Assembly: GCF_003610995.1 (NCBI RefSeq)
Contig: NZ_CP032543.1
Location: 248,001 to 312,000, forward strand
Source of the DNA: Streptomyces griseus subsp. griseus
Lineage (GTDB): Bacteria > Actinomycetota > Actinomycetes > Streptomycetales > Streptomycetaceae
Length of the DNA: 64,000 nucleotides
Reading direction: 5' to 3'
Under the pieces are notes generated by a model, which worked only from the letters and a program-made list of their open reading frames with translations, made no database searches and was not told the origin of the DNA. Position 1 is the stretch's first letter; the number at the start of each line of letters is the position of its first letter. A program made the translations under genes and the position numbers. Shown one piece after another: positions 1 to 64,000 of this stretch.

Positions 1-3000
1 CCGTCGCCACGCTGGATCTGCTGAGCGACGACGAGGTGCGCGAGGCGACGGCGGGCCGCACCGAGCCGGCCGTCGCCCTGACCGTCCCGCAGACGTTCAC
101 CGCACAGGCCGCGCTGACGCCCGATGCCGTCGCCGTACGCTCCACCCTCGCGGGGACGTTCCGTGGGGCCGGAGCCGGGGCGACGGACGGCGCTGAGGAG
201 GCGGAAGGTGCCGGGGCCACCCTCACCTTCGCCGAGCTGGACGCCGCTTCCGACCGCCTGGCCCACCTCCTGGCCGGGGCCGGGGGCCGGGCGGAGAGCG
301 GTGCCACGGTGGCACTCGCCCTGCCCCGGACCGCCGACATGGTGGTGGCCCTGCTCGCCGTGCTCAAGGCAGGCCTGGTCTGCCAGCCGCTGGACCTCGG
401 CCACCCCGCCGCCCGGACGCTGGCCGTCCTGGAGGACGCCAGGCCGCTCTGTGTCATCGGCACGGCGACCACGCTCGCCGCGTTGCCGCCGCACGGCCTC
501 GCCACCGTCGCACTCGACGCGCCCGCTACGGCCGACGCCCTCGCCGCCTGCCCCGGCGGGCCGCTCCCCACCGGGCCGTCCCTCGGTGATCCCGCCTATC
601 TCATCCACACCTCCGGTTCCACCGGGCGCCCCAAGGGCGTCCTCGTCAGCCATGCCTCGCCGGCCAATCTCGGCGCGGGCCACCTCACCGACCACATCGC
701 CCCGGCCGTCGCCCGCACCGGCCGGGAGCGGCTCAGGGTCGCCCACAGCGCCTCGTTCGCCTTCGACGCCTCCTGGGACCCGCTGCTGTGGATGGTCCAC
801 GGCCATGAGCTGCATCTGCTGGACGACGCCGCCTACCGCGACCCCGCGGTCCTGTCGGCGTACGTCGACAGCCACCGTGTCGACTATCTCGATGTCACCC
901 CCTCCTACGCCGAAGCGCTCATCGCCGAAGGCCTGCTGGACGAGGGGCGCCACCGCCCCGCCCATGTCGTCGTCGGTGGAGAGACCGTGCCCCCGGCCCT
1001 CTGGGAGCGGCTGACCGCCGCCGATGCCGTGCACCCGGTCAACCTCTACGGGCCCACCGAGACGACCGTCGACGCCTACTACTGGCTCCCCGGCACCGCC
1101 ACGGACCGGCCCGAGGGCAGACCCGTGCGGGGATCGCGGGTCTACGTCCTGGACTCCTCCCTGCGTCCCGTGCCCGCCGGGGTGGCCGGTGAGCTGTACG
1201 TCGCCGGGCCCTGTCTGGCCCTCGGCTATCTCGGCCGCCCAGACCTGACGGCCGAGCGGTTCGTCGCCGACCCGTTCGGCCCGCTCCACGGCACCCCCGG
1301 CGGCCGGATGTACCGCACCGGGGACCTGGTGCGCCGCCGGGAGGACCACACCCTTGAGTTCCTGGGCCGCAGCGACGACCAGGTGAAGATCCGCGGCTTC
1401 CGGATCGAACTCGGCGAGATCCGGGCCCGGCTGGCGACCCATCCGCAGGTCACGGCGGCCGCCGTCATCGCCCGGGAGACCGGACACGGCAAGCGGCTGC
1501 TCGCCTACGCGGTCCCGGCGAAGGGTGACACGGGGCTCCCCACCCCCGACGCCCTCCGCGACCACCTGGCCGCCGCCCTGCCCGAGCACATGGTCCCCTC
1601 GACCGTGACCCTGCTGGACGCCCTCCCCCGTACCGCCAACGACAAGCTGGACCACCGCGCCCTGCCCGACCCCGAGCCCCTCTCCCCCGCCATCGGGGCG
1701 GAGGTCGTCGGTGAGAGCGGACCGCACACCGAGATCGTGCGGGGGCTCTACGCCGACGTGCTCGGTATCGCGGAGCCCCCAGCGGCCGAGGCGGGCTTCC
1801 TCGACCTCGGCGGGCACTCCCTGCTCGCCGCCCGGCTCGCCGCCCGCGTCCGCGGGCACTTCGGCGTCCCGTTCTCCATCGCCGACGTCTTCCGCCACTC
1901 CAGCGCCGCGGCCATCGCCGCGCAGGTCCGCGCCCGCAGCGGCGCGGCCACCGCGTCCGTACCCCTCTCCCCGCTCCCCCGCACCGGTCCCCTCCCTCTC
2001 TCTCCGGCCCAGCGGCGGCTCTGGTTCCTCCACCGCCTGGAAGGCCCCAGCCCGACCTACAACATCCCGCTCGTCCTCAGCGTCAGCGGCCCCCTGGACC
2101 GGGACGCGCTCCAGCTCGCCCTGCACGATCTGGTGGACCGTCACGAGACACTGAGAACGGTATATCCACCCACTGACAACGCCCCCGGAGCGGCCGGGGA
2201 CGACGCCCCTCACCAGGTCATTCTTCCGCCGGGCCATGAGGCGGCCCGGCCGGTGCTGCGCCTCGCGGAGCCCGGCAGCGACCTCACCGAGGCCGTGCGG
2301 TACTCCTTCGACCTGGCCGCCGAGCCGCCCCTGCGCACGGTCCTGTTCAGCGACTCCCCCGCTCACCACACCCTGCTCCTGCTGCTCCACCACATCGCGG
2401 GCGACGGCGCGTCCACCACGCCCCTGGCACGCGACCTCGCCACGGCCTACACAGCCCGCCTCAACGACACCGCCCCGGAGTTCGCACCGCCGGCCGGCCA
2501 GTACGTCGACCAGGCCGCCCGGCTCCAAGCGGTCCTGGGCACCCCGGCCGAGCCGACCCCGCTCGCCGAGGCCCAGCTCGCCCACTGGCGCGAGGCGCTG
2601 GCCGGGCTGCCGGACCAGCTGGAGCTGCCCACCGACCGGCCCCGCCCTCCCATCGCCACCTCGGCCGGTGACACCGTGCCGTTCGCCCTGGACGCGGCCA
2701 CGCACGAGGCGCTGCGCCGGCTGGCCCGGGCGCACGGCGCGACGGTCTTCATGACCGTGCAGGCGGGCCTCGCCGCCCTCCTCACCCGGCACGGCTGCGG
2801 CACCGACATCCCGCTCGGCACCCCCGTGGCGGGCCGCGACGACGACACCACGGCCGGGCTCGTCGGCTTCTTCACCAACACCGTGGTCCTGCGCACGGAC
2901 ACCTCGGGCGACCCGGGCTTCGGCGCGCTGCTCGACCGGGTGCGGGCGACGACGCTGGCCGCGTACGAGCACGACGCACTGCCGTTCGACCATCTGGTGG

Positions 3001-5984
3001 AGGCGCTGAACCCGCCGCGCTCGCTGGCCCGGCACCCGCTGTTCCAGGTGATGCTGGCCTGGCAGTCCATCGCGGACGGGCCCGCCGCCTTCGGTCCTGA
3101 CGCCACCGCGCGGCTCACCGCCGTACCGTCGGGCACCGCAAAGTTCGATCTGACCCTCAACGCGGGCGAGCTGGCCGACGGGGGCATCGCCGGGTTCCTG
3201 GAATTCCGCACGGACCTCTTCGACCGGGCGACCGCCCAGGCCCTCGCGGACCGGCTGACCCGGCTGCTGACCGCTGCGGCCAGGAAGCCCGAGACCCCCG
3301 TGGGTCTGCTGCCCGTGCTCGGTGCGGACGAGGTGCGCCGTGTTCTGGTCGAGGCCAACGGCCTGCCCGCCGACCGGCCGGTGCCGCTGTCGCTCGCGGA
3401 GGTGTACGAGGTGGCGGCCCGCCTCCACCCGGAGCGGGTGGCCGTGAGCTGTGCGGGCGAGTCACTGACGTACGCCCGACTCTCATCGCGCGCACGGTCG
3501 TTGGCACGATTGCTCGCGGCCCGTGGCATCGGACCCGGCTCCATCGTGGCGCTCGCGCTGCCGCGTTCGCTGGACCTGGTCGCCGGGCTGCTCGCGGTGT
3601 CGCTGTCGGGGGCCGCATATCTGCCGATGGACCCGGACTACCCGGCCGACCGGCTGGCGTACATGCTGGCGGACGCCCGTCCGGCCGCGCTGGTCACGGA
3701 CGCGGGAACGGCGGACCGGCTGCCCGCGCACGAGCTGCCGCTGATCACGGTGGACGAGGCGGCGGGCTTCCCGGACGGACCGCTCAGCCAGTCGGACCGG
3801 ACCCGCCCGCTGAGCCCGCAGGACCCGGCATACGTCATCTACACCTCGGGATCCACCGGACGCCCCAAGGGAGTTGTCGTCACGCAGCACAATGTGACGC
3901 GGCTGATGACGGCGACCGAGCACTGGTTCGCGTTCGGTCCGGACGACGTGTGGACGCTGTTCCACTCCTACGCCTTCGACTTCTCGGTCTGGGAGCTGTG
4001 GGGCGCGCTGCTGTACGGCGGCAAGGTCGTCGTCGTACCGCACCTGACGAGCCGTGACCCGCAGGCGTTCCTGAGGCTGTTGGCGGACGAGCGGGTGACC
4101 GTTCTCAACCAGACGCCGTCCGCCTTCTACCAGCTGGCCGCCGCCGACCGGGAGGCCCCGGGGCACAACCTGGCCCTGCGGTATGTGGTGTTCGGCGGTG
4201 AGGCACTGGAGCTGGGGCGGCTCGCGGACTGGTACACGCGCCACCAGGAGAACGCGCCGACCCTGGTCAACATGTACGGCATCACCGAGACCACGGTCCA
4301 TGTCTCCTATCTGGCGCTGGACCGGGCGACGGCCGCCTCGGCGGTCTCCAGCACCATCGGGGTCAACATCCCCGACCTGCGCGTCTACGTGCTGGACGAC
4401 CGGCTCCAGCCGGTGCCGTCCGGGGTCACCGGCGAGATGTACGTCGCCGGCCAGGGTGTCGCCCTCGGCTATCTGGGGCGGCCCGACCTGACGGCGGGGC
4501 GTTTCGTCGCCGACCCGTTCGCCCATCTCTTCGGCGAGAGCGGGACCCGGATGTACCGCTCGGGCGACCTCGCCAGACGGCGTACCGATGGGGCCCTGGA
4601 GTATTTCGGGCGCGGCGACCAGCAGGTGAAGATCCGCGGTTTCCGTATCGAACTCGGAGAGATCGAAGCCGTGTTGGCCGCGCATCCGGAGGTCGCCGAC
4701 GTGGCGGTCGTCGTACGCGAGGACGTGCCCGGCGACAAGCGGCTGGTCGGCTATGTGGTTCCGCCGCCCGGCACCGACCCGGTCCCGGGCGGGTTGCGCG
4801 AGCACGCGGCGGCGACGCTGCCGGTGCACATGGTGCCCTCGGCCGTGGTGGTGCTGGACCGGCTGCCGCTGACCGGCAACGGCAAGCTGGACCGTAAGGC
4901 GCTGCCCGCGCCGGGAGTTCCGGTGCGTGGTGGGGGCCGGGCGACGCGCACCGTACGCGAGGAGCAGCTCTGCTCCATCTTCGCGGAGGTGCTGGGGCTG
5001 CCGTCGGCCGGGGCGGAGGACAACTTCTTCGACCTGGGGGGCCATTCGCTGCTCGCGGTGCGCCTGGCGGGGCGGATCAAGTCCGCGTTCGGGGTCGAGG
5101 TGTCGATCGGCACGGTCTTCCAGGCGCCGACTCCGGCCGCACTGGACGGGGCGCTGGACGTCTCGCGCGAGGAGGACCCACTGGATGTACTGCTGCCGCT
5201 GCGGCCGGCCCGCCCCGGTGACCGGGCGCCCGTCCACTGCGTACACCCTGCCGGTGGTCTGAGCTGGTGCTATGCCGGGCTGATCCGCCATCTCCCGGCC
5301 GATGTGCCGATCTACGGGCTCCAGGCGCAGGGCGTCGGTGAGGCCACGGCGGACGAGCCGCTGCCGACCACCTTGGAGGAGCTGGCCGCCCACTACGCCT
5401 GTCGGATTCGCGAGGTCCAGCCCGAGGGCCCCTACCGGCTGCTCGGCTGGTCGACCGGCGGCATCATCGCCCACGCCATCGCGGCTGTCCTCCAAGAGGC
5501 AGGCGCTGAGGTGGAGTTGCTGGCGATCCTTGACGCATACCCGGCCGAGGGATTCCGCGACCTGCCGGTGCCCGACCAGGCCGAGGCGCTGGAATCCCTT
5601 CTGACGATGGGCGGTTACGGCCCCGACAGCCTCGGCGACAAGGAGCTGACGACGGCCGGCGTGGTGGAGGTGCTGCGCCGCGAGGGTTCCCCGCTGGCCG
5701 CGCTCTCCGCCGCGAAGATCGAGGCGCTGGGCGAGGTGTACCTCAACACCAACGACCTCGTACGCGCCTACGACCACCGGGTGTTCCGGGGCGATGTGCT
5801 GTTCTTCCGGGCCACGGTGGACACCATCGACGACACCCTGACGCCGGAGACGTGGACGCCGTACGTGAGCGGGCGCATCGACAACACGAACGTCGCCTGC
5901 TCGCACAAGGACATGACCCTGCCCGAACCGATCGCGCACATCGCCCGCGTGGTCGCCGACCGACTCACCGAGCTGGAGAAGTGA
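1..5984 (+). CDS. dhbF: Siderophore NRPS, 5'-truncated by window edge (A-PCP-C-A-PCP-TE)
   Basis: The reading frame is open from nt 3, so the gene begins upstream; the first visible residues ([12 protein letters not shown]) look like a C-to-A linker, so an N-terminal condensation domain is probably outside. Numbering from nt 3: A1 (core A3 near 199, A10 near 546), carrier 1 (LGGHSLL near 604), C domain ([14 protein letters not shown] near 666, HHIAGDG near 796), A2 (A3 near 1277, A10 near 1626), carrier 2 (LGGHSLL near 1679), thioesterase (GWSTGG near 1815). Hand-aligned specificity residues are D-A-D-D-V-G-L-V-D-K for A1, an acidic pocket suited to arginine, and D-F-W-N-V-G-M-V-H-K for A2, the usual threonine code. 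With the dhb genes downstream this predicts a DHB-Arg-Thr assembly line with TE-mediated oligomerisation, as in griseobactin. NRPS identity is certain; substrates are inferred. Confidence 0.96.
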
Positions 5985-5989
5985 CACCG

Positions 5990-6193
5990 ATGAGTGACGC
6001 ACCCGCCAACCCCTTCGATGCGGACGGGGAGTTCCTCGTCCTGACCAACGACGAGGGACAGCACTCGCTGTGGCCGCTCTTCGCGGCGGTGCCCGAAGGC
6101 TGGTCGACGGCTCACGGTCCCTGCACCCGCCGGGAGGCGCTGGACTGGATCAGCGCGCACTGGGACGGCCCCGTCGCCGCCACCGCGCGGTGA
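5990..6193 (+). CDS. MbtH-like NRPS accessory protein
   Basis: A 67-residue protein starting with ATG 5 nt after the NRPS stop. It shows the family pattern: NPFD near the N-terminus, [17 protein letters not shown], and a C-terminal WISAHW, with the conserved tryptophans in place. MbtH-like proteins bind adenylation domains and are needed for their folding or activity; this one probably serves the preceding NRPS, possibly also DhbE. Its stop overlaps the start of the next gene (GTGA), so translation is probably coupled. Confidence 0.95.
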
Positions 6194-7650
6194 GCGGGCT
6201 GCTGATCCGGCCCCGGATACGTCCCCGGGTCGCCGTCGTCCTCGTCTACACGGCCGCGATGTGTATGAACGGCCTGGACTCGACGATCGTGAACCCGGCG
6301 CTCTACACCATCGCGGGCGACTTCGGCCGCCCCCTGTCCGCTGCCAACACCGTGGAGACGGCCTTCCTGGTCGCACTCGCGGTGGGGCTGCCGGTGGCGG
6401 GGTGGCTGGGTGACCGGTTCGGGACGAAGCGGGTGTTCCTCGGCGTGCTCACGGCGTTCACTCTCGCCTCGGCGGTCTGCGGCCTGGCACCGGACCTCAA
6501 CACGCTCGTCGCGGCCAGGGCCGTACAGGGCCTGGCCGGCGGGCTGTTGACGCCGGTCGGGATGACGCTGCTGTTCCGGGCGTTCCCACCGCATGAGCGG
6601 ATGAAGCTGGCCAAGGTGCTGATCGTACCGACGGCCCTGATGCCCGCGCTCGGTCCGCCGCTGGGCGGGCTGCTGACCGAACACCTCTCCTGGCACTGGC
6701 TGTTCTTCGTGAATGTACCGATCGGTGCGGCGGCGGTGGCGCTGGGCGTCCTCGGTCTGCGGGAGCATGTCGAGGGCTCCGAGGGGACGTTCGACACCGT
6801 CGGCTTCTGGCTGGCCACTCCGGCGCTGGGACTGCTGACGTACGCGCTCGGCTTCGGCCCGTCCCAGGGGTGGACCCGGCCCGCCGTCGCCGTCAGCGCG
6901 GCCCTGGGCTCGGCCCTGCTCGTGGCGGCCGTTCTGCATCACGTGCGAGCGAAGACACCGTTGTTGAAGCTGCGGCTGCTCGCCGACCGGGTCTACGGGT
7001 CGGCGTCCGCGCTGGCCGGGGTCACGGCGGCCGGGCTGATGGGCGTGCTGTTCGTCTTCCCGCTGCTCTACCAGGCGAGCCTGGGCGCCTCGGCGCTCGA
7101 CGCCGGGCTGAGCGTCTTCCCGGAGGCCGTGGGGCTGATGCTGGCCTCTCAGGTGGTGGACCGGCTGCTGCCCCGGCTCGGCCCCCGGCTGCTGACCGTG
7201 CCGGCGCTGCTGGTCGCGGCGGCGGTCTTCGCGACACTCGCGATCCCGGGCGTGGCGGAGAACGCGTGGAGCGTGCGCGGGCTGATGTTCCTGATCGGTC
7301 TGGTGCTCGGCACGGCGGTGCTGACCGTGCAGATCTCCGGGTTCGAGTCGATCGGGCCCGCCGACATGGGCCAGGCGATGGGCCTGTTCCAGATCGTCCG
7401 CACCCTCGGCGGCGCGCTGGGTATCGCCGTCTGTGCGGCGGTGATCGGGGACGGCCACGTGACGGAGGCCGCCGCCCCGGGCCCGTACCGGACGGCGGTG
7501 TGGGTGACGGCGGGGCTCGTCGCCGCCGGGGCGCTCATCGCGCTGCGGCTGCCGCGCGAGGCCCCGCAGCCGCCGCCGTTCGAGGACGAGGACGCGCCGC
7601 CGCCGGGTGAGGGCCTGGCGGCGGACGAGGCTGCGGCCGTCAAGGGCTGA
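6190..7650 (+). CDS. MFS exporter, DHA2 (14-TM) type, probable siderophore exporter
   Basis: A 486-residue integral membrane protein. The GTG start at 6190 overlaps the MbtH stop (GTGA) and opens directly into the first transmembrane helix; longer in-frame starts would run inside the MbtH gene. Motifs include [13 protein letters not shown] (MFS motif A, loop 2-3) and an N-terminal [10 protein letters not shown] typical of the DHA2 drug:H+ antiporter family; length and hydrophobic segments fit 14 helices. Last gene of the NRPS-MbtH-exporter unit, it most likely exports the finished siderophore. Specificity is inferred from position only. Confidence 0.9.
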
Positions 7651-7682
7651 GAGCCCGAGGCTCTCAGGGGCTGAGCGGTCGC

Positions 7683-7732
7683 AGCGAAGGGGCGGGGCGG
7701 CATCCCTCCGGATGCCGCCCCGCCCCTTCGCT
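7683..7732. terminator. Perfect 23-bp hairpin, bidirectional terminator
   Basis: Left arm 7683-7705 and right arm 7710-7732 are exact reverse complements with a 4-nt loop (CTCC). It lies between the convergent exporter (stop 7650) and esterase (stop 7754) genes. No U-tract follows, as is usual in Streptomyces. A smaller inverted repeat (CTGAGAG...CTCTCAG) spans the exporter stop codon. Confidence 0.88.
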
Positions 7733-7753
7733 GTTCCAGGGGACCGGTATGCG

Positions 7754-8962
7754 CTACGGACCGAGCAGACCCGCCAGGCCGTCCGCGAGGCCACCGCGCC
7801 AACAGGCGTAGTCATGGCCACCGTTGAACTCCCGGTAGCGCACGTCGTAGCCACGGGCCCGCAGGATGTTGCGGAAGCGGCGGTTCTCCGCCAGCAGCAT
7901 CCACTCCTGCCGGCCGACCTCCAGATGGAGGGTGACCGGCCTGCGCTCCGCCCGGGCGTACTGGCCGGTGAGCCACTCGCCCTCGCGGTCGTCGTCGGGC
8001 CACCAGAAGGAGCCGGACTGGGAGAGCGCGAGGCCGAAGCGGTCGGGGCGGCGGAAGGCGGCGAAGGCGGCGGTGAGGCCGCCCGCGCTCTGGCCGGCGA
8101 CAACGGTACGGGCCGCGTCCGCCCCGGCCCCGTACTCCCGCTCGGTCCAGGGCAGCAGGGTGTCGGCGAGCCAGTCGACGAAGGGGGCGCTGCACGCCAG
8201 GTCCTGCATGCGGCGGCCCATGGTGTCGACCAGGACGGCGACGGTGGGCGGGAGTTCGCCGTCGGCGTGCAGGTTGTCGAGGGTGTCGCCGACGCCGAGG
8301 ACCGGTCCCCACATCTCGCCGTCGAGGAGCACGGCGAGCGCGTACGGGCCGTCGCCCCGGCGGTGTTCCGGCGGGAGGTGGACGGTGATCCGGCGGCCGT
8401 CCACCTCGGTGTCGAGGCTCTCGCCCCGGGCCACGCCGCCGTCGCGGCGCCGGGTGCGCGACTGGTCGGGGGCTGCGGGGAGTTCGAGTACGGAAGCGGG
8501 GTTGCGGCCGTCACGGGAGGGCAGCGGGGCCCCGGCGTTGAGCGGGTCGGGCTCGGCGTGGTCGAGGACCCGGAGCCAGGCGGGGCGGTCGGCGCGCAGG
8601 GCGTCCTCGCGGGTGCCGCTGGTGGCGTGGAACTGGTACGAGGCGCGGTGGTCGGCGCGGAGCCGGTGGCTGATGGCCCAGACCCCGGTGCCCTCGATCC
8701 GCTCCATCAGGTGCGGGGCGAGGTCCCCGGCGTGCCGGTCCTTGTCGGTGACCGTGTGGACCAGGGCCAGGACGTGGGTGGCGGGGCGGGCGGGGTCCTC
8801 GCGGCGGACGAAGGTGACCAGCCGGTGGCCGGGGTCGCCCTCGGGGTCGGATTCGACGAGGGGGGCGCCGGTTTCGCAGACGTAGCCCCAGAAGGCATCT
8901 TCGGCGTCGGGCTTGCCCGCCCGTACGTCCTCAAGGAGCTTGCGCAGCAGGGGGCTTCGCAC
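7754..8962 (-). CDS. Fes-like catecholate siderophore esterase
   Basis: A 402-residue protein of the enterochelin esterase (Fes) family. The start chosen is GTG at 8962, preceded by GAGG at 8-nt spacing; the open frame upstream belongs to another gene. It has the Fes N-terminal domain (FWGYV near the start) and an alpha/beta-hydrolase domain with nucleophile GQSAGG (Ser292), the family signature LSQSGSFWWP and a catalytic His in FNGGHD near the C-terminus. No signal peptide, so it acts in the cytoplasm, hydrolysing the trilactone of the imported ferric siderophore to release iron. It lies 82 nt downstream of the FecCD permease on the same strand. Confidence 0.93.
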   Translation of the reverse strand: MRSPLLRKLLEDVRAGKPDAEDAFWGYVCETGAPLVESDPEGDPGHRLVTFVRREDPARPATHVLALVHTVTDKDRHAGDLAPHLMERIEGTGVWAISHRLRADHRASYQFHATSGTREDALRADRPAWLRVLDHAEPDPLNAGAPLPSRDGRNPASVLELPAAPDQSRTRRRDGGVARGESLDTEVDGRRITVHLPPEHRRGDGPYALAVLLDGEMWGPVLGVGDTLDNLHADGELPPTVAVLVDTMGRRMQDLACSAPFVDWLADTLLPWTEREYGAGADAARTVVAGQSAGGLTAAFAAFRRPDRFGLALSQSGSFWWPDDDREGEWLTGQYARAERRPVTLHLEVGRQEWMLLAENRRFRNILRARGYDVRYREFNGGHDYACWRGGLADGLAGLLGP

Positions 8963-9044
8963 GGTGGGCACCTCGGTTCGGGTAGGTCGTGCGGGAGGGG
9001 CGGGCGGGTCGCGGCGGGTGGGCAGGTCATGCTCGGGCCGCCTT

Positions 9045-11402
9045 TCAGACGCGGGTGGCGGCGGAGCGGCCGAGGAGGACCCAGAGCAGGAACGGGCCGC
9101 CGAGGACGGTGGTGACGATGCCGACGGGGAGTTCGACGCCGTCGAAGACGATCCGGCCGAGGGTGTCGGCGGCGACGACGAGGACGGCGCCGGTGAGCAT
9201 CGATCCGACGAGCGGGACCCGCAGGGGGCCGGCGAGCCGGGAGGCGATGACGGGTGAGGCGAGCGCCACGAAGCCGACCGGTCCGCAGATGCCGACCGCG
9301 AGGCCCGCGAGGCCGACGGCGAGCAGCAGGGCGAGGGCGCGGACCCGGCCGGGGGCGGAGCCGAGGGAGGAGGCGGTGGCGTCGTCGAAGCGCAGGACGC
9401 CCAGATGGCGGGCGACGGCGAGGCTGATGGGGACGAGGACGGCGAGGCCGATGAGTACGGGGACGGCGACGGAGTAGCTGCGCCCGTTGAGGCTGCCGGA
9501 GGTCCACACGTACAGCGAGCTCGCGGAGCTGAGGGAGCGGCGGGAGAGGACGACCTGCGTGATCGCGGAGGCCAGGGCGGACATGGCGAGGCCGACGACG
9601 AGGACGCGGTAGCCGCGCCGGCCGAGCCCGCCGGAGACGGTGGTGACGACGATGACCGCGGCCAGGGCACCGATCGGCCCGGCCCACCAGGCGCCGAACG
9701 TTCCGGTGGCGCTGAGGCTGACGGAGAGCAGGACGGCGGCGGTGGCCCCGTCGTTGACACCGAGGAGTTCGGGGGTGGCGAGGCGGTTGCGGGCCAGGGT
9801 CTGGGTGAGGCAGCCCGCGAGGCCGAGGGCGGCGCCCGCCGTGAGCCCGGCGACGATGCGCCCGAGGCGGAAGTTCTGGACGAGCAGGACGTCGAAGCGG
9901 TCGCCCTGGCCGAGGACCGCGCGGAAGGTGCGGGCGACGCTCATGTCGCTCTGGCCCGCGTAGGCGGAGAGGACGACGGCGAGCAGGAGGGCAGCGGCGA
10001 GGGCGAGGGCGGCGAGAGCCGCGCGCCGGGCGACCAGCAGGGAGAGCGGGCCCCGGCGGACGACGAGGGTGTCCGGCGGACGGACGCGTACGGCCCTGGG
10101 GACAAGGCCCTTCGGACGGGGCAGGGCGAGCTTGAAGCGGCGGGGGCGGTCCGGGGCGCGCTCCTCGGTGGCCGGTTCCGTCATACCCATCGAGGCGAGT
10201 TGCTTGGAGCGGACGATGGCGATGAGCACGGGGGCGCCGATGAGGGCGACGATCACGGAGACGGGGGCCTTGAAGGGCCGGGAGACCACGCGGGCGGCGA
10301 CGTCCGAGGCCGCCAGGACGCAGGCGCCGATGAGACCGGCGAGCAGCAGGCGGGCGGCCAGCCGGGTGCCCGCGATGGCGCGGGCGAGGAACCCGGCGAG
10401 GAGGCCGAGGAAGGAGATCGGCCCGGCGAGCGCGACGGCGGAAGCGGTGAGGAGGGTGACGCCGGCGGCGACCACCGTACGGATGACGGGCGGCCGGTGG
10501 CCGAGGCTGCGGGCCAGGTCGTCGCCGAGCGCGAGGGCGGAGAGCGGGCGTGCCACCAGCAGGGCGACGAGGAAGCCGATGGCGAGGACGGGGGCCAGGC
10601 GGCCGAGTTCGCCGAACCCTTCGACTCCGGCGAGGGAGCCGAGCACCCAGAAGCGGAATCGGTCGTAGGTCTCGGCGGAGTTGACGACGATGACGCTGGT
10701 GAGCCCGCCGAAGGTGGCGCCGAGCGCCGCACCGGCGAGCACCAGCCGCATGGGAGAGCCGCCGCCGCGCCGTCCGGAGATGAGGAGGACCAGGCCGCTG
10801 GCGACCACGGCGCCGACGAACGCGCAGACCAGGTAGGCGTAACCGGAATCGAAGCCGAGGAGCGCGATACCCGCGACGACGCCCAGGGACGCACCCGCGT
10901 TGACGCCGAGCAGGCCGGTCTCGGCGAGCGGGTTGCGGGTGACCGCCTGGAGCAGGCACCCGGCCACACCGAGGGCGGCGCCGACGAGCAGTGCGGTGAG
11001 GGTGCGCGGGAGGCGCAGGTCGCCGACGACGAGGGCGAGCCGGGCGTTGTCGCGGGCCCCGTCCCGGTTGAGCAGATAGTCCAGCACCCCGCCGGCGCCG
11101 ACCTCGCCCGCGCCGATGGCGAGGGAGAGGCCGCTGAGCAGCAGGACCGCGACGGTGAGACCGGCGACGGCGAGCGCCACGGTGCGGCCGTCGGCCGAGG
11201 GTGCGCGCGAGGCCGCCTCCGTACCCGCGGATATCTCCGTACCGGGTACGCGCTTAGGTCCGGAGCCGGCTGCCGGAGCGGGTTCCTCCGCTGTGGCGGG
11301 CGGCGTCCCGGCCCTCGCTTCGCTCTCCCCTCCGTCCAACTGGGCGGTAGGGGCGTCATGTTCGGGGGCCGAGGCCGAGGTCCCCGTGCGCGGCATTTGC
11401 AT
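9045..11402 (-). CDS. Fused double FecCD iron-siderophore ABC permease
   Basis: A 785-residue protein carrying two complete FecCD permease halves in one chain, like FhuB. Half 1 (about residues 75-390) and half 2 (about 455-785) each contain the family core G-x-x-LG-x-x-G-C-LxQ-x-x-x-RNPLA or RNRLA-x-P-x-LLGVN and a C-terminal GPIGFVGL-like segment. A Pro/Ala/Glu-rich cytoplasmic extension of about 70 residues precedes the first helix. The start codon (ATG, 11402-11400) touches an iron box, so expression should be iron-repressed; a second in-frame ATG is 6 nt downstream and neither has a clear ribosome-binding site. The cognate binding protein and ATPase are not in the window. Confidence 0.94.
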   Translation of the reverse strand: MQMPRTGTSASAPEHDAPTAQLDGGESEARAGTPPATAEEPAPAAGSGPKRVPGTEISAGTEAASRAPSADGRTVALAVAGLTVAVLLLSGLSLAIGAGEVGAGGVLDYLLNRDGARDNARLALVVGDLRLPRTLTALLVGAALGVAGCLLQAVTRNPLAETGLLGVNAGASLGVVAGIALLGFDSGYAYLVCAFVGAVVASGLVLLISGRRGGGSPMRLVLAGAALGATFGGLTSVIVVNSAETYDRFRFWVLGSLAGVEGFGELGRLAPVLAIGFLVALLVARPLSALALGDDLARSLGHRPPVIRTVVAAGVTLLTASAVALAGPISFLGLLAGFLARAIAGTRLAARLLLAGLIGACVLAASDVAARVVSRPFKAPVSVIVALIGAPVLIAIVRSKQLASMGMTEPATEERAPDRPRRFKLALPRPKGLVPRAVRVRPPDTLVVRRGPLSLLVARRAALAALALAAALLLAVVLSAYAGQSDMSVARTFRAVLGQGDRFDVLLVQNFRLGRIVAGLTAGAALGLAGCLTQTLARNRLATPELLGVNDGATAAVLLSVSLSATGTFGAWWAGPIGALAAVIVVTTVSGGLGRRGYRVLVVGLAMSALASAITQVVLSRRSLSSASSLYVWTSGSLNGRSYSVAVPVLIGLAVLVPISLAVARHLGVLRFDDATASSLGSAPGRVRALALLLAVGLAGLAVGICGPVGFVALASPVIASRLAGPLRVPLVGSMLTGAVLVVAADTLGRIVFDGVELPVGIVTTVLGGPFLLWVLLGRSAATRV

Positions 11403-11420
11403 AAGGTGAGGCTAACCTAA
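11402..11420. promoter_or_regulatory. Iron box (DmdR/IdeR operator) of the permease gene
   Basis: The 19-mer TAAGGTGAGGCTAACCTAA matches the actinobacterial iron-box palindrome TTAGGTTAGGCTAACCTAA at 17 of 19 positions. It abuts the start codon of the leftward FecCD gene. Fe2+-loaded DmdR/IdeR-family repressors bind such sites. Confidence 0.9.
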
Positions 11421-11464
11421 TTAAGTATCGACGACTCGACACCCTCCCGGGTGATCGAATGAAC

Positions 11465-11483
11465 TTAGGTTATCCTTACCTAA
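11465..11483. promoter_or_regulatory. Iron box of the dhbACEB operon
   Basis: The 19-mer TTAGGTTATCCTTACCTAA matches the iron-box consensus at 16 of 19 positions and is a good palindrome. It ends 20 nt before the dhbA start. A TATCCT hexamer (11471-11476) inside it could serve as the -10 element. The two boxes are 63 bp apart centre to centre and face divergent operons. Confidence 0.88.
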
Positions 11484-11503
11484 CCTGCAGGGGGAGGTTG
11501 TTC

Positions 11504-12334
11504 ATGGCTGAGCACATACCGGACGGACGTGGCGAGTTCGAGGGCCGCACGGCCCTGGTGACGGGTGCCGGTCACGGCATCGGGGCCGCTGTCGCCGAAC
11601 TGCTGGCCGACCTCGGCGCCCGGGTGGCCGCCACCGACCGCGCCGGCCACAGCATCGAGGCACTGGCCGCCGACTGGCCCCGACGGCAGGAGAAACTGCC
11701 GACGGGCGAGCGATCGGCGGGCCGTCTGGAACAGTTGGTGATGGACGTCACCGACCGGGTCGCGGTGGAGAACACCGTCGCCCGCGTCGAACGCGAACTG
11801 GGCCCGGTGGACATCCTGGTGAACGTCGCGGGCATTCTGCGCACCGGCCCGGCGACCACGCTCTCCGCGCAGGACTGGGCGGACACCTTCGCGGTGAACA
11901 CCACCGGCGTCTTCCAGGTCTCCCAGGCCGTCGCCCCTCTGATGGCGGCCCGGAAGACCGGCTGCATCGTCACCGTCGGCTCCAACGCGGCCGGGATCCC
12001 GCGCACCGGCATGGCCGCCTACGCCGCCTCCAAGGCGGCCGCCGCGATGTTCACCAAGTGCCTGGGCCTCGAACTCGCCCGCAGCGGCGTTCGCTGCAAC
12101 GTCGTCGCCCCCGGCTCCACCGACACCGCCATGCAGCGCGCGCTGTGGACCGGCCCGGGCGCCGAGGCACGGGTGATCGACGGCGACCCGTCGACGTACC
12201 GCACCGGCATTCCGCTCGGCCGGATCGCCCAACCCGCCGACATCGCCGACGCGGTGGCGTTCCTCGCCTCGGACCGCGCGCGCCACATCACGCTCCAGGA
12301 ACTGTACGTCGACGGCGGCGCGACCCTGCGCTGA
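11504..12334 (+). CDS. dhbA: 2,3-dihydro-2,3-dihydroxybenzoate dehydrogenase
   Basis: A 276-residue short-chain dehydrogenase. The start is ATG 11504, preceded by GGGGGAGG at 6-nt spacing; an in-frame ATG at 11459 was rejected because it would put the iron box inside the gene. It has the TGAGHGIG nucleotide-binding motif near the N-terminus, NVAGI, and the YAASK catalytic pair with an upstream Ser. It oxidises 2,3-dihydro-DHB to 2,3-dihydroxybenzoate with NAD+, the last step of DHB formation (EntA/DhbA). First gene of the dhb operon; assignment rests on family features plus the adjacent dhbC, dhbE and dhbB. Confidence 0.94.
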
Positions 12335-12425
12335 CCGGCGGACCCCGCACGTTCCCTCCGCACCCCTTCACCTTTCCCAGCCAGCCCCCGCACCCGCTGA
12401 CGGGACCATCGAGAATGGAGTCCCC

Positions 12426-13631
12426 GTGTCGACGGCATCCCAGGTCGCCACGCACGTCCCCCCGGCCGATCCGGCCCACCCCGCCGTAGGAGCGGCCACC
12501 TCGCTCCTGGACGCCTACACACCGGGCGACCACTTCCTCGCCACGCCCGGGCGTACCCTGCTCGCACGCGGAGCGGGACGCCACGTCCCGCACGACGGAA
12601 GACCCTTGACCGAGCGAGTGGCCGCCACCCTGTCCGAGGCCGTCACCGCCGGACAGGAATCGCCCGTGGTGATCGGCGCCGTCCCGTTCGACCACACGGC
12701 ACCGGCCGCCCTGCACGTGCCGACGGCGGTGCGCACCGCCCCGCCGCTCGCCTCCGATCCGCTCATCGCCCTGCCCGCCGGCCCTTCGGCCACCGCGGAC
12801 TGGCAGATCCGGCCGGTGCCCGCGCCCGAGGTGTACGGGGAGGGCGTCGCCGCCGCCGTGGCCCGCATGTGGCGCGGCGAGTTCAGCAAGGTGGTGCTGG
12901 CCCGCACCCTGGAGCTCACCTCCGGGGTCCCGCTGGACCTGCCCGCGATGCTCCAGCGCCTCGCCCGCCGCGACCCCTCCGGCTACACCTTCGCGCTGCC
13001 GACCGGCCCCGCGAGCACCCTGATCGGTGCCAGCCCCGAGCTGCTCGTCTCCCGCCACGGCAACCGGGTCGTCGCCAACCCGCTCGCCGGGTCGACCCCG
13101 CGCAGCGACGACCTCGCCGAGGACGTCCGCCGCGCCGCGACGCTGCTGGAGTCCGTCAAGGACCTCCACGAGCACGCCGTCGTCGTGGACGCCGTCCACC
13201 AGGCGCTCGCCCCGCACTGCACCGGGATGACCGTCCCGGCCCGGCCGACACTGATCCGTACCGCCACCATGTGGCACCTGTCGACCACGGTCACCGGCAC
13301 CCTCACCTCCGCCAACACCTCGGCGCTGGACCTGGCGATGGCGCTGCACCCGACGCCCGCCGTGTGCGGGACACCGACACTGACGGCACGTCAGGTCATC
13401 GCGGATACCGAGCCGTTCGACCGCGGCTTCTTCACCGGTGTCGTCGGCTGGGGGAACGCCGACGGCGACGGGGAGTGGGTCGTCACGATCCGCTGCGCCG
13501 AGGCCGAGGAGCGCACGCTGCGCCTCTACGCCGGGGCGGGCATCGTCGCCGCCTCCGAGCCCGAGGCGGAGACCGCCGAGACCGGTGCCAAGTTCCGCAC
13601 CTTCCTCAGCGCCGTGGGGGCCGAGCTGTGA
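12426..13631 (+). CDS. dhbC: Isochorismate synthase
   Basis: A 401-residue chorismate-utilising enzyme (MenF/EntC/DhbC type). GTG start at 12426 with GGAG at 5-nt spacing. Family signatures: [18 protein letters not shown], the NPLAGSTPR block, then AVCGTPT and a C-terminal FTGVVGW with Glu-rich metal-binding residues. It converts chorismate to isochorismate in the cytoplasm, the first committed step to DHB. It lies 91 nt after dhbA and its stop overlaps the dhbE start (GTGA). Confidence 0.95.
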
Positions 13632-15259
13632 GTACGCGAGCGGCGCCGACCTGGCCCGCCGAGTTCGCCGAGAGGTACCGGGCGGCCGGCTGGTGGCGCG
13701 GGGAGACCTTCGGCGAGATGCTGCGGCAGCGCGCGGAGGCGCACCCGGACCGGATCGCGATCGTCGACCCGGTGGCCGGGAGCCGGTGGAGCTACGCCGA
13801 TCTGGACCGGCGCGCAGACCGGCTGGCGGCGGGGTTCCTCGCCCGGGGCATCGGCAAGAGCGACCGCGTGGTGGTCCAACTCCCCAACACCGCCGAGTTC
13901 TTCGAGGTGATCTTCGCACTGTTCCGGATCGGCGCGCTGCCCGTCTTCGCGCTGCCCGCCCACCGCGAGAGTGAGATCACCTACTTCTGCGAGTTCACCG
14001 GGGCGGTCGCCTACATCGTCGCGGCCGAGCACGGCGGCTACGACTACCGGGAGCTGGCGGCGAAGACGCGTGCCCAGGTGCCTGCGCTGAAGCATGTGTT
14101 CGTCGCCCAGGGCGACCCGGGCGCGTTCGAGGCGCTGGCCGAGGTGGCCGAGGAGCCGGTCGGTCACGGCGGGCCGCGCCCCGACGACCTGGCCTTCCTC
14201 CAGCTCTCCGGCGGCAGCACCGGCGTACCGAAACTGATCCCGCGCACCCACGACGACTACATCTACTCGCTGTGGGGCTCCAACGAGATCTGCGGGGTCG
14301 ACGAGAACAGCGTCTACCTGGTCGCGCTGCCCGCCGCCCACAACTTCCCGCTCTCCTCCCCCGGTTCGCTCGGCACGCTGTACGCCGGTGGGCGCGTGGT
14401 GCTGTGCCCGCAGCCCTCGCCCGAGGTGGCCTTCCCGCTGATCGAACGCGAGGGCGTGACCATCACCGGGCTGGTGCCGCCACTGGCGCTGCTGTGGACC
14501 GAGGCCGCGCCCGGCTCCGCGCACGACCTCAGCAGCCTGGACGTGCTGCTCGTGGGCGGGGCCAAGTTCAGCGAGGAGGCGGCACGCAGGGTGCGTCCCG
14601 CGCTCGGCTGCACGCTCCAGCAGGTCTTCGGGATGGCGGAGGGGCTGGTCAACTACACACGGCTGGAGGACCCGGTGGAGACCATCGTCACCACGCAGGG
14701 CCGGCCCATCTCCCCGGACGACGAGATCCTGGTCGTCGACGACGAGGACCGCGAGGTGGCGCCGGGCGGGACGGGCCACCTGCTGACCCGGGGCCCGTAC
14801 ACGATCCGCGGCTACTGGAACGCGCCCGAGCACAACGCCCGTTCCTTCACCGAGGACGGCTTCTACCGCACCGGCGATGTCGTGCGGCTCACGGAGAGCG
14901 GGCACATCGTCGTGGAGGGGCGCGCCAAGGACCAGATCAACCGGGGCGGTGAGAAGGTCGCCGCCGAGGAGGTGGAGAACCACATCCTCGCCCACCCGGC
15001 CGTGCACGACGCCAACGTGGTGGCCGAGCCCGACCCGTATCTGGGTGAGCGCGTCTGCGCGTATGTGATCCTGCGCCCGGGCGCCGGTCCGTTGAAGGCC
15101 GTGGCGGTCAAACGCTTCGTACGCGAACGGGGCCTGGCCGCCTACAAGGTGCCGGACCGGGTCGAGTTCGTGGACGCGTTCCCGCAGACCGGGGTCGGCA
15201 AGGTCTCCAAGAAGGACCTGCGCAACGCGGCCGCCCGGACCGCCGTCCCCGCTCCCTGA
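13628..15259 (+). CDS. dhbE: 2,3-dihydroxybenzoate-AMP ligase
   Basis: A 543-residue stand-alone aryl adenylating enzyme. GTG 13628 overlaps the dhbC stop by 4 nt; the frame is open further upstream but only as a shadow of dhbC. Motifs: [18 protein letters not shown] (ATP-binding A3), HNFPLSSPG (DHB-enzyme signature), [11 protein letters not shown] (A5), YRTGD (A7), [11 protein letters not shown] (A8) and GKVSKKDL with the catalytic Lys. It activates DHB as the adenylate and loads it on the aryl carrier protein encoded two genes downstream. Confidence 0.96.
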
Positions 15260-15308
15260 CGTCCCCTCCGCACGTCACCGCACCTCTCGAACGGAAACCC
15301 TCTCCACC

Positions 15309-15941
15309 ATGGATCTGCCCGCCATCACCCCCTATCCCATGCCGGCCGCCGGTGAGCTGCCCGCCAACCGGGTCGACTGGACCGTCGACCCGGCGCGCGC
15401 CGTGCTCCTCGTCCACGACCTGCAGAACCACTTCCTGTCGGCGTACGACCGGCAGGCCGCGCCCGTGCCCGAACTCCTCGCGCATGTGGCTGAGTTGAAG
15501 AAGGAGGCGGCGCGCCTGGGCGTTCCGGTCCTCTACACCGCGCAGCCCGGTGGCCAGAGCGCCGCGGAGCGCGGGCTCCAGCAGGACTTCTGGGGCCCCG
15601 GCCTGCCCGCCGACGAGCACGCGGCGGCCATCGCGGACGAGGTGGCGCCCGACGACGGCGACACCGTCATCACCAAGTGGAAGTACAGCGGTTTCGTCCG
15701 CACCGATCTTCTGGAGCGGCTGCGCGAACAGGGCCGCGACCAGATCGTCCTCACCGGCGTCTACGCCCACATCGGTGTCCTGATGACCGCGTGCGACGCC
15801 TGGATGCAGGACATCCAGGCGTTCGTGGTGGCCGACGCGGTGGCGGACTTCTCGGCCGACGACCACGCGATGGCGCTGCGCTGGGCGGCCGGCAGGTGCG
15901 CCGTCGTCACCACCGCCCGAACCGTCTTCGAAGGGAAGTGA
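15309..15941 (+). CDS. dhbB: Isochorismatase without carrier domain
   Basis: A 210-residue isochorismatase. It shows VLLVHDLQNHFL with the catalytic Asp, KWKYSGFVRTDL and TGVYAHIGVLMTACDAW, matching the EntB/DhbB N-terminal domain. It hydrolyses the enol-ether of isochorismate to 2,3-dihydro-DHB and pyruvate. In E. coli EntB and Bacillus DhbB an aryl carrier domain is fused at the C-terminus; here the protein stops after the hydrolase domain and the carrier is the next gene. The upstream Shine-Dalgarno is weak (CGGAAA). Confidence 0.94.
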   Translation: MDLPAITPYPMPAAGELPANRVDWTVDPARAVLLVHDLQNHFLSAYDRQAAPVPELLAHVAELKKEAARLGVPVLYTAQPGGQSAAERGLQQDFWGPGLPADEHAAAIADEVAPDDGDTVITKWKYSGFVRTDLLERLREQGRDQIVLTGVYAHIGVLMTACDAWMQDIQAFVVADAVADFSADDHAMALRWAAGRCAVVTTARTVFEGK

Positions 15942-16177
15942 CCACGGTGGCCCTGACGCTCGGACAGCTGCGTGCCGATGTCGCCGACATCCTCGGCGAG
16001 GAGCCGGAGGAGATCCCCCTCGACGAGAACCTCGTCGACTACGGACTCGACTCCGTGCGCCTGATGTCCCTGGCGGCGGCCTGGCGCCGCGACCACGGGA
16101 TCGAGGTGGCCTTCGCCGACCTCGCCGAGAAGCCGGCCCTTGAGTCCTGGGCGCCGCTGCTCGGGGTGACCGGCTGA
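15938..16177 (+). CDS. Free-standing aryl carrier protein
   Basis: A 79-residue acyl/peptidyl-carrier-fold protein. GTG 15938 overlaps the dhbB stop (GTGA) with AGGGA just upstream; GTG 15947 is the alternative start. The phosphopantetheine site is YGLDSVRLM (Ser39). Size, position and the adjacent DHB ligase make it the carrier that receives DHB and presents it to the first condensation domain of the NRPS. It corresponds to the C-terminal domain of EntB/DhbB, here a separate gene. A perfect hairpin closes the operon downstream. Confidence 0.93.
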   Translation: MTTVALTLGQLRADVADILGEEPEEIPLDENLVDYGLDSVRLMSLAAAWRRDHGIEVAFADLAEKPALESWAPLLGVTG

Positions 16178-16229
16178 ACGGACGGCGGCGGTAGACAGCT
16201 CCTCCAGCAGCTCTTTCGGCAGTTCCTCG

Positions 16230-16272
16230 GAGGGTGGTGCGGACCCGGCAGTACCGGGTCCGCACCACCCTC
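16230..16272 (+). terminator. Perfect 19-bp hairpin ending the dhb operon
   Basis: Arms 16230-16248 and 16254-16272 are exact reverse complements with a 5-nt loop (CAGTA). It starts 52 nt after the carrier-protein stop and is followed by GACCCGTTTTCC, so a short T-run is present. Confidence 0.88.
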
Positions 16273-16305
16273 GACCCGTTTTCCGATGGACCGTGCTACA
16301 GTGCG

Positions 16306-16523
16306 ATGAGCACACGTGGATGCCCCCTCGTCGGGCACCGGTGCTGAGTCTCTCTCCATCGCTGTCGCGCCCGTCCTTTCCGACCGGCGATCCAGCTTCT
16401 CTCCCAGCGTTCTCGCTGTCTCTCCTTCCGGCTGCCGGGCTTCCGTGCCCCGGTGCGGGTGTGACGATGCCGCCCCTCCGTACGCCGGTCCCTGATGCGC
16501 CATGTCCGCGAAAGGACCCTCCC
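16306..16523 (+). promoter_or_regulatory. Pyrimidine-rich leader of the Rho paralogue, with a 13-codon ORF
   Basis: The stretch between the terminator and the Rho-like gene is strongly C/T-rich and G-poor by the standards of the window, notably 16348-16440 with many TCTC and TCCC runs and little self-complementarity. A minimal ORF, ATG at 16306 to TGA at 16347, would encode MSTRGCPLVGHRC. C-rich unstructured RNA is what Rho loads on, and rho genes are commonly autoregulated through their leaders, so this may be a rut-like attenuation region. Role inferred; no clear -35/-10 pair was found. Confidence 0.35.
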
Positions 16524-17663
16524 ATGACCACCACACTCGAACGCCCCGCCATCCGTGAGCCGCGCCCCGTCCGGGCCGCCGGGCTCCTCGACACCAGCGC
16601 GGGCGGCCACGGCCTCCTCCGCGTCCAGGGGGGCCACCCCTCACCCGGTGACATCCAGGTGCCACCCGCACTGATCCGCCGGTACGGCGTGCGCAAGGGC
16701 GACGCCGTCGAGGGGAGCTGCGAACGGCCGCGCGTCCTCGCCACCGTCGACCGCGTCAACGGTCTCGCGCCGAACTCCCTGGCCGGCCGCGCCCACTTCC
16801 GCGACCTCACCCCGGTCCACCCCACCGAGCGGCTGCGACTGGAGACGGAGAAGGGCGGCCCGGCACCCCGGATCGTCGATCTGGTCTCCCCCGTCGGCAA
16901 GGGCCAGCGCGGCCTGCTCGTCGCACCGCCGAAGACCGGGAAGACGGTCCTGCTCCAGCAGTTCGCCGCCGCCGTCGCCACCAACCACCCCGAGTGCCAC
17001 CTGATGGTGGTCCTCCTGGACGAACGGCCCGAGGAGGTCACCGACATGCGGCGCTCGGTGCGCGGTGAGGTGTACGCGTCCACCTTCGACCGACCCGCCA
17101 AGGAGCACATCGCCCTCGCCGAGCTGGCCGTGGAGCGCGCCAAGCGCCTGGTCGAACAGGGGCAGCACGTGGTGCTCCTGCTGGACTCCCTGACCCGGCT
17201 GTGCCGCGCCCACAACAACGCTGCCGGACCGGGCGGCCGGACCCTGAGCGGCGGTGTGGACGCGGCGGCCCTGGCCGGCCCCAAGAAGCTGTTCGGGGCG
17301 GCGCGCTCCGCCGAGGAGGGCGGCTCGCTCACCATCCTGGCGACGGCCCTCGTCGAGACGGGCTCCCGCGCCGACGAGTTCTTCTTCGAGGAGCTGAAGG
17401 GGACCGGAAACATGGAGCTGCGGCTGGACCGCTCGCTCGCGGACCGGCGGGTCTTCCCGGCCGTCGACATCGCCCGCTCCGGCACCCGCCGCGAGGAGCT
17501 GCTGACAGGCCCAGCCGAGCTGGCCACCGTACGGGCGCTGCGCCGCGCCCTGCACGCCCGGGACGGTCAGGGCGCCCTGGAGGCGCTGCTGGACAAGGTC
17601 CGCCGTACCCCGGACAACGCCACGTTCCTCCGCCAGGTGCAGCCCACCGTGCCGGGCGCCTGA
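16524..17663 (+). CDS. Short Rho-family transcription termination factor (accessory Rho)
   Basis: A 379-residue Rho homologue. The start is ATG 16524 (AAAGGA upstream); the in-frame extension to 16293 is low-complexity Ser/Pro/Leu and is rejected. It keeps the RNA-binding cold-shock-like domain (residues about 20-85, LLDTSAGGHGLLRVQ and DIQVPPALIRRYGVRKGD) and the full RecA-type ATPase: Walker A VAPPKTGKT (near 133), Walker B HVVLLLDSLTRL (near 215), LSGGVDAAALAGPKK, the Q-loop region GSRADEFFFEELKGTGN and RVFPAVDIARSGTRREELL. It lacks the N-terminal helical domain and the long basic/acidic insertion of the housekeeping actinobacterial Rho. Catalytic residues look intact. Its position right after a siderophore operon is unusual. 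Confidence 0.9.
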   Translation: MTTTLERPAIREPRPVRAAGLLDTSAGGHGLLRVQGGHPSPGDIQVPPALIRRYGVRKGDAVEGSCERPRVLATVDRVNGLAPNSLAGRAHFRDLTPVHPTERLRLETEKGGPAPRIVDLVSPVGKGQRGLLVAPPKTGKTVLLQQFAAAVATNHPECHLMVVLLDERPEEVTDMRRSVRGEVYASTFDRPAKEHIALAELAVERAKRLVEQGQHVVLLLDSLTRLCRAHNNAAGPGGRTLSGGVDAAALAGPKKLFGAARSAEEGGSLTILATALVETGSRADEFFFEELKGTGNMELRLDRSLADRRVFPAVDIARSGTRREELLTGPAELATVRALRRALHARDGQGALEALLDKVRRTPDNATFLRQVQPTVPGA

Positions 17664-17672
17664 GGATGCCGC

Positions 17673-18536
17673 TCAGCTCCGCGCCGTCAGCTCCGCCGCC
17701 TCCCTGCGCCGCCGCTGCTCCCGTACGTCGGCGACCGGTGCGGCGAGCATCAGGGCCCGGGTGTAGGGGTGGCGGGGTTCCGAGGTGACCTGGCCCGCGT
17801 CACCGGTCTCGACCAGTTCGCCGGCCTGGATGACCGCCACCCGGTGGCTCATGAACCGGACGACCCCCAGGTCGTGGGTGACGAACAGGTAGGCGACCCG
17901 GGTCTCCTCCTGGATCTCCAGGAGGAGTTCGAGGACCGTCCGCTGGGTGGTCAGGTCCAGTGCGGAGACCGGTTCGTCGCAGATGACCAGCCGGGGCCGC
18001 AGGGCCAGGGCGCGGGCGATGGCGACCCGTTGGCGCTGACCGCCGGAGAACTCCCGGGGCAGCCGGTCGGCGGCGTCGGCGGGCAGGCGTACCCGCTCCA
18101 GCAGTTCCGCGATCCGGGCCCGTGCCTCCTTGGTCCCGGTGCCCTGGCCGAGCAGGGGCTCGCCGAGCGTGTCGCCGACCGTACGGGAGGGGTTGAGCGA
18201 GGTGTACGGGTCCTGGAACACGACCTGGAGGTCGCGGGCCAGGGCCCGTCGGCGCGCCCGCCCGGCCCGCTCGATGCGGCTGCCCGCGAAGGTGATGGTG
18301 CCCGACTCCACGGGGGCGAGGCCGAGCACCGCCCGGCCGATCGTCGTCTTGCCCGAGCCGGACTCGCCGACCAGGCCGAGGGTCTCCCCGGGACGGATGT
18401 CGAGGCTCACCCCCTTGAGGATCTGGGCGCGCGGTGCGCGGCGGCCCTTGCCGGGGTAGGAGACCCTCAGGTCGCGGAGGGAGAGCAGGGCGTCCGGGAA
18501 CTCCCCGCCGTGCCCGCCGGTGGCATCGCTGGTCAT
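17673..18536 (-). CDS. Oligopeptide/dipeptide-type ABC ATPase (DppF/OppF)
   Basis: A 287-residue ATPase: Walker A GESGSGKTT, Q-loop VFQDPYTSLNP, signature FSGGQRQRVAIARAL, Walker B LVICDEPVSALD, H-loop FVTHDLGVV, and the OppF-type C-terminal RHPYTRALMLAAP. ATG 18536 overlaps the preceding gene's stop (ATGA). It is the last gene of a four-gene - strand importer operon and ends 9 nt from the convergent Rho paralogue. It should pair with the ATPase half of the fused protein next door. Confidence 0.93.
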   Translation of the reverse strand: MTSDATGGHGGEFPDALLSLRDLRVSYPGKGRRAPRAQILKGVSLDIRPGETLGLVGESGSGKTTIGRAVLGLAPVESGTITFAGSRIERAGRARRRALARDLQVVFQDPYTSLNPSRTVGDTLGEPLLGQGTGTKEARARIAELLERVRLPADAADRLPREFSGGQRQRVAIARALALRPRLVICDEPVSALDLTTQRTVLELLLEIQEETRVAYLFVTHDLGVVRFMSHRVAVIQAGELVETGDAGQVTSEPRHPYTRALMLAAPVADVREQRRRREAAELTARS

Positions 18537-20356
18537 ACGGTGGTGCTCCTCGCCTCTCGTGGCTGCCACGGCTCCCGTGGCGGCGCGTCGTCCAGGACCG
18601 CGTCGAGCAGGGACCGGGTGTAGGGGTCGCCGGGCGCGTGGACGACCTGTTCGGCGCTGCCGGTCTCCACGATCCGGCCGGCGCTCATCACCGCCACCCG
18701 GTCGCAGAGGTCCGCGACGACACCGAGGTTGTGGGTGACCAGGAGGACCCCGAGTCCGCGGTCCCGCTGGAGGCGGCGCAGCAGCTCCAGGACCTCCGCC
18801 TGGACCACGACGTCGAGTGCGGTGGTGGGCTCGTCCGCGATGAGGAGTTCCGGGTCGCAGGACATCGCCCCGGCGATCAGGACGCGTTGGGCCATGCCGC
18901 CGGAGATCTCGTGCGGGTACAGCCGCATCGTCCGCTCGGGCGACGGGATCTCCACCAGCCGCAGCAGGTCCAGCGCGCGGGTCTCGGCCTCCTTGCGGGT
19001 GATGCCGAGGACGTGGCGCATCGGCTCCGTGAGCTGGCTGCCGATGGTGAAGGCCGGGTCGAGATTGCTCATCGGCTCCTGGGGGACGTACGCGACCGTT
19101 CCGCCCCGCAGGGTGCGGTGCTCGCGCTCCGGCAGGCCGACGGTCTCCCGCCCGTTGACGGTGATGCTGCCCGACCCGATCCTGCCGCCCTCCGGCAGGA
19201 TGCCGAGGACCGAGAACGCCGTCTGCGACTTGCCGGACCCCGACTCACCGACCAGGCCGACGATCTCGCCGGGTGCCACGTCGAGGTCCACGCCGTGCAC
19301 GACCTGCTTGGGCGGGCCGTCGGGCCGGTCGTAGACCACGGTGAGGCCGCGCACCGAGAGCAGCGGGCTGCGCGGTCCTGACTCCGCCGGGGCCTCGAAG
19401 GCCGGTGCGGGGCGTGCCCGTCGCGGGGAGCGACCGCCGGCCGGCGGTCCGCCGCGCTCCTCCAGCGCGTCGCGCAGGGCGCCGGCGAGGAGGACCAGGG
19501 CACCGTTGGTGATGCCGAGGGCGAGTCCGGGCCAGAGCATGAGGAGCGGGGCCCGCTGGATGTTCTGGAACGCCTCGTTGAGCATCGCGCCCCAGGTGGC
19601 CGAGGAGCCGCTGCCGACACCGAGGAACTCCAGTCCGGCCTGGAGGCCGATGGCGATCCCGGCGACCAGGGCGACCTGGATGATGACGGGGCCGCGTACG
19701 ACGATGAGGATGTGGCGTCCGACGATGCGGGCGTCGGAGAGTCCGGACACCTTGGCGGCGTCCACGTACAGCTCCTTGCGGACGTTGGCGACGATGCCGC
19801 GCACCAGGCGGAAGAAGCTGGGGGCGGCGAGCACGCCCAGCACGATCATCAGGACCCAGACGTTGGGGCCGAGGATGGCGCGGGAGGCGAGCAGGACCAC
19901 CATGGCGGGGAGGGCCATGACGAGGTTGACGGCCCAGTTGGCCGCCGAGTCGAACCAGCCGGCGCGGTACCCGGCGTACAGCCCGGTGGGCACGCCGAGG
20001 GCGAGGGCGACTCCCAGGGCGATCAGCGCACCGCCGAGGGTGTTGCGGCCGCCGTACAGGAGGCGGGAGAGGATGTCGCGGCCCGCCGAGTCCATACCGA
20101 GCGGGTGCGCCGCGCTCGGCCCCTCGAACGCGGCGCCCAGCGCGGAGGCGTCGGGGGCCTGCGGGGCGATGAGCGGCGCCAGGAGCACCGCGACGAACAG
20201 GAGCAGCAGGACTCCGGCGGAGGCGGCGCCGAGCGGATTGCGCAGGAGGCGCCGCGGCAGTCCGCCGCGCACGGCGGCCCGGGTGTCGGAGGCGGGCGCG
20301 GAGTCGGGTGCCGGGCGGGGCGGGGGCGCCGGGTCGGCCGGGAGGTTGTCGCTCAT
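18533..20356 (-). CDS. Fused ABC permease-ATPase (DppC-DppD type)
   Basis: A 607-residue fusion. Residues about 35-290 form a DppC-type permease (NPLGAASAGVLLLL, HPLGMDSAGRDILSRLLYGGRNTL, an EAA-loop region VDAAKVSGLSDARIVGRHIL); after a Pro/Arg-rich linker (about 293-325) comes a DppD-type ATPase: Walker A GESGSGKSQ, Q-loop YVPQEPMSNLDP, signature ISGGMAQRVLIAGAM, Walker B LLIADEPTTALD, C-terminal DPYTRSLLDAV. Normally these are two genes; both halves look complete. It overlaps both neighbours by 4 nt (ATGA). Confidence 0.94.
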   Translation of the reverse strand: MSDNLPADPAPPPRPAPDSAPASDTRAAVRGGLPRRLLRNPLGAASAGVLLLLFVAVLLAPLIAPQAPDASALGAAFEGPSAAHPLGMDSAGRDILSRLLYGGRNTLGGALIALGVALALGVPTGLYAGYRAGWFDSAANWAVNLVMALPAMVVLLASRAILGPNVWVLMIVLGVLAAPSFFRLVRGIVANVRKELYVDAAKVSGLSDARIVGRHILIVVRGPVIIQVALVAGIAIGLQAGLEFLGVGSGSSATWGAMLNEAFQNIQRAPLLMLWPGLALGITNGALVLLAGALRDALEERGGPPAGGRSPRRARPAPAFEAPAESGPRSPLLSVRGLTVVYDRPDGPPKQVVHGVDLDVAPGEIVGLVGESGSGKSQTAFSVLGILPEGGRIGSGSITVNGRETVGLPEREHRTLRGGTVAYVPQEPMSNLDPAFTIGSQLTEPMRHVLGITRKEAETRALDLLRLVEIPSPERTMRLYPHEISGGMAQRVLIAGAMSCDPELLIADEPTTALDVVVQAEVLELLRRLQRDRGLGVLLVTHNLGVVADLCDRVAVMSAGRIVETGSAEQVVHAPGDPYTRSLLDAVLDDAPPREPWQPREARSTTV

Positions 20357-21294
20357 GCGACCCTCGCCTTCGGGTTGAGCCAGCCGATCATGACATCGAC
20401 CAGGAGGTTGATCAGGACGACTCCGATGACCGTGAGCATGACCAGGGCCATGATCACGGGGATGTCGCCGCGGGTGGTGTAGGTGACGGTCATGCTGCCG
20501 ATGCCGGGGAGCCCGAAGATCTGCTCCACGATGACCGCACCGCCCAGCAGGCCGACGAACTGCATGCCGAGCACCGACAGCGCGGGCGCGGAGGCGTTGC
20601 GCAGGACGTGCCGGAGGACGATCCGCGAGGTGGGCAGCCCGCGGGCGCGCAGCGTGCGGATGTAGTCCTGGCGCAGGACGTCGATGACCGCGCCCCGGAC
20701 CTGCTGGGAGACGCCGGCCACCGAGGCGACCGACAGCGCGAGGACGGGCAGCGTGATGGTGGAGAGCCAGCCGGACGGCGACACGGAGAACGCGGTGTAG
20801 CCGATGGCCGGGAACCAGTTGAGGTTGACCGCGAAGACCAGCACGATCACCAGGGTCACCAGGAAGCCGGGGAGCGCGTACCCGATCACGCCCAGCACCT
20901 GGACGAAGCGGTCGGCGGCGCCGCGCCGCACCCCGGCCCAGACGCCGAGCAGGAACGACACGAGGGTGGCGACCAGGGTCACCCCCACCATCAGGCTCGC
21001 GGTGACCGGGAGCCGGGCGATGACCGCGGTGGTGACGTCCTCGCTGGTGAACCAGGAGGTGCCGAGGTCACCGCGGACCGCGTGGGTGAGCCAGTCGGTG
21101 TACTGCGCGAGGACCGGCCGGTCGAGACCGAGCGCGGCGTTCTTCGCGTCGACGGCGGCCTGGTCGGCGCCCTGGCCGAGCAGCGTACGGCCGACGTCGG
21201 TGTCCGGGATGGACAGCAGCAGGTAGGAGAGGAAGGAGATGACGAGGAGGAGCAGGGCTCCCGCCGCGATCCTGCGGGCGATGAAGTTCAGCAT
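20353..21294 (-). CDS. ABC permease, DppB/OppB type
   Basis: A 313-residue permease with six predicted helices, the GLDRPVLAQYTDWL periplasmic-loop motif after the first helix and the EAA-type loop DYIRTLRARGLPTSRIVLRHVLRNA, both standard for DppB. It partners the fused DppC-DppD protein. Its stop overlaps the start of that gene; the substrate-binding protein gene ends 45 nt upstream on the same strand. Confidence 0.94.
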   Translation of the reverse strand: MLNFIARRIAAGALLLLVISFLSYLLLSIPDTDVGRTLLGQGADQAAVDAKNAALGLDRPVLAQYTDWLTHAVRGDLGTSWFTSEDVTTAVIARLPVTASLMVGVTLVATLVSFLLGVWAGVRRGAADRFVQVLGVIGYALPGFLVTLVIVLVFAVNLNWFPAIGYTAFSVSPSGWLSTITLPVLALSVASVAGVSQQVRGAVIDVLRQDYIRTLRARGLPTSRIVLRHVLRNASAPALSVLGMQFVGLLGGAVIVEQIFGLPGIGSMTVTYTTRGDIPVIMALVMLTVIGVVLINLLVDVMIGWLNPKARVA

Positions 21295-21339
21295 GGCACT
21301 CGGTATCTGTCGGGCGCTTCAGGAGAGGCCGTCGTGGTC

Positions 21340-22866
21340 TCAGCCGGCGGGGGCGTAGTTGTAGATCGACGGGACGGCCATGCCGGACTGCGGGGTGATC
21401 TGCACCGTGCCGTCGGAGACGTGCAGGTACGTCATCCGGTAGAAGGGCACGAACCAGCCCTCCTCGACCAGGTGCCGGTTCAGCTGCCGGGCGGCTTCCT
21501 TCTGCTTCTCGCCGCCGCTCTGGATCTGCGGCAGGAGCTTGCCGACCGTCGCGTCGGTGGTGCCGAACATGTTGAACGTGCCCGGGGTGACCAGTTCGTT
21601 GACGACGATCCAGTCGTCGGCGGCCTGGCCCATGTTCATGACCATGCCGGGGTAGGCGCGGTCGGTGAAGATCTTGCGGAGCGCGGTGGAGCCGTCCAGC
21701 TCCTCCCACTTCAGCGTGATGCCGACGGCCTTGAGGTCGGTGGAGAGGGAGGAGGCGAGGGCGTCGTTGACGATCGCGCTCATCCGGGGCAGCTTGAGGG
21801 TGAACCCCTTGGCGTACCCGGCGGACTTCAGCAGGGACTTGGCCTTGGCCGGGTCGTGGGCGTAGTACGTGTCCAGCGCCTTGTCGTAGCCCGCGGTGTC
21901 CGGGCCGAAGACCTGGCCGGTGGCGGCGCCGCGGTTCTGCCGGATGGTGGCGAGCATGGTCTTCCGGTCGACCGCGAGGTTGAGCGCCTGGCGCACGCGG
22001 GCGTCCTTGAGCGCCGGAGTGATGGCGCCACCCCGGTCGAAGAGCAGCAGGCCCTGGAAGTCGAACTCCTGCTCCGTCGTCTTCACCCGGGGGTCGGACT
22101 CGATGCTGATCTGCTGGTCGGCGTTCTGGAGCAGCGCGGCGTTCACCTGGCCGGTCCGCAGGCCGTTGACGATCGCCGTCTCGTTGTCGAAGAAGCTGAT
22201 CGCCAGCTCCTTGTACGGGAGTTCCTCGCCCCAGTAGTCGGCGTTGCGCTCGTAGACCCACTTGGTGCCGATGGTCGTCTTCGCCTTGGCCAGGCGGTAC
22301 GGGCCGGTGCCGTCCGGGGTCGTCTTGAGGGCGTCGCCCTTGGCGAAGGCCGCGGGGTTGGCCATCAGCCCGGCGGCGTCGCTCAGGTAGAAGAGCATCG
22401 CGGGGTCGGGCTGGGCGAGCTTCAGCGTGACGTGCGTGGCGTCGGTGACCTCGACGGACCTGAGGTCCTTGAGCCACTTGGCCGCCGCGCCGCCGCCCTT
22501 CTTGAAGCGCTCCAGGTTGGCCTTGACGGCGGCGCCGTCGAAGGCGGTGCCGTCGGCGAACTTCACGTCATCACGCAGGGTGAGGGTGAGGGCGGTCCTG
22601 GTGCCGTCGTACGTCCACTCGGTGGCGAGCATCGGGCTGAATTCGCCGCCGGCCTCGCGCTTGACCAGGGTGTCGTAGACGGCCTGGAAGAAGGGCAGGG
22701 CGCTGCCGACCGCCTGGGAGGGGTCGAGGCTCTGCGGGGAGGTCAGCGTGGCGAGGTTCAGCTGCGCTCCGGCGCTGCCCTGCGGGCCGCTGTCCGCGCA
22801 GCCGGCGAGGGTGAGGACGGCCGCCAGGCAACCGGCCAGGGCCGCGTTTCGGGTGGTTCTGCTCAT
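21340..22866 (-). CDS. Substrate-binding lipoprotein, SBP family 5
   Basis: A 508-residue extracellular solute-binding protein. ATG 22866 is preceded by GGAG at 8-nt spacing. Lipobox LTLAGC (near residues 18-23) predicts a lipoprotein. The fold is the DppA/OppA class: SPQSLDPSQAVGSALPFFQAVYDTLVK, LRDDVKFADGTAFDGAAVKAN, GTGPYRLAKA, ALNLAVDRKTML. First gene of the importer operon; family 5 proteins bind peptides, but some Streptomyces members bind sugars or nickel, so the ligand is open. Twin operators lie just upstream. Confidence 0.93.
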   Translation of the reverse strand: MSRTTRNAALAGCLAAVLTLAGCADSGPQGSAGAQLNLATLTSPQSLDPSQAVGSALPFFQAVYDTLVKREAGGEFSPMLATEWTYDGTRTALTLTLRDDVKFADGTAFDGAAVKANLERFKKGGGAAAKWLKDLRSVEVTDATHVTLKLAQPDPAMLFYLSDAAGLMANPAAFAKGDALKTTPDGTGPYRLAKAKTTIGTKWVYERNADYWGEELPYKELAISFFDNETAIVNGLRTGQVNAALLQNADQQISIESDPRVKTTEQEFDFQGLLLFDRGGAITPALKDARVRQALNLAVDRKTMLATIRQNRGAATGQVFGPDTAGYDKALDTYYAHDPAKAKSLLKSAGYAKGFTLKLPRMSAIVNDALASSLSTDLKAVGITLKWEELDGSTALRKIFTDRAYPGMVMNMGQAADDWIVVNELVTPGTFNMFGTTDATVGKLLPQIQSGGEKQKEAARQLNRHLVEEGWFVPFYRMTYLHVSDGTVQITPQSGMAVPSIYNYAPAG

Positions 22867-22936
22867 GGGTTCGCTCCGTCTGGAGAGCCCGGGAAGGACG
22901 TCCCGGGGTGGAGTGGCGGTGAGCCTACCTGCGGAA

Positions 22937-22985
22937 TTAACCACTTGGTAGGTTTTTGGGCGGGAAATTAACCAGCTGGTAAGTT
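22937..22985. promoter_or_regulatory. Twin operators between importer operon and TetR gene
   Basis: Two near-identical 18-mers, TTAACCACTTGGTAGGTT (22937-22954) and TTAACCAGCTGGTAAGTT (22968-22985), each hold an ACCA-N2-TGGT palindrome (perfect in the second). Their centres are 31 bp apart, about three helical turns. They lie in the divergent promoter, are AT-rich against the background, and fit cooperative binding by the neighbouring TetR protein. Confidence 0.75.
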
Positions 22986-23155
22986 CTGTGGGGTGGAATC
23001 AGGGGTAACGGGCGGCGACGCCGTGTCCGACGAGCGCAGGGGGCCGCCGCGATGAGCACAGGGGCCGGGCGCGTCCCGTACGGGCCGGGGCCGAGGGGGC
23101 CCGGCCGTCGAAGGGGGAGCGCACCCGCGCCCGCATCCTCGACGCGGCGGCCGAG

Positions 23156-23815
23156 TTGTTCTCGCGTTCCGGTTTCAACGCGGTCTCGCTGCGCGACATC
23201 GCCGCCCACGCGGGACTCACCCATGCCGGGCTGCTGCACCACTTCCCGGGCAAGGACCGCCTGCTCCTGGAAGTCCTGGAGCGGCGCGACCTGATCGACG
23301 CCCGCGAACTCTTCCCCGGCCTGCTGCGGCCGGGTTCGCCAGCGCCGGAACCGGCCCGCCGGCTGCGGCTGCTGCTGGAGCTGGTGGCGCGCAACAGCCG
23401 GACGCCGGGCCTGGTCGCCCTCTACGCGAAGGTGTCGGCCGAGGCGACCGATCCGGACCACCCCGCGCACGCCTACTTCGCCCGGCGCTACCGGTATCTG
23501 CGCACCGAGCTGACCGGCATCGTGGCCGATCTCCAGCAGGCCGCAGGCGCGGGTGACGCCGCGGACCCGGGCGTGGTGGCCGGTCAGCTGCTGGCGCTGA
23601 TGGACGGCTTGCAGACGCAGTGGCTGCTGGAGCCGGAGGCCGTACCGATGGAGGCGCTCGTACGGGACTTCCTGGACCGCCTGGAGCTGCTGCCCGCAGA
23701 CGGCACGGAGGCCACGGACGGAGCGGAGGCCGGAGACGTAGCGGACATGGAGGCCGGAGACGGCGTAAGCGTGGAGGCCGGAGACGGCGCGGAGGCCGGC
23801 GGCGTCAGCCGTTGA
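23156..23815 (+). CDS. TetR-family regulator with disrupted 5' end
   Basis: From TTG 23156 the frame gives 219 residues of a TetR regulator (GFNAVSLRDIAAHAGLTHAGLLHHFPGKDRLL is the end of the HTH). Homology clearly starts earlier: nt 23111-23155 in the same frame read KGERTRARILDAAAEL, helix 1 of the domain. Yet between the in-frame stop at 23006 and 23156 there is no ATG, GTG or TTG. ATG 23052 and GTG 23023 sit in other frames and would join with one base added or removed in a G-run (23035-23117). So this is either a sequencing indel, a real frameshift or an unusual start. The C-terminus carries an acidic 8-residue repeat. It probably controls the divergent importer. Confidence 0.78.
   Translation: MFSRSGFNAVSLRDIAAHAGLTHAGLLHHFPGKDRLLLEVLERRDLIDARELFPGLLRPGSPAPEPARRLRLLLELVARNSRTPGLVALYAKVSAEATDPDHPAHAYFARRYRYLRTELTGIVADLQQAAGAGDAADPGVVAGQLLALMDGLQTQWLLEPEAVPMEALVRDFLDRLELLPADGTEATDGAEAGDVADMEAGDGVSVEAGDGAEAGGVSR
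23725..23799 (+). repeat. 24-bp tandem repeat in the 3' end of the TetR gene
   Basis: GGAGGCCGGAGACG recurs at 23725, 23749 and 23773, with a partial fourth copy at 23791. The 24-bp period preserves the frame and encodes an acidic, Gly-rich tail of the form EAGD-x4. Confidence 0.8.
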
Positions 23816-24728
23816 GGGTCGCGAGGGCCGCATCGGCCGTGCTCCGGTGTCCGGCGGCGTTGGGGTGGAACCCGGCCGCCTCCGCGGTCTCCTCGGGCTC
23901 GATCCAGCGCACGCCCTGCGGCTTGCACGCGTCGTGCCCGACCGAGGGCGCGTAGGCGTCGACATAGGTCCCGCCCCGCCCGGCCGCCTGCTGCGCGAGC
24001 ATCGTGTTGAGCTGCTTCTGCTTGTCCCGGAACCAGGCGAAGTCCCCGTCGGCGAAGGGAACGACCGGTCGGCAGGAGGTGCCGTCGTCGGGGACGATCG
24101 CCGGATACCCCACCACCAGGACGCGGGCCTGCGGCGAGCGAGCCTGGATCGCGGCGAGGACGGCGGCCACCTTCGGCGCGGTGGCGCCGATGCGGGCGCC
24201 GATCTCGTCGGTGCCGAGCAGGGTGTAGCTCCGCTTGCACGGTGCGCCCAGCGGGGCGAGCTTGCCGAGCAGGACGCAGCGGGTGAGGACTCCGGGGAGG
24301 TCGAGGTCGTTGCCGCCGATGCCGAGGGTGACCAGGGTCGTGTCGGGCCGCAGGGCGTCCAGCTGGGGCGGTGCCGATCCCTGCGCGGCGGTCATGTGAC
24401 GGGTGTCGGCGCCCGCGCAGGTGGCATCGGCGAACGACGCCAGCGGGAGGGCGGCGGCCACCAGGGCCGGGTAGTTGCGCGAGGAGCGGCCGCAGGCGGC
24501 GTCCGTCTGCTCGGGGATGCCGGGCCCCGAGCTGAAGGAGTCACCGAGCGCCACGTAGTGGACCGGGGCGTCCTGCGCGGCGCGGTCGGACGTCCGCGCG
24601 GCCGGGGCGGCGGTGGCCGGGGCCCCGGCCGTGGCCAGGAGGGCCGTGGCGGCGGTGACGGCCAGGGTGGTGACGGCCGTACGGCGGCGGTGAGCGGCGG
24701 GGGCGGGGTGCCTGTCGGCAGGGTGCAT
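23805..24728 (-). CDS. Secreted SGNH/GDSL-family lipase/esterase
   Basis: A 307-residue secreted hydrolase. ATG 24728 has GAGGA at suitable spacing; ATG 24734 (two codons longer) is possible. Signal peptide about residues 1-43 (RRRTAVTTLAV... ending APATAAPA). All four SGNH blocks are present: GDSFSSG (nucleophile Ser), the Gly region with SRNYP, GIGGNDLDL (block III), and FHPNAAGH with the catalytic Asp-x-x-His equivalents. Several Cys suggest disulfides, as in Streptomyces GDSL lipases. It overlaps the convergent TetR gene by 11 bp. Confidence 0.92.
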   Translation of the reverse strand: MHPADRHPAPAAHRRRTAVTTLAVTAATALLATAGAPATAAPAARTSDRAAQDAPVHYVALGDSFSSGPGIPEQTDAACGRSSRNYPALVAAALPLASFADATCAGADTRHMTAAQGSAPPQLDALRPDTTLVTLGIGGNDLDLPGVLTRCVLLGKLAPLGAPCKRSYTLLGTDEIGARIGATAPKVAAVLAAIQARSPQARVLVVGYPAIVPDDGTSCRPVVPFADGDFAWFRDKQKQLNTMLAQQAAGRGGTYVDAYAPSVGHDACKPQGVRWIEPEETAEAAGFHPNAAGHRSTADAALATLNG

Positions 24729-24864
24729 GGCCATTCCTCGTCTCTTCGGCGCGGAGGCACCGTCGGAAGGTGGAAGCGGAGGCGGACGCTGGTGCGGGGC
24801 GGTGGGCACCGGCTGACGCGGGGTCGGACGAGGGTCGCTCGGAGACCGGACGGACCGGAGAGCG

Positions 24865-24887
24865 AAAACCGTACGATGAACGGTTTC
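24865..24887. promoter_or_regulatory. Palindromic box 1 (AAAACCG-N9-CGGTTTC)
   Basis: Inverted repeat AAAACCG / CGGTTTC with 9-nt spacer TACGATGAA. It sits between the lipase and GH3 genes and matches box 2 (24980) and box 3 (30998). The AT-rich arms stand out from the background. Confidence 0.7.
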
Positions 24888-24970
24888 CAGCCGTCAAGGG
24901 TGCGCGCGGCACCGTTCCGTCACTGTCGACACCCCCGGAGACGAGGCGCGGGAGCGGGCGACGCGGACCC

Positions 24971-24999
24971 TTGACACCCAAAACCGATCAACTTACGGT
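24971..24999 (+). promoter_or_regulatory. Probable HrdB-type promoter of the GH3 gene
   Basis: TTGACA (24971-24976), 17-nt spacer, TACGGT (24994-24999). Box 2 covers the spacer end and the -10 element, so a bound repressor would block RNA polymerase. Confidence 0.72.
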
Positions 25000-25002
25000 T
25001 TT
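24980..25002. promoter_or_regulatory. Palindromic box 2 (AAAACCG-N9-CGGTTTT)
   Basis: Perfect 7-bp arms with 9-nt spacer ATCAACTTA, lying over the -10 region of the GH3 promoter. The box centres are 115 bp apart from box 1. The spacer resembles that of box 3 read on the other strand (ATCAATGAA). Confidence 0.75.
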
Positions 25003-25127
25003 TGCACGATGGCGGCCTTGCGCCCCTCCCGGAGCCGCCCGAGGCGGGCCCTGACGCCGGCCACCGGCCGCTCCCCCGCCGCCCCAACCCACATCCACTC
25101 CCCCACTCGAACCGACAGGTGCGCCGT

Positions 25128-27494
25128 ATGACGACCGACCAGACCGCTTCGGCCCCGGCGGCAGACGCCTCGGCCACGCCTCTGACCCTGGCCGAAAAGG
25201 CATCTCTGACCAGCGGCGGCGGGGACTTCGTCACCTCGGCCGTGGACCGGGCCGGCGTTCCGGCCGTCACCCTCTCCGACGGGCCGCACGGACTGCGTCT
25301 GCCGAAGGAGGCGGGCGACGGAGGACAGCTCGATCTGCACAGCGCCGCCCCCGCCACCTGCTACCCGCCCGCCGTGGCACTCGGCAGCAGCTGGGACCCG
25401 GAGCTCGCCCATCGCGTCGCCGCAGCGCTCGCGGACGAGGCGACCGCGCACGGCGTCCGGGTGCTGCTGGGGCCGGGCATCAACATCAAGCGCTCGCCGC
25501 TCTGCGGGCGCAACTTCGAGTACTTCTCCGAGGACCCGCTGCTCACCGCAGAGCTGGGCGGGGCCATGGTGCGCGGGCTCCAGGAGTCCGGTGTGGGCGC
25601 GGCACTCAAGCACTACGCGGCCAACAACCAGGAGACCGACCGGATGCGGGTCAGCGCCGACATCGACGAGCGCCCGCTGCGCGAGATCTACCTCCGCGCC
25701 TTCGAACGTATCGTCCGCCGCGACCGCCCCTGGTCCGTGATGTCCGCCTACAACGGCGTCAACGGCGTGACCCTCTCGGAGAACACCCGGCTGCTGACCG
25801 ACATCCTGCGCACCGAGTGGGGCTTCGACGGCATCGTGATGTCCGACTGGGGTACCGTACGCGACCGGGTCGCCGCCCTCCGCGCGGGTCTGGACCTCCA
25901 GATGCCCGGCACCCGGGGGCGCACCGACGCCGAGGTCGTGGCCGCCGTGCGGGACGGCTCCCTGGACGAGTCGGTGCTGGACACCGCCGTGGAGCGCCTG
26001 GTCCGCTTCGCCCGGCGCGCCACGGCCGGCGACGGGCGCCCCGAGCCGCGGATGTCCGTGGACGACCACCACCGCCTCGCCGGGGAGGCGGCGGAGCGGT
26101 GCGTGGTCCTGCTCAAGAACGAGGACGGGCTGCTGCCGCTGAGCCCGGACGCGGGAAGCGTCGCCGTCATCGGTGAGCCGGCCCGCACCCCCCGCTACCA
26201 GGGGGCCGGCAGCTCGCAGGTCACCCCCACCCGGCTGGACGTCCCTCTCGACGCCTTGCGCGACCGCGCCGAGGGGGCACGGGTCGCGTTCGCCCCCGGG
26301 TACGCCCTCGCGGGCACCGGCACCGCGCAGACCCCGGCCGACGAGGACGCGCTCACGGAGGAGGCGGTCCGGCTCGCCGCCGGGTCCGACACCGTGCTGC
26401 TCTTCCTCGGCCTCTCCGCGCAGGACGAGTCCGAGGGGTTCGACCGGGACCACATCGACCTGCCGGAGGACCAACTGCGCCTCCTGGAAGCCGTCGTGGC
26501 CGCCAACCCGCGTACCGTCGTCGTCCTCTCCAACGGCGGAGTGGTCCGCACCGACCCCTGGCACCGCACGGTCCCCGCACTCGTCGAGGGCTGGCTGCTC
26601 GGCCAGGCGGGCGGCGGGGCGCTGGCCCGGGTCCTGTTCGGCGACGTCAACCCGTCCGGCAAGCTGGCAGAGACCGTACCGCTGCGACTGGAGCACGCGC
26701 CGAGCCACCTCTCCTTCCCCGGCGAGGAGGGGCATGTCCGGTACGGCGAGGGCGTCTTCGTCGGCTACCGGGGGTACGACGCGGCCGACCGCGAGGTGGC
26801 GTTCCCCTTCGGCCACGGGCTGTCGTACACGACGTTCACGTACAGCGGGCTGCGGGTCACGCCGGAGGAGGACGGCAGCCGTTTCTCGGTCGCGGTCACC
26901 GTCGCCAACACCGGGTCGCGCACCGGGCGTGAGACCGTCCAGGTGTACAGCGGCGGCCCCGTCGGGTCGTCCGTGGCGCGTCCGCCGAGGGAGCTGCGCG
27001 GCTTCGCCTCGGTGACGCTCGCTCCGGGCGAGAGCCGCGAGGTGGTCGTCCGCGTCTCCCGGGAAGACCTCGCGTACTACAGCGAGCGGGAAGGCGGATG
27101 GCGGGTCGAGGGCGGTGACTACGTCATCGCGGCGGGCGCGTCGTCGCGCGACCTCCGGCTCAGCGCCGAGGTCACCGTGGCGGGAGACCCCTCGCGGCTC
27201 GTGCTCACCGGCCGCAACTCCCTCGCCGAGTGGCTGGAACACCCCGTCGGCGGCCCGTTGCTGATGAAGGGGTTCGCCGAGGGCCGGGCCGCAGCAGGAG
27301 CCGAGGCGGGGCCGAGCGCGCTGGAGAACCCGGTGCTGTGGCGGTTCCTCGCCGGGATGCCGCTGGAGGTGATCGCCGACTTCCCGCAGAGTCCGGTGGG
27401 CCCCGAGGGCGTGGCCGCTCTGGTGGCGGCCGCCGCCTCGCCCGGTGCGGCTGACACGCCCGGCGCACCCGGCACGGACGAGCCGCGGGCATGA
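25128..27494 (+). CDS. GH3 beta-glucosidase (or related beta-glycosidase)
   Basis: A 788-residue family 3 glycoside hydrolase. ATG 25128 has AGG at 8-nt spacing. The N-terminal TIM barrel contains LSDGPHGLR, the KHYAANNQE catalytic loop and the nucleophile in GIVMSDWGT (Asp240). The C-terminal alpha/beta domain (about 310-560) and a fibronectin III-like domain (about 590-680, FSVAVTVANTGSRTGRETVQVY) follow. No signal peptide, so it acts in the cytoplasm on imported oligosaccharides. It overlaps the next gene by 4 nt (ATGA), and boxes 1 and 2 lie upstream. Confidence 0.94.
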   Translation: MTTDQTASAPAADASATPLTLAEKASLTSGGGDFVTSAVDRAGVPAVTLSDGPHGLRLPKEAGDGGQLDLHSAAPATCYPPAVALGSSWDPELAHRVAAALADEATAHGVRVLLGPGINIKRSPLCGRNFEYFSEDPLLTAELGGAMVRGLQESGVGAALKHYAANNQETDRMRVSADIDERPLREIYLRAFERIVRRDRPWSVMSAYNGVNGVTLSENTRLLTDILRTEWGFDGIVMSDWGTVRDRVAALRAGLDLQMPGTRGRTDAEVVAAVRDGSLDESVLDTAVERLVRFARRATAGDGRPEPRMSVDDHHRLAGEAAERCVVLLKNEDGLLPLSPDAGSVAVIGEPARTPRYQGAGSSQVTPTRLDVPLDALRDRAEGARVAFAPGYALAGTGTAQTPADEDALTEEAVRLAAGSDTVLLFLGLSAQDESEGFDRDHIDLPEDQLRLLEAVVAANPRTVVVLSNGGVVRTDPWHRTVPALVEGWLLGQAGGGALARVLFGDVNPSGKLAETVPLRLEHAPSHLSFPGEEGHVRYGEGVFVGYRGYDAADREVAFPFGHGLSYTTFTYSGLRVTPEEDGSRFSVAVTVANTGSRTGRETVQVYSGGPVGSSVARPPRELRGFASVTLAPGESREVVVRVSREDLAYYSEREGGWRVEGGDYVIAAGASSRDLRLSAEVTVAGDPSRLVLTGRNSLAEWLEHPVGGPLLMKGFAEGRAAAGAEAGPSALENPVLWRFLAGMPLEVIADFPQSPVGPEGVAALVAAAASPGAADTPGAPGTDEPRA

Positions 27495-28927
27495 GCGGAC
27501 GCCGTCCGGCCCCGGTGGTCACGGAAATCGTGCGGCCGGGCTGGGAAGGCGTCCAGGACGCCTTCGCGCGCGGCCAGGCGGAGGACCCGGGCGGCGCGCA
27601 ACTGGCCGTCCGCCACGGGGGCCGGACGGTCGTGGACCTCTGGACGCCGGGCACGGGCCGGTTCGGGTACGGCGCCGCGCCGGACGGGGCGCGTGGTGCG
27701 GACGGCGCGGGCGGCACGGACAGAGCGCGCGGTACGGCCGACGCGAGCGGTACGGACGGGGCTGGGGCGGCCGGCGGCGTTCACGGGACCCGGGCCGAGC
27801 ACGCCCGCAGGACCGAGGCGGGGGCCGGAGGCGACGCCGAAACCGGGTACCGGAACGAGCACGGGGCCGGGCCCGGAGGCGGGGCGTTCCGGGCCGGTTC
27901 CGTGGGTGTCCTCATGTCGGTCTCCAAGGCCCTGGTGGCCGTCTGCGCGCATCTGCTGATCGAGCGGGGCGTCCTGGATCCGGACGACCCCGTCGCCCGC
28001 CACTGGCCGGAGTTCGCCGCCGCCGGAAAGGCACAGACCACGGTCGCGGACCTGCTGGCCCACCGTGCCGGGCTCCCGGCGTACGCCGACGACCCGGCGG
28101 GCCTCCCGGAAGCACCTCTGCTGGAGCCGGCGGCCCGGGTGCGGGCCCTGGCGGCGATGTCTCCGGTATGGGACCCGGGGAAGGCGTTCCTCTACCACGC
28201 GCTCACCTACGGCGATCTGGTCGGCGAGGTCGTTCGCCGGGTGTCCGGCGAGAGCGTCGGCCGGTTCTTCGCCCGCGAGGTCGCCGGGCCCCTGGGACTG
28301 GACCTGTGGATCGGCCTGCCGGAGCGGGAGGAGCACCGCTTCGTACCGCAGCGGGCGGTGCGGCCCGACCCGACGCCCGGGCAGGTGGCGCGGGCGGTGG
28401 AGCGGGCAGGTCTCGCCCCCGGCGACCGGCTCGCCACCTCGCTGCGGGCCTCGTCCGCCGAACTCGCCCGCGCCACCGCCTCCTTCGGCACCCGCCGGGG
28501 CCGGGCGGCGGAGTTCCCGGCGGCGGGCGGCATCGGTGACGCCCGTTCCCTCGCCCGGCTGTACGCGGCGCTCGTCGGCCCCGTGGACGGCGTGCGGCTG
28601 CTGTCGGCGGCCACGGTGGACCGGGCGAGGACCCCCTGTACCGACCATCTGCCGCAGCCCGGAGTTCTGCACCGGCTCGACGGACCCGACCGCTCACGTT
28701 TCGGGCTGGGCTTCGAACTCCCCCGGCCCGGTGCACCGTTGCTGGGCGAGGGGTCGTTCGGGCATGCGGGGGCGGGTGGCAGGCTGGGGATGGCCCACCC
28801 GGAGAGCGGGCTCGCGGTCGGCTACGTGTGCACCACGATGGCGTGGGAGCCGTCGGCGGGACCCGATCCCCGGTGGATGCCGTGGAGCGAGGCGATAGGC
28901 AAGGCGGCGGGGCTCGGCGGCGGCTGA
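27491..28927 (+). CDS. Serine beta-lactamase-like hydrolase (EstB/class C fold)
   Basis: A 478-residue cytoplasmic member of the penicillin-binding-protein/beta-lactamase superfamily. The catalytic SxxK is SVSK (near residue 142), LLAHRAGLP is the usual second block, Tyr in FLYHALTYG and a C-terminal GHAGAGG replaces KTG. Residues about 57-135 are a Gly/Ala/Arg/Asp-rich low-complexity insertion between the first strands and the SxxK helix, not normal for the family. ATG 27491 overlaps the GH3 stop, so the two are co-translated; the real substrate is unknown (carboxylesterase activity is common in such enzymes). Confidence 0.88.
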   Translation: MSGRRPAPVVTEIVRPGWEGVQDAFARGQAEDPGGAQLAVRHGGRTVVDLWTPGTGRFGYGAAPDGARGADGAGGTDRARGTADASGTDGAGAAGGVHGTRAEHARRTEAGAGGDAETGYRNEHGAGPGGGAFRAGSVGVLMSVSKALVAVCAHLLIERGVLDPDDPVARHWPEFAAAGKAQTTVADLLAHRAGLPAYADDPAGLPEAPLLEPAARVRALAAMSPVWDPGKAFLYHALTYGDLVGEVVRRVSGESVGRFFAREVAGPLGLDLWIGLPEREEHRFVPQRAVRPDPTPGQVARAVERAGLAPGDRLATSLRASSAELARATASFGTRRGRAAEFPAAGGIGDARSLARLYAALVGPVDGVRLLSAATVDRARTPCTDHLPQPGVLHRLDGPDRSRFGLGFELPRPGAPLLGEGSFGHAGAGGRLGMAHPESGLAVGYVCTTMAWEPSAGPDPRWMPWSEAIGKAAGLGGG

Positions 28928-28970
28928 GGCCCGGACCACCGGGAGCGCTCCCCGGTGGCCGGCGAAGGCG

Positions 28971-29013
28971 CGGCGGCGGGCGGGGAGGCCGAGAAGCCGT
29001 CCCCGCCCGCCGC
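28971..29013. terminator. 15-bp hairpin between convergent hydrolase and TetR genes
   Basis: Arms 28971-28985 and 28999-29013 are exact complements with a 13-nt loop. A smaller hairpin (CCACCGGG / CCCGGTGG, about 28936-28957) precedes it, so termination is likely from both sides. Confidence 0.8.
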
Positions 29014-29020
29014 CGTGTTC

Positions 29021-29629
29021 TCACTCCCGCTCGGGCTCCGGGGCCTCGCGCCCGCCGTCCCGGTCGACGGCCAGCAGCCGGAAGACGTCGTCGATCGGCT
29101 GCTCCATGTCGGTCGAACGGTCGATGAGCCACTGCAACTGGATGCCGTCCGCCAGGGCGAGCAGCAGCACGGCCAGCCGTTCCGGCGGGATCTCGGTGGT
29201 CAGCCGCCCCTCGTCCATCCGCTGCCGCACATATCCCGCAACCCGCTCGCGCAGCACCGGATAGCGCTCGGCGAAGTGCGCGTGCGCCGGGTGCTCCGGG
29301 TCACTGGCCGCGGCGGCCATGGAGACGAAGAGCTCCACCAGACCGGGGGTCTGCGCCCCCTCGCGGATGATGTCGCGGTAGCTCGGTTCCCCGGGGCGCT
29401 CGGTCTGGCGCACCCTGGCGGTCTCGTCACGCATCCTCAGGACCTGGGTGAGCAGGTCTTCCTTCGAGCTGAAGTAGTGCATCAGTCCGGGCAGGCTGAG
29501 GTTGCACCTGGCGGCCACCTTCCGCAGCGAGGTGCCCCGATAGCCCTCGGCGGCGAAGATCTCCAGTGCCGCGTGCAGGATCTCCGTGCGCTTCGCCTCG
29601 CCCTTTTCGTACGGGCCCCGTTTCGCCAT
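29021..29629 (-). CDS. TetR-family regulator, probable controller of the GH operons
   Basis: A 202-residue TetR protein. ATG 29629 gives the common MAKRGPYEKGEAKR N-terminus; an upstream GTG at 29659 would overlap the GH1 gene and is less likely. The HTH is complete (RTEILHAALEIFAAEGYRG through LMHYFSSKEDLL). Its ligand domain is homologous to that of the TetR at 23156 (compare TPGLVELF / DPEHPAHAHFAERY with TPGLVALY / DPDHPAHAYFARRY). It lies 10 nt downstream of GH1 in the same operon, under box 3, so autoregulation and control of the boxed genes is the simplest model. Confidence 0.92.
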   Translation of the reverse strand: MAKRGPYEKGEAKRTEILHAALEIFAAEGYRGTSLRKVAARCNLSLPGLMHYFSSKEDLLTQVLRMRDETARVRQTERPGEPSYRDIIREGAQTPGLVELFVSMAAAASDPEHPAHAHFAERYPVLRERVAGYVRQRMDEGRLTTEIPPERLAVLLLALADGIQLQWLIDRSTDMEQPIDDVFRLLAVDRDGGREAPEPERE

Positions 29630-29639
29630 GACCGGAAGC

Positions 29640-30938
29640 CTAACCGGCGTGCCGGCCACCGGCGGGCACGGCCGCGGGCTCCGGCTCCGGGCCCGGGAGG
29701 CGTCCGGCGCGGGCCAGGGCGCCGAGCCAGTGGGCGGACGGCTTCGGGGTCCGGGCGAAGGTCTCCCGGTCGACCGCGACGAGCCCGAAGGTGGGCCGGT
29801 AGGAGCCCCATTCGTAGTTGTCCAGCGCGGTCCAGTGCAGATAGCCGCGTACGTCGATCCCGTCCCGCAGCGCCTCCGCCACCCCGGCCAACGCCCGGGT
29901 GGTGTAGGCGACGCGGCGTTCGTCGTCGTCGGTGGCGATGCCGTTCTCGGTGACCAGGACCGCGACGTGCGGGCCGACCACCTCGGCGGTGTGGCGGATC
30001 GCCTCGCCGAGCGCCTCGGGGTAGAACTCCCAGCCGGTCAGCGTCGTCTCCGCGCCCGGCTCCACCGGCAGCGGACCGTCCGGGCCGATCCGGTGGCGGG
30101 TGTAGGCCTGCACCCCGACCCAGTCGTCCTCACGGGAGGCGTGGAGGAAGACGTCCTCACGGGGCCAGGCGTACGCGGCGGCGGCCTCCGCCGCTCCGGG
30201 TTCGGCCTGGTAGACCTGGTTGGCGACCGTCCATCCGACCTGGAGCCCGGGGTCGGCCGCCTTCAGGACGCTGCGGGCCGCCCGGTGGGCGCGGATGAGG
30301 GCCTGGGTGACCTCCGGGTCGGGGTCGACCGTGGCGGGGTCGAAGGCGGCCGCACCGGACCGCTCCGTTCCCTCGGGCGCCGGGGCTGTCTCCTGTCCGA
30401 GCCCCATGCGGCGGACGATCGTGTGCATCAGCGCGACCATGTTCGGTTCGTTGATGGTCGCCACATGGCGGACGCCGGCGGCGAGGATCTCGGTGGCCAC
30501 CTCGGCGTAGGCGGCGAAGAGGTCGGTGGACTCCGGGGCGCTCCAGCCGCCGAGCGCGCTGAACCAGTGCGGCGAGGTGAAGTGGTGCAGGGTCACCACC
30601 GGGGTGAGACCGCGCTCCAGCGCCCCCTGGACCATGGCCCGGTAGTGGGCGATCGCCGCCCGGGAGATGTGTCCGCGCTCGGGTTCGATCCGGGCCCACT
30701 CGATGGAGAACCGGTAGGCGTTGAAGCCGAGTCCGCTGAGCAGGTCCATGTCCTCCGGCCAGCGGTGGAAGCTGTCGACCGCGTCACCGCTGCGTTCCGC
30801 GACGAAGGTGCCCGGGCGGTTCTCGACGGCCCACCAGTCGCTGGACACGTTGTTCCCCTCGACCTGGTGGGCGGCGGTGGACGCCCCCATGAGGAAGCCC
30901 TCCGGCAGGGCGGGTCCGGGGGTGTTCGGCAGCGCCAC
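29640..30938 (-). CDS. GH1 beta-glucosidase-type enzyme
   Basis: A 432-residue family 1 glycoside hydrolase. GTG 30938 has GAAGGAG at 7-nt spacing. Signatures: FLMGASTAAHQVEGNN at the N-terminus, AYRFSIEWARIEPERG, acid/base in TINEPN (Glu164), nucleophile in VTENG (Glu331), and HWTALDNYEWG near the C-terminus. No signal peptide. Heads an operon with the TetR gene and has box 3 at its promoter. Acts on imported beta-linked glucosides or a related glycoside. Confidence 0.94.
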   Translation of the reverse strand: MALPNTPGPALPEGFLMGASTAAHQVEGNNVSSDWWAVENRPGTFVAERSGDAVDSFHRWPEDMDLLSGLGFNAYRFSIEWARIEPERGHISRAAIAHYRAMVQGALERGLTPVVTLHHFTSPHWFSALGGWSAPESTDLFAAYAEVATEILAAGVRHVATINEPNMVALMHTIVRRMGLGQETAPAPEGTERSGAAAFDPATVDPDPEVTQALIRAHRAARSVLKAADPGLQVGWTVANQVYQAEPGAAEAAAAYAWPREDVFLHASREDDWVGVQAYTRHRIGPDGPLPVEPGAETTLTGWEFYPEALGEAIRHTAEVVGPHVAVLVTENGIATDDDERRVAYTTRALAGVAEALRDGIDVRGYLHWTALDNYEWGSYRPTFGLVAVDRETFARTPKPSAHWLGALARAGRLPGPEPEPAAVPAGGRHAG

Positions 30939-30997
30939 GAGGCGGCTCCTTCCATCGCGAAGTACGCGCCGACGAGGGGGCGTCGACACCGTCCGCG

Positions 30998-31020
30998 AAA
31001 AGCGTTCATTGATCGGTTTT
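30998..31020. promoter_or_regulatory. Palindromic box 3 (AAAAGCG-N9-CGGTTTT)
   Basis: Near-perfect inverted repeat with 9-nt spacer TTCATTGAT in the divergent GH1/GH20 promoter region (30939-31216). It matches boxes 1 and 2 in arm sequence, arm spacing and part of the spacer, and could control both directions. Confidence 0.75.
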
Positions 31021-31216
31021 CGTGTTAGCGTACAGGCGCACCCGGCCCGGCAGGAAGAGCCGCAGCCCATCCCGGCCACCGGGAGCCACCTGCGCCGGGA
31101 GGCCCGGCCCGACCTGACGCGGACGCCCGGCCTCCCGGTCCACCACGTCCCGCGACCGGCCCGGCGCACAGGCCGGACACCCGGCCACGTTCCGGCCCTG
31201 CCAGTGGAGGAGACCC

Positions 31217-32842
31217 ATGAACGCCGTCATTCCCGAGCCCCGGACCGCCGCCCCCGCCGCCGGCCAGGAACCGGGCCCGCGCACCGCCGGGGCCTGGCGC
31301 GTCCACCCCGCCGATCCGGACCTGACCGGCGTCGCCGCCACGGTCCACGCCCTGCTGGAGCCCCACTTCGGGAGCCGCCTGCTGCCGCTGGGCACCGTCC
31401 ACCGCCCCGACGTCCCGACGCTCACGCTCGCCCTCGGCGACGGAGCCGAGGGCTCCCCCGCACCCATCGGCGTCGCACCGGACGGGACGGCCCTGCCGGT
31501 TGACGAGTCCTACCGCCTGACCGTCGAGGCCGACGGCATCCTCTGCCGCGCCGCCACACCCGCCGGGGTGTTCCGTGCCGCCACCACGGCACTCCACCTG
31601 CTCGTCACCTCCGGCGACCGCGTCCCCCGCCAGGAGCTGACCGACGCCCCCCGCCACGCCTGGCGCGGCCTGCTCCTGGACCCGGCGCGCGGCTATCTCA
31701 CCCCCGACGAGGTCCGGCGGGTGATCGACCTCGCCGCGCTCTACAAGCTGAACGTGCTCCATCTGCACCTCACGGACAACGAGGGCTGGCGGCTGGAGAT
31801 CCCCGGCACCCCCGAGCTGACCGCCCCCGCGCCCGACGGCACACCGCGCGCCTTCTACACCACCGACGACTACCGCGAGCTCCAGGCGTACGCGGCGGAG
31901 CGGTTCGTCACCGTGGTGCCCGAGATCGATCTGCCCGGCCACTGCGCCACCCTGCGCGAGGCGTTGCCCGGCCTGCCCGACGCCCCCGTACCCGAGTGGC
32001 TGGCGGGCCGTTTCCCGTTCGTCGCGCCGCTGGACCTCACCGACCGGGCGACCCGGGAGGCCGTCGCCACGATCCTCGCCGACGCGTGCCGGCTGACGGA
32101 CGGCCCCTTCGTGCATGTCGGCGGCGACGAGGCCGTGGGCGCCACCGACGAGAGCTTCGCCCACTCCGTCCGCGAACTCAGGTCCCTGGTGAGGAAGTCG
32201 GGCAAGCGGCCGCTCGGCTGGCAGGAGTCGTCGCGGGCAGGGGTCGACCCCGAGGACATCCTCCAGTTCTGGGTCGACGTCCCGATGATGGACCTGCCCG
32301 ACACCGCCGACGAGATCGCCGCCCGCCCCGAACTCGTCGCCGCGGGAACCACGTTGGAGTTCGTCCAGGCCCTGAAGTCGTTCTTCGCGCCGACCGATCA
32401 GGATCTGGCCCGCATCCTCGACGGCGGCGGCCGTGTCCTGCTCTCCCCGCAGTCACATCTCTATCTGGACCGCGCCTACGCACCGGAGATCGTCCCGGCC
32501 GGGCGCGAGGGGGATGCCGCCCGTCTCGGATTCCCGACCTACCGCCCCCTGGGCGTCGAGCACACGGCGGCCTGGGACCCGGCGTCCCACGGGATTCCGG
32601 AGGACCGGGTGGCCGGGGTGGAGGCGACGGTCTTCGCCGAGTCGGTGGAGTCGCTGGACGATGTGACGACCCTTCTGCTGCCCCGCCTGGCCTCCGTCGC
32701 GGCGGCGGCCTGGTCCGGGCGCGCCCCCGACTGGACCGGCCACCGGGCCCGCCTGGCCCACCACGGCAGGCTCTGGGAGCAGCGCGGCCTCGCGTATCTG
32801 CCCTCCACGGAAGTCCCCTGGGTAACGGCCCACGAGGGCTGA
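31217..32842 (+). CDS. GH20 beta-N-acetylhexosaminidase
   Basis: A 541-residue family 20 enzyme. ATG 31217 has GGAGGAG at 5-nt spacing. An N-terminal GH20b domain (about 25-145) precedes the barrel, which opens with RHAWRGLLLDPARGYL and contains LHLHLTDNEGWRLEI and the catalytic pair in HVGGDEAVG (Asp304-Glu305). WQES and a C-terminal AAWSGR follow as usual. No signal peptide, so it likely splits imported chitobiose-like disaccharides. Divergent from GH1 across box 3. Confidence 0.93.
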   Translation: MNAVIPEPRTAAPAAGQEPGPRTAGAWRVHPADPDLTGVAATVHALLEPHFGSRLLPLGTVHRPDVPTLTLALGDGAEGSPAPIGVAPDGTALPVDESYRLTVEADGILCRAATPAGVFRAATTALHLLVTSGDRVPRQELTDAPRHAWRGLLLDPARGYLTPDEVRRVIDLAALYKLNVLHLHLTDNEGWRLEIPGTPELTAPAPDGTPRAFYTTDDYRELQAYAAERFVTVVPEIDLPGHCATLREALPGLPDAPVPEWLAGRFPFVAPLDLTDRATREAVATILADACRLTDGPFVHVGGDEAVGATDESFAHSVRELRSLVRKSGKRPLGWQESSRAGVDPEDILQFWVDVPMMDLPDTADEIAARPELVAAGTTLEFVQALKSFFAPTDQDLARILDGGGRVLLSPQSHLYLDRAYAPEIVPAGREGDAARLGFPTYRPLGVEHTAAWDPASHGIPEDRVAGVEATVFAESVESLDDVTTLLLPRLASVAAAAWSGRAPDWTGHRARLAHHGRLWEQRGLAYLPSTEVPWVTAHEG

Positions 32843-32850
32843 GGTCCTGG

Positions 32851-32887
32851 CCGGGGGGCCGGGGAGGCCGGGGCCGGCGCCCCCCGG
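32851..32887. terminator. Hairpin after GH20
   Basis: CCGGGGGGC (32851-32859) pairs with GCCCCCCGG (32879-32887), with further GC pairing inside the loop. It sits between the convergent GH20 and phosphoglucomutase genes; weaker evidence than the other terminators. Confidence 0.5.
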
Positions 32888-32984
32888 GTAGGGCGGCACC
32901 GCCGTCGAGCGGAGCGGGCCGCCCGGAGAGCGGGACAGGGCTTTCACCCGGCCCGCGCCTCTCCCCCGGACCTCCGGCGGCGTC

Positions 32985-34628
<1,644 letters not shown>

Positions 34629-34789
34629 CGAGTCTCCTCTTGCCTCTTCGTCATCACCGGCCCGAGGGAACGGGCCGCCGTCCCGGGGCGGACGATCACC
34701 CCGATCCGTACCCGATTCTGTCCTCTTGCCCCGCATCGGTGCGTGACGGGTTCACGCCTTCCTCGCGTGGCCGCCCGGCCGGGACGGCA

Positions 34790-34826
34790 CCGCGCCCCCG
34801 GTCCGGGGGGAGGACCGGGGGCGCGG
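34790..34826 (-). terminator. Perfect 15-bp hairpin after the chitinase gene
   Basis: Arms 34790-34804 and 34812-34826 are exact complements with a 7-nt loop. It is 14 nt beyond the chitinase stop on the - strand and separates it from pgm. Confidence 0.85.
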
Positions 34827-34839
34827 CGGACTCGGGGGG

Positions 34840-35910
34840 TCAGCGGCCCTGGAGGCGCTTCACGTTGTCGCCGAAGGTCCAGCCCTTGGAGCCGTCCCAG
34901 TTCAGGGACCAGGTCATCAGCCCCTTCAGGGAGCCGTTGTAGTGGTTCCAGGCCTGGGAGACGAGCGAGGGTGCCATATGGCCGCCGCCCGCGCCGGGCT
35001 GCGCGGGCAGGCCGGGGACCTGCTTGTCGTAGGGGACCTTGATGGTGGTGCCCTGGATGACGAGCCCCCGGTTCAGGCAGTCCGTCTGGGCGGTGAACCC
35101 GGCGACCGTGCCGGCGGAGTAGGAGTCACCGGAGCAGCCGTACATGCTGCCGTTGTAGTACTGCATGTTCAGCCACCAGAGCCGGCCGTTGTCGGCGTAC
35201 TTCTTGATGATGGGCAGGTACGCGCCCCAGATGGAGCCGTAGACCACGCTGCCCCCGGTGACGTACGCCGTCTCGGGCGCCATGGTGAGGCCGAAGTTCG
35301 ACGGCATGGCGGCGAGGACGCCGTCGATGATGCGGATGAGGTTGGCCTGGGACGCGGAGAGCTGGTTGATGTTGCCGCTGCTGGTGAGGCCTGTCTCGAT
35401 GTCGATGTCGATGCCGTCGAAGTTGTACTTCTTCAGGATCGGGACGACGGTCGCCACGAACCGGTCGGCGACCTTGCTGGAGCTGAGGTCGATCCCGGCG
35501 GCCGCCCCGCCGATCGACATGAGGAGGGTGAGTCCGGAGGCCTTGGCCTGGCACATCTCCGCGGGGGTGGCGACCTTGACGGTGTTGTCCATGCCGTCCT
35601 CCCAGAGGACGGTGCCGTCGGAGCGGATGACGGGGAAGGCGGCGTTGACGACGTTGTAGCCGTGCTGGGTGATACGGGAGTCGGTGATCGGGATCCAGCC
35701 GAGCGGCGGGTGCACGCCGTTGGCCGCGCCGTCCCAGTTCTCCCAGTACCCCTGGAGCACCTTGCCGGTGGGCTTCGACTTGACCGCGCAGGTCTCGGCG
35801 GCCGTCGTCTTCGGGGAGTCGGCGGTCTTCGGCGGGGCGGCTCCGACCAGCATCGGTACGACGAGCGCCGCGGCCAGGCCGAGGCCCAGCAGTCGTGATG
35901 TACGGCCCAT
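34840..35910 (-). CDS. Secreted GH18 chitinase
   Basis: A 356-residue family 18 chitinase. Signal peptide about 1-24 (LLGLGLAAALVVPMLVGAA). The catalytic DxxDxDxE motif is FDGIDIDIE (Asp165, Asp168, Asp170, Glu172), preceded by LLMSIGG. The barrel makes up the whole mature protein; there is no carbohydrate-binding or fibronectin domain, so it is a compact bacterial chitinase. The promoter carries the inverted 12-mer typical of Streptomyces chitinase genes, pointing to induction by chito-oligosaccharides through DasR-type control. Confidence 0.95.
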   Translation of the reverse strand: MGRTSRLLGLGLAAALVVPMLVGAAPPKTADSPKTTAAETCAVKSKPTGKVLQGYWENWDGAANGVHPPLGWIPITDSRITQHGYNVVNAAFPVIRSDGTVLWEDGMDNTVKVATPAEMCQAKASGLTLLMSIGGAAAGIDLSSSKVADRFVATVVPILKKYNFDGIDIDIETGLTSSGNINQLSASQANLIRIIDGVLAAMPSNFGLTMAPETAYVTGGSVVYGSIWGAYLPIIKKYADNGRLWWLNMQYYNGSMYGCSGDSYSAGTVAGFTAQTDCLNRGLVIQGTTIKVPYDKQVPGLPAQPGAGGGHMAPSLVSQAWNHYNGSLKGLMTWSLNWDGSKGWTFGDNVKRLQGR

Positions 35911-35993
35911 GATCCGTAGTCCTTCCTGCCCGGGTCCGCCGCCGACGGCGCGAAAGGTTCGCCCCGACCCGCCCAGTGTCGTGACCCTGCCAA

Positions 35994-36035
35994 ACCGTAG
36001 AATGGTCCAGACCTTCGGTCAAGAGGTCTGGACCA
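35994..36035 (-). promoter_or_regulatory. Chitinase promoter with paired 12-bp operators
   Basis: On the - strand: -35 TTGACC (36022-36017), 17-nt spacer, -10 TACGGT (35999-35994). TGGTCCAGACCT (36003-36014) lies inside the spacer and its exact reverse complement AGGTCTGGACCA (36024-36035) just upstream of -35; copies are 21 bp apart, two helical turns. The 12-mer matches the repeat known from Streptomyces chitinase promoters and resembles the DasR-responsive element. The rest of 35911-36155 shows nothing else clear. Confidence 0.88.
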
Positions 36036-36155
36036 ACCCGTCCGGCCCGGGGGCGAGAAGACACCGCGGCGGGGTGGGAAGCAGCACAGTCAACCGCTCC
36101 GCACCCCGCTCGGCACCGGCCGCGGTCCCTCAACCCCGGCCTCGACCCGGGCCCC

Positions 36156-37025
36156 TCAGCCCCGGTCGTACGTGTGGAACCCGCGGCCGGTCTTCCGGCC
36201 GAGCAGCCCCGCCTCCACCATCCGCAGGAGCAGCGGCGGCGGGGCGTAGAGCGGTTCCTTGAACTCGTCGTACAGCGACGCCGCGATGGAGGCCACCGTG
36301 TCCAGGCCGATCAGGTCCGCCAGCTTGAGCGGGCCCATCGGGTGGGCGCAGCCCAGCTCCATCCCGGCGTCGACGTCGGCGGCGGTCGCGAAGCCGGACT
36401 CGGCCATCCGGATCGCGGAGAGCAGGTACGGGACCAGCAGCGCGTTGACGACGAAGCCGGACCGGTCCTGGGAGCGGACCACCGTCTTGCCGAGCACGTC
36501 CGTCACGAACTCCTCGGCCGCCACGACCGTGGCGGGCGCCGTGTGCAGGGAGGGGACGACCTCCACCAGCGGCAGTACGGGGACCGGGTTGAAGAAGTGC
36601 AGGCCGAGGACGTGGTCGGCGCGGTGGGTGGCCATGCCCAGGCGCATCACGGGGATGGCGGAGGTGTTGGTGGCCAGAATGGCCCCCGGGTCCTCGACGA
36701 TCTTGTCGAGGGCAGTGAAGACCTCCGTCTTGGCCTGGGCGTTCTCGACGACGGCCTCGACCACGAGCTGACGGTCGGCCAGGGCGTCGAGGTCTCCGGT
36801 GAACACCAGCCGGCCGAGCGCGTCCTCGGCGGTGAGGCGGTCCAGCTTGCCGCGTTGGACGGCTCGTTCCAGGGAGACCGCGACCCGTTCGCGGGCTCGG
36901 TCGGCGGCGGTGGCGTCCGCCTCGCAGACGATGGTGTGCACGCCGGCCCGGGCGCAGACCTCGGCGATCCCGGCGCCCATCTGGCCTCCTCCGACGACGC
37001 CCGCCCTGGAGATGCGCGCGCTCAT
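36156..37025 (-). CDS. 3-hydroxybutyryl-CoA dehydrogenase family protein
   Basis: A 289-residue NAD(P)-dependent 3-hydroxyacyl-CoA dehydrogenase. ATG 37025 overlaps the aceB stop (ATGA). Rossmann motif VVGGGQMGAGIAEVCA at the N-terminus, ILATNTSAIPV, the catalytic HFFNPVPVLPLVEVV, and the C-terminal domain with GFVVNALLVPYLLSAIRM and HPMGPLKLADLIGLD. It oxidises (S)-3-hydroxybutyryl-CoA to acetoacetyl-CoA. Third gene of the aceA-aceB unit, so probably expressed with growth on acetate, fatty acids or hydroxybutyrate. Confidence 0.93.
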   Translation of the reverse strand: MSARISRAGVVGGGQMGAGIAEVCARAGVHTIVCEADATAADRARERVAVSLERAVQRGKLDRLTAEDALGRLVFTGDLDALADRQLVVEAVVENAQAKTEVFTALDKIVEDPGAILATNTSAIPVMRLGMATHRADHVLGLHFFNPVPVLPLVEVVPSLHTAPATVVAAEEFVTDVLGKTVVRSQDRSGFVVNALLVPYLLSAIRMAESGFATAADVDAGMELGCAHPMGPLKLADLIGLDTVASIAASLYDEFKEPLYAPPPLLLRMVEAGLLGRKTGRGFHTYDRG

Positions 37026-38614
37026 GCCTGCACCACCGGCCGGCCGACGAGGTGGCGTGCGTACGCCTCCGTGGTGAAGAACGCGGGCAGCTCCTTGGCG
37101 AGGGCGGTGCGTTCGAAGAGGTCCCGGACCTGGTCGAGGCGGGCCCAGGGGTAGGTGGCACCGAGCGTGGCCAGCTCCTCCTCGAAGAGGCGCTCCACGC
37201 TCCGGCGCTCGACCGTCCCGTGCTTGAGCCACTGCCAGATCTGGACCCGGGCGATCTCGGCGGTCGCCGCGTCCTCCATCAGGCCGTTGAGCGCGACGGC
37301 TCCCCGGCCGTTCAGCCAGGCGTCGTAGTAGCGGAGGGTGACGGCGATGTTGTCGCGTACGCCCTCCGGGGTCGGACGCCCTGCGGTACGCCGTACGGCG
37401 ACCAGCTCCTCGGCCGTGACATGGACGTCGTTGCGGGTGCGTTCCAGCTGGTGCGGCCGGTCGCCGAGCACCTCGCCGAAGACGGTCCGGCAGACCGGGA
37501 CCAGACCGGGGTGGGCGACCCAGGAGCCGTCGAAGCCGTCCTCCGCCTCACGCTCCTTGTCCAGCCGCACCTTGGCCAGCGCCGCTTCCAGGGACTCCGT
37601 ACCGCCGCCGGGGATCTGGGCGGCCATGCCGCCGATGGCGTGGGCGCCGCGCTGGTGGCAGGTGCGGACGAGGAGTTCGGTGTAGGCGCGCATGAAGGGG
37701 GCGGTCATCGTGACGGTCGCCCGGTCGGGAAGGACGAAGTCGGGGCGGTGCGCGAAGTTCTTGATCAGGCTGAAAAGGTAGTCCCAGCGGCCCGCGTTGA
37801 GGCCCGCGCTGTGCTCGCGCAGCTCGTGCAGGATCTCCTCCATCTCGAACGCGGCGGTGATCGTCTCGATGAGGACGGTGGCGCGGATGGTGCCCCGGGG
37901 GATGTCCAGCAGGTCCTGGGCCAGGAGGAAGACGTCGTTCCAGAGGCGGGCCTCGTACCGGTTCTCCAGCTTGGGGAGGTAGAAGTACGGTCCGCTGCCC
38001 GCGTCGATCTGGCGGCGGGCGCAATGGAAGAAGTAGAGGCCGAAGTCGACGAGGGCGGCGGGGACGGGCCGGCCGTCGATGACGAGGTGCTTCTCGGTGA
38101 GGTGCCAGCCGCGCGGACGGACCATGATGGTGGCGGGCCGGTCGGTGAGCCGGTACTCCTTGCCGTTGTCCGCCGTGAAGTCGATGCGCCGGTCGATGGC
38201 GTCGATCAGGGTCAGCTGGCCTTGGACGATGTTCTCCCAGGTGGGCGAGGTGGCGTCCTCGAAGTCCGCCATCCACACCTGGGCACCGGAGTTGAGGGCG
38301 TTGACGGCCATGCGCCGTTCGGGCGGGCCGGTGATCTCCACCCGCCGGTCGGTGAGGCCCGGGGCGGGCCGGGCGACGCGCCAGTCGGGGTCCGTACGGA
38401 TCGACTTGGTGGCACGGGAGAAGTCGAGAGGAGTGCCGCCGCGCAGCAGCGCGGAGCGGCGGCGGCGCTCGGTCAGCAGATCGAAGCGGCGGGTGGCGAA
38501 GGCCGCGTCGAGACGGGCGATGAAGTCGAGGGCCTCGGGGGTGAGGACCTCCTCGTGCCGGTCGCCCGGTACGCCGAGGACCTGGACGTGGCCGGTCGTG
38601 ACAAGGGTGGTCAT
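37022..38614 (-). CDS. aceB: Malate synthase A
   Basis: A 530-residue malate synthase. Signatures: QVWMADFEDATSPTWENIVQGQ (with catalytic acid), PATIMVRPRGWHLTEKH, YFYLPKLENRYEARLWND, RATVLIETITAAFEMEEILHELR and RPTPEGVRDNIAVTLRYYDAWLNG. It condenses glyoxylate and acetyl-CoA to malate in the glyoxylate shunt. It is 79 nt downstream of aceA with a hairpin between, and overlaps the dehydrogenase gene by 4 nt. Confidence 0.97.
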   Translation of the reverse strand: MTTLVTTGHVQVLGVPGDRHEEVLTPEALDFIARLDAAFATRRFDLLTERRRRSALLRGGTPLDFSRATKSIRTDPDWRVARPAPGLTDRRVEITGPPERRMAVNALNSGAQVWMADFEDATSPTWENIVQGQLTLIDAIDRRIDFTADNGKEYRLTDRPATIMVRPRGWHLTEKHLVIDGRPVPAALVDFGLYFFHCARRQIDAGSGPYFYLPKLENRYEARLWNDVFLLAQDLLDIPRGTIRATVLIETITAAFEMEEILHELREHSAGLNAGRWDYLFSLIKNFAHRPDFVLPDRATVTMTAPFMRAYTELLVRTCHQRGAHAIGGMAAQIPGGGTESLEAALAKVRLDKEREAEDGFDGSWVAHPGLVPVCRTVFGEVLGDRPHQLERTRNDVHVTAEELVAVRRTAGRPTPEGVRDNIAVTLRYYDAWLNGRGAVALNGLMEDAATAEIARVQIWQWLKHGTVERRSVERLFEEELATLGATYPWARLDQVRDLFERTALAKELPAFFTTEAYARHLVGRPVVQA

Positions 38615-38650
38615 GCGGGTCTCCTCAGCGGGGCGTGGGCGGGATCGGAC

Positions 38651-38684
38651 CCGGTCACGGGGGCGGTGGGGCCCCCGCGACCGG
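38651..38684 (-). terminator. Hairpin between aceA and aceB (attenuator or processing site)
   Basis: A 14-bp stem with one A-C mismatch (CCGGTCACGGGGGC / GCCCCCGCGACCGG) and a 6-nt loop, 9 nt after the aceA stop. In this position it would lower aceB expression relative to aceA or stabilise the aceA message. Confidence 0.6.
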
Positions 38685-38693
38685 CAGGGCTTT

Positions 38694-39974
<1,281 letters not shown>

Positions 39975-40003
39975 GGCGTTACTCCCGAAGTCGTGGGGGT
40001 CGA

Positions 40004-40060
40004 TCGTGTGAACGGTGCATCGTGTGAATGGTGCGAAGCCTGCGTCACCGAGTGACGCAG
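40004..40060. repeat. Tandem 16-mer and palindrome in the aceA promoter/leader
   Basis: TCGTGTGAACGGTGCA (40004-40019) is followed at once by TCGTGTGAATGGTGCG (40020-40035), 14 of 16 identical. Five bases on lies a perfect 9-bp palindrome, CTGCGTCAC-CGA-GTGACGCAG (40040-40060). All lie within 90 nt of the aceA start and are operator candidates. Confidence 0.6.
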
Positions 40061-40250
40061 CTTCTGGTGCGGCCCACCGGACCTCCGAGGTGGGACGGTA
40101 AGCAATGCGCCCGGCGAACCGGTCCGGGATCCCGAGGAGTACGACGTCAGGGCGTGAAATCGTGCTCGGTACCCCGGTTCGGAACCGGTGTCCGGTGGGC
40201 CGCAGGACCAACTCTGACAGTGGCACTGAGTGCCATCAACCGGGGAAGCA

Positions 40251-40296
40251 TGCCAAGTTCTGCGAATCTTTCCGTCCACTTTGCCAAGGTTGCGAA
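40251..40296. promoter_or_regulatory. Repeated TTGC(C/G)AA half-sites, possible RamB/ScfR operator
   Basis: TGCCAAGTTCTGCGAA (40251-40266) and TGCCAAGGTTGCGAA (40282-40296) repeat 31 bp apart, giving four copies of a TGC(C/G)AA half-site. RamB of Corynebacterium binds TTTGCAAA-like sites in front of aceA and aceB, and the gene to the right encodes its relative, so autoregulation or ace control is likely. Confidence 0.5.
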
Positions 40297-40362
40297 GGGC
40301 TCGGGCGGGCCTGTCAAGGCTAGGGTTGTCGACATGTTGACCACGGTGGAAAGGGCTCCGAT

Positions 40363-41868
40363 GTGAGCAAGACCTACGCGGGCGCGCGGCTGCGCCGACT
40401 GCGTGAGGAGCGCGGGCTGAGCCAGGCGGAGCTGGCGCGGATACTGGCGATCTCGCCGAGCTACCTCAACCAGATGGAGCACGATTCGCGCCCCCTCACG
40501 GTCCCGGTGCTGCTGCGGCTGACCGAGGCGTTCGGGGTCGACCCCGGCTTCTTCTCGGAGCGGGACACCACCCGGGTGCTGGCCGACCTGCGCGAGGCGC
40601 TCGCCGACGAGGTGGGAGCGGCACGGGTCTCGGCCGCCGAACTGTCCGAGCTGGCCTCCCGGCTGCCGGGCGTCGCGAACGTGCTGCTGGATCTGGGCCG
40701 GCGCAACCAGGCGCTGGCCGGGCGGCTCGCGGAGGCCGCCGAGCTGCGGGGCGGCGGCGGGCCCGATCTGCCGCGCTCACCGCACGAGGAGATCCGCGAG
40801 TTCTTCTACCGGCGGCAGAACTACCTGCACGAGGCGGACCTGACGGCGGAGAGACTGGCCGCGGAGATCGGGGTGCGCCCCGGCGAGGTCGTCACCGCGC
40901 TCGCGGCCCGGCTCACCGAGCGGCACGGGATCAGGTTGGCCACCGCCGACGACCGGCAGGGCCGGGCCGGGAGCGCGTCGGGAGGCCGCCGCCCGGCCCG
41001 GAACGGCGGCGACGAAAGCCGCAGGGGCGCTTCCGGCGGCGCGGGCACGGGCCGGCTGCACCACTTCGACCGGGACGCGCGGGTGCTGTACCTCTCCAGC
41101 CGGCTCCGCCCCGGGCAGCAGGCGTTCCGGATGGCCACCCAGCTGGTGCTGCTCGAGTACGGCGAGGAGATCTCGCGGTTGGCGTCGGAGGACTACGACG
41201 AGGGATCGGCGACCTGGCCACTGGCGCGGATCGGGGTCGCCAACTACTTCGCGGGCGCGCTGATCCTCCCGTACCGCGCCTTCCACACGGCGGCGGAGGA
41301 GGTCCGGTACGACATCGAACGCCTCACCGACCACTTCGGGCTCGGTTACGAGACGGTCTGCCACCGGCTCTCCACGCTCCAGCGGCCCCGGCTGCGCGGG
41401 GTCCCGTTCTCCTTCGTCCGGGTCGACCGGGCGGGGAACATGTCGAAGCGGCAGTCCGCGACCGGGTTCCACTTCTCGCGCGCGGGCGGCACCTGCCCGC
41501 TGTGGAACGTGTACGAGGCGTTCGCCGCCCCGGGCCGCATCCACGTACAGATCGCGTCCATGCCCGACGGGCAGCGCTATCTGTGGACCGCGCGGGCCGT
41601 GACGCGCCACCGGGGCGGCTGGGGCGAGCCCGGCAAGACGTTCGCGATCGGGCTGGGCTGCGAGATCCGGCACGCGGGGCGGCTCGTCTACTCCGACGGC
41701 CTCGACCTGGACAACGCCTCGGCGGCGACGCCGATCGGGATGGGGTGCCGGATCTGCGAGCGGCTGGACTGCCCGCAGCGCGCGGTGCCGCCACTGGGGC
41801 AGCCGCTGGCCATCGACGAGAACAGCAGCACGTTCGTGCCGTACCCGGTGAAGGGGGCGCCCGGGTAG
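40363..41868 (+). CDS. ScfR/RamB-type XRE regulator of short-chain acyl metabolism
   Basis: A 501-residue regulator. GTG 40363 has AAAGGG at 7-nt spacing. Residues 6-62 are an XRE helix-turn-helix (GARLRRLREERGLSQAELARILAISPSYLNQ). A middle IrrE/DUF955-like region lacks a visible HExxH and is interrupted by a Gly/Arg-rich insert (about 203-225). The C-terminal DUF2083-like domain has conserved Cys in GGTCPLW, GLGCEIRH and GMGCRICERLDCPQRA, suggesting metal or Fe-S binding. Such proteins (RamB in Corynebacterium) control glyoxylate, acetate and propionate genes, matching the divergent aceA. Confidence 0.9.
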   Translation: MSKTYAGARLRRLREERGLSQAELARILAISPSYLNQMEHDSRPLTVPVLLRLTEAFGVDPGFFSERDTTRVLADLREALADEVGAARVSAAELSELASRLPGVANVLLDLGRRNQALAGRLAEAAELRGGGGPDLPRSPHEEIREFFYRRQNYLHEADLTAERLAAEIGVRPGEVVTALAARLTERHGIRLATADDRQGRAGSASGGRRPARNGGDESRRGASGGAGTGRLHHFDRDARVLYLSSRLRPGQQAFRMATQLVLLEYGEEISRLASEDYDEGSATWPLARIGVANYFAGALILPYRAFHTAAEEVRYDIERLTDHFGLGYETVCHRLSTLQRPRLRGVPFSFVRVDRAGNMSKRQSATGFHFSRAGGTCPLWNVYEAFAAPGRIHVQIASMPDGQRYLWTARAVTRHRGGWGEPGKTFAIGLGCEIRHAGRLVYSDGLDLDNASAATPIGMGCRICERLDCPQRAVPPLGQPLAIDENSSTFVPYPVKGAPG

Positions 41869-41888
41869 CCGGTGTGCGCCCCCTTCAC
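41848..41888. terminator. 13-bp hairpin between convergent genes, overlapping the regulator's 3' end
   Basis: GTGAAGGGGGCGC (41848-41860) pairs perfectly with GCGCCCCCTTCAC (41876-41888). The left arm lies in the last codons of the ScfR-like gene, the right arm just before the stop of the leftward B12-locus gene. Confidence 0.82.
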
Positions 41889-41897
41889 CGGACCGGG

Positions 41898-43307
41898 TCA
41901 GGAGAAGCGCAGGGCGATCGTGTCGCCCACGCCGATCACCTTGTCACGGGTGGCCCCGGCGAACGCCGAGCCGTCCACGGACACCTTCCAGGTCGCCGAG
42001 CCGGTGTTGGCCTTGCCGTTGACGGAGGTGATGGCGCCCGTCCCGGAGCCGGGGACCACGGAGGTGACGCAGCCGGACGGGGTGGACGCGGTCGACGCGG
42101 CGGCCAGGACGGTGCCGAGGTCGGTCGTGGTGCCGGTGGGGGTGAAGGCGACGTTGCAGACCTTCAGGGTGCCGGTGCCGTCGTCAACGGTGAGCGCCAG
42201 CTTCGTCGCCGTACCGGAGGTGAAGCCGCTCGCCGCGACCCAGGTGGGCGCGCCCGCCGTGACCGGGGTGGGCGGCGCGGCGGTGAAGCCGCCACCGGCG
42301 ACGGCGCGCAGGGCGTCGGTGGAGGAGTAGGCGGACGGGGTGGTGTCCGAGGGCTGGTACTTGAAGCCGCCGGCCGGGTTGAACTGGTTGGCGATCAGGA
42401 AGTCGACCGGGGTCTTGCCCGCCGGGGTGAGGAAGTCACCGGTCTGCGGGTTGATGCCGCAGGCGTTGAGGCCGGAGACCGCCCAGCCGTTGGAGCTGGT
42501 GTTGATGCCGTACACGGCGTTGAACGCGCCGGAGGCGCTGACCAGCTTGCTCTTGAGGAACGCCTTCGCCTGGACGATGTCGGGGTCGGTGTTGGGGACG
42601 CCGGAGACGCAGAGCGCGGCCATCGAGGCGCCCGTCATGTCGATGTCGCCCGGCTTGGCGAGCTCGGTCGCGTTGCCCTCGGCCTTGCTGTAGGTCCAGC
42701 CGCCGTCGTTGTGCTGGTTGGCCCGGACCCGGGTGACGATCTTGTCGACGAGCGCCTGCGGTACGCGCTGGGCGCCCGCCTGGGTTCTGGCGCCGCCCAG
42801 CGCGAGTGCGGCGAAGACCGTCCCGTTGTAGTTGGCGGACGGGCCGAAGTACCCGGCCTCCGCGTTCTGCCAGTAGCCGTAGATGTCGGCGATCAGGTTG
42901 CGTGACGCGGAGACCCGGGCGGGGTCGATCCCGGCGGCGTACGCGTTGAGCGTGCCGCGCTGGTAGTCGGTGACGACGGGCGTAGCGGAGGGCCAGCCGG
43001 GGGTGGCGAGCAGATTGCGGTAGACGGTACGGGCGTTCTTCGTCGCGTCGCCGCCGGGCGTCACGTCCACCGCAGCCGTTCCGGCGGCGGCGAACGCGCT
43101 GAAGGCCCACTCGTTGGAGAGCCCGGAGCCCGCGTACGAACCGTCGGCGGCCTGAAGGGTCTTGAGATACGCCACCCCGTTGGTCTTCGAGGTGGCTATC
43201 TGGGCGGGGGTGGAGGTCGCGGCGGCGGGAAGCGCCGTGAGGACGAGGGCCCCCAAGGCGGCGGGAACCACAAGGCCGATACGGCGGGAGGTGAGAGAAC
43301 GGGGCAT
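41898..43307 (-). CDS. Secreted alpha-toroid + DUF4430 protein, intrinsic-factor-like cobalamin binder
   Basis: A 469-residue exported protein. ATG 43307 has CAGGAG at 7-nt spacing; signal peptide about 1-31. Residues about 35-365 contain prenyltransferase/squalene-cyclase-type repeats (NGVAYLKTLQAADGSYAG, NQHNDGGWTYS, FNPAGGFKYQP), forming an alpha6/alpha6 toroid. Residues about 375-469 are a DUF4430-type beta domain ending in WKVSVDGSAF and GDTIALRFS, with two Cys. Toroid plus DUF4430 is the layout of animal intrinsic factor and transcobalamin. A cobalamin riboswitch on the same strand lies upstream and an ECF transporter nearby, so it most likely captures B12 outside the cell. No anchor is visible. 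Confidence 0.85.
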   Translation of the reverse strand: MPRSLTSRRIGLVVPAALGALVLTALPAAATSTPAQIATSKTNGVAYLKTLQAADGSYAGSGLSNEWAFSAFAAAGTAAVDVTPGGDATKNARTVYRNLLATPGWPSATPVVTDYQRGTLNAYAAGIDPARVSASRNLIADIYGYWQNAEAGYFGPSANYNGTVFAALALGGARTQAGAQRVPQALVDKIVTRVRANQHNDGGWTYSKAEGNATELAKPGDIDMTGASMAALCVSGVPNTDPDIVQAKAFLKSKLVSASGAFNAVYGINTSSNGWAVSGLNACGINPQTGDFLTPAGKTPVDFLIANQFNPAGGFKYQPSDTTPSAYSSTDALRAVAGGGFTAAPPTPVTAGAPTWVAASGFTSGTATKLALTVDDGTGTLKVCNVAFTPTGTTTDLGTVLAAASTASTPSGCVTSVVPGSGTGAITSVNGKANTGSATWKVSVDGSAFAGATRDKVIGVGDTIALRFS

Positions 43308-43404
43308 GTGCCTGCTCCTGGGATGAGGGGCGCACGGCACCGCCCGCCCCCGGATGAGCCCGGGGCGGAGGTGGGTGGCCGGCGCCCGGACGCGTGGGTA
43401 CGGC

Positions 43405-43545
43405 TTGGCCGATACAGCTGCCAGCAGGGCATTCGGGCTCGGGAGCGGCCCCCTGCCGTCCCACACCGCTGCGCGTCAGCCCCGGATTCGCACCGGGTTC
43501 CCCCTCGTGGCAGGCCAGGACGCTACCCGAGGCAGCAGGGGCACG
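43405..43545 (-). promoter_or_regulatory. Cobalamin riboswitch (leftward)
   Basis: Read on the - strand, 43504 to 43469 gives GGGGAACCCGGTGCGAATCC then GGGGCTGACGCGCAGC, the conserved B12-aptamer core, and 43440-43424 gives the B12 box GAGCCCGAATGCCCTGC. A CCTCG/CGAGG stem (43532-43503) closes the 5' side. It precedes the toroid-DUF4430 gene, whose start is about 100 nt downstream. Outer boundaries are approximate. Confidence 0.9.
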
Positions 43546-43591
43546 CCAAGGACGGCAGGGGGCGCGAAGGGCAGGAGACACAGCCCACCTT

Positions 43592-43735
43592 GACGGTCTC
43601 TTCGAGTGCGTGTTCCAATCCGCCTGATAAGCACTCAGCCTCAGGGGAAGCCGGTCGGAATCCGGCGCTGACCCGCAACCGTAGGCCCGCCACCGCGCGG
43701 GCGAGCCGGAATGCCTGGGGCCTGGAATTCCAGCG
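43592..43735 (+). promoter_or_regulatory. Cobalamin riboswitch (rightward)
   Basis: 43644-43683 reads GGGGAAGCCGGTCGGAATCC then GGCGCTGACCCGCAACCGT, and 43703-43718 is the B12 box GAGCCGGAATGCCTGG. GAGTGC (43604-43609) can pair with GCACTC (43631-43636). Downstream are a CTGGAATTCCAG palindrome and a CGCCGT/ACGGCG hairpin that may form the expression platform before the start at 43854. It should repress the surface-protein/ECF operon when cobalamin is plentiful. Confidence 0.92.
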
Positions 43736-43853
43736 AGAAACGCCGTCGCGGACTACGGCGTGGTTCGAACAGCTCCCTGCGGGCGGCCCTTTCACGGCCG
43801 CGTCCAGGTGAGCCGTCCGCCACGCATGGCCCGCCCGGACGACACGAGGGGCC

Positions 43854-46496
43854 GTGGTGGGGACCGCACAGCAACATGACCGGCACACAGCCGGGAAGAG
43901 ACTCCTCTCGCTGTTCTCGGCGGCAGCGGTGACCTTCGCCGCGAGCGTGGCCTTCGTCACCGGGGCGGCTCCGGCGGCCGCCGACCCGATCGAATCGTGC
44001 ACGCCGGCCGTGGGCGCCATCGTGGCGGTGGACTTCGGCCCGTTCGGCGGCGGCGTGGTGCGCGGCTGCGACACCACCCCGACCACCGGGTACGAGCTGC
44101 TGCGCGACGGCGGGTTCACCACGGAGGGCACCCAGCACGACGGGCCCGGCTTCATCTGCCGCATCGGCAACGGCGCGTTCAACTCCGGTACGCGGTACCC
44201 GACTCCGGCCACCGAGGACTGCGTCCTCACCCCGCAGGCCACCGCCTACTGGTCGTACTGGATCGCCTCCCCCGGCCAGGCGAGCTGGTCCTACAGCCCG
44301 CTCGGCGCGATGGACCGCAAGCCCAAGGCGGGCGACGTGGACGCCTGGGTGTTCGGCGGAACGGACGTCGGCGGCACCACCGGCCGGCCCACCTTCACTC
44401 CCGACGACGTACGCGCGGGCGGGGGCGGGACACCCACCCCCTCGGGGACCCCGACGGACGGTCCGGACGTGCCGGTCGGGAAGATCGACGTACCGGCCGC
44501 CGCCCGCTGGGTGACCCAGCAGTTGCACGACGGCAGCCACGTGGTGAACGAGGGCTCCGAGACCCCCGACTACTTCCTGACCACCGAGGCCGCTTACGCA
44601 CTCGCCGCCGCCGGGGGCGGGAGCCCCGCGCTGGACAAGGTGGTGGCGCGCCTCGCCTCCGGCGCCACGGAGTACGCCTACGCGGCGGGCCCGCAGGAGG
44701 CGCCCGACGCCACCGCCGCGGCCCGGCTGGCGCTGGTCGCGGCGATCACGGAGGGCGACCCGCGGAACTTCGGCGGGCACGACCTGCTCGGCGACCTGGA
44801 GAAGAACGTCTGCCAGGCGGGCCCCGGTCCGGGGTGCACGGCCAAGGGCGACTTCCGGGGCGCCTCGTACGGTGACGCCCAGGCGCTGGCCGTACTGGCG
44901 CTGCTGCGCGGCGGGGTCGCGCCGCCGGACGAGACGGTGACCCGGCTGACGCAACTGGTCTGCGAGGACGGCTCGGTGACCAGCATCCTCATCGGGCCGG
45001 GCGAGTTCTGCGACGGCGACCCGATGACCACCGGCCTGGTCGCCCTGGTGCTGGACGAGGCGGGCGGCCACGACACCACCGTCGCCAGGAGCGTCGCATA
45101 CCTGAAGAAGGCGCAGCTGAGGAGCGGTGCGTTCCCCGCGTACAACGGATCCGCTGTCGGCTCCGTCGCGGCCACCGCCTACGCGGCGCAGACGCTGCGC
45201 GCGCTCGGTGAGGTCCGGGCGGCCGACGCGGCGGTCTGGTGGCTGTCGCGGGAGCAACTCGCCGACGGGGGGTTCGGGTTCGACGAGGGGGCGGAGGAAC
45301 CCGCTCTCTACGCGACGGCGCCCGCCGTGCTGGCGGGCAGCTCCACCAGCCTGGTCACCCTGACCACGAAGGTGCCCGAACCCACGGACCCGCCGACCAC
45401 TCCCCCGACCGTTCCGCCCACGACGCCGCCCACCACCCCGCCGACGACGCCTCCGTCCGGTGACGGCCCGGACCTCAAGAAGGGCGTCGCCTACCTCACC
45501 AGCTCCGCCAATCTCCACCAGGGCCGCTACTACACGGCGGGCGGCCCCACCGGGCGGGCCGACTTCGGGCTCACCGTCGACGGCGCCTTCGCGCTCGCCG
45601 CGACCGGCCACGACAACGACGCGCTGCGCACGATCGTCGACTTCCTGGACCGGGGCGGTAAGGACGGCGAAGCCCGTACGGTGCACGACTGGACCAACGC
45701 AGGCTCCGCGCACGCGATGGGCGGCTCCATGGGCAAGGCGGCACTGCTCGCCCAGGTCGTCGAACGGGACCCGCGCGACTTCGGCGGCAAGGACCTGATC
45801 GCCGGCCTGGCCGACGCGGTCTGCACAGCGAAGAGCGCCGCGCCGGACCGGAGTTGCGCCGACAAGGGCTCCTACAGCTACGCGATGTCCGTCTTCGGCC
45901 AGTCCCTCGGCGTCATCGCCCAGGTGCGGGCGGGCGAGACGAAGGCGGCCGAGGCCCCGATCGGCTATCTGGCCGGGCTCCAGCACCCCTCCTCGGGAGC
46001 CTGGCCCAGCCTGGTCCCGCCGACAGGTGACGCGGACGTCGACTCCACCGCGATGGCCGCGATGGCCCTGGACCTGGTCCCCGGCGACGCCCACGCGGCG
46101 GCCGTGGACAAGGCGCTGGCCTGGATCGCCTCGAAGCAGCTCAAGGGCGGCGGCTTCCCGGGCGCGGCGGGCAACTCGGTGAACTCGGCGGCGCTCGCCG
46201 TACAGGGCCTGTCCCTGGACGCCGAGAAGTACGGCAGGCAGATCACGAAGGCGCTGAAGTTCCTCGCCTCGCAGCAGAACACGGACGGCGGCTTCAACGT
46301 GGCCGAGGAAGGGCAGCGGGGCTCCGACCTGCGCGCCTCGACGCAGGCGGTGGGCGGTTCGACCGGCATCTCCTTCGGTGTGCTGACCCGCTCCCTGGCC
46401 GGTACGACGCCGAATCCGGTGCCGACCCCCTCCACCACCCCGGTGATCGTCACGCCCGGGACAGCGCGGGCTCCGCCGGCGGACCGGGCGTCGTGA
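43854..46496 (+). CDS. Secreted multidomain cobalamin-locus protein (beta domain + two alpha-toroids)
   Basis: An 880-residue exported protein; start GTG 43854 (GTG 43857 is better spaced from GAGGG and equally possible). Signal peptide about 1-43. Residues about 45-175 are a Cys-rich beta domain (TTPTTGYELL, HDGPGFICRIG, EDCVLTP, YWSYW, VDAWVFGGT) shared with the 312-residue protein downstream. Then come toroid 1 (about 210-505), a Pro/Thr linker (507-539) and toroid 2 (about 540-855; GGGFPG, DGGFNV repeats). The frame ends in an atypical tail (TARAPPADRAS), while the adjacent frame encodes an LAxTG wall anchor, so a single-base deletion near 46405-46462 is suspected. Under the rightward cobalamin riboswitch. 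Confidence 0.85.
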   Translation: MVGTAQQHDRHTAGKRLLSLFSAAAVTFAASVAFVTGAAPAAADPIESCTPAVGAIVAVDFGPFGGGVVRGCDTTPTTGYELLRDGGFTTEGTQHDGPGFICRIGNGAFNSGTRYPTPATEDCVLTPQATAYWSYWIASPGQASWSYSPLGAMDRKPKAGDVDAWVFGGTDVGGTTGRPTFTPDDVRAGGGGTPTPSGTPTDGPDVPVGKIDVPAAARWVTQQLHDGSHVVNEGSETPDYFLTTEAAYALAAAGGGSPALDKVVARLASGATEYAYAAGPQEAPDATAAARLALVAAITEGDPRNFGGHDLLGDLEKNVCQAGPGPGCTAKGDFRGASYGDAQALAVLALLRGGVAPPDETVTRLTQLVCEDGSVTSILIGPGEFCDGDPMTTGLVALVLDEAGGHDTTVARSVAYLKKAQLRSGAFPAYNGSAVGSVAATAYAAQTLRALGEVRAADAAVWWLSREQLADGGFGFDEGAEEPALYATAPAVLAGSSTSLVTLTTKVPEPTDPPTTPPTVPPTTPPTTPPTTPPSGDGPDLKKGVAYLTSSANLHQGRYYTAGGPTGRADFGLTVDGAFALAATGHDNDALRTIVDFLDRGGKDGEARTVHDWTNAGSAHAMGGSMGKAALLAQVVERDPRDFGGKDLIAGLADAVCTAKSAAPDRSCADKGSYSYAMSVFGQSLGVIAQVRAGETKAAEAPIGYLAGLQHPSSGAWPSLVPPTGDADVDSTAMAAMALDLVPGDAHAAAVDKALAWIASKQLKGGGFPGAAGNSVNSAALAVQGLSLDAEKYGRQITKALKFLASQQNTDGGFNVAEEGQRGSDLRASTQAVGGSTGISFGVLTRSLAGTTPNPVPTPSTTPVIVTPGTARAPPADRAS

Positions 46497-46651
46497 ACGC
46501 GGGCGGTCCGGGCAGTGGCGGTGGTGGTCTCGCCTCGACGGGTGGGCAGGCGCTGGGCCTCGCCGCGGCGGCCGCCGTACTCGTCCTGGCGGGCTGGGGC
46601 GCGGTCGTGGCCACGCGCAAGCGGCGTACGGCCGTGGGCGGTGACCTGTGA
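46493..46651 (+). CDS. LAxTG sortase-anchor tail, probably the true C-terminus of the preceding protein
   Basis: From GTG 46493 (overlapping the previous stop) a 52-codon frame encodes a Gly-rich linker, LASTG, a hydrophobic helix (ALGLAAAAAVLVLAGWGAVV) and RKRR: a complete sortase sorting signal of the LAxTG kind used for Streptomyces chaplins. The same frame is open further upstream and reads DSAGSAGGPGVVNAGGPG. Its stop overlaps the next gene's start (GTGA). A freestanding 52-residue anchor with no signal peptide makes little sense, so it is best read as the frame-shifted 3' end of the toroid protein gene. Confidence 0.75.
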   Translation: MNAGGPGSGGGGLASTGGQALGLAAAAAVLVLAGWGAVVATRKRRTAVGGDL

Positions 46652-47586
46652 GGTCCCGTCTCCGCCGGGCGGTCGGCCATGCCCTGGCCGTACTCGGCCT
46701 GACGGGCGCGGCGTTCCTCGCACCCGCCTCCCCGGCAGCGGCGGCCCCGCAGCCGATCGGCCGGTGCACGACCTCCTCGGGCGTCGTCCTGGCCGTCGAC
46801 TTCAGCCACTGGGGCGGTCCCGTCTACCGCTCCTGCGGTACGACGCCGACCACGGGCTACGAGCTGCTCAACCAGGGCGGCTGGCAGACCACCGGCACCG
46901 GGCACGACGGGCCGGCGTTCATCTGCCGGATCGGGTACAGCGGCCACCAGGGCGGCAAGCAGTACCCGCCGCCCCAGCAGGAGGACTGCGTCCTCACCCC
47001 GCCCGCCTCCGCCTACTGGTCGTACTGGCACGCCGACCCCGGGGAGAACACCTGGGAGTACAGCCAGCTCGGGGCCATGAGCTACAAGCCCCGGCCGGGC
47101 AGCGTGGACCTGTGGATCTTCGGCGGGACGAACATCGAGGGCACGAAGGGCCGCCCGACGCTCACACCGAACCAGCTGCGCGCCCGCAACTCCCGCCCCA
47201 CAGGCGGCGATCCGGCACCGCAGCCGAAGCCGAAGCCCGATCCCGTACGGACGACTCCGCAGCAGCCGGCTGGGGGTGGCCAGGCTCCGCCGCCCGCGGC
47301 GCCGTCGGAGACGGCGGCGGCGTCCCCTTCGCCGTCCCCCTCCGCGAGCGCGTCCCCGTCCGCCTCCGCCTCCCCCAGTGCCTCTGCCTCGGCCCCGGTC
47401 TCCGCGTCGCCGAGTGAGGTGGTGGCGGCACCGGGCGGTGCGGCGAAGGTGGTGGACGCGGCACCGGCGCCGGACGCCGGGCACGACTCCGGCTCGGTGG
47501 TGCCCGTCGCGGCGACGGCCGGTCTCGTGGCGGTGATCGGCGGCGCGGCCGTGTTCGCCGCGAAACGCCGCCGCCGTGGGGAGTAG
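46648..47586 (+). CDS. Membrane-anchored surface protein with the same beta domain
   Basis: A 312-residue exported protein. GTG 46648 overlaps the LAxTG frame's stop. Signal peptide about 1-35. Residues about 38-172 are the Cys-rich beta domain also found at the N-terminus of the 880-residue protein, with matching TTPTTGYELL, HDGPAFICRIG, EDCVLTP, YWSYW and VDLWIFGGT. A Pro-rich then Ser/Ala-rich linker (about 180-265) spans the wall, followed by one C-terminal helix (about 284-305) and RRRR, without an LPxTG box. It may hand cobalamin from the wall-anchored binder to the membrane transporter; that role is inferred. Confidence 0.85.
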   Translation: MRSRLRRAVGHALAVLGLTGAAFLAPASPAAAAPQPIGRCTTSSGVVLAVDFSHWGGPVYRSCGTTPTTGYELLNQGGWQTTGTGHDGPAFICRIGYSGHQGGKQYPPPQQEDCVLTPPASAYWSYWHADPGENTWEYSQLGAMSYKPRPGSVDLWIFGGTNIEGTKGRPTLTPNQLRARNSRPTGGDPAPQPKPKPDPVRTTPQQPAGGGQAPPPAAPSETAAASPSPSPSASASPSASASPSASASAPVSASPSEVVAAPGGAAKVVDAAPAPDAGHDSGSVVPVAATAGLVAVIGGAAVFAAKRRRRGE

Positions 47587-47593
47587 CGCCCGC

Positions 47594-48838
47594 GTGCCGC
47601 GTACCGCTGCCGTGAAAGCCGGCCCGGCCGGGAGAGGCGGCACGCCGGTGTCCGCCCCCGGGCCGGACACCGGCGGCAGGCGGCTTCCGCCGGTGTCCGC
47701 CCCCGGGCCGGACACCGGCGGCAGGCGGCTTCCGCGCACCCTGCATCCGCTCGCCTGGTGGATCTGGGCGCTCGCTCTGGCCACCGCCGTCAGCCGGACC
47801 AACAACCCGCTGCTGCTCTTCCTGGTGCTGGCGGTGCTCGGTTACGTCATCACCATGCGGCGCACCGAGGCCCCGTGGGCGCGCGGCTTCAAGTACTACC
47901 TCTGTCTGGCGCTGACGGTCGTCGCGATCAGGGTGGTCTTCCGGGCCGTCTTCGCCACCGGGATGCGGCCGACCGACCACCACCTCTTCTCGCTCCCGCA
48001 CATTCCGACGCCGGACTGGTACGCGGGCATCCAGCTCGGCGGCCCGGTCTCCCTGGAGGCGCTGCTGTCGGCCGCAACGGACGGCCTGCGGCTCGCCTGC
48101 ATGCTGTGCTGCATCGGCGCGGCGAACACGCTCGCCAACCCGAAGCGGGCGCTGCGCGTGCTGCCGGGCGCGCTGTACGAACTCGGCGTCGCCGTGACGG
48201 TCTCGATCAGCGTCGCCCCTCAACTGGTCCAGAGCGTGCAGCGGGTGGCGCGCGCCCGTCGTCTGCGGGCCGGGCGCAACAAGGGGTTGAAGGCGCTGCG
48301 GGGCATCGTCGTGCCGGTGCTGGAGGACGCGTTGGAGCGGTCGCTGCGGCTCGCCGCGGCGATGGATTCGCGCGGTTACGGGCGGGCGGGTTCGGCGACG
48401 CGTGGCTCGCGCCGTCTGACCGGGGCGCTGATGCTGCTGGGGATGTGCGGGCTCTGCGCCGGGGCGTACGGGCTCCTCGACCCGACCGCGCCCAAGCTGC
48501 TCGGGCTGCCCGCGCTGGCGGCCGGTTCGGTGCTCTGCCTGGCCGGGCTGCGGCTCGGCGGGCGCCGGGTGACACGGACGACGTACCGGCCCGATCCCTG
48601 GCGGTTCGCGGAGTGGGCGGTGGCGTCCTGCGGGGTGCTGTCGGCGGTGCTGCTGTTCGTCAACGTGGGTTACGACCCGGCCGCGTTGAACCCGTCCATC
48701 TATCCCCTCAGCTGGCCGACGCTGCCGCTCGTCCCGGCCGCCGCCATCCTGCTCGCCGGGGCGGCCGGATTCCTGGCCCCGCCGCCGAGCAGGCCACTCC
48801 CGTACGTCTCCGCACCGCGCACCGAGGAAGCCGCATGA
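47594..48838 (+). CDS. ECF transporter T component (EcfT/CbiQ family)
   Basis: A 414-residue membrane protein. Start uncertain: GTG 47594 (GGGGAG 10 nt upstream) is chosen over GTG 47576 and GTG 47649. A 35-residue N-terminal stretch holds two copies of a 15-residue repeat, then helices begin at LHPLAWWIWALALA. The EcfT coupling motifs appear as RARRLRAGRNK and AMDSRGYGR (ARG-type boxes that contact the ATPases). A further set of C-terminal helices is present. Its stop overlaps the ATPase gene (ATGA). Confidence 0.9.
   Translation: MPRTAAVKAGPAGRGGTPVSAPGPDTGGRRLPPVSAPGPDTGGRRLPRTLHPLAWWIWALALATAVSRTNNPLLLFLVLAVLGYVITMRRTEAPWARGFKYYLCLALTVVAIRVVFRAVFATGMRPTDHHLFSLPHIPTPDWYAGIQLGGPVSLEALLSAATDGLRLACMLCCIGAANTLANPKRALRVLPGALYELGVAVTVSISVAPQLVQSVQRVARARRLRAGRNKGLKALRGIVVPVLEDALERSLRLAAAMDSRGYGRAGSATRGSRRLTGALMLLGMCGLCAGAYGLLDPTAPKLLGLPALAAGSVLCLAGLRLGGRRVTRTTYRPDPWRFAEWAVASCGVLSAVLLFVNVGYDPAALNPSIYPLSWPTLPLVPAAAILLAGAAGFLAPPPSRPLPYVSAPRTEEAA
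47644..47733 (+). repeat. Two tandem 45-bp units, each containing a palindrome, in the EcfT 5' end
   Basis: The unit begins at 47644 and again at 47689, giving VSAPGPDTGGRRLPP then VSAPGPDTGGRRLP. Each unit includes CCGGTGTCCG and its complement CGGACACCGG separated by a C/G-rich spacer, so it can form a hairpin. The period is a multiple of 3 and the frame stays open. Confidence 0.88.
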
Positions 48839-50505
48839 TCACCTTCGACCAGGTCACCGTCGAGTACGACGGGGCCGCCGAGCCGGTCCTGCGGGAGGTG
48901 AACCTGGAGGTCGAGGAGGGCGAGCTCTGCCTCGTGGTGGGCCATACCGGGGTCGGCAAATCGACACTGCTGGGCGCGGTCAACGGGCTCGTGCCGCACT
49001 TCACGGGCGGCACGCTGTACGGCACGGTCACCGTCGACGGCCGCTCCACCGCCGACCACCCGCCCCGCGAACTGGCCGATGTGGTCGGTGTGGTCGGCCA
49101 GGACCCGCTGGACGGTTTCGTGACGGACACGGTCGAGGAGGAACTCGCCTATGCGATGCAGCAGTTGGCGATCTCTCCGGCGGTGATGCGCAAGCGGGTG
49201 GAGGAGACCCTCGATCTGCTCGGGCTCGCCGATCTGCGCCACCGGGCGCTGTACGAACTCTCCGGCGGGCAGCAGCAGCGCGTGGCCATCGGCTCGGTCC
49301 TCACCGCGCACCCCCGCGTCCTCGTGCTGGACGAGCCGACGTCCGCGCTGGACCCGACGGCGGCGGAGGAGGTCCTGGCCGCGGTGACACGTCTGGTCCA
49401 TGACCTGGGCGTGACGGTGCTGCTGGCCGAGCACCGCCTGGAGCGGGTGGTGCAGTACGCGGACCGGGTCATCCACCTGCCGGGCAACGGCCTCGTGGTC
49501 TCCGGCGCCCCGGCGGACATCTTCACCACGTCGTCGATCGCGCCGCCCATCGTGGAGCTGGGCCGCGCCGCGCGCTGGTCGCCGCTGCCGCTCTCGGTCC
49601 GGGACGCCCGCCGGGCCGCCGCCCCACTGCGCACCGCCCTGGCGGCCACCCCGCCCCCGCCGGTCCGCCCGGTGCCGGAGGAGCGCGGAGCGGCCCTGCT
49701 CACGGCGCGCGGGGTCACGGTGGCGTACCGGGGCGTGGCGGCGGTCCGCGAGGTGGACCTCGATCTGCGGGGCGGCGAGATCACCGCGCTGATGGGCCGC
49801 AACGGATCGGGCAAGTCGTCGCTCCTGTGGGCGCTCCAGGGCTCGGGGCCGCGCAAGTCCGGTACGGTGCTTGTCGATCGGGGGCCCGCGGAGGGCTCGC
49901 GCACCCCGGCGAAGGGCAGCGACCCCAGGAGCCTCTCCGCCGCCGAGGCGAGAACGCTCGTCGGTCTCGTCCCGCAGACCCCGACGGACCTGCTCTACCT
50001 GGAAAGCGTCAGGCAGGAACTCGACCAGGCCGACGCGGAGTCGGCCGCCCCGGACGGCGCGGGCCTCTCCGCCCGCGCGATCCTGGACCGGCTGGCACCG
50101 GGCATCGACGGCGCCACGCACCCACGGGACCTCTCCGAGGGCCAGAAGCTGGCGCTGGTCCTCGCCATCCAGCTGACGGCGGCACCCCGGGTGCTGCTGC
50201 TGGACGAGCCCACCCGGGGACTCGACTACCGGGCGAAGACCCAGCTCATCGCCATGGTCGACGAACTGGCCGCCGAGGGCAGGGCGGTGGTGATCTCCAC
50301 CCACGACGTCGAGTTCGCGGCACGGGCGGCGGACCGGGTGGTCGTGATGGCCGAGGGAGACATCGTCGCGGACGGCCCGACCACCGAAGTGATCGTCGCC
50401 TCCCCTGTGTTCGCCCCGCAGGTGGCGAAGATCCTCGCGCCGCTCCCGTACCTGACGGTCGGTCAAGTCGTCCCCGTGCTTCCGGCCGAGGAGGCGGGCG
50501 CGTGA
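48835..50505 (+). CDS. Fused ECF ATPases (EcfA-EcfA')
   Basis: A 556-residue protein with two ABC ATPases. Half 1 (about 1-240): Walker A GHTGVGKST, Q-loop VVGQDPLDGF, signature LSGGQQQRVAIGSVL, Walker B VLVLDEPTSALD, H-loop AEHRLERV. Half 2 (about 285-535): Walker A GRNGSGKSS, Q-loop LVPQTPTDLLYL, signature LSEGQKLALVLAIQL, Walker B LLLDEPTRGLD, H-loop STHDVEFA. Both are of ECF type. Starts 4 nt inside the EcfT stop and ends 4 nt inside the S-component gene. It powers uptake. Confidence 0.94.
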   Translation: MITFDQVTVEYDGAAEPVLREVNLEVEEGELCLVVGHTGVGKSTLLGAVNGLVPHFTGGTLYGTVTVDGRSTADHPPRELADVVGVVGQDPLDGFVTDTVEEELAYAMQQLAISPAVMRKRVEETLDLLGLADLRHRALYELSGGQQQRVAIGSVLTAHPRVLVLDEPTSALDPTAAEEVLAAVTRLVHDLGVTVLLAEHRLERVVQYADRVIHLPGNGLVVSGAPADIFTTSSIAPPIVELGRAARWSPLPLSVRDARRAAAPLRTALAATPPPPVRPVPEERGAALLTARGVTVAYRGVAAVREVDLDLRGGEITALMGRNGSGKSSLLWALQGSGPRKSGTVLVDRGPAEGSRTPAKGSDPRSLSAAEARTLVGLVPQTPTDLLYLESVRQELDQADAESAAPDGAGLSARAILDRLAPGIDGATHPRDLSEGQKLALVLAIQLTAAPRVLLLDEPTRGLDYRAKTQLIAMVDELAAEGRAVVISTHDVEFAARAADRVVVMAEGDIVADGPTTEVIVASPVFAPQVAKILAPLPYLTVGQVVPVLPAEEAGA

Positions 50506-51356
50506 CAGGACTTCCGCGCCTCACCGACCGCTCGGCCGGTGCCATCCGTATCGGCCCGCGCGCCGGAATCGTCATCGCCCTGGCGGCCTTCCTCGGCCTG
50601 GTCGCGTTCTTCTGGCCGTTCCTGGTCGCGCCGGGACGCCTGGGTGCCGACTACGCCCCACCGCTGATCTTCGGCGTCCTGCTGATCCTCGTCCTCTGCG
50701 TGGTGGTCTCCGAGATCGCCGAGGGCGGCATCAACTCGAAGGCGCTGGCGATGCTCGGGGTGCTCTCCGCCGTCAACGCGGCGCTGCGGCCGCTCGGCGC
50801 GGGCACGGCGGGGATCGAGACGGTCTTCTTCGTCCTGGTCCTGGCGGGCCGCGTCTACGGTCCCGGTTTCGGCTTCACGCTGGGGTGCACCTCGCTCTTC
50901 GCGTCCGCGCTGATCACCGGCGGGGTCGGCCCGTGGATGCCGTACCAGATGTTCGGCTGCGCTTTCGTCGGCATGCTCGCGGGTCTGCTGCCCCGCGCCA
51001 CTGGCCGGCGCGAGGTGTTGATGCTCGCGGTCTACGGTTCACTCTCCGGCTATCTCTTCGGCTTCCTGCTGAACCTGTCCTTCTGGCCGTTCTCGGTCGA
51101 CCCCAACAGCTCCATCGCGTACCTCCCCGGCCTGCCCTTCACCGAGCAGTGGCAGCGCTACCTCGCCTTCGACGTGGCGACGTCGCTGGGCTGGGACACC
51201 GGACGGGCCGTCACGAACTTCCTCTGCATCACGCTGGCCGGCCCGGCCGTGCTCACCACGTTCCGGCGGGCGGCCCGGAAGGCGCGTTTCCGGGCTCCGG
51301 TGCGGTTCGTGGGGCCGAAGGCGGAGGAAGGAACCGGCCGAGCAGGCACGGCGTGA
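50502..51356 (+). CDS. ECF transporter S component, probable cobalamin specificity (CbrT-like)
   Basis: A 284-residue membrane protein with about six to seven helices. GTG 50502 overlaps the ATPase stop (GTGA). Recognisable features are GGINSKALAMLGVLSAVNAALRPLG, GRVYGPGFGFTLG and TGGVGPWMPYQMF, typical of actinobacterial ECF S components found with B12 riboswitches. Last gene of the riboswitch-controlled operon, it should bind the vitamin in the membrane. Substrate is inferred from the riboswitches and toroid proteins, not from the S component alone. Confidence 0.85.
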   Translation: MTGLPRLTDRSAGAIRIGPRAGIVIALAAFLGLVAFFWPFLVAPGRLGADYAPPLIFGVLLILVLCVVVSEIAEGGINSKALAMLGVLSAVNAALRPLGAGTAGIETVFFVLVLAGRVYGPGFGFTLGCTSLFASALITGGVGPWMPYQMFGCAFVGMLAGLLPRATGRREVLMLAVYGSLSGYLFGFLLNLSFWPFSVDPNSSIAYLPGLPFTEQWQRYLAFDVATSLGWDTGRAVTNFLCITLAGPAVLTTFRRAARKARFRAPVRFVGPKAEEGTGRAGTA

Positions 51357-51404
51357 GCCCGGTCGGCCTGCGTCGCGCCGCACGCCTCCTCCTATTCTGA
51401 GCCC

Positions 51405-51875
51405 GTGGAACCACCTCACGATCATCAGAAGGCCACGGACGCCTCCCGCTACCGCGCGGAGCTGAGGCGCGTGCTGGACACGGTCTCACCGGACGTGGCC
51501 CGACGGCTCGCGGCGATCCGCGACACCGCCACGGAACGGACCGACGGGGTCGTCATCGACGTGTTCCCCGATCAGGACGGCGAAGGCACGTTCGCCGTCT
51601 GGGCGCGGTTCGAGGGCAGCGACGCCTTCGTACTGGACCGGCGGCTCGGGGACGACCGCCAGCTCCTCGCGGTCGTCCACTCCGAGACCGGCTGGACGCC
51701 CCCCGTACCGGACCGGCCCGCCTCCTGGTCCACCGCGCGCCTCGGGGACGTCCTGTTCGATGTCGTCGCCGAGTGGATCGACGCGCTCGTCCCGCCCGAC
51801 GGCACCGGCCTGTTCTGGGAGGTCACCGCACCGGACGGCACCCAGGAGCGCCGCCCGGTGGGGCCGGGCCGCTGA
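51405..51875 (+). CDS. Small hypothetical protein, probably leaderless
   Basis: A 156-residue soluble acidic protein of unknown function, no signal peptide or membrane helix. The middle contains VIDVFPDQDGEGTFAVWARFEGSDAFVLDRR and the C-terminal part LGDVLFDVVAEWIDAL. I do not recognise the family with confidence. TATTCT (51393-51398) lies 6 nt before GTG 51405 with no Shine-Dalgarno, the arrangement of a leaderless message. It seems unlinked to the ECF operon. Confidence 0.72.
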   Translation: MEPPHDHQKATDASRYRAELRRVLDTVSPDVARRLAAIRDTATERTDGVVIDVFPDQDGEGTFAVWARFEGSDAFVLDRRLGDDRQLLAVVHSETGWTPPVPDRPASWSTARLGDVLFDVVAEWIDALVPPDGTGLFWEVTAPDGTQERRPVGPGR

Positions 51876-51897
51876 GCGCCCTCGCGGCCCGCGGTGA

Positions 51898-52971
51898 TCA
51901 GCCCGTACGGTTGTAGATCGCCGTGCCGGGACACGCCGTGACGCCCAGCCGGGTACCGCAGCCCGTGTACTGGCCGGAACCGTTCCACCACGCCCAGCCG
52001 CCGATGGTTCGGCCGTTCAACCAGGTGTACTGGCCGTTGTAGTTGGCGTCGTACGTGCGCAGGCTCCAGTGCACATGCGCGCCGGTCGCGGCGCCACCGG
52101 CGCAGGTGTCGGTCCCGATCGTGCCGAGCAGTGCGCTCCGGGCGATCGACGTACCGTTGTAGTAGGTGGTGCCCCGCATGTGGTAATAGTCCGTGGAGAA
52201 TCCGCCGGGGTGGATCACCCGGGTCCACCCGCCGCCCGGGCCGCACATCGAGGTCGCCGTGCCCTCGCGCGAGGAACGGACCAGTCCGCTCGCGTTGCCG
52301 CCGGCGAAGTCGAGAGCGCTCCAGTTACCGGCGCCGCCGTCGTGGGAGTGGGGACCACCGGTGAGGGTCATGTAGTGGTCCGGCATCCAGGGCAGCAGGA
52401 GACCGTTGGTGCTGGCAGCGGCGCCGACCCAGGCCTGCGGATCGGCCCTGCGCTCCGCGTACGCCGTCATGTTCCGCCGCTCCGCCGCGCCGACCAGCGG
52501 GGACCGGGCGACGAAGGCGGCGAACTCCCGGTCGCCCTCCAGGCCCGCGACCCATCGCCCGTCCTGCCGGTGCGCGATGTACAGCCACCCTTCCGGCCCG
52601 CCGTGCCGGTCACGGGAGGCTTCGACATAGGCGACGCCCCGGGCCCAGTCACCCTCGGCGGCCCGCACATCGACGACCACGTCGCGGCCCTCGTCGGCAA
52701 GCCGCGACACGGCCGCCACCGGAGCGAGACGCGCGGCGTCGCGGGATCGCACGAGGGCGTCGGCGGTGACCGCGTCGATCAGCTGCTCGCGGTCGGCGCC
52801 GACACGAGCGCCCACAGCGGACGGCATCTTCACGACGACATCGGCGGCGGGCGCCTTGGAGGGCCCGGCCGAGGTGCTGCCGGGGACCGCCGTTGCCACA
52901 GGGGCGACGGCGAGCAGCCCGGTGACGGCGAGCGCGGCGACGGTGGCTCTCAGAGGTAGTCCGGAGAACAC
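51898..52971 (-). CDS. Secreted M23 (LytM-type) peptidase
   Basis: A 357-residue exported protein. GTG 52971 is chosen because AAAGGAG sits 8 nt upstream; the GTG at 52989 lacks this. Signal peptide about 1-32. The C-terminal third is a LytM zinc peptidase: GGPHSHDG...SALDFAGG (His and Asp zinc ligands), STDYYHM and GAHVHWS (HxH). The N-terminal region (about 50-170) resembles the helical regions before M23 domains in Streptomyces wall hydrolases. It probably cuts peptidoglycan cross-links or a related glycine-containing peptide. Confidence 0.9.
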   Translation of the reverse strand: MFSGLPLRATVAALAVTGLLAVAPVATAVPGSTSAGPSKAPAADVVVKMPSAVGARVGADREQLIDAVTADALVRSRDAARLAPVAAVSRLADEGRDVVVDVRAAEGDWARGVAYVEASRDRHGGPEGWLYIAHRQDGRWVAGLEGDREFAAFVARSPLVGAAERRNMTAYAERRADPQAWVGAAASTNGLLLPWMPDHYMTLTGGPHSHDGGAGNWSALDFAGGNASGLVRSSREGTATSMCGPGGGWTRVIHPGGFSTDYYHMRGTTYYNGTSIARSALLGTIGTDTCAGGAATGAHVHWSLRTYDANYNGQYTWLNGRTIGGWAWWNGSGQYTGCGTRLGVTACPGTAIYNRTG

Positions 52972-53263
52972 AGGCGGTGCTCCTTTCACGTGGGGACCGG
53001 CCGGGACCGGGGCGGACAGGTCGGCCGCGACGGCCGGGCGCGGCTCCGGGACTCGGGGCGGAGTCCTGCATCCCGCCCTGGCCCGGAAGGGCAGGCTTTA
53101 GCGTGCACCTGTCAAAGATTGGCGGCCCTGGTCGACGCGCGTCAACCAGCGGGAACAGGCCACACCGGAGCGAGTCGATCAGGGCTCCCGGGCGGGCGAC
53201 GGACCGGCCGGACGGCCGACCGGAGCCGGAGCCGGACCGGGGCTCAGCGCCCGGGCGCGACGG

Positions 53264-53716
53264 TCAGCGCCCTTCAGGTTCCGGCCGGGGCGCCGTCCCA
53301 CCCCCGTGGAAGGTCAGCCCGGAGATGTCGTGCGCCTGGATCACCTGGCCGTAGTAGGTGCCCCCGTTGGTGCTGTTGTTGACCGTGACGGTGGGGCCGG
53401 TCGCCTGGTGCGGGGCCAGTTCGTCCAGCAGGTCCCTCAGCTCCCCGGCGGCCTCCGGGTTGTCGCGCAGGGCCCTGCGGAGCCTGACCCGCCATGCCGC
53501 CGCGATGTCCTCGGCGCTCTCCTCGTCGCCGCTGCGGCGCGCCGCGACCAGTTCCTCGCGGGACTCCTCCAGCTCGGCGTCCACCGCCCCGCTGTCATCG
53601 CCCCGCGCCAGGAACCGGGCCAGCCGCCCGCGCACCTGCGACCAGGCCTCGGTCGCCATCAGTCCCACGAACGTCGTCGCACCGGATGCCGCCAGTGCCG
53701 CCAACTCGGCTTCCAT
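53264..53716 (-). CDS. Small helical protein with C-terminal RHIM-like amyloid-signalling motif
   Basis: A 150-residue protein. Residues 1-100 are predicted helical with a hydrophobic start (LAALAASGATTFVGLMATEAW) and Glu/Arg-rich coils. Residues about 113-138 (NNSTNGGTYYGQVIQAHDI then SGLTFHGG) form a Gly/Asn-rich segment centred on G-x-VIQA-x-x-I-x-G, much like the pseudo-palindromic RHIM-like amyloid motifs of actinobacterial NLR-associated proteins. Such proteins have an N-terminal helical (Bell-type) cell-death or effector domain. No NLR or partner was found in the window. Function is inferred from the motif only. Confidence 0.8.
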   Translation of the reverse strand: MEAELAALAASGATTFVGLMATEAWSQVRGRLARFLARGDDSGAVDAELEESREELVAARRSGDEESAEDIAAAWRVRLRRALRDNPEAAGELRDLLDELAPHQATGPTVTVNNSTNGGTYYGQVIQAHDISGLTFHGGGTAPRPEPEGR

Positions 53717-53998
53717 CGGCCCCCCTCTGTCTCACCCGTCACCGTACGGGCACGTAACCCGTCGCTGGTGCAACCGTAGAGAGCGAACGGTCCCGTCGGA
53801 AGCGGAATCCTGGCTTTGTGCCGTGCGGTCCCGGCCATGCCTGCCCACGGCGGGCCGCGCCAGGGAGCACGATGCCACTCGGGTGGCGCCCCGGCCCGGG
53901 GGGCGGGATCGTCGGGGGACGGCGAGGAGCGCCCCGGCACCGCGGCGGCCTGCGGGATGAGCGCGCGTTCCGGCCACCACCCCGGACTCCGTTCGTCC

Positions 53999-54014
53999 GC
54001 TCCGGATCCGGAGC
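53999..54014. promoter_or_regulatory. 16-bp palindrome upstream of the DUF3048 gene
   Basis: GCTCCGGATCCGGAGC is a perfect palindrome about 100 nt before ATG 54113, possibly an operator. The rest of the 396-bp gap 53717-54112 holds no convincing ORF, promoter or repeat. Confidence 0.4.
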
Positions 54015-54112
54015 AACCACGAACCGTCCGGACGCGTGATGATGGATGAAGGGCAACGACGCGGCAACGCTCCGCCGGAACGGCCGGCCGGTGCCCCGGA
54101 AGGGCGGTCGCC

Positions 54113-55087
54113 ATGTCCGTGACCCGGTCGAACACATCAGCCCGATCGAGGACACCGGCCGCCGCACTCCTCGCCGCGCTCCTCCTGGTCCTCCTCGCGG
54201 CGGCCGGGTGCGCGGGCGGGAACGGGCCGGGGCCGGAGAGTCGCAGCAGCAGCCCGCCGGGGACGCCGGCGGACGCGAAAGTGCTCGCGGTGAAGATCGA
54301 CAACGTGGCACCGGCCCGGCCGCAGACCGGGCTGGAGCGCGCCGACATCGTCTATGTGGAGCAGGTGGAGGCCGGGCTGAGCAGGCTTCTCGCGGTCTAC
54401 TCCTCAGACGTTCCGCCGGTCATCGGCCCGGTCCGCAGCGCCCGGGAGACCGATCTGGAGCTGCTGCGCCAGTTCGACCGGCCGGTGCTCGCCTTCTCCG
54501 GGGCCCAGAGCGGGCTCCTGCCCGCCATCGGCCGGGCGCCCCTGGACGCCGTACCGCCGTCGGCCGCGCCCCGGGCGTACTTCCGGGGCGCCGAGCGGCC
54601 GGCTCCGCACAATCTCTATCTGCGGCCGGAGAGGATCCCGTACACCGCTTCCGGGACCGAGGCCGTCGAGACGCTGGGGCTGAGGTTCGGGCCCGCGCCG
54701 CCCGGCGGAGAGACCGAGGACAGCCGTACGGTCCGCTTCCCGTCCGCGCGCACCACCTTCACCTGGTCCGCCGAGCGCGAGCGGTGGCTGGTCTCCATGG
54801 ACGGCTCCCCCGCCCGTACGAGCGAGGGCCGGCCGCTGGGGGCCGCCACCGTGATCGTGCAGAACGTGACCGTACGCCCCTCCGCCTTCGGCGACCGGTC
54901 CGGGAACAACACCCCGTTCACCGAGACCGTGGGCTCGGGCACCGCCCAGGTGCTGCGCGACGGCAAGGCGTACGACGCCCGGTGGGCGCGGACCTCGGCG
55001 GACGCGGACACGCGGTTCACCACGCCGGGCGGCGAGCGGATCGACCTGGCCGAGGGGCCGCTCTGGATCGTGTACGCCGCCCGCTGA
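54113..55087 (+). CDS. DUF3048 (YerB-like) lipoprotein
   Basis: A 324-residue lipoprotein with lipobox LAAAGC (near residues 29-34) after a hydrophobic signal. The DUF3048 N-terminal part is clear: VLAVKIDNVAPARPQTGLERADIVYVEQVEAGLSRLLAVY, then GPVRSARETDLELL; the C-terminal half has TWSAERERWLVSMDG and GERIDLAEGPLWIVY. Role unknown; B. subtilis YerB is also a lipoprotein of unclear function. A perfect 17-bp terminator follows. Confidence 0.9.
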   Translation: MSVTRSNTSARSRTPAAALLAALLLVLLAAAGCAGGNGPGPESRSSSPPGTPADAKVLAVKIDNVAPARPQTGLERADIVYVEQVEAGLSRLLAVYSSDVPPVIGPVRSARETDLELLRQFDRPVLAFSGAQSGLLPAIGRAPLDAVPPSAAPRAYFRGAERPAPHNLYLRPERIPYTASGTEAVETLGLRFGPAPPGGETEDSRTVRFPSARTTFTWSAERERWLVSMDGSPARTSEGRPLGAATVIVQNVTVRPSAFGDRSGNNTPFTETVGSGTAQVLRDGKAYDARWARTSADADTRFTTPGGERIDLAEGPLWIVYAAR

Positions 55088-55095
55088 GGCTCCTG

Positions 55096-55134
55096 GGTGC
55101 GGCCCGGGCCACCGGCTGTGGCCCGGGCCGCACC
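55096..55134. terminator. Perfect 17-bp bidirectional terminator
   Basis: Arms 55096-55112 and 55118-55134 are exact complements with a 5-nt loop, between the convergent DUF3048 and GH16 genes. Confidence 0.88.
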
Positions 55135-55147
55135 TATCGGCGGACGG

Positions 55148-56881
55148 CTACTGCCAGACCTTGATGTAGTCGACGCTCAGCTTCTGCGGGAAGCGGGTGG
55201 TGGTGTCCGGCGGGCCGGGCCAGTCACCGCCGACCGCGTTGTTGAGGATCAGGAAGAAGTCGTGGTCGAACACCCAGGGTCCACGGGTGCGCTCCAGCTC
55301 CTCCCTGTCGACCCGGAACGACACCTGGCCGTCGACCCGGAAGGTCATGCCCGTGCTGTTCCAGTCCACGGCGAAGGTGTGGAAGCCGTCGGCGTAGTTC
55401 GCGCCCCCGGGCAGCGAGTGGGGACCTCCGTAGCCCGCCGCGCCGTTGTAGGCGGGGGCGTGCAGGGTGGAGTAGGCGGTCTTCGGCTCCTTGCCGACGT
55501 GCTCCATGATGTCGATCTCACCGGTGTAGGGCCATGGGCGCCCCTTGTCGAAGTAGTCCGCGCCCAGCATCCAGAAGGCGGGCCAGAGCCCCTGAGTGCC
55601 GGAGACCTTGATGCGCGCCTCGACCCGGCCGTAGGTGAACTGGAACTTGCCGTAGGTGTTGAGCCGCGCCGAGGTGTACTGGCAGGTGGTGCTGCCACTC
55701 AGCGGATCGCGCGGGCAGGCCGAGCCCGGGGTGGGCTCGCGACGGGCCTCCAGGACGAGGTTTCCGTTGCCGTCCTGGGCGGCGTTCTTGTTGTTCGTGT
55801 AGAACTCCAGCTCGTTGTTGGGGCCGGTGCCGGTCTCCGGGACCCACTTGGCGGGGTCCGGCGCGGCGCCGGCGGGGCCGTTGAACTCGTCGCTGAAGAC
55901 CAGCCGGTCGTAGGTGGGTTCGGCGGGCAGCGGCGGGGCGGGGGTCGGTGCTCCCCCGGTGCCCCAGACCTGGAACTCCCAGAGCGAGTAGCCGTACTGG
56001 CCGCTGCGCTGGGTGGCGTACAGGCGGACGTGCCGGCCGGTGCCGGTGACGTTCAGGGTCTCCTTGAAGCCGGTGCCGGTGGTGGTCTGGTGGATCGTCC
56101 GCCAGTCGGTCCCGTTGTCGGAGACCTCGATCCGGTAGGCGCGGGCGTAGGCCGGGTCCCACTGGAGGACCACCCGGTGGATCTCGGCGCGGGCGCCGAG
56201 ATCGACGGCGATCCAGCCCGGATCGGTCCAGCCGCCCTCGGGGCTGGTGGCCCAGCGGCTCGCGGGGTCGCGGTCGAAGGCCTTGTCCGGGCCGCACTGC
56301 CAGCAGGTGCCGTCGTGCTGGGAGGTGGAGGCGGACCCGGGCTTGCCGTACGAGAGCAGGACGTCGCCGCCCGGTTCGTTGCCGCCGGTGGTGGAGTAGA
56401 CCTGGAACTCGTGGAGCGAGTAGCCCCACGGGGTGGCGCGCTGGGTGCCGAGCAGCCGGATGTAGCGGCCGGTCCCCGCGACGGTGAGGGTCTCGACACC
56501 GCCGGTGCCGGTGGTGGTGGAGTGGATGGTCGTCCACTGCTGGCCGTCGGCGGAGAGCTGGATCCGGTAGCCCTTGGCGTACGCGGCCTCCCAGTTGAGC
56601 ACGACCTGGCCGACCGCCGTGCTCGTACCGAGGTCGATACGGATCCACTGGTCGTCGCTGAACGCGCTGGACCAGCGGGTGCCGAGGTTGCCGTCCACGG
56701 CGTTGGCGGCGGTGAAGGGGCCTTCGGTGCTGGAGGCGGTGGCCGGCTTGCCCTGGGAGACGAGGACGGCGGCGGCGACGGCCCGTTCCGGGGCGAGCGC
56801 TGCCGAGAGGGTGAACAGGAGGGCCACCGCGGCCATGAAGGCCAGGGCGCCTCGAAGCCGTGGTGTTCCACGGGCATTCAT
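55148..56881 (-). CDS. Secreted GH16 beta-glucanase with two discoidin domains
   Basis: A 577-residue exported enzyme. ATG 56881 has AAGGAG at 5-nt spacing; signal peptide about 1-38. Two F5/8-type (CBM32-like) discoidin domains (about 40-165 and 175-315) precede a GH16 catalytic domain (about 325-577) starting LVFSDEFNG and containing the catalytic GEIDIMEHVG (Glu455, Asp457, Glu460). The domain end DYIKVWQ is standard. Likely an endo-beta-1,3-glucanase (laminarinase type). The first discoidin domain is almost identical to that of the divergent gene at 57227. Confidence 0.94.
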   Translation of the reverse strand: MNARGTPRLRGALAFMAAVALLFTLSAALAPERAVAAAVLVSQGKPATASSTEGPFTAANAVDGNLGTRWSSAFSDDQWIRIDLGTSTAVGQVVLNWEAAYAKGYRIQLSADGQQWTTIHSTTTGTGGVETLTVAGTGRYIRLLGTQRATPWGYSLHEFQVYSTTGGNEPGGDVLLSYGKPGSASTSQHDGTCWQCGPDKAFDRDPASRWATSPEGGWTDPGWIAVDLGARAEIHRVVLQWDPAYARAYRIEVSDNGTDWRTIHQTTTGTGFKETLNVTGTGRHVRLYATQRSGQYGYSLWEFQVWGTGGAPTPAPPLPAEPTYDRLVFSDEFNGPAGAAPDPAKWVPETGTGPNNELEFYTNNKNAAQDGNGNLVLEARREPTPGSACPRDPLSGSTTCQYTSARLNTYGKFQFTYGRVEARIKVSGTQGLWPAFWMLGADYFDKGRPWPYTGEIDIMEHVGKEPKTAYSTLHAPAYNGAAGYGGPHSLPGGANYADGFHTFAVDWNSTGMTFRVDGQVSFRVDREELERTRGPWVFDHDFFLILNNAVGGDWPGPPDTTTRFPQKLSVDYIKVWQ

Positions 56882-56913
56882 ATGAACTCCTTGCTCCGTA
56901 GCGGGTTCGGTCC

Positions 56914-56929
56914 GAGAGAGCGCTCCCCC
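56914..56929. promoter_or_regulatory. LacI-type operator near the GH16 start
   Basis: GAGAGAGCGCTCCCCC is an imperfect palindrome around AGCGCT, 32 nt upstream of the GH16 start. It pairs with the perfect site at 57149. Confidence 0.65.
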
Positions 56930-57148
56930 GCTGTGGGGAGCGTGGCGGGAGCGACACCAACCGTCAAGAGGCCGCGGGCAGTTGGCGCGCCCGCCGCCGG
57001 AGCCCCGCCCGACTTGTCATGCCAGATCTCCACCAACTCCCGCTGCGCTTTCAGGAGATGAAACATCAGACGGCCCCGGAGGCCGATCCCGGCGATCCTG
57101 TGCACAACTCTTGACGCGGCCGAAACGCGGGAGAATCATTCGGCTACC

Positions 57149-57164
57149 GAGAGAGCGCTCTCTC
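57149..57164. promoter_or_regulatory. Perfect LacI-type operator near the beta-helix gene
   Basis: GAGAGAGCGCTCTCTC is a perfect 16-bp palindrome with the GAGCGCTC core typical of Streptomyces LacI-family sugar regulators (CebR-like sites). It lies 62 nt before ATG 57227; centres of the two sites are 235 bp apart across the divergent promoter. The rest of 56882-57226 shows no gene. Confidence 0.78.
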
Positions 57165-57226
57165 CCTTTGGTGGGGAGTTGCGCCCACCCCCGCCCCCGC
57201 ACGTATGACACCCCAGGAGATCAGGC

Positions 57227-59416
57227 ATGTCTGTTGCCCTCGCCAGACCCCCGCGGCCCCCGGTGGCCGCACTCCACCGATGGCGCGCGATCGGCTTCGC
57301 GCTGGTGACCGCCCTGGTCGCGGCCCTGCTCGGGGTGGCACAGGCCGCCCCCGCGCAGGCCGCGCCCGTCCTGCTCTCCCAGGGCAGCCCGACGACCGCC
57401 TCCAGCACCGAAGGTCCCTTCACCGCCGCCAACGCCGTGGACGGCAACCCCGGGACCCGCTGGTCCAGCGCGTTCTCCGACCCGCAGTGGATACGGATCG
57501 ACCTCGGCTCCCCGGCCACCCTCAGCCGGGTGGAGCTCGCCTGGGAGGCCGCGTACGCCAGGGGCTACCGGATCGAGCTCTCCACCAACGGCACCACCTG
57601 GACGACCGCGTACAGCACCACCACGGGCCAGGGCGGCAACGAGACGCTCACCGTCTCCGGCGAGGCCCGCTACGTACGCCTGACCGGCACCCAGCGCGCC
57701 ACCGGATACGGCTACTCCCTGTGGGAGTTCAAGGTCTTCGGTACGCGGGACGGGGGCGGCGGCCCGCAGATCCCGGGCGGCGGCGACCTCGGCCCGAACG
57801 TCCATGTCTTCGACCCCTCCACGCCGAACATCCAGGGCAAGGTCGACGAGATCTTCCGGCAGCAGGAGTCCGCGCAGTTCGGCAACGGGCGGCACGCACT
57901 GCTCTTCAAGCCCGGCACGTACAACAACCTCAACGCCCAGATCGGCTTCTACACCCAGATCGCCGGTCTCGGTCTCAACCCCGGCGCCACCACGTTCAAC
58001 GGCGATGTGACCGTGGACGCGGGCTGGTTCAACGGGAACGCCACCCAGAACTTCTGGCGCTCGGCGGAGAACCTCACCCTCAACCCGGTCAACGGCACCA
58101 ACCGCTGGGCCGTCTCCCAGGCCGCGCCCTTCCGCCGGATGCACGTCAAGGGCGGACTCAACCTGGCGCCCGACGGATACGGCTGGGCCAGCGGCGGCTA
58201 CATCGCGGACAGCAAGATCGACGGCACCGTGGGCCCGTACTCCCAGCAGCAGTGGTACACCCGCGACAGCTCGGTCGGCGGCTGGACCAACGCCGTCTGG
58301 AACATGACCTTCTCCGGTGTCCAGGGCGCGCCCGCCTCCAGCTTCCCGAACCCGCCGTACACCACGCTGGACACCACACCGGTCTCGCGCGAGAAGCCGT
58401 TCCTCTATCTGGACGGCAACGAGTACAAGGTCTTCGTCCCGGCGAAGCGCGTCAACGCGCGCGGCGTCTCCTGGGAGGGCGGGAACCAGCAGGGTGAGTC
58501 CATCCCGCTGAGCCGCTTCTACGTGGTCAAGCAGGGCGCCACCGCCGCGACGATCAACGCGGCGCTCGCCCAGGGCCTCAACCTGCTGTTCACGCCCGGT
58601 GTTTACCACATCGACCAGACCATCAACGTGAACCGCGCCAACACCGTCGTCCTCGGTCTCGGCCTCGCCACGATCATCCCGGACAACGGGGTGACCGCGA
58701 TGAAGGTCGCCGATGTCGACGGCGTCAAGCTCGCCGGCTTCCTCATCGACGCCGGCCGGGTCAACTCCCCGACCCTGCTGGAGGTCGGCCCGCCCGGCTC
58801 CTCCGCCGACCACTCGGTCAACCCCACCACCCTGCAGGACGTGTTCATCCGCATCGGCGGTGCGGGCCCGGGCAAGGCGACCACCAGCCTGGTCGTCAAC
58901 AGCAACCACACCATCATCGACCACACCTGGCTCTGGCGCGCCGACCACGGCGAGGGCTGGGGCTGGGAGACCAACCGCGCCGACTACGGCCTCCGCGTCA
59001 ACGGCGCCGACGTCCTGGCCACCGGACTCTTCGTCGAACACTTCAACAAGTACGACGTGGAGTGGTTCGGCGAGCGCGGCCGGACGATCTTCTTCCAGAA
59101 CGAGAAGGCGTACGACGCGCCCAACCAGGCCGCCATCCAGAACGGCAGCACCAGGGGGTACGCGGCCTACCGGGTCGACGACTCGGTGAACCAGCACGAG
59201 GGCTGGGGACTGGGCAGCTACTGCTACTACAACGTCGACCCGACGATCATCCAGGAACACGGCTTCAAGGCGCCGGTCAAGCCGGGCGTCAAGTTCCACA
59301 ACCTGCTGGTCGTCTCCCTCGGCGGCAACGGGCAGTACCAGCACGTGATCAACAACACCGGCTCCCCGACCTCGGGAACGTCGACGATCCCTTCGACCGT
59401 CGTCAACTTCCCCTGA
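57227..59416 (+). CDS. Secreted discoidin + right-handed beta-helix protein (GH55-like fold)
   Basis: A 729-residue exported protein. ATG 57227 has AGGAG at 7-nt spacing; signal peptide about 1-46. An F5/8 discoidin domain (about 47-170) is followed by a long double beta-helix region (about 190-729) with HALLFKPGTYNNLNAQIGFYTQIAGLGL, LNLLFTPGVYHIDQTINV and TTSLVVNSNHTIIDHTWLWRADHG. These stretches are typical of secreted Streptomyces proteins resembling GH55/pectate-lyase-superfamily enzymes, sometimes mislabelled adenylyl cyclase. The partner GH16 gene and shared operators suggest action on beta-1,3-glucan; catalytic residues were not identified. Confidence 0.88.
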   Translation: MSVALARPPRPPVAALHRWRAIGFALVTALVAALLGVAQAAPAQAAPVLLSQGSPTTASSTEGPFTAANAVDGNPGTRWSSAFSDPQWIRIDLGSPATLSRVELAWEAAYARGYRIELSTNGTTWTTAYSTTTGQGGNETLTVSGEARYVRLTGTQRATGYGYSLWEFKVFGTRDGGGGPQIPGGGDLGPNVHVFDPSTPNIQGKVDEIFRQQESAQFGNGRHALLFKPGTYNNLNAQIGFYTQIAGLGLNPGATTFNGDVTVDAGWFNGNATQNFWRSAENLTLNPVNGTNRWAVSQAAPFRRMHVKGGLNLAPDGYGWASGGYIADSKIDGTVGPYSQQQWYTRDSSVGGWTNAVWNMTFSGVQGAPASSFPNPPYTTLDTTPVSREKPFLYLDGNEYKVFVPAKRVNARGVSWEGGNQQGESIPLSRFYVVKQGATAATINAALAQGLNLLFTPGVYHIDQTINVNRANTVVLGLGLATIIPDNGVTAMKVADVDGVKLAGFLIDAGRVNSPTLLEVGPPGSSADHSVNPTTLQDVFIRIGGAGPGKATTSLVVNSNHTIIDHTWLWRADHGEGWGWETNRADYGLRVNGADVLATGLFVEHFNKYDVEWFGERGRTIFFQNEKAYDAPNQAAIQNGSTRGYAAYRVDDSVNQHEGWGLGSYCYYNVDPTIIQEHGFKAPVKPGVKFHNLLVVSLGGNGQYQHVINNTGSPTSGTSTIPSTVVNFP

Positions 59417-59488
59417 TCCAGCCGGTGCACGACGGATGAGCCGGTCCGGTGTCCGGCGGCCCGGACCGGCCAGCCCGCCGGCACGGCA

Positions 59489-59528
59489 GAAGCCCTCCGA
59501 CGGACATGACCGTCCGCCGGAGGGCTTC
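59489..59528. terminator. Hairpin terminator between convergent genes
   Basis: GAAGCCCTCCG (59489-59499) pairs with CGGAGGGCTTC (59518-59528), with an inner CGGAC/GTCCG stem and one A-C mismatch. TTCCTCCTGGGT follows. Confidence 0.85.
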
Positions 59529-59563
59529 CTCCTGGGTCTCGGGCGCCGAGCCGGGCCGAACGG

Positions 59564-60553
59564 CTACGGCTGCACCACGATCTTCCGCCCCACCCCCGCC
59601 TTGAACTGGTCGATCGCCTCCGGGTACTGCTCCAGCGGCAGCCGGTCGCTGATGAAGACGGCCGGGTCCAGCACCCCGCTCGCGAAGAGCGCGGCGGCCC
59701 GCTCGTAGCTGTGCAGGACCGCCATCGAACCGGTGATGGTGATCTCCTGGTTGTAGATCAGGTACGGCTCGATGACCGCGGTGGTGCCGTAGTCGGCCAC
59801 CCCGAACTGGAGGAAGGTGCCGCCCTTGGCGACCCGGCCGAGGCCGTCCTGGATGGCCCCGGCGTTGCCGGTGGCGTCGATGACCACGTCCCAGCCGCCG
59901 GGCCGGTCGAACTCCTCGGCGCGGGAGGCGGCTCCGGTGCAGCCGAGGAGCGTCGCGGTCTGCAGGCGCTGGGGGTTGACGTCCAGGACCTCCACGGAGG
60001 CGGCACCCGTGCGCTTGGCCAGCTCCAGCATCATCAGGCCCATCGTCCCGGAGCCGTAGATCAGCACCTCGGCGCCCAGGTTGCCGTTGAGGACGTCGTA
60101 CCCGCGCACCGCGCAGGAGAGCGGTTCGATCAGGGCCGCGTCCCGTACGTCGATGTGCTCGGGCAGCTTGACGCAGTTGGCGACCGGGGCGACGGCGAAC
60201 TCGGCCGCACCGCCGGGGACGGTGACGCCGATGGCGGCCCAGTTGTCGCAGAGGTTGCCGCGGCCCGAGCGGCAGTAGCGGCACTCGTGGCAGTGCAGCG
60301 AGGGGTCGACGGCCACCTTGTCGCCGACGGCCAGCTCGGTGACGCCGGTGCCGACGGCGACGATCTCACCGGCGAACTCATGGCCGGGGACGATGGGCAG
60401 GGTGGGGGCGAACTCGCCCTGGAGGATGTGCAGATCGGTGCCGCAGAGCCCGCAGGACGCCACCTTCACGACCACGTCACGCCGGCCGGGCGTGGGGTCC
60501 TCGACCGTGGTCACGGACACCTTGCCGGGGGCCTCGACGATGGCTGCCCTCAT
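59564..60553 (-). CDS. Zinc-dependent sugar-alcohol/alcohol dehydrogenase
   Basis: A 329-residue medium-chain dehydrogenase. ATG 60553 overlaps the permease stop (ATGA) with GGGAG upstream. Catalytic zinc region CGLCGTDLH with PGHEFAGEI; structural zinc Cys cluster CHECRYCRSGRGNLC; Rossmann motif IYGSGTMGLMMLELAK. Last gene of the transporter operon, it probably oxidises the imported polyol or sugar alcohol to a ketose, using NAD(H). The exact substrate cannot be read from the sequence. Confidence 0.93.
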   Translation of the reverse strand: MRAAIVEAPGKVSVTTVEDPTPGRRDVVVKVASCGLCGTDLHILQGEFAPTLPIVPGHEFAGEIVAVGTGVTELAVGDKVAVDPSLHCHECRYCRSGRGNLCDNWAAIGVTVPGGAAEFAVAPVANCVKLPEHIDVRDAALIEPLSCAVRGYDVLNGNLGAEVLIYGSGTMGLMMLELAKRTGAASVEVLDVNPQRLQTATLLGCTGAASRAEEFDRPGGWDVVIDATGNAGAIQDGLGRVAKGGTFLQFGVADYGTTAVIEPYLIYNQEITITGSMAVLHSYERAAALFASGVLDPAVFISDRLPLEQYPEAIDQFKAGVGRKIVVQP

Positions 60554-61440
60554 TTGACTGCTCCCAAGGAAAGGCCCTGGACGAGTTTGTCCTGGGCGGC
60601 GTAGCCGGCGATGAGCACCGGCAGGGACACGACCACGGACGCCGCGCACAGCTGGGCGAGGAAGAGCCCCTGGCTGGTGACGAAGGTAGTCAGGTGGACG
60701 GGCGCCGTCCCGGCGACCACGCCGGTCAGCACCCGGGCGAACAACAGCTCGTTCCAGCTGAAGATGAAGCAGATCAGGGCCGTGGCGGCGATACCGGGGG
60801 CGGCGACCGGGGCGACGACCCGGCCCAGCACGGTGGGCAGCTTCGCCCCGTCGACCTGGGCGGCCTCGATGATGGAGACGGGGACGTCGGCGAGGAAGGA
60901 CTGCATCATCCACACCGCGATCGGCAGGTTCATCGAGGTGTAGAGCAGGACGAGCAGCCAGATGTTGTCCAGGAGCCCGGTGTTCTTCGCGAACAGGTAG
61001 ATCGGCAGCAGCCCGGCGACCACCGGCAGCATCTTGGTGGAGAGGAAGAAGAACATCACGTCGGTCCACTTGCGCACCCGGCGGATGGAGAGCGCGTACG
61101 CGGCGGGCAGCGCCAGCAGGAGCACCAGGAGCGTCGAGAACAGTGACGCCGTGAGGGAGTTGACCAGCGGGGGCCAGGGGGTCGGTCCGCCGTCGCCGCC
61201 GAAGAAGGTGCGGTAGCCGTCGAGGGTGAGTGAGGCGGCCAGGGACGGCGGGTTGGTCGCCGCGTCGGCCTCCGAGTGGAAGGAGGTCAGCACCATCCAC
61301 AGGGCGGGCAGGCAGAAGACGATGCCGACGGCCCAGGCGGCCAGGCCGAGGACGGTGGAGCGCCTGCGGGCCCGGGCCGTCGGCGCGGTGGCCTTGGCTG
61401 TGGCGCGGGTGCGGTTCGGTGCTGCGGTCGAGGCGCTCAT
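60550..61440 (-). CDS. Sugar/polyol ABC permease, MalG type
   Basis: A 296-residue inner-membrane permease with six helices after a charged N-terminus and the EAA-loop IIEAAQVDGAKLPTVLGRVVAPVAAPGI. It pairs with the MalF-type protein encoded upstream. Overlaps both neighbours by 4 nt (ATGA). Confidence 0.94.
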   Translation of the reverse strand: MSASTAAPNRTRATAKATAPTARARRRSTVLGLAAWAVGIVFCLPALWMVLTSFHSEADAATNPPSLAASLTLDGYRTFFGGDGGPTPWPPLVNSLTASLFSTLLVLLLALPAAYALSIRRVRKWTDVMFFFLSTKMLPVVAGLLPIYLFAKNTGLLDNIWLLVLLYTSMNLPIAVWMMQSFLADVPVSIIEAAQVDGAKLPTVLGRVVAPVAAPGIAATALICFIFSWNELLFARVLTGVVAGTAPVHLTTFVTSQGLFLAQLCAASVVVSLPVLIAGYAAQDKLVQGLSLGAVK

Positions 61441-62402
61441 GCGCGGCTCGCCTCCTCACGGAAGAGGGAGGAGACCACCCGGAGCGCGAAGGTCGCGATG
61501 ATCACGGTGCCGATCACCACGACCACGCCCACGGCGGACGCCAGCCCGTACTCATGGGCCCGGTAGAAGGTCTCGTAGACGGTGTACGGGAGGTTGGCGG
61601 TGCCGAGGCCGCCCGCGGTGATGGTGAACACGGCGTCGAAGTTCTGCACGATGTACACCGAGCCCAGCAGGACGCCGAGTTCGAGGTACCGGCGCAGATG
61701 GGGCAGGGTCAGGAAACGGAACATCTGCCAGGGGCCCGCGCCGTCGAGACGGGCGGCCTCCATCATCTCGGCGGGGCGGCTCTGCAGCCCGGCCAGCAGG
61801 ATCAGCATCATGAACGGGGTCCACTGCCAGACGAGGGCCGCGGCGACAGCCATCAGCGGCATCTCGGAGGTCCACTCCGGCTGGGCGATCGACTCGATGC
61901 CGAACAGGTTCCCGAACCAGGTCAGCGCGCCGTTGAAGAGTCCGTACTCGGGGTTGTAGAGCGCGTGCTTCCACAGCAGCGCCGCCGAGACCGGCACGAT
62001 CAGGAACGGGGTGATGAGCAGGGTGCGGACGAAGCCCCGGCCGAAGAAGGTGCGGTCCAGGAGCAGGGCGAAGGCAAGGCCGAGGACGACGCTGGCGATC
62101 ACCACGGTGGCGGTGAGCAGGACGGTGGTCAGGACCGATTCCCGCAGGGCGGGGTCGGTGAAGACGGAGCCGTAGTTGGCGAAGCCGGTGAAGTGGCGCT
62201 GGTCCGGCTTGAGCGAGTTCCAGTCGAAGAAGGAGATCACCAGCGTTGCCACGAAGGGCAGTTGGGTGACCACGATCAGGAAGACAAGGGCGGGCAGGAG
62301 GGGTGCGCGGGTCGCCCACGCCTTCGCTCTGCTGCCCGTGGGGCGCTTGCCCGGCGGGGCGGGACGGGGCGGGTTCGGGCGTACGGCGGTGGTAGTGGTC
62401 AT
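61437..62402 (-). CDS. Sugar/polyol ABC permease, MalF type
   Basis: A 321-residue permease. ATG 62402 overlaps the binding-protein stop (ATGA); the frame runs on upstream only as a shadow of that gene. Six helices and an EAA-loop MMEAARLDGAGPWQMFRFLTLPHLR. The GFANYGSVFTDPALRES motif after the first helix is standard. No dedicated ATPase is present in the operon, so a shared multiple-sugar ATPase such as MsiK probably energises it. Confidence 0.93.
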   Translation of the reverse strand: MTTTTAVRPNPPRPAPPGKRPTGSRAKAWATRAPLLPALVFLIVVTQLPFVATLVISFFDWNSLKPDQRHFTGFANYGSVFTDPALRESVLTTVLLTATVVIASVVLGLAFALLLDRTFFGRGFVRTLLITPFLIVPVSAALLWKHALYNPEYGLFNGALTWFGNLFGIESIAQPEWTSEMPLMAVAAALVWQWTPFMMLILLAGLQSRPAEMMEAARLDGAGPWQMFRFLTLPHLRRYLELGVLLGSVYIVQNFDAVFTITAGGLGTANLPYTVYETFYRAHEYGLASAVGVVVVIGTVIIATFALRVVSSLFREEASRA

Positions 62403-63769
62403 CGGTACTCCTCCGCGACCTTCTCGGCCAGCTTCTGGGAGGTGGCGAGTGCGGCGTCCACCGACTGGCGGCCCGCGATGGCGGCGCTGATCTCCTGCGC
62501 GACCTTGGTGCCGAGGTCGGTGAACTCCGGTACGCCGACGAACTGGATGCCTGCCGTGGGGCGCGGCTGGGTGCCGGGGTTGTTGGGGTCGGCCTCGGAG
62601 ATCGCCTGCTCGGTGACGTCGGCGAACGCCCCTGCTTCCTTGCGGTAGTCGGGGTTGGCGTAGGTCGAAGCGCGTTTGCCCGCGGGGACGTTGGACCAGC
62701 CGCTGGTGGCGCCGACGAGCTCCTCGTACTCCTTGCTGGAGGCCCAGGACATGAACTTCCAGGCGTCGTCGGCCTTCTTGGAGGCGTTCTGCATGCCCCA
62801 GGCCCAGGTGTAGAGCCAGCCGGAGCTCTTCGTCTGCTCCACGGGGGCCGGCACGTAGCCGATCTTGCCCTTGACCGGGGAGTTCTTGGCCTCCAGCGAT
62901 CCGGCGCCGGCGGTGGCGTCGTACCACATGGCGGTCTTGCCCTGGGTCATGTTGTTGAGGCACTCGGCGTAGCCGGACTGCGGGGCGCCGAGCTCTCCGT
63001 GTTTGCGCACCAGGTCGACGTAGAACTTGGTCGCCTTCTTGAACTCCGGTGAGGTGAGCTGGGGTTGCCAGTCCTCGGTGAACCAGGTGCCGCCCATGGT
63101 GTTGACGACGGTGGTGAGGGGGGCGATGACCTCGCCCCAGCCGGGCAGGCCGCGCAGACAGATGCCCTTCATCCCGCGCTGCGACCCGTCGGTCTTCGCG
63201 GCGAGTTCGGCGACCTCGTTCCAGGTCGGCTTGGCGGGCATGGTGAGCCCTTCCTTCTCGAAGACGTCCTTGCGGTACATCAGGAAGGAGGACTCGCCGT
63301 AGAAGGGCTGGGCGTACAGCTTGCCGTCCTTGTGGGTCAGCGACTCGCGCAGCGGCGGGAGGATGTCCTGCTGGTCGAAGTCCGGGTCGGCGTCGACGTA
63401 TTCGTCCAGCGGGCGCAGCCAGCCGTTCTCGGCGAAGAACGGCAGCTCGAAGTTGGAGATGGTGGCGATGTCGTACTGACCGGCCTGGTTGGAGTAGTCC
63501 TGACTGATCTTGTCGCGGACGTCGTTCTCGGGCAGCACCGTGAAGTGGACGGTGATGCCGGTCTCCTTGGTGAAGTGCTCCTCGGTCAGCTTCTGGAGTT
63601 CGACCATCTGCGGGTTGTTCACCATCAGGACGTTGAGGGCGTCGCCTCCCCCGAAGGAGGTCCCGCCGGCCCCGGCGCAGCCGGTGGCGAGAAGGGCGAG
63701 TGCCGCGGCGGTGGCGGCCGTGCGCGGCAGGCGGCGTGGTCCGTGTCGTCGGCGGGGGTGATGGCGCAT
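62399..63769 (-). CDS. Sugar/polyol ABC substrate-binding lipoprotein
   Basis: A 456-residue SBP family 1 protein. ATG 63769 has AGGAG at 5-nt spacing. Lipobox LATGC near residues 27-31. It resembles sorbitol/mannitol-type binding proteins: LNVLMVNNPQMVELQKLTEEHFTKETGITVHFTVLPENDVRDKISQDY, PFYGESSFLMYRKDVFEK, PTWNEVAELAAK. First gene of the operon, co-transcribed with two permeases and the dehydrogenase, which supports a polyol substrate. Confidence 0.93.
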   Translation of the reverse strand: MRHHPRRRHGPRRLPRTAATAAALALLATGCAGAGGTSFGGGDALNVLMVNNPQMVELQKLTEEHFTKETGITVHFTVLPENDVRDKISQDYSNQAGQYDIATISNFELPFFAENGWLRPLDEYVDADPDFDQQDILPPLRESLTHKDGKLYAQPFYGESSFLMYRKDVFEKEGLTMPAKPTWNEVAELAAKTDGSQRGMKGICLRGLPGWGEVIAPLTTVVNTMGGTWFTEDWQPQLTSPEFKKATKFYVDLVRKHGELGAPQSGYAECLNNMTQGKTAMWYDATAGAGSLEAKNSPVKGKIGYVPAPVEQTKSSGWLYTWAWGMQNASKKADDAWKFMSWASSKEYEELVGATSGWSNVPAGKRASTYANPDYRKEAGAFADVTEQAISEADPNNPGTQPRPTAGIQFVGVPEFTDLGTKVAQEISAAIAGRQSVDAALATSQKLAEKVAEEYR

Positions 63770-63847
63770 GGGGACTCCTGATCAGTCGTAACGGCTCGGT
63801 GATCGGGTCGTGCGGGTCGCGCCAAGGGCGGCGCGGGGGCAGGACGG

Positions 63848-63879
63848 ACCGCGCCCCGACGGGGGAGGCGGGGCGCGGT
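63848..63879 (-). terminator. Perfect 11-bp hairpin
   Basis: ACCGCGCCCCG (63848-63858) pairs with CGGGGCGCGGT (63869-63879), 10-nt loop. It lies between the leftward regulator's stop (63922) and the transporter operon and would separate the two units. Confidence 0.8.
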
Positions 63880-63921
63880 GGTACGGGGGTGGTGCGGCCG
63901 GTGCGGGACCGGGGCGGCGGG

Positions 63922-64000
63922 TCAGACGCGGATGACCTGGGGGCCCATCAGGGAGTAGCGCTGGGCCTCAGCCGAGGAGAGCCCGGCGTCGGTGACGATC
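63922..64000 (-). CDS. 3' end of a probable DeoR-type regulator (window edge)
   Basis: The - strand frame entering at 64000 reads IVTDAGLSSAEAQRYSLMGP then QVIRV and stops at TGA 63922-63924. A terminal VTD-x-GL...VIRV is characteristic of DeoR-family sugar regulators, and these commonly sit upstream of polyol/sugar transporter operons. Only about 25 codons are visible, so the call is tentative. Confidence 0.55.
   Translation of the reverse strand, partial: IVTDAGLSSAEAQRYSLMGPQVIRV

Follow-up and report, generated by a model that had tools for sequence, protein, structure and literature searches.

ECF-CbrT of Lactobacillus delbrueckii is a proven ECF transporter for vitamin B12 and resembles the system considered here in being an ECF importer with a dedicated S component (PMC5997447). 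Our locus differs in encoding EcfA and EcfA′ as a single fused protein and in having genes for extracellular proteins alongside those of the transporter. In acI actinobacteria, an ECF transporter encoded behind cobalamin riboswitches has already been proposed as a cobalamin transporter (PMC5301498). The likeness extends to both the riboswitches and the genomes without B12 synthesis, whereas beta-domain and toroid proteins are not mentioned in the available part of that paper. In Bacteroides, the B12-binding lipoproteins BtuG and BtuH are reported to trap the vitamin at the cell surface ahead of its uptake (PMC6143338, PMC8941943).

The human carriers intrinsic factor, transcobalamin and haptocorrin are secreted chains in which a toroid is followed by a beta domain, and the product of one gene of our locus, tor1, has the same fold order. 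It differs from them in being bacterial, in sharing 11–17% identity over the structural matches, in being encoded beside an ECF importer and in not matching the Pfam family Cobalamin_bind (PF01122); its binding of cobalamin is a prediction. BtuG and BtuH have folds unrelated to these and serve TonB-dependent outer-membrane uptake. The SCO2321 and SCO2322 families (NF053823 and NF040672) share with our locus the gene order toroid protein, beta protein, EcfT, EcfAA′ and S component, but the window proteins fall below the cut-offs of both families (126.9 of 300 and 21.2 of 85, respectively). In the open-access literature we found no report of toroid, intrinsic-factor-like or beta-domain proteins associated with a B12 ECF transporter. 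The ECF transporter behind a cobalamin riboswitch has a proposed precedent in acI (PMC5301498), and the intrinsic-factor-like part is apparently new.

The locus lies in a stretch of 64,000 nucleotides, the window, at G000:C1:248001-312000 of the 7.24 Mb genome of Streptomyces griseus subsp. griseus. It comprises two divergent units, each preceded by its own cobalamin riboswitch (Table 1), and is bordered on one side by a RamB-like regulator gene (40363-41868) and on the other by a DUF6389 gene (51405-51875). The minus-strand unit consists of tor1, for which the ATG at 43307 is a likelier start than that of the full open reading frame (41898-43466). The plus-strand unit encodes a wall protein, a membrane-anchored protein, EcfT, a fused EcfAA′ with a double ABC ATPase and an S component. 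The ECF transporter of the original prediction is thereby complete, and EcfT, EcfA/EcfA′ and the S component were found together in most of the loci compared. The S component has no credible sequence or profile match to solved S components among PDB sequences; S components diverge strongly in sequence.

Table 1. Features of the two divergent units (positions in the window)
Feature	Position	Strand	Description
tor1	41898..43307	-	469 aa; signal peptide (by eye), alpha-toroid, C-terminal DUF4430-like beta domain
Cobalamin riboswitch ahead of tor1	43427..43503	-	RF00174, 36.2 bits, above gathering score
Cobalamin riboswitch ahead of wall/ECF operon	43599..43733	+	RF00174, 30.4 bits, E 1.2e-4
Wall protein ORF	43854..46496	+	Signal peptide, Cys-rich beta domain (within 43983-44427), two alpha-toroids
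Wall protein tail	46497..46651	+	LASTG (46529-46543), transmembrane and Arg-rich segments; other frame
Membrane-anchored protein	46648..47586	+	Cys-rich beta domain within 46753-47184; C-terminal transmembrane helix
EcfT transmembrane coupling protein	47576..48838	+	CbiQ family, E 1.1e-9
Fused EcfA-EcfA′ ATPase	48835..50505	+	Two ABC domains
S component, proposed corrinoid-specific subunit	50502..51356	+	PF12822 (ECF_trnsprt), 34.7 bits, cut-off 30.7

The original prediction also held that two cobalamin riboswitches flank the units. The Rfam model recovers both, one above the gathering cut-off of 31.5 bits and the plus-strand match 1.1 bits short of it, but they sit between the units rather than around them. 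A divergent RF00174 pair is also present in all three relatives scanned (L123, from Streptomyces microflavus, 37.3 and 29.4 bits; L124, 36.9 and 29.9; L133, 33.8 and 33.5), some of these scores again falling just below the cut-off; the counterparts of the plus-strand riboswitch, located in the same place, are those scoring 29.4, 36.9 and 33.8 bits. The core of the minus-strand riboswitch is conserved across an alignment of 14 sequences, comprising the window and 13 relatives selected with a core pattern. Single-sequence folding energy gave no support for either riboswitch (z 0.52 and -0.73). Our two regular expressions served as guides only and missed much that Rfam or profiles detected. In L133, from Streptomyces antioxidans, two more strong cobalamin riboswitches lie around the cassette, at 10902-11075(+) with 94.1 bits and 824-950(-) with 89.5 bits, and the gene after the plus-strand one looks, by eye, like an aldehyde dehydrogenase.

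A search for the gene set across Actinobacteria, suggested along with the original prediction, revealed a widespread core: of 158 genomes sampled from the class, 87 have a match to the S component. When bacterial genomes were scanned with the S profile, the best 80 of 553 confirmed loci were all from Actinomycetota, two of them in Acidimicrobiia-type MAGs. We searched RF00174 genome-wide in 40 genomes chosen from the 87, leaving out the window's genus. In 35 of them, representing 15 of 18 families, a match lies on the operon strand no more than 3.3 kb upstream of EcfT, and 31 of these 35 genomes lack cobM. Among the five exceptions, the contig starts just upstream in G060, G008 and G004, and no RF00174 occurs anywhere in G002, G094 and G004. 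Exactly one RF00174 match is present in 22 of the 40 genomes, and in 20 of these it precedes the ECF operon. All eight genomes of the f25/g25 group (1.3–1.4 Mb) have their sole RF00174 match at the ECF operon, arranged as riboswitch, beta protein, EcfT, EcfAA′ and S component; they have no cobM match and one or two matches to B12-binding domains. The ECF transporter of acI (PMC5301498) and these loci are perhaps the same family. Two f25/g76 genomes have one RF00174 match, yet no S match.

A relationship to B12 synthesis shows in a cross-table of the 158 genomes: the S component occurs more often in those lacking cobM (63/89) than in those that have it (24/69). The remaining cells hold 45 genomes with cobM alone and 26 with neither (Fisher p 1.1e-5, uncorrected for phylogeny). 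Restriction to the 136 genomes with completeness of ≥90% and contamination of ≤5% gives counts of 24, 49, 45 and 18 for both, S alone, cobM alone and neither (p 7.7e-6, again uncorrected); the S component is thus present in 49 of 67 cobM-negative and 24 of 69 cobM-positive genomes. Because the class sample holds close relatives, both p-values are optimistic. A genome was counted as having cobM at a TIGR01465 score of at least 254 bits, which 69 genomes reach, 60 of them attaining the curated cut-off; the next score, 159.7, is a half-model match at a contig end in G023. The 22 incomplete or contaminated genomes include none with cobM. PF02310 is matched in 154 of 158 genomes and does not discriminate.

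These distributions bear on whether the transporter might instead import cobalt for B12 synthesis, with surface proteins that bind metal or a metallophore. Cobalt uptake would agree with the CbiQ family membership of EcfT, with the presence of cobM, cobF and cbiB in this organism and with the B12 riboswitches that, in the available text of one survey, also precede predicted cobalt/nickel transporters (PMC2667541). We nevertheless consider it highly improbable, and judged it less likely after the cobM cross-table, since the S component is enriched where cobM is missing and such genomes would not obviously require cobalt to make B12. In addition, the S component matches PF12822 and not CbiM, the cobalt S component. 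Uptake of a finished corrinoid is favored over cobalt uptake by the synteny with riboswitches, the small genomes whose sole RF00174 match is at the operon and the cross-table, and corrinoid import by the ECF module is in our view well supported by the same three observations.

The window genome is an exception in carrying the B12 synthesis genes named above. The original prediction found a scavenging apparatus notable in Streptomyces, which usually make B12. The system is not confined to such B12-making Streptomyces: 63 of the 87 genomes with the S component lack cobM. Other RF00174 matches in this genome precede metE, cbiB, nrdA and two substrate-binding-protein genes of the EitA/F420-0/BtuF group, families that were assigned to these genes as best matches, several under their own cut-offs. 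The strain probably both synthesises B12 and takes it up from its surroundings.

Which corrinoid is taken up is a further question. Cobinamide, or other cobamides or precursors, could be the substrate rather than cobalamin, and a riboswitch match cannot discriminate between corrinoids; ECF-CbrT carries both cobalamin and cobinamide, as stated in the accessible part of its description (PMC5997447). Nothing decisive speaks against such a substrate; where cobM is absent, a cell depends either on a finished corrinoid or on genes for salvage. We regard a substrate other than cobalamin as rather unlikely.

The claim that the locus encodes a secreted protein with the alpha-toroid and DUF4430 layout of intrinsic factor and transcobalamin holds at the level of fold, and for tor1 only. 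All PDB matches to its predicted structure at E<=1e-3 are the 14 chains of transcobalamin, intrinsic factor and haptocorrin, animal orthologues included, and they support both domains; the VIA list for tor1 covers residues 2-320 only. Its beta domain also resembles that of human transcobalamin solved in isolation (5np4; TMt 0.66, 3.4 Å, E 0.06). At the sequence level, the toroid is matched only below Pfam and NCBIfam cut-offs and tor1 itself matches DUF4430 weakly (E 0.13), whereas 24 of the 35 sequences in its alignment hit that family (best E 2.1e-4). The protein is probably secreted, since no anchor is visible by eye. Among the best 80 of 553 S loci, 15 have a tor1 gene next to the operon in divergent orientation, in Streptomyces, Kitasatospora and Actinacidiphila. 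Among the 158 class genomes, tor1 is found at E 1e-6 only in the window's own genome while the S component is found in 87, so that tor1 appears as a sporadic accessory of a broadly distributed core.

For the wall protein, the Cys-rich beta domain and the two toroids that had been predicted are present, but the anchor is displaced. The toroids exceed Pfam cut-offs, and the confident model (mean pLDDT 88.2) shows a beta domain followed by two toroids. The open reading frame ends at 46496 because the tail with LASTG and the transmembrane segment lies in another frame, and the combination of LAxTG, the motif type of sortase substrates, with a transmembrane segment and a basic tail is therefore out of frame in this strain; all 16 wall-protein relatives compared keep LA(S/A)TG in frame. 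The frame change, within 46400-46651, could reflect either an error in sequencing or genuine loss of the anchor. For the wall toroids, a likeness to intrinsic factor and transcobalamin is not favored by the structural matches: terpene cyclases head the ranking, transcobalamin comes 35th, and GH76-like and epimerase folds appear as well. Since terpene cyclases outrank transcobalamin, we treat them as generic toroids by structure ranking. Transcobalamin is absent among the 50 matches listed by VIA for the wall model, which excludes nothing, and PF01122 scores 12.4 of 25 bits in this protein (E 0.075). Terpene-cyclase or glycosidase activity was set aside as less likely on sequence grounds, as neither toroid protein contains DXDD, the motif characteristic of class II terpene cyclases.

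The membrane-anchored protein has, by eye, a signal peptide, a Pro/Ser-rich stalk and a C-terminal anchor, and its Cys-rich beta domain is, as predicted, common to it and the wall protein (60% identity). An ORF with this domain is found near the S component in 52 of 60 class-sample loci and in 69 of the best 80 of 553 bacterial loci, using profiles seeded partly from the same loci. Of the eight class-sample loci without it, four are on cut contigs (L064, L071, L074 and L094), L063 also lacks EcfT, and in L065, L098 and L099 the riboswitch lies directly before the EcfT frame or overlaps it. Two orders of the domain's segments occur among 57 ORFs (L066-L122), 29 AB and 28 BA. Profiles of the AB order recover 27 of 28 BA proteins with the segments swapped, and nothing beyond the 57 among 5045 ORFs; in the reverse direction, BA-order profiles recover 5 of 29 AB proteins. 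This pattern is consistent with circular permutation. The AB order is the only one among the 112 beta ORFs from the best 80 of 553 bacterial loci, and the permuted form therefore rests on the class-sample loci and L027.

No described family matches the Cys-rich domain at a credible score; precomputed Pfam annotation assigns PF28005 to most of the 120 relatives listed. A link to DUF4430 did not reach significance: Pfam gave 1 of 22 members at E 0.2 and then 0 of 41, and the hhalign probability is 0.1%. Comparison with PDB sequences likewise gave no link to DUF4430. The two domains share I-x-G ... YW features by eye, with no significant score. The fold was modelled only within the wall protein, and VIA-align left the beta domain uncovered. 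Several single beta-domain proteins of actinobacteria (P0241, P0242, P0247, P0249, P0250 and P0276) are named 'flagellar hook-length control protein FliK', probably a misannotation.

The structure ranking of the wall toroids, with its GH76-like and epimerase folds, and the lack of a credible family match for the Cys-rich domain would suit a different division of labor, in which the ECF transporter imports corrinoids and the toroid and beta proteins are merely co-regulated, serving in cell-wall glycan binding, adhesion or an enzyme activity. We find this distinctly unlikely in view of the frequency with which beta-domain ORFs accompany the S component, small genomes included, the missing DXDD motifs and the B12 carriers that are the best matches of the tor1 model.

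We consider it likely that the locus as a whole is an acquisition system for corrinoids (vitamin B12), consisting of a riboswitch-released carrier, surface proteins that pass B12 on and an ECF importer. At low cellular cobalamin, the two riboswitches would release tor1 and the surface-protein/ECF operon. The tor1 protein, going by its fold, could act like transcobalamin or intrinsic factor and hold cobalamin between toroid and beta domain. The sortase-anchored and membrane-anchored proteins would enrich B12 at the cell and deliver it to the S component, and EcfT/EcfAA′ would power import. We infer B12 binding by each ectodomain, the order of hand-over, the action of the riboswitches and the specificity of the S component (cobalamin as against cobinamide or other cobamides). 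The ordered relay originally envisaged, from diffusible to wall to membrane protein to importer, is a putative one: the wall toroids rank terpene cyclases above transcobalamin, and the link between the beta domain and DUF4430 is not significant.

A broader reading, possible and somewhat doubtful, is that of an actinobacterial cell-surface counterpart of the vertebrate B12 carriers. Capture proteins of the intrinsic-factor fold (free, wall-anchored, membrane-anchored or split into toroid and beta halves) would feed corrinoids to an ECF importer, and the animal carriers may share ancestry with bacterial toroid-DUF4430 proteins. If true, the architecture of human intrinsic factor would be placed in bacteria, which may bind the vitamin extracellularly before import, in a manner reminiscent of the human gut. 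ECF transporters, which to our knowledge otherwise depend on the membrane S component alone, would gain dedicated extracellular capture proteins. The locus also defines a set of genes through which B12 scavenging by soil and freshwater actinobacteria can be tested, a set found here most often where cobM is missing, and offers a function for SCO2321 and SCO2322, NCBI families with no function in their names, and for bacterial DUF4430 proteins.

At E 1e-3, Pfam DUF4430 is matched in three of the 158 genomes, which all belong to the same genus as the window; tor1 does not reach that level. All three genes stand behind weak RF00174 matches (25.7–27.1 bits, below cut-off). In the window's genome (116580-117289 on C1; L010, L204) and in G039 (L205), a separate DUF4430 protein follows RF00174 at 25.7 and 27.1 bits, respectively. 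In G089, DUF4430 is the last gene of the series RF00174 (26.9 bits), beta protein, EcfT, EcfAA′, S component and toroid protein with a sortase-like tail, and a second, oppositely directed RF00174 scores 91.6 bits. From this sequence context, DUF4430 by itself appears to be linked to B12.

The window's genome also contains a paralogous operon of the SCO2321-2325 type (L027; G000:C1:1888782-1894456), in the order toroid-TM protein, beta protein, EcfT, EcfAA′ and S component. The beta-domain segments of this copy, in contrast to those of the window, are in swapped order. At L027 itself no riboswitch turned up; the core pattern matched three of six SCO2321-type Streptomyces loci (L027 and L103-L107). 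The Rfam scan covered L027 together with L104 and L106, which were picked after the pattern match, and gave sub-threshold cobalamin-clan matches in the latter two (L104, RF01689, 33.2 of 36.5 bits; L106, RF00174, 30.1 of 31.5). In light of these matches, SCO2321-2325-type operons may also serve corrinoids. In four other loci, L108, L109, L110 and L111 from f3 and f36 genomes, where RF00174 was detected neither in G002 and G094 nor, under stricter filters, in G117 and G148, EcfA and S matches fall in a single ORF of ~1000–1200 aa beside the beta protein, a possible EcfA-S fusion.
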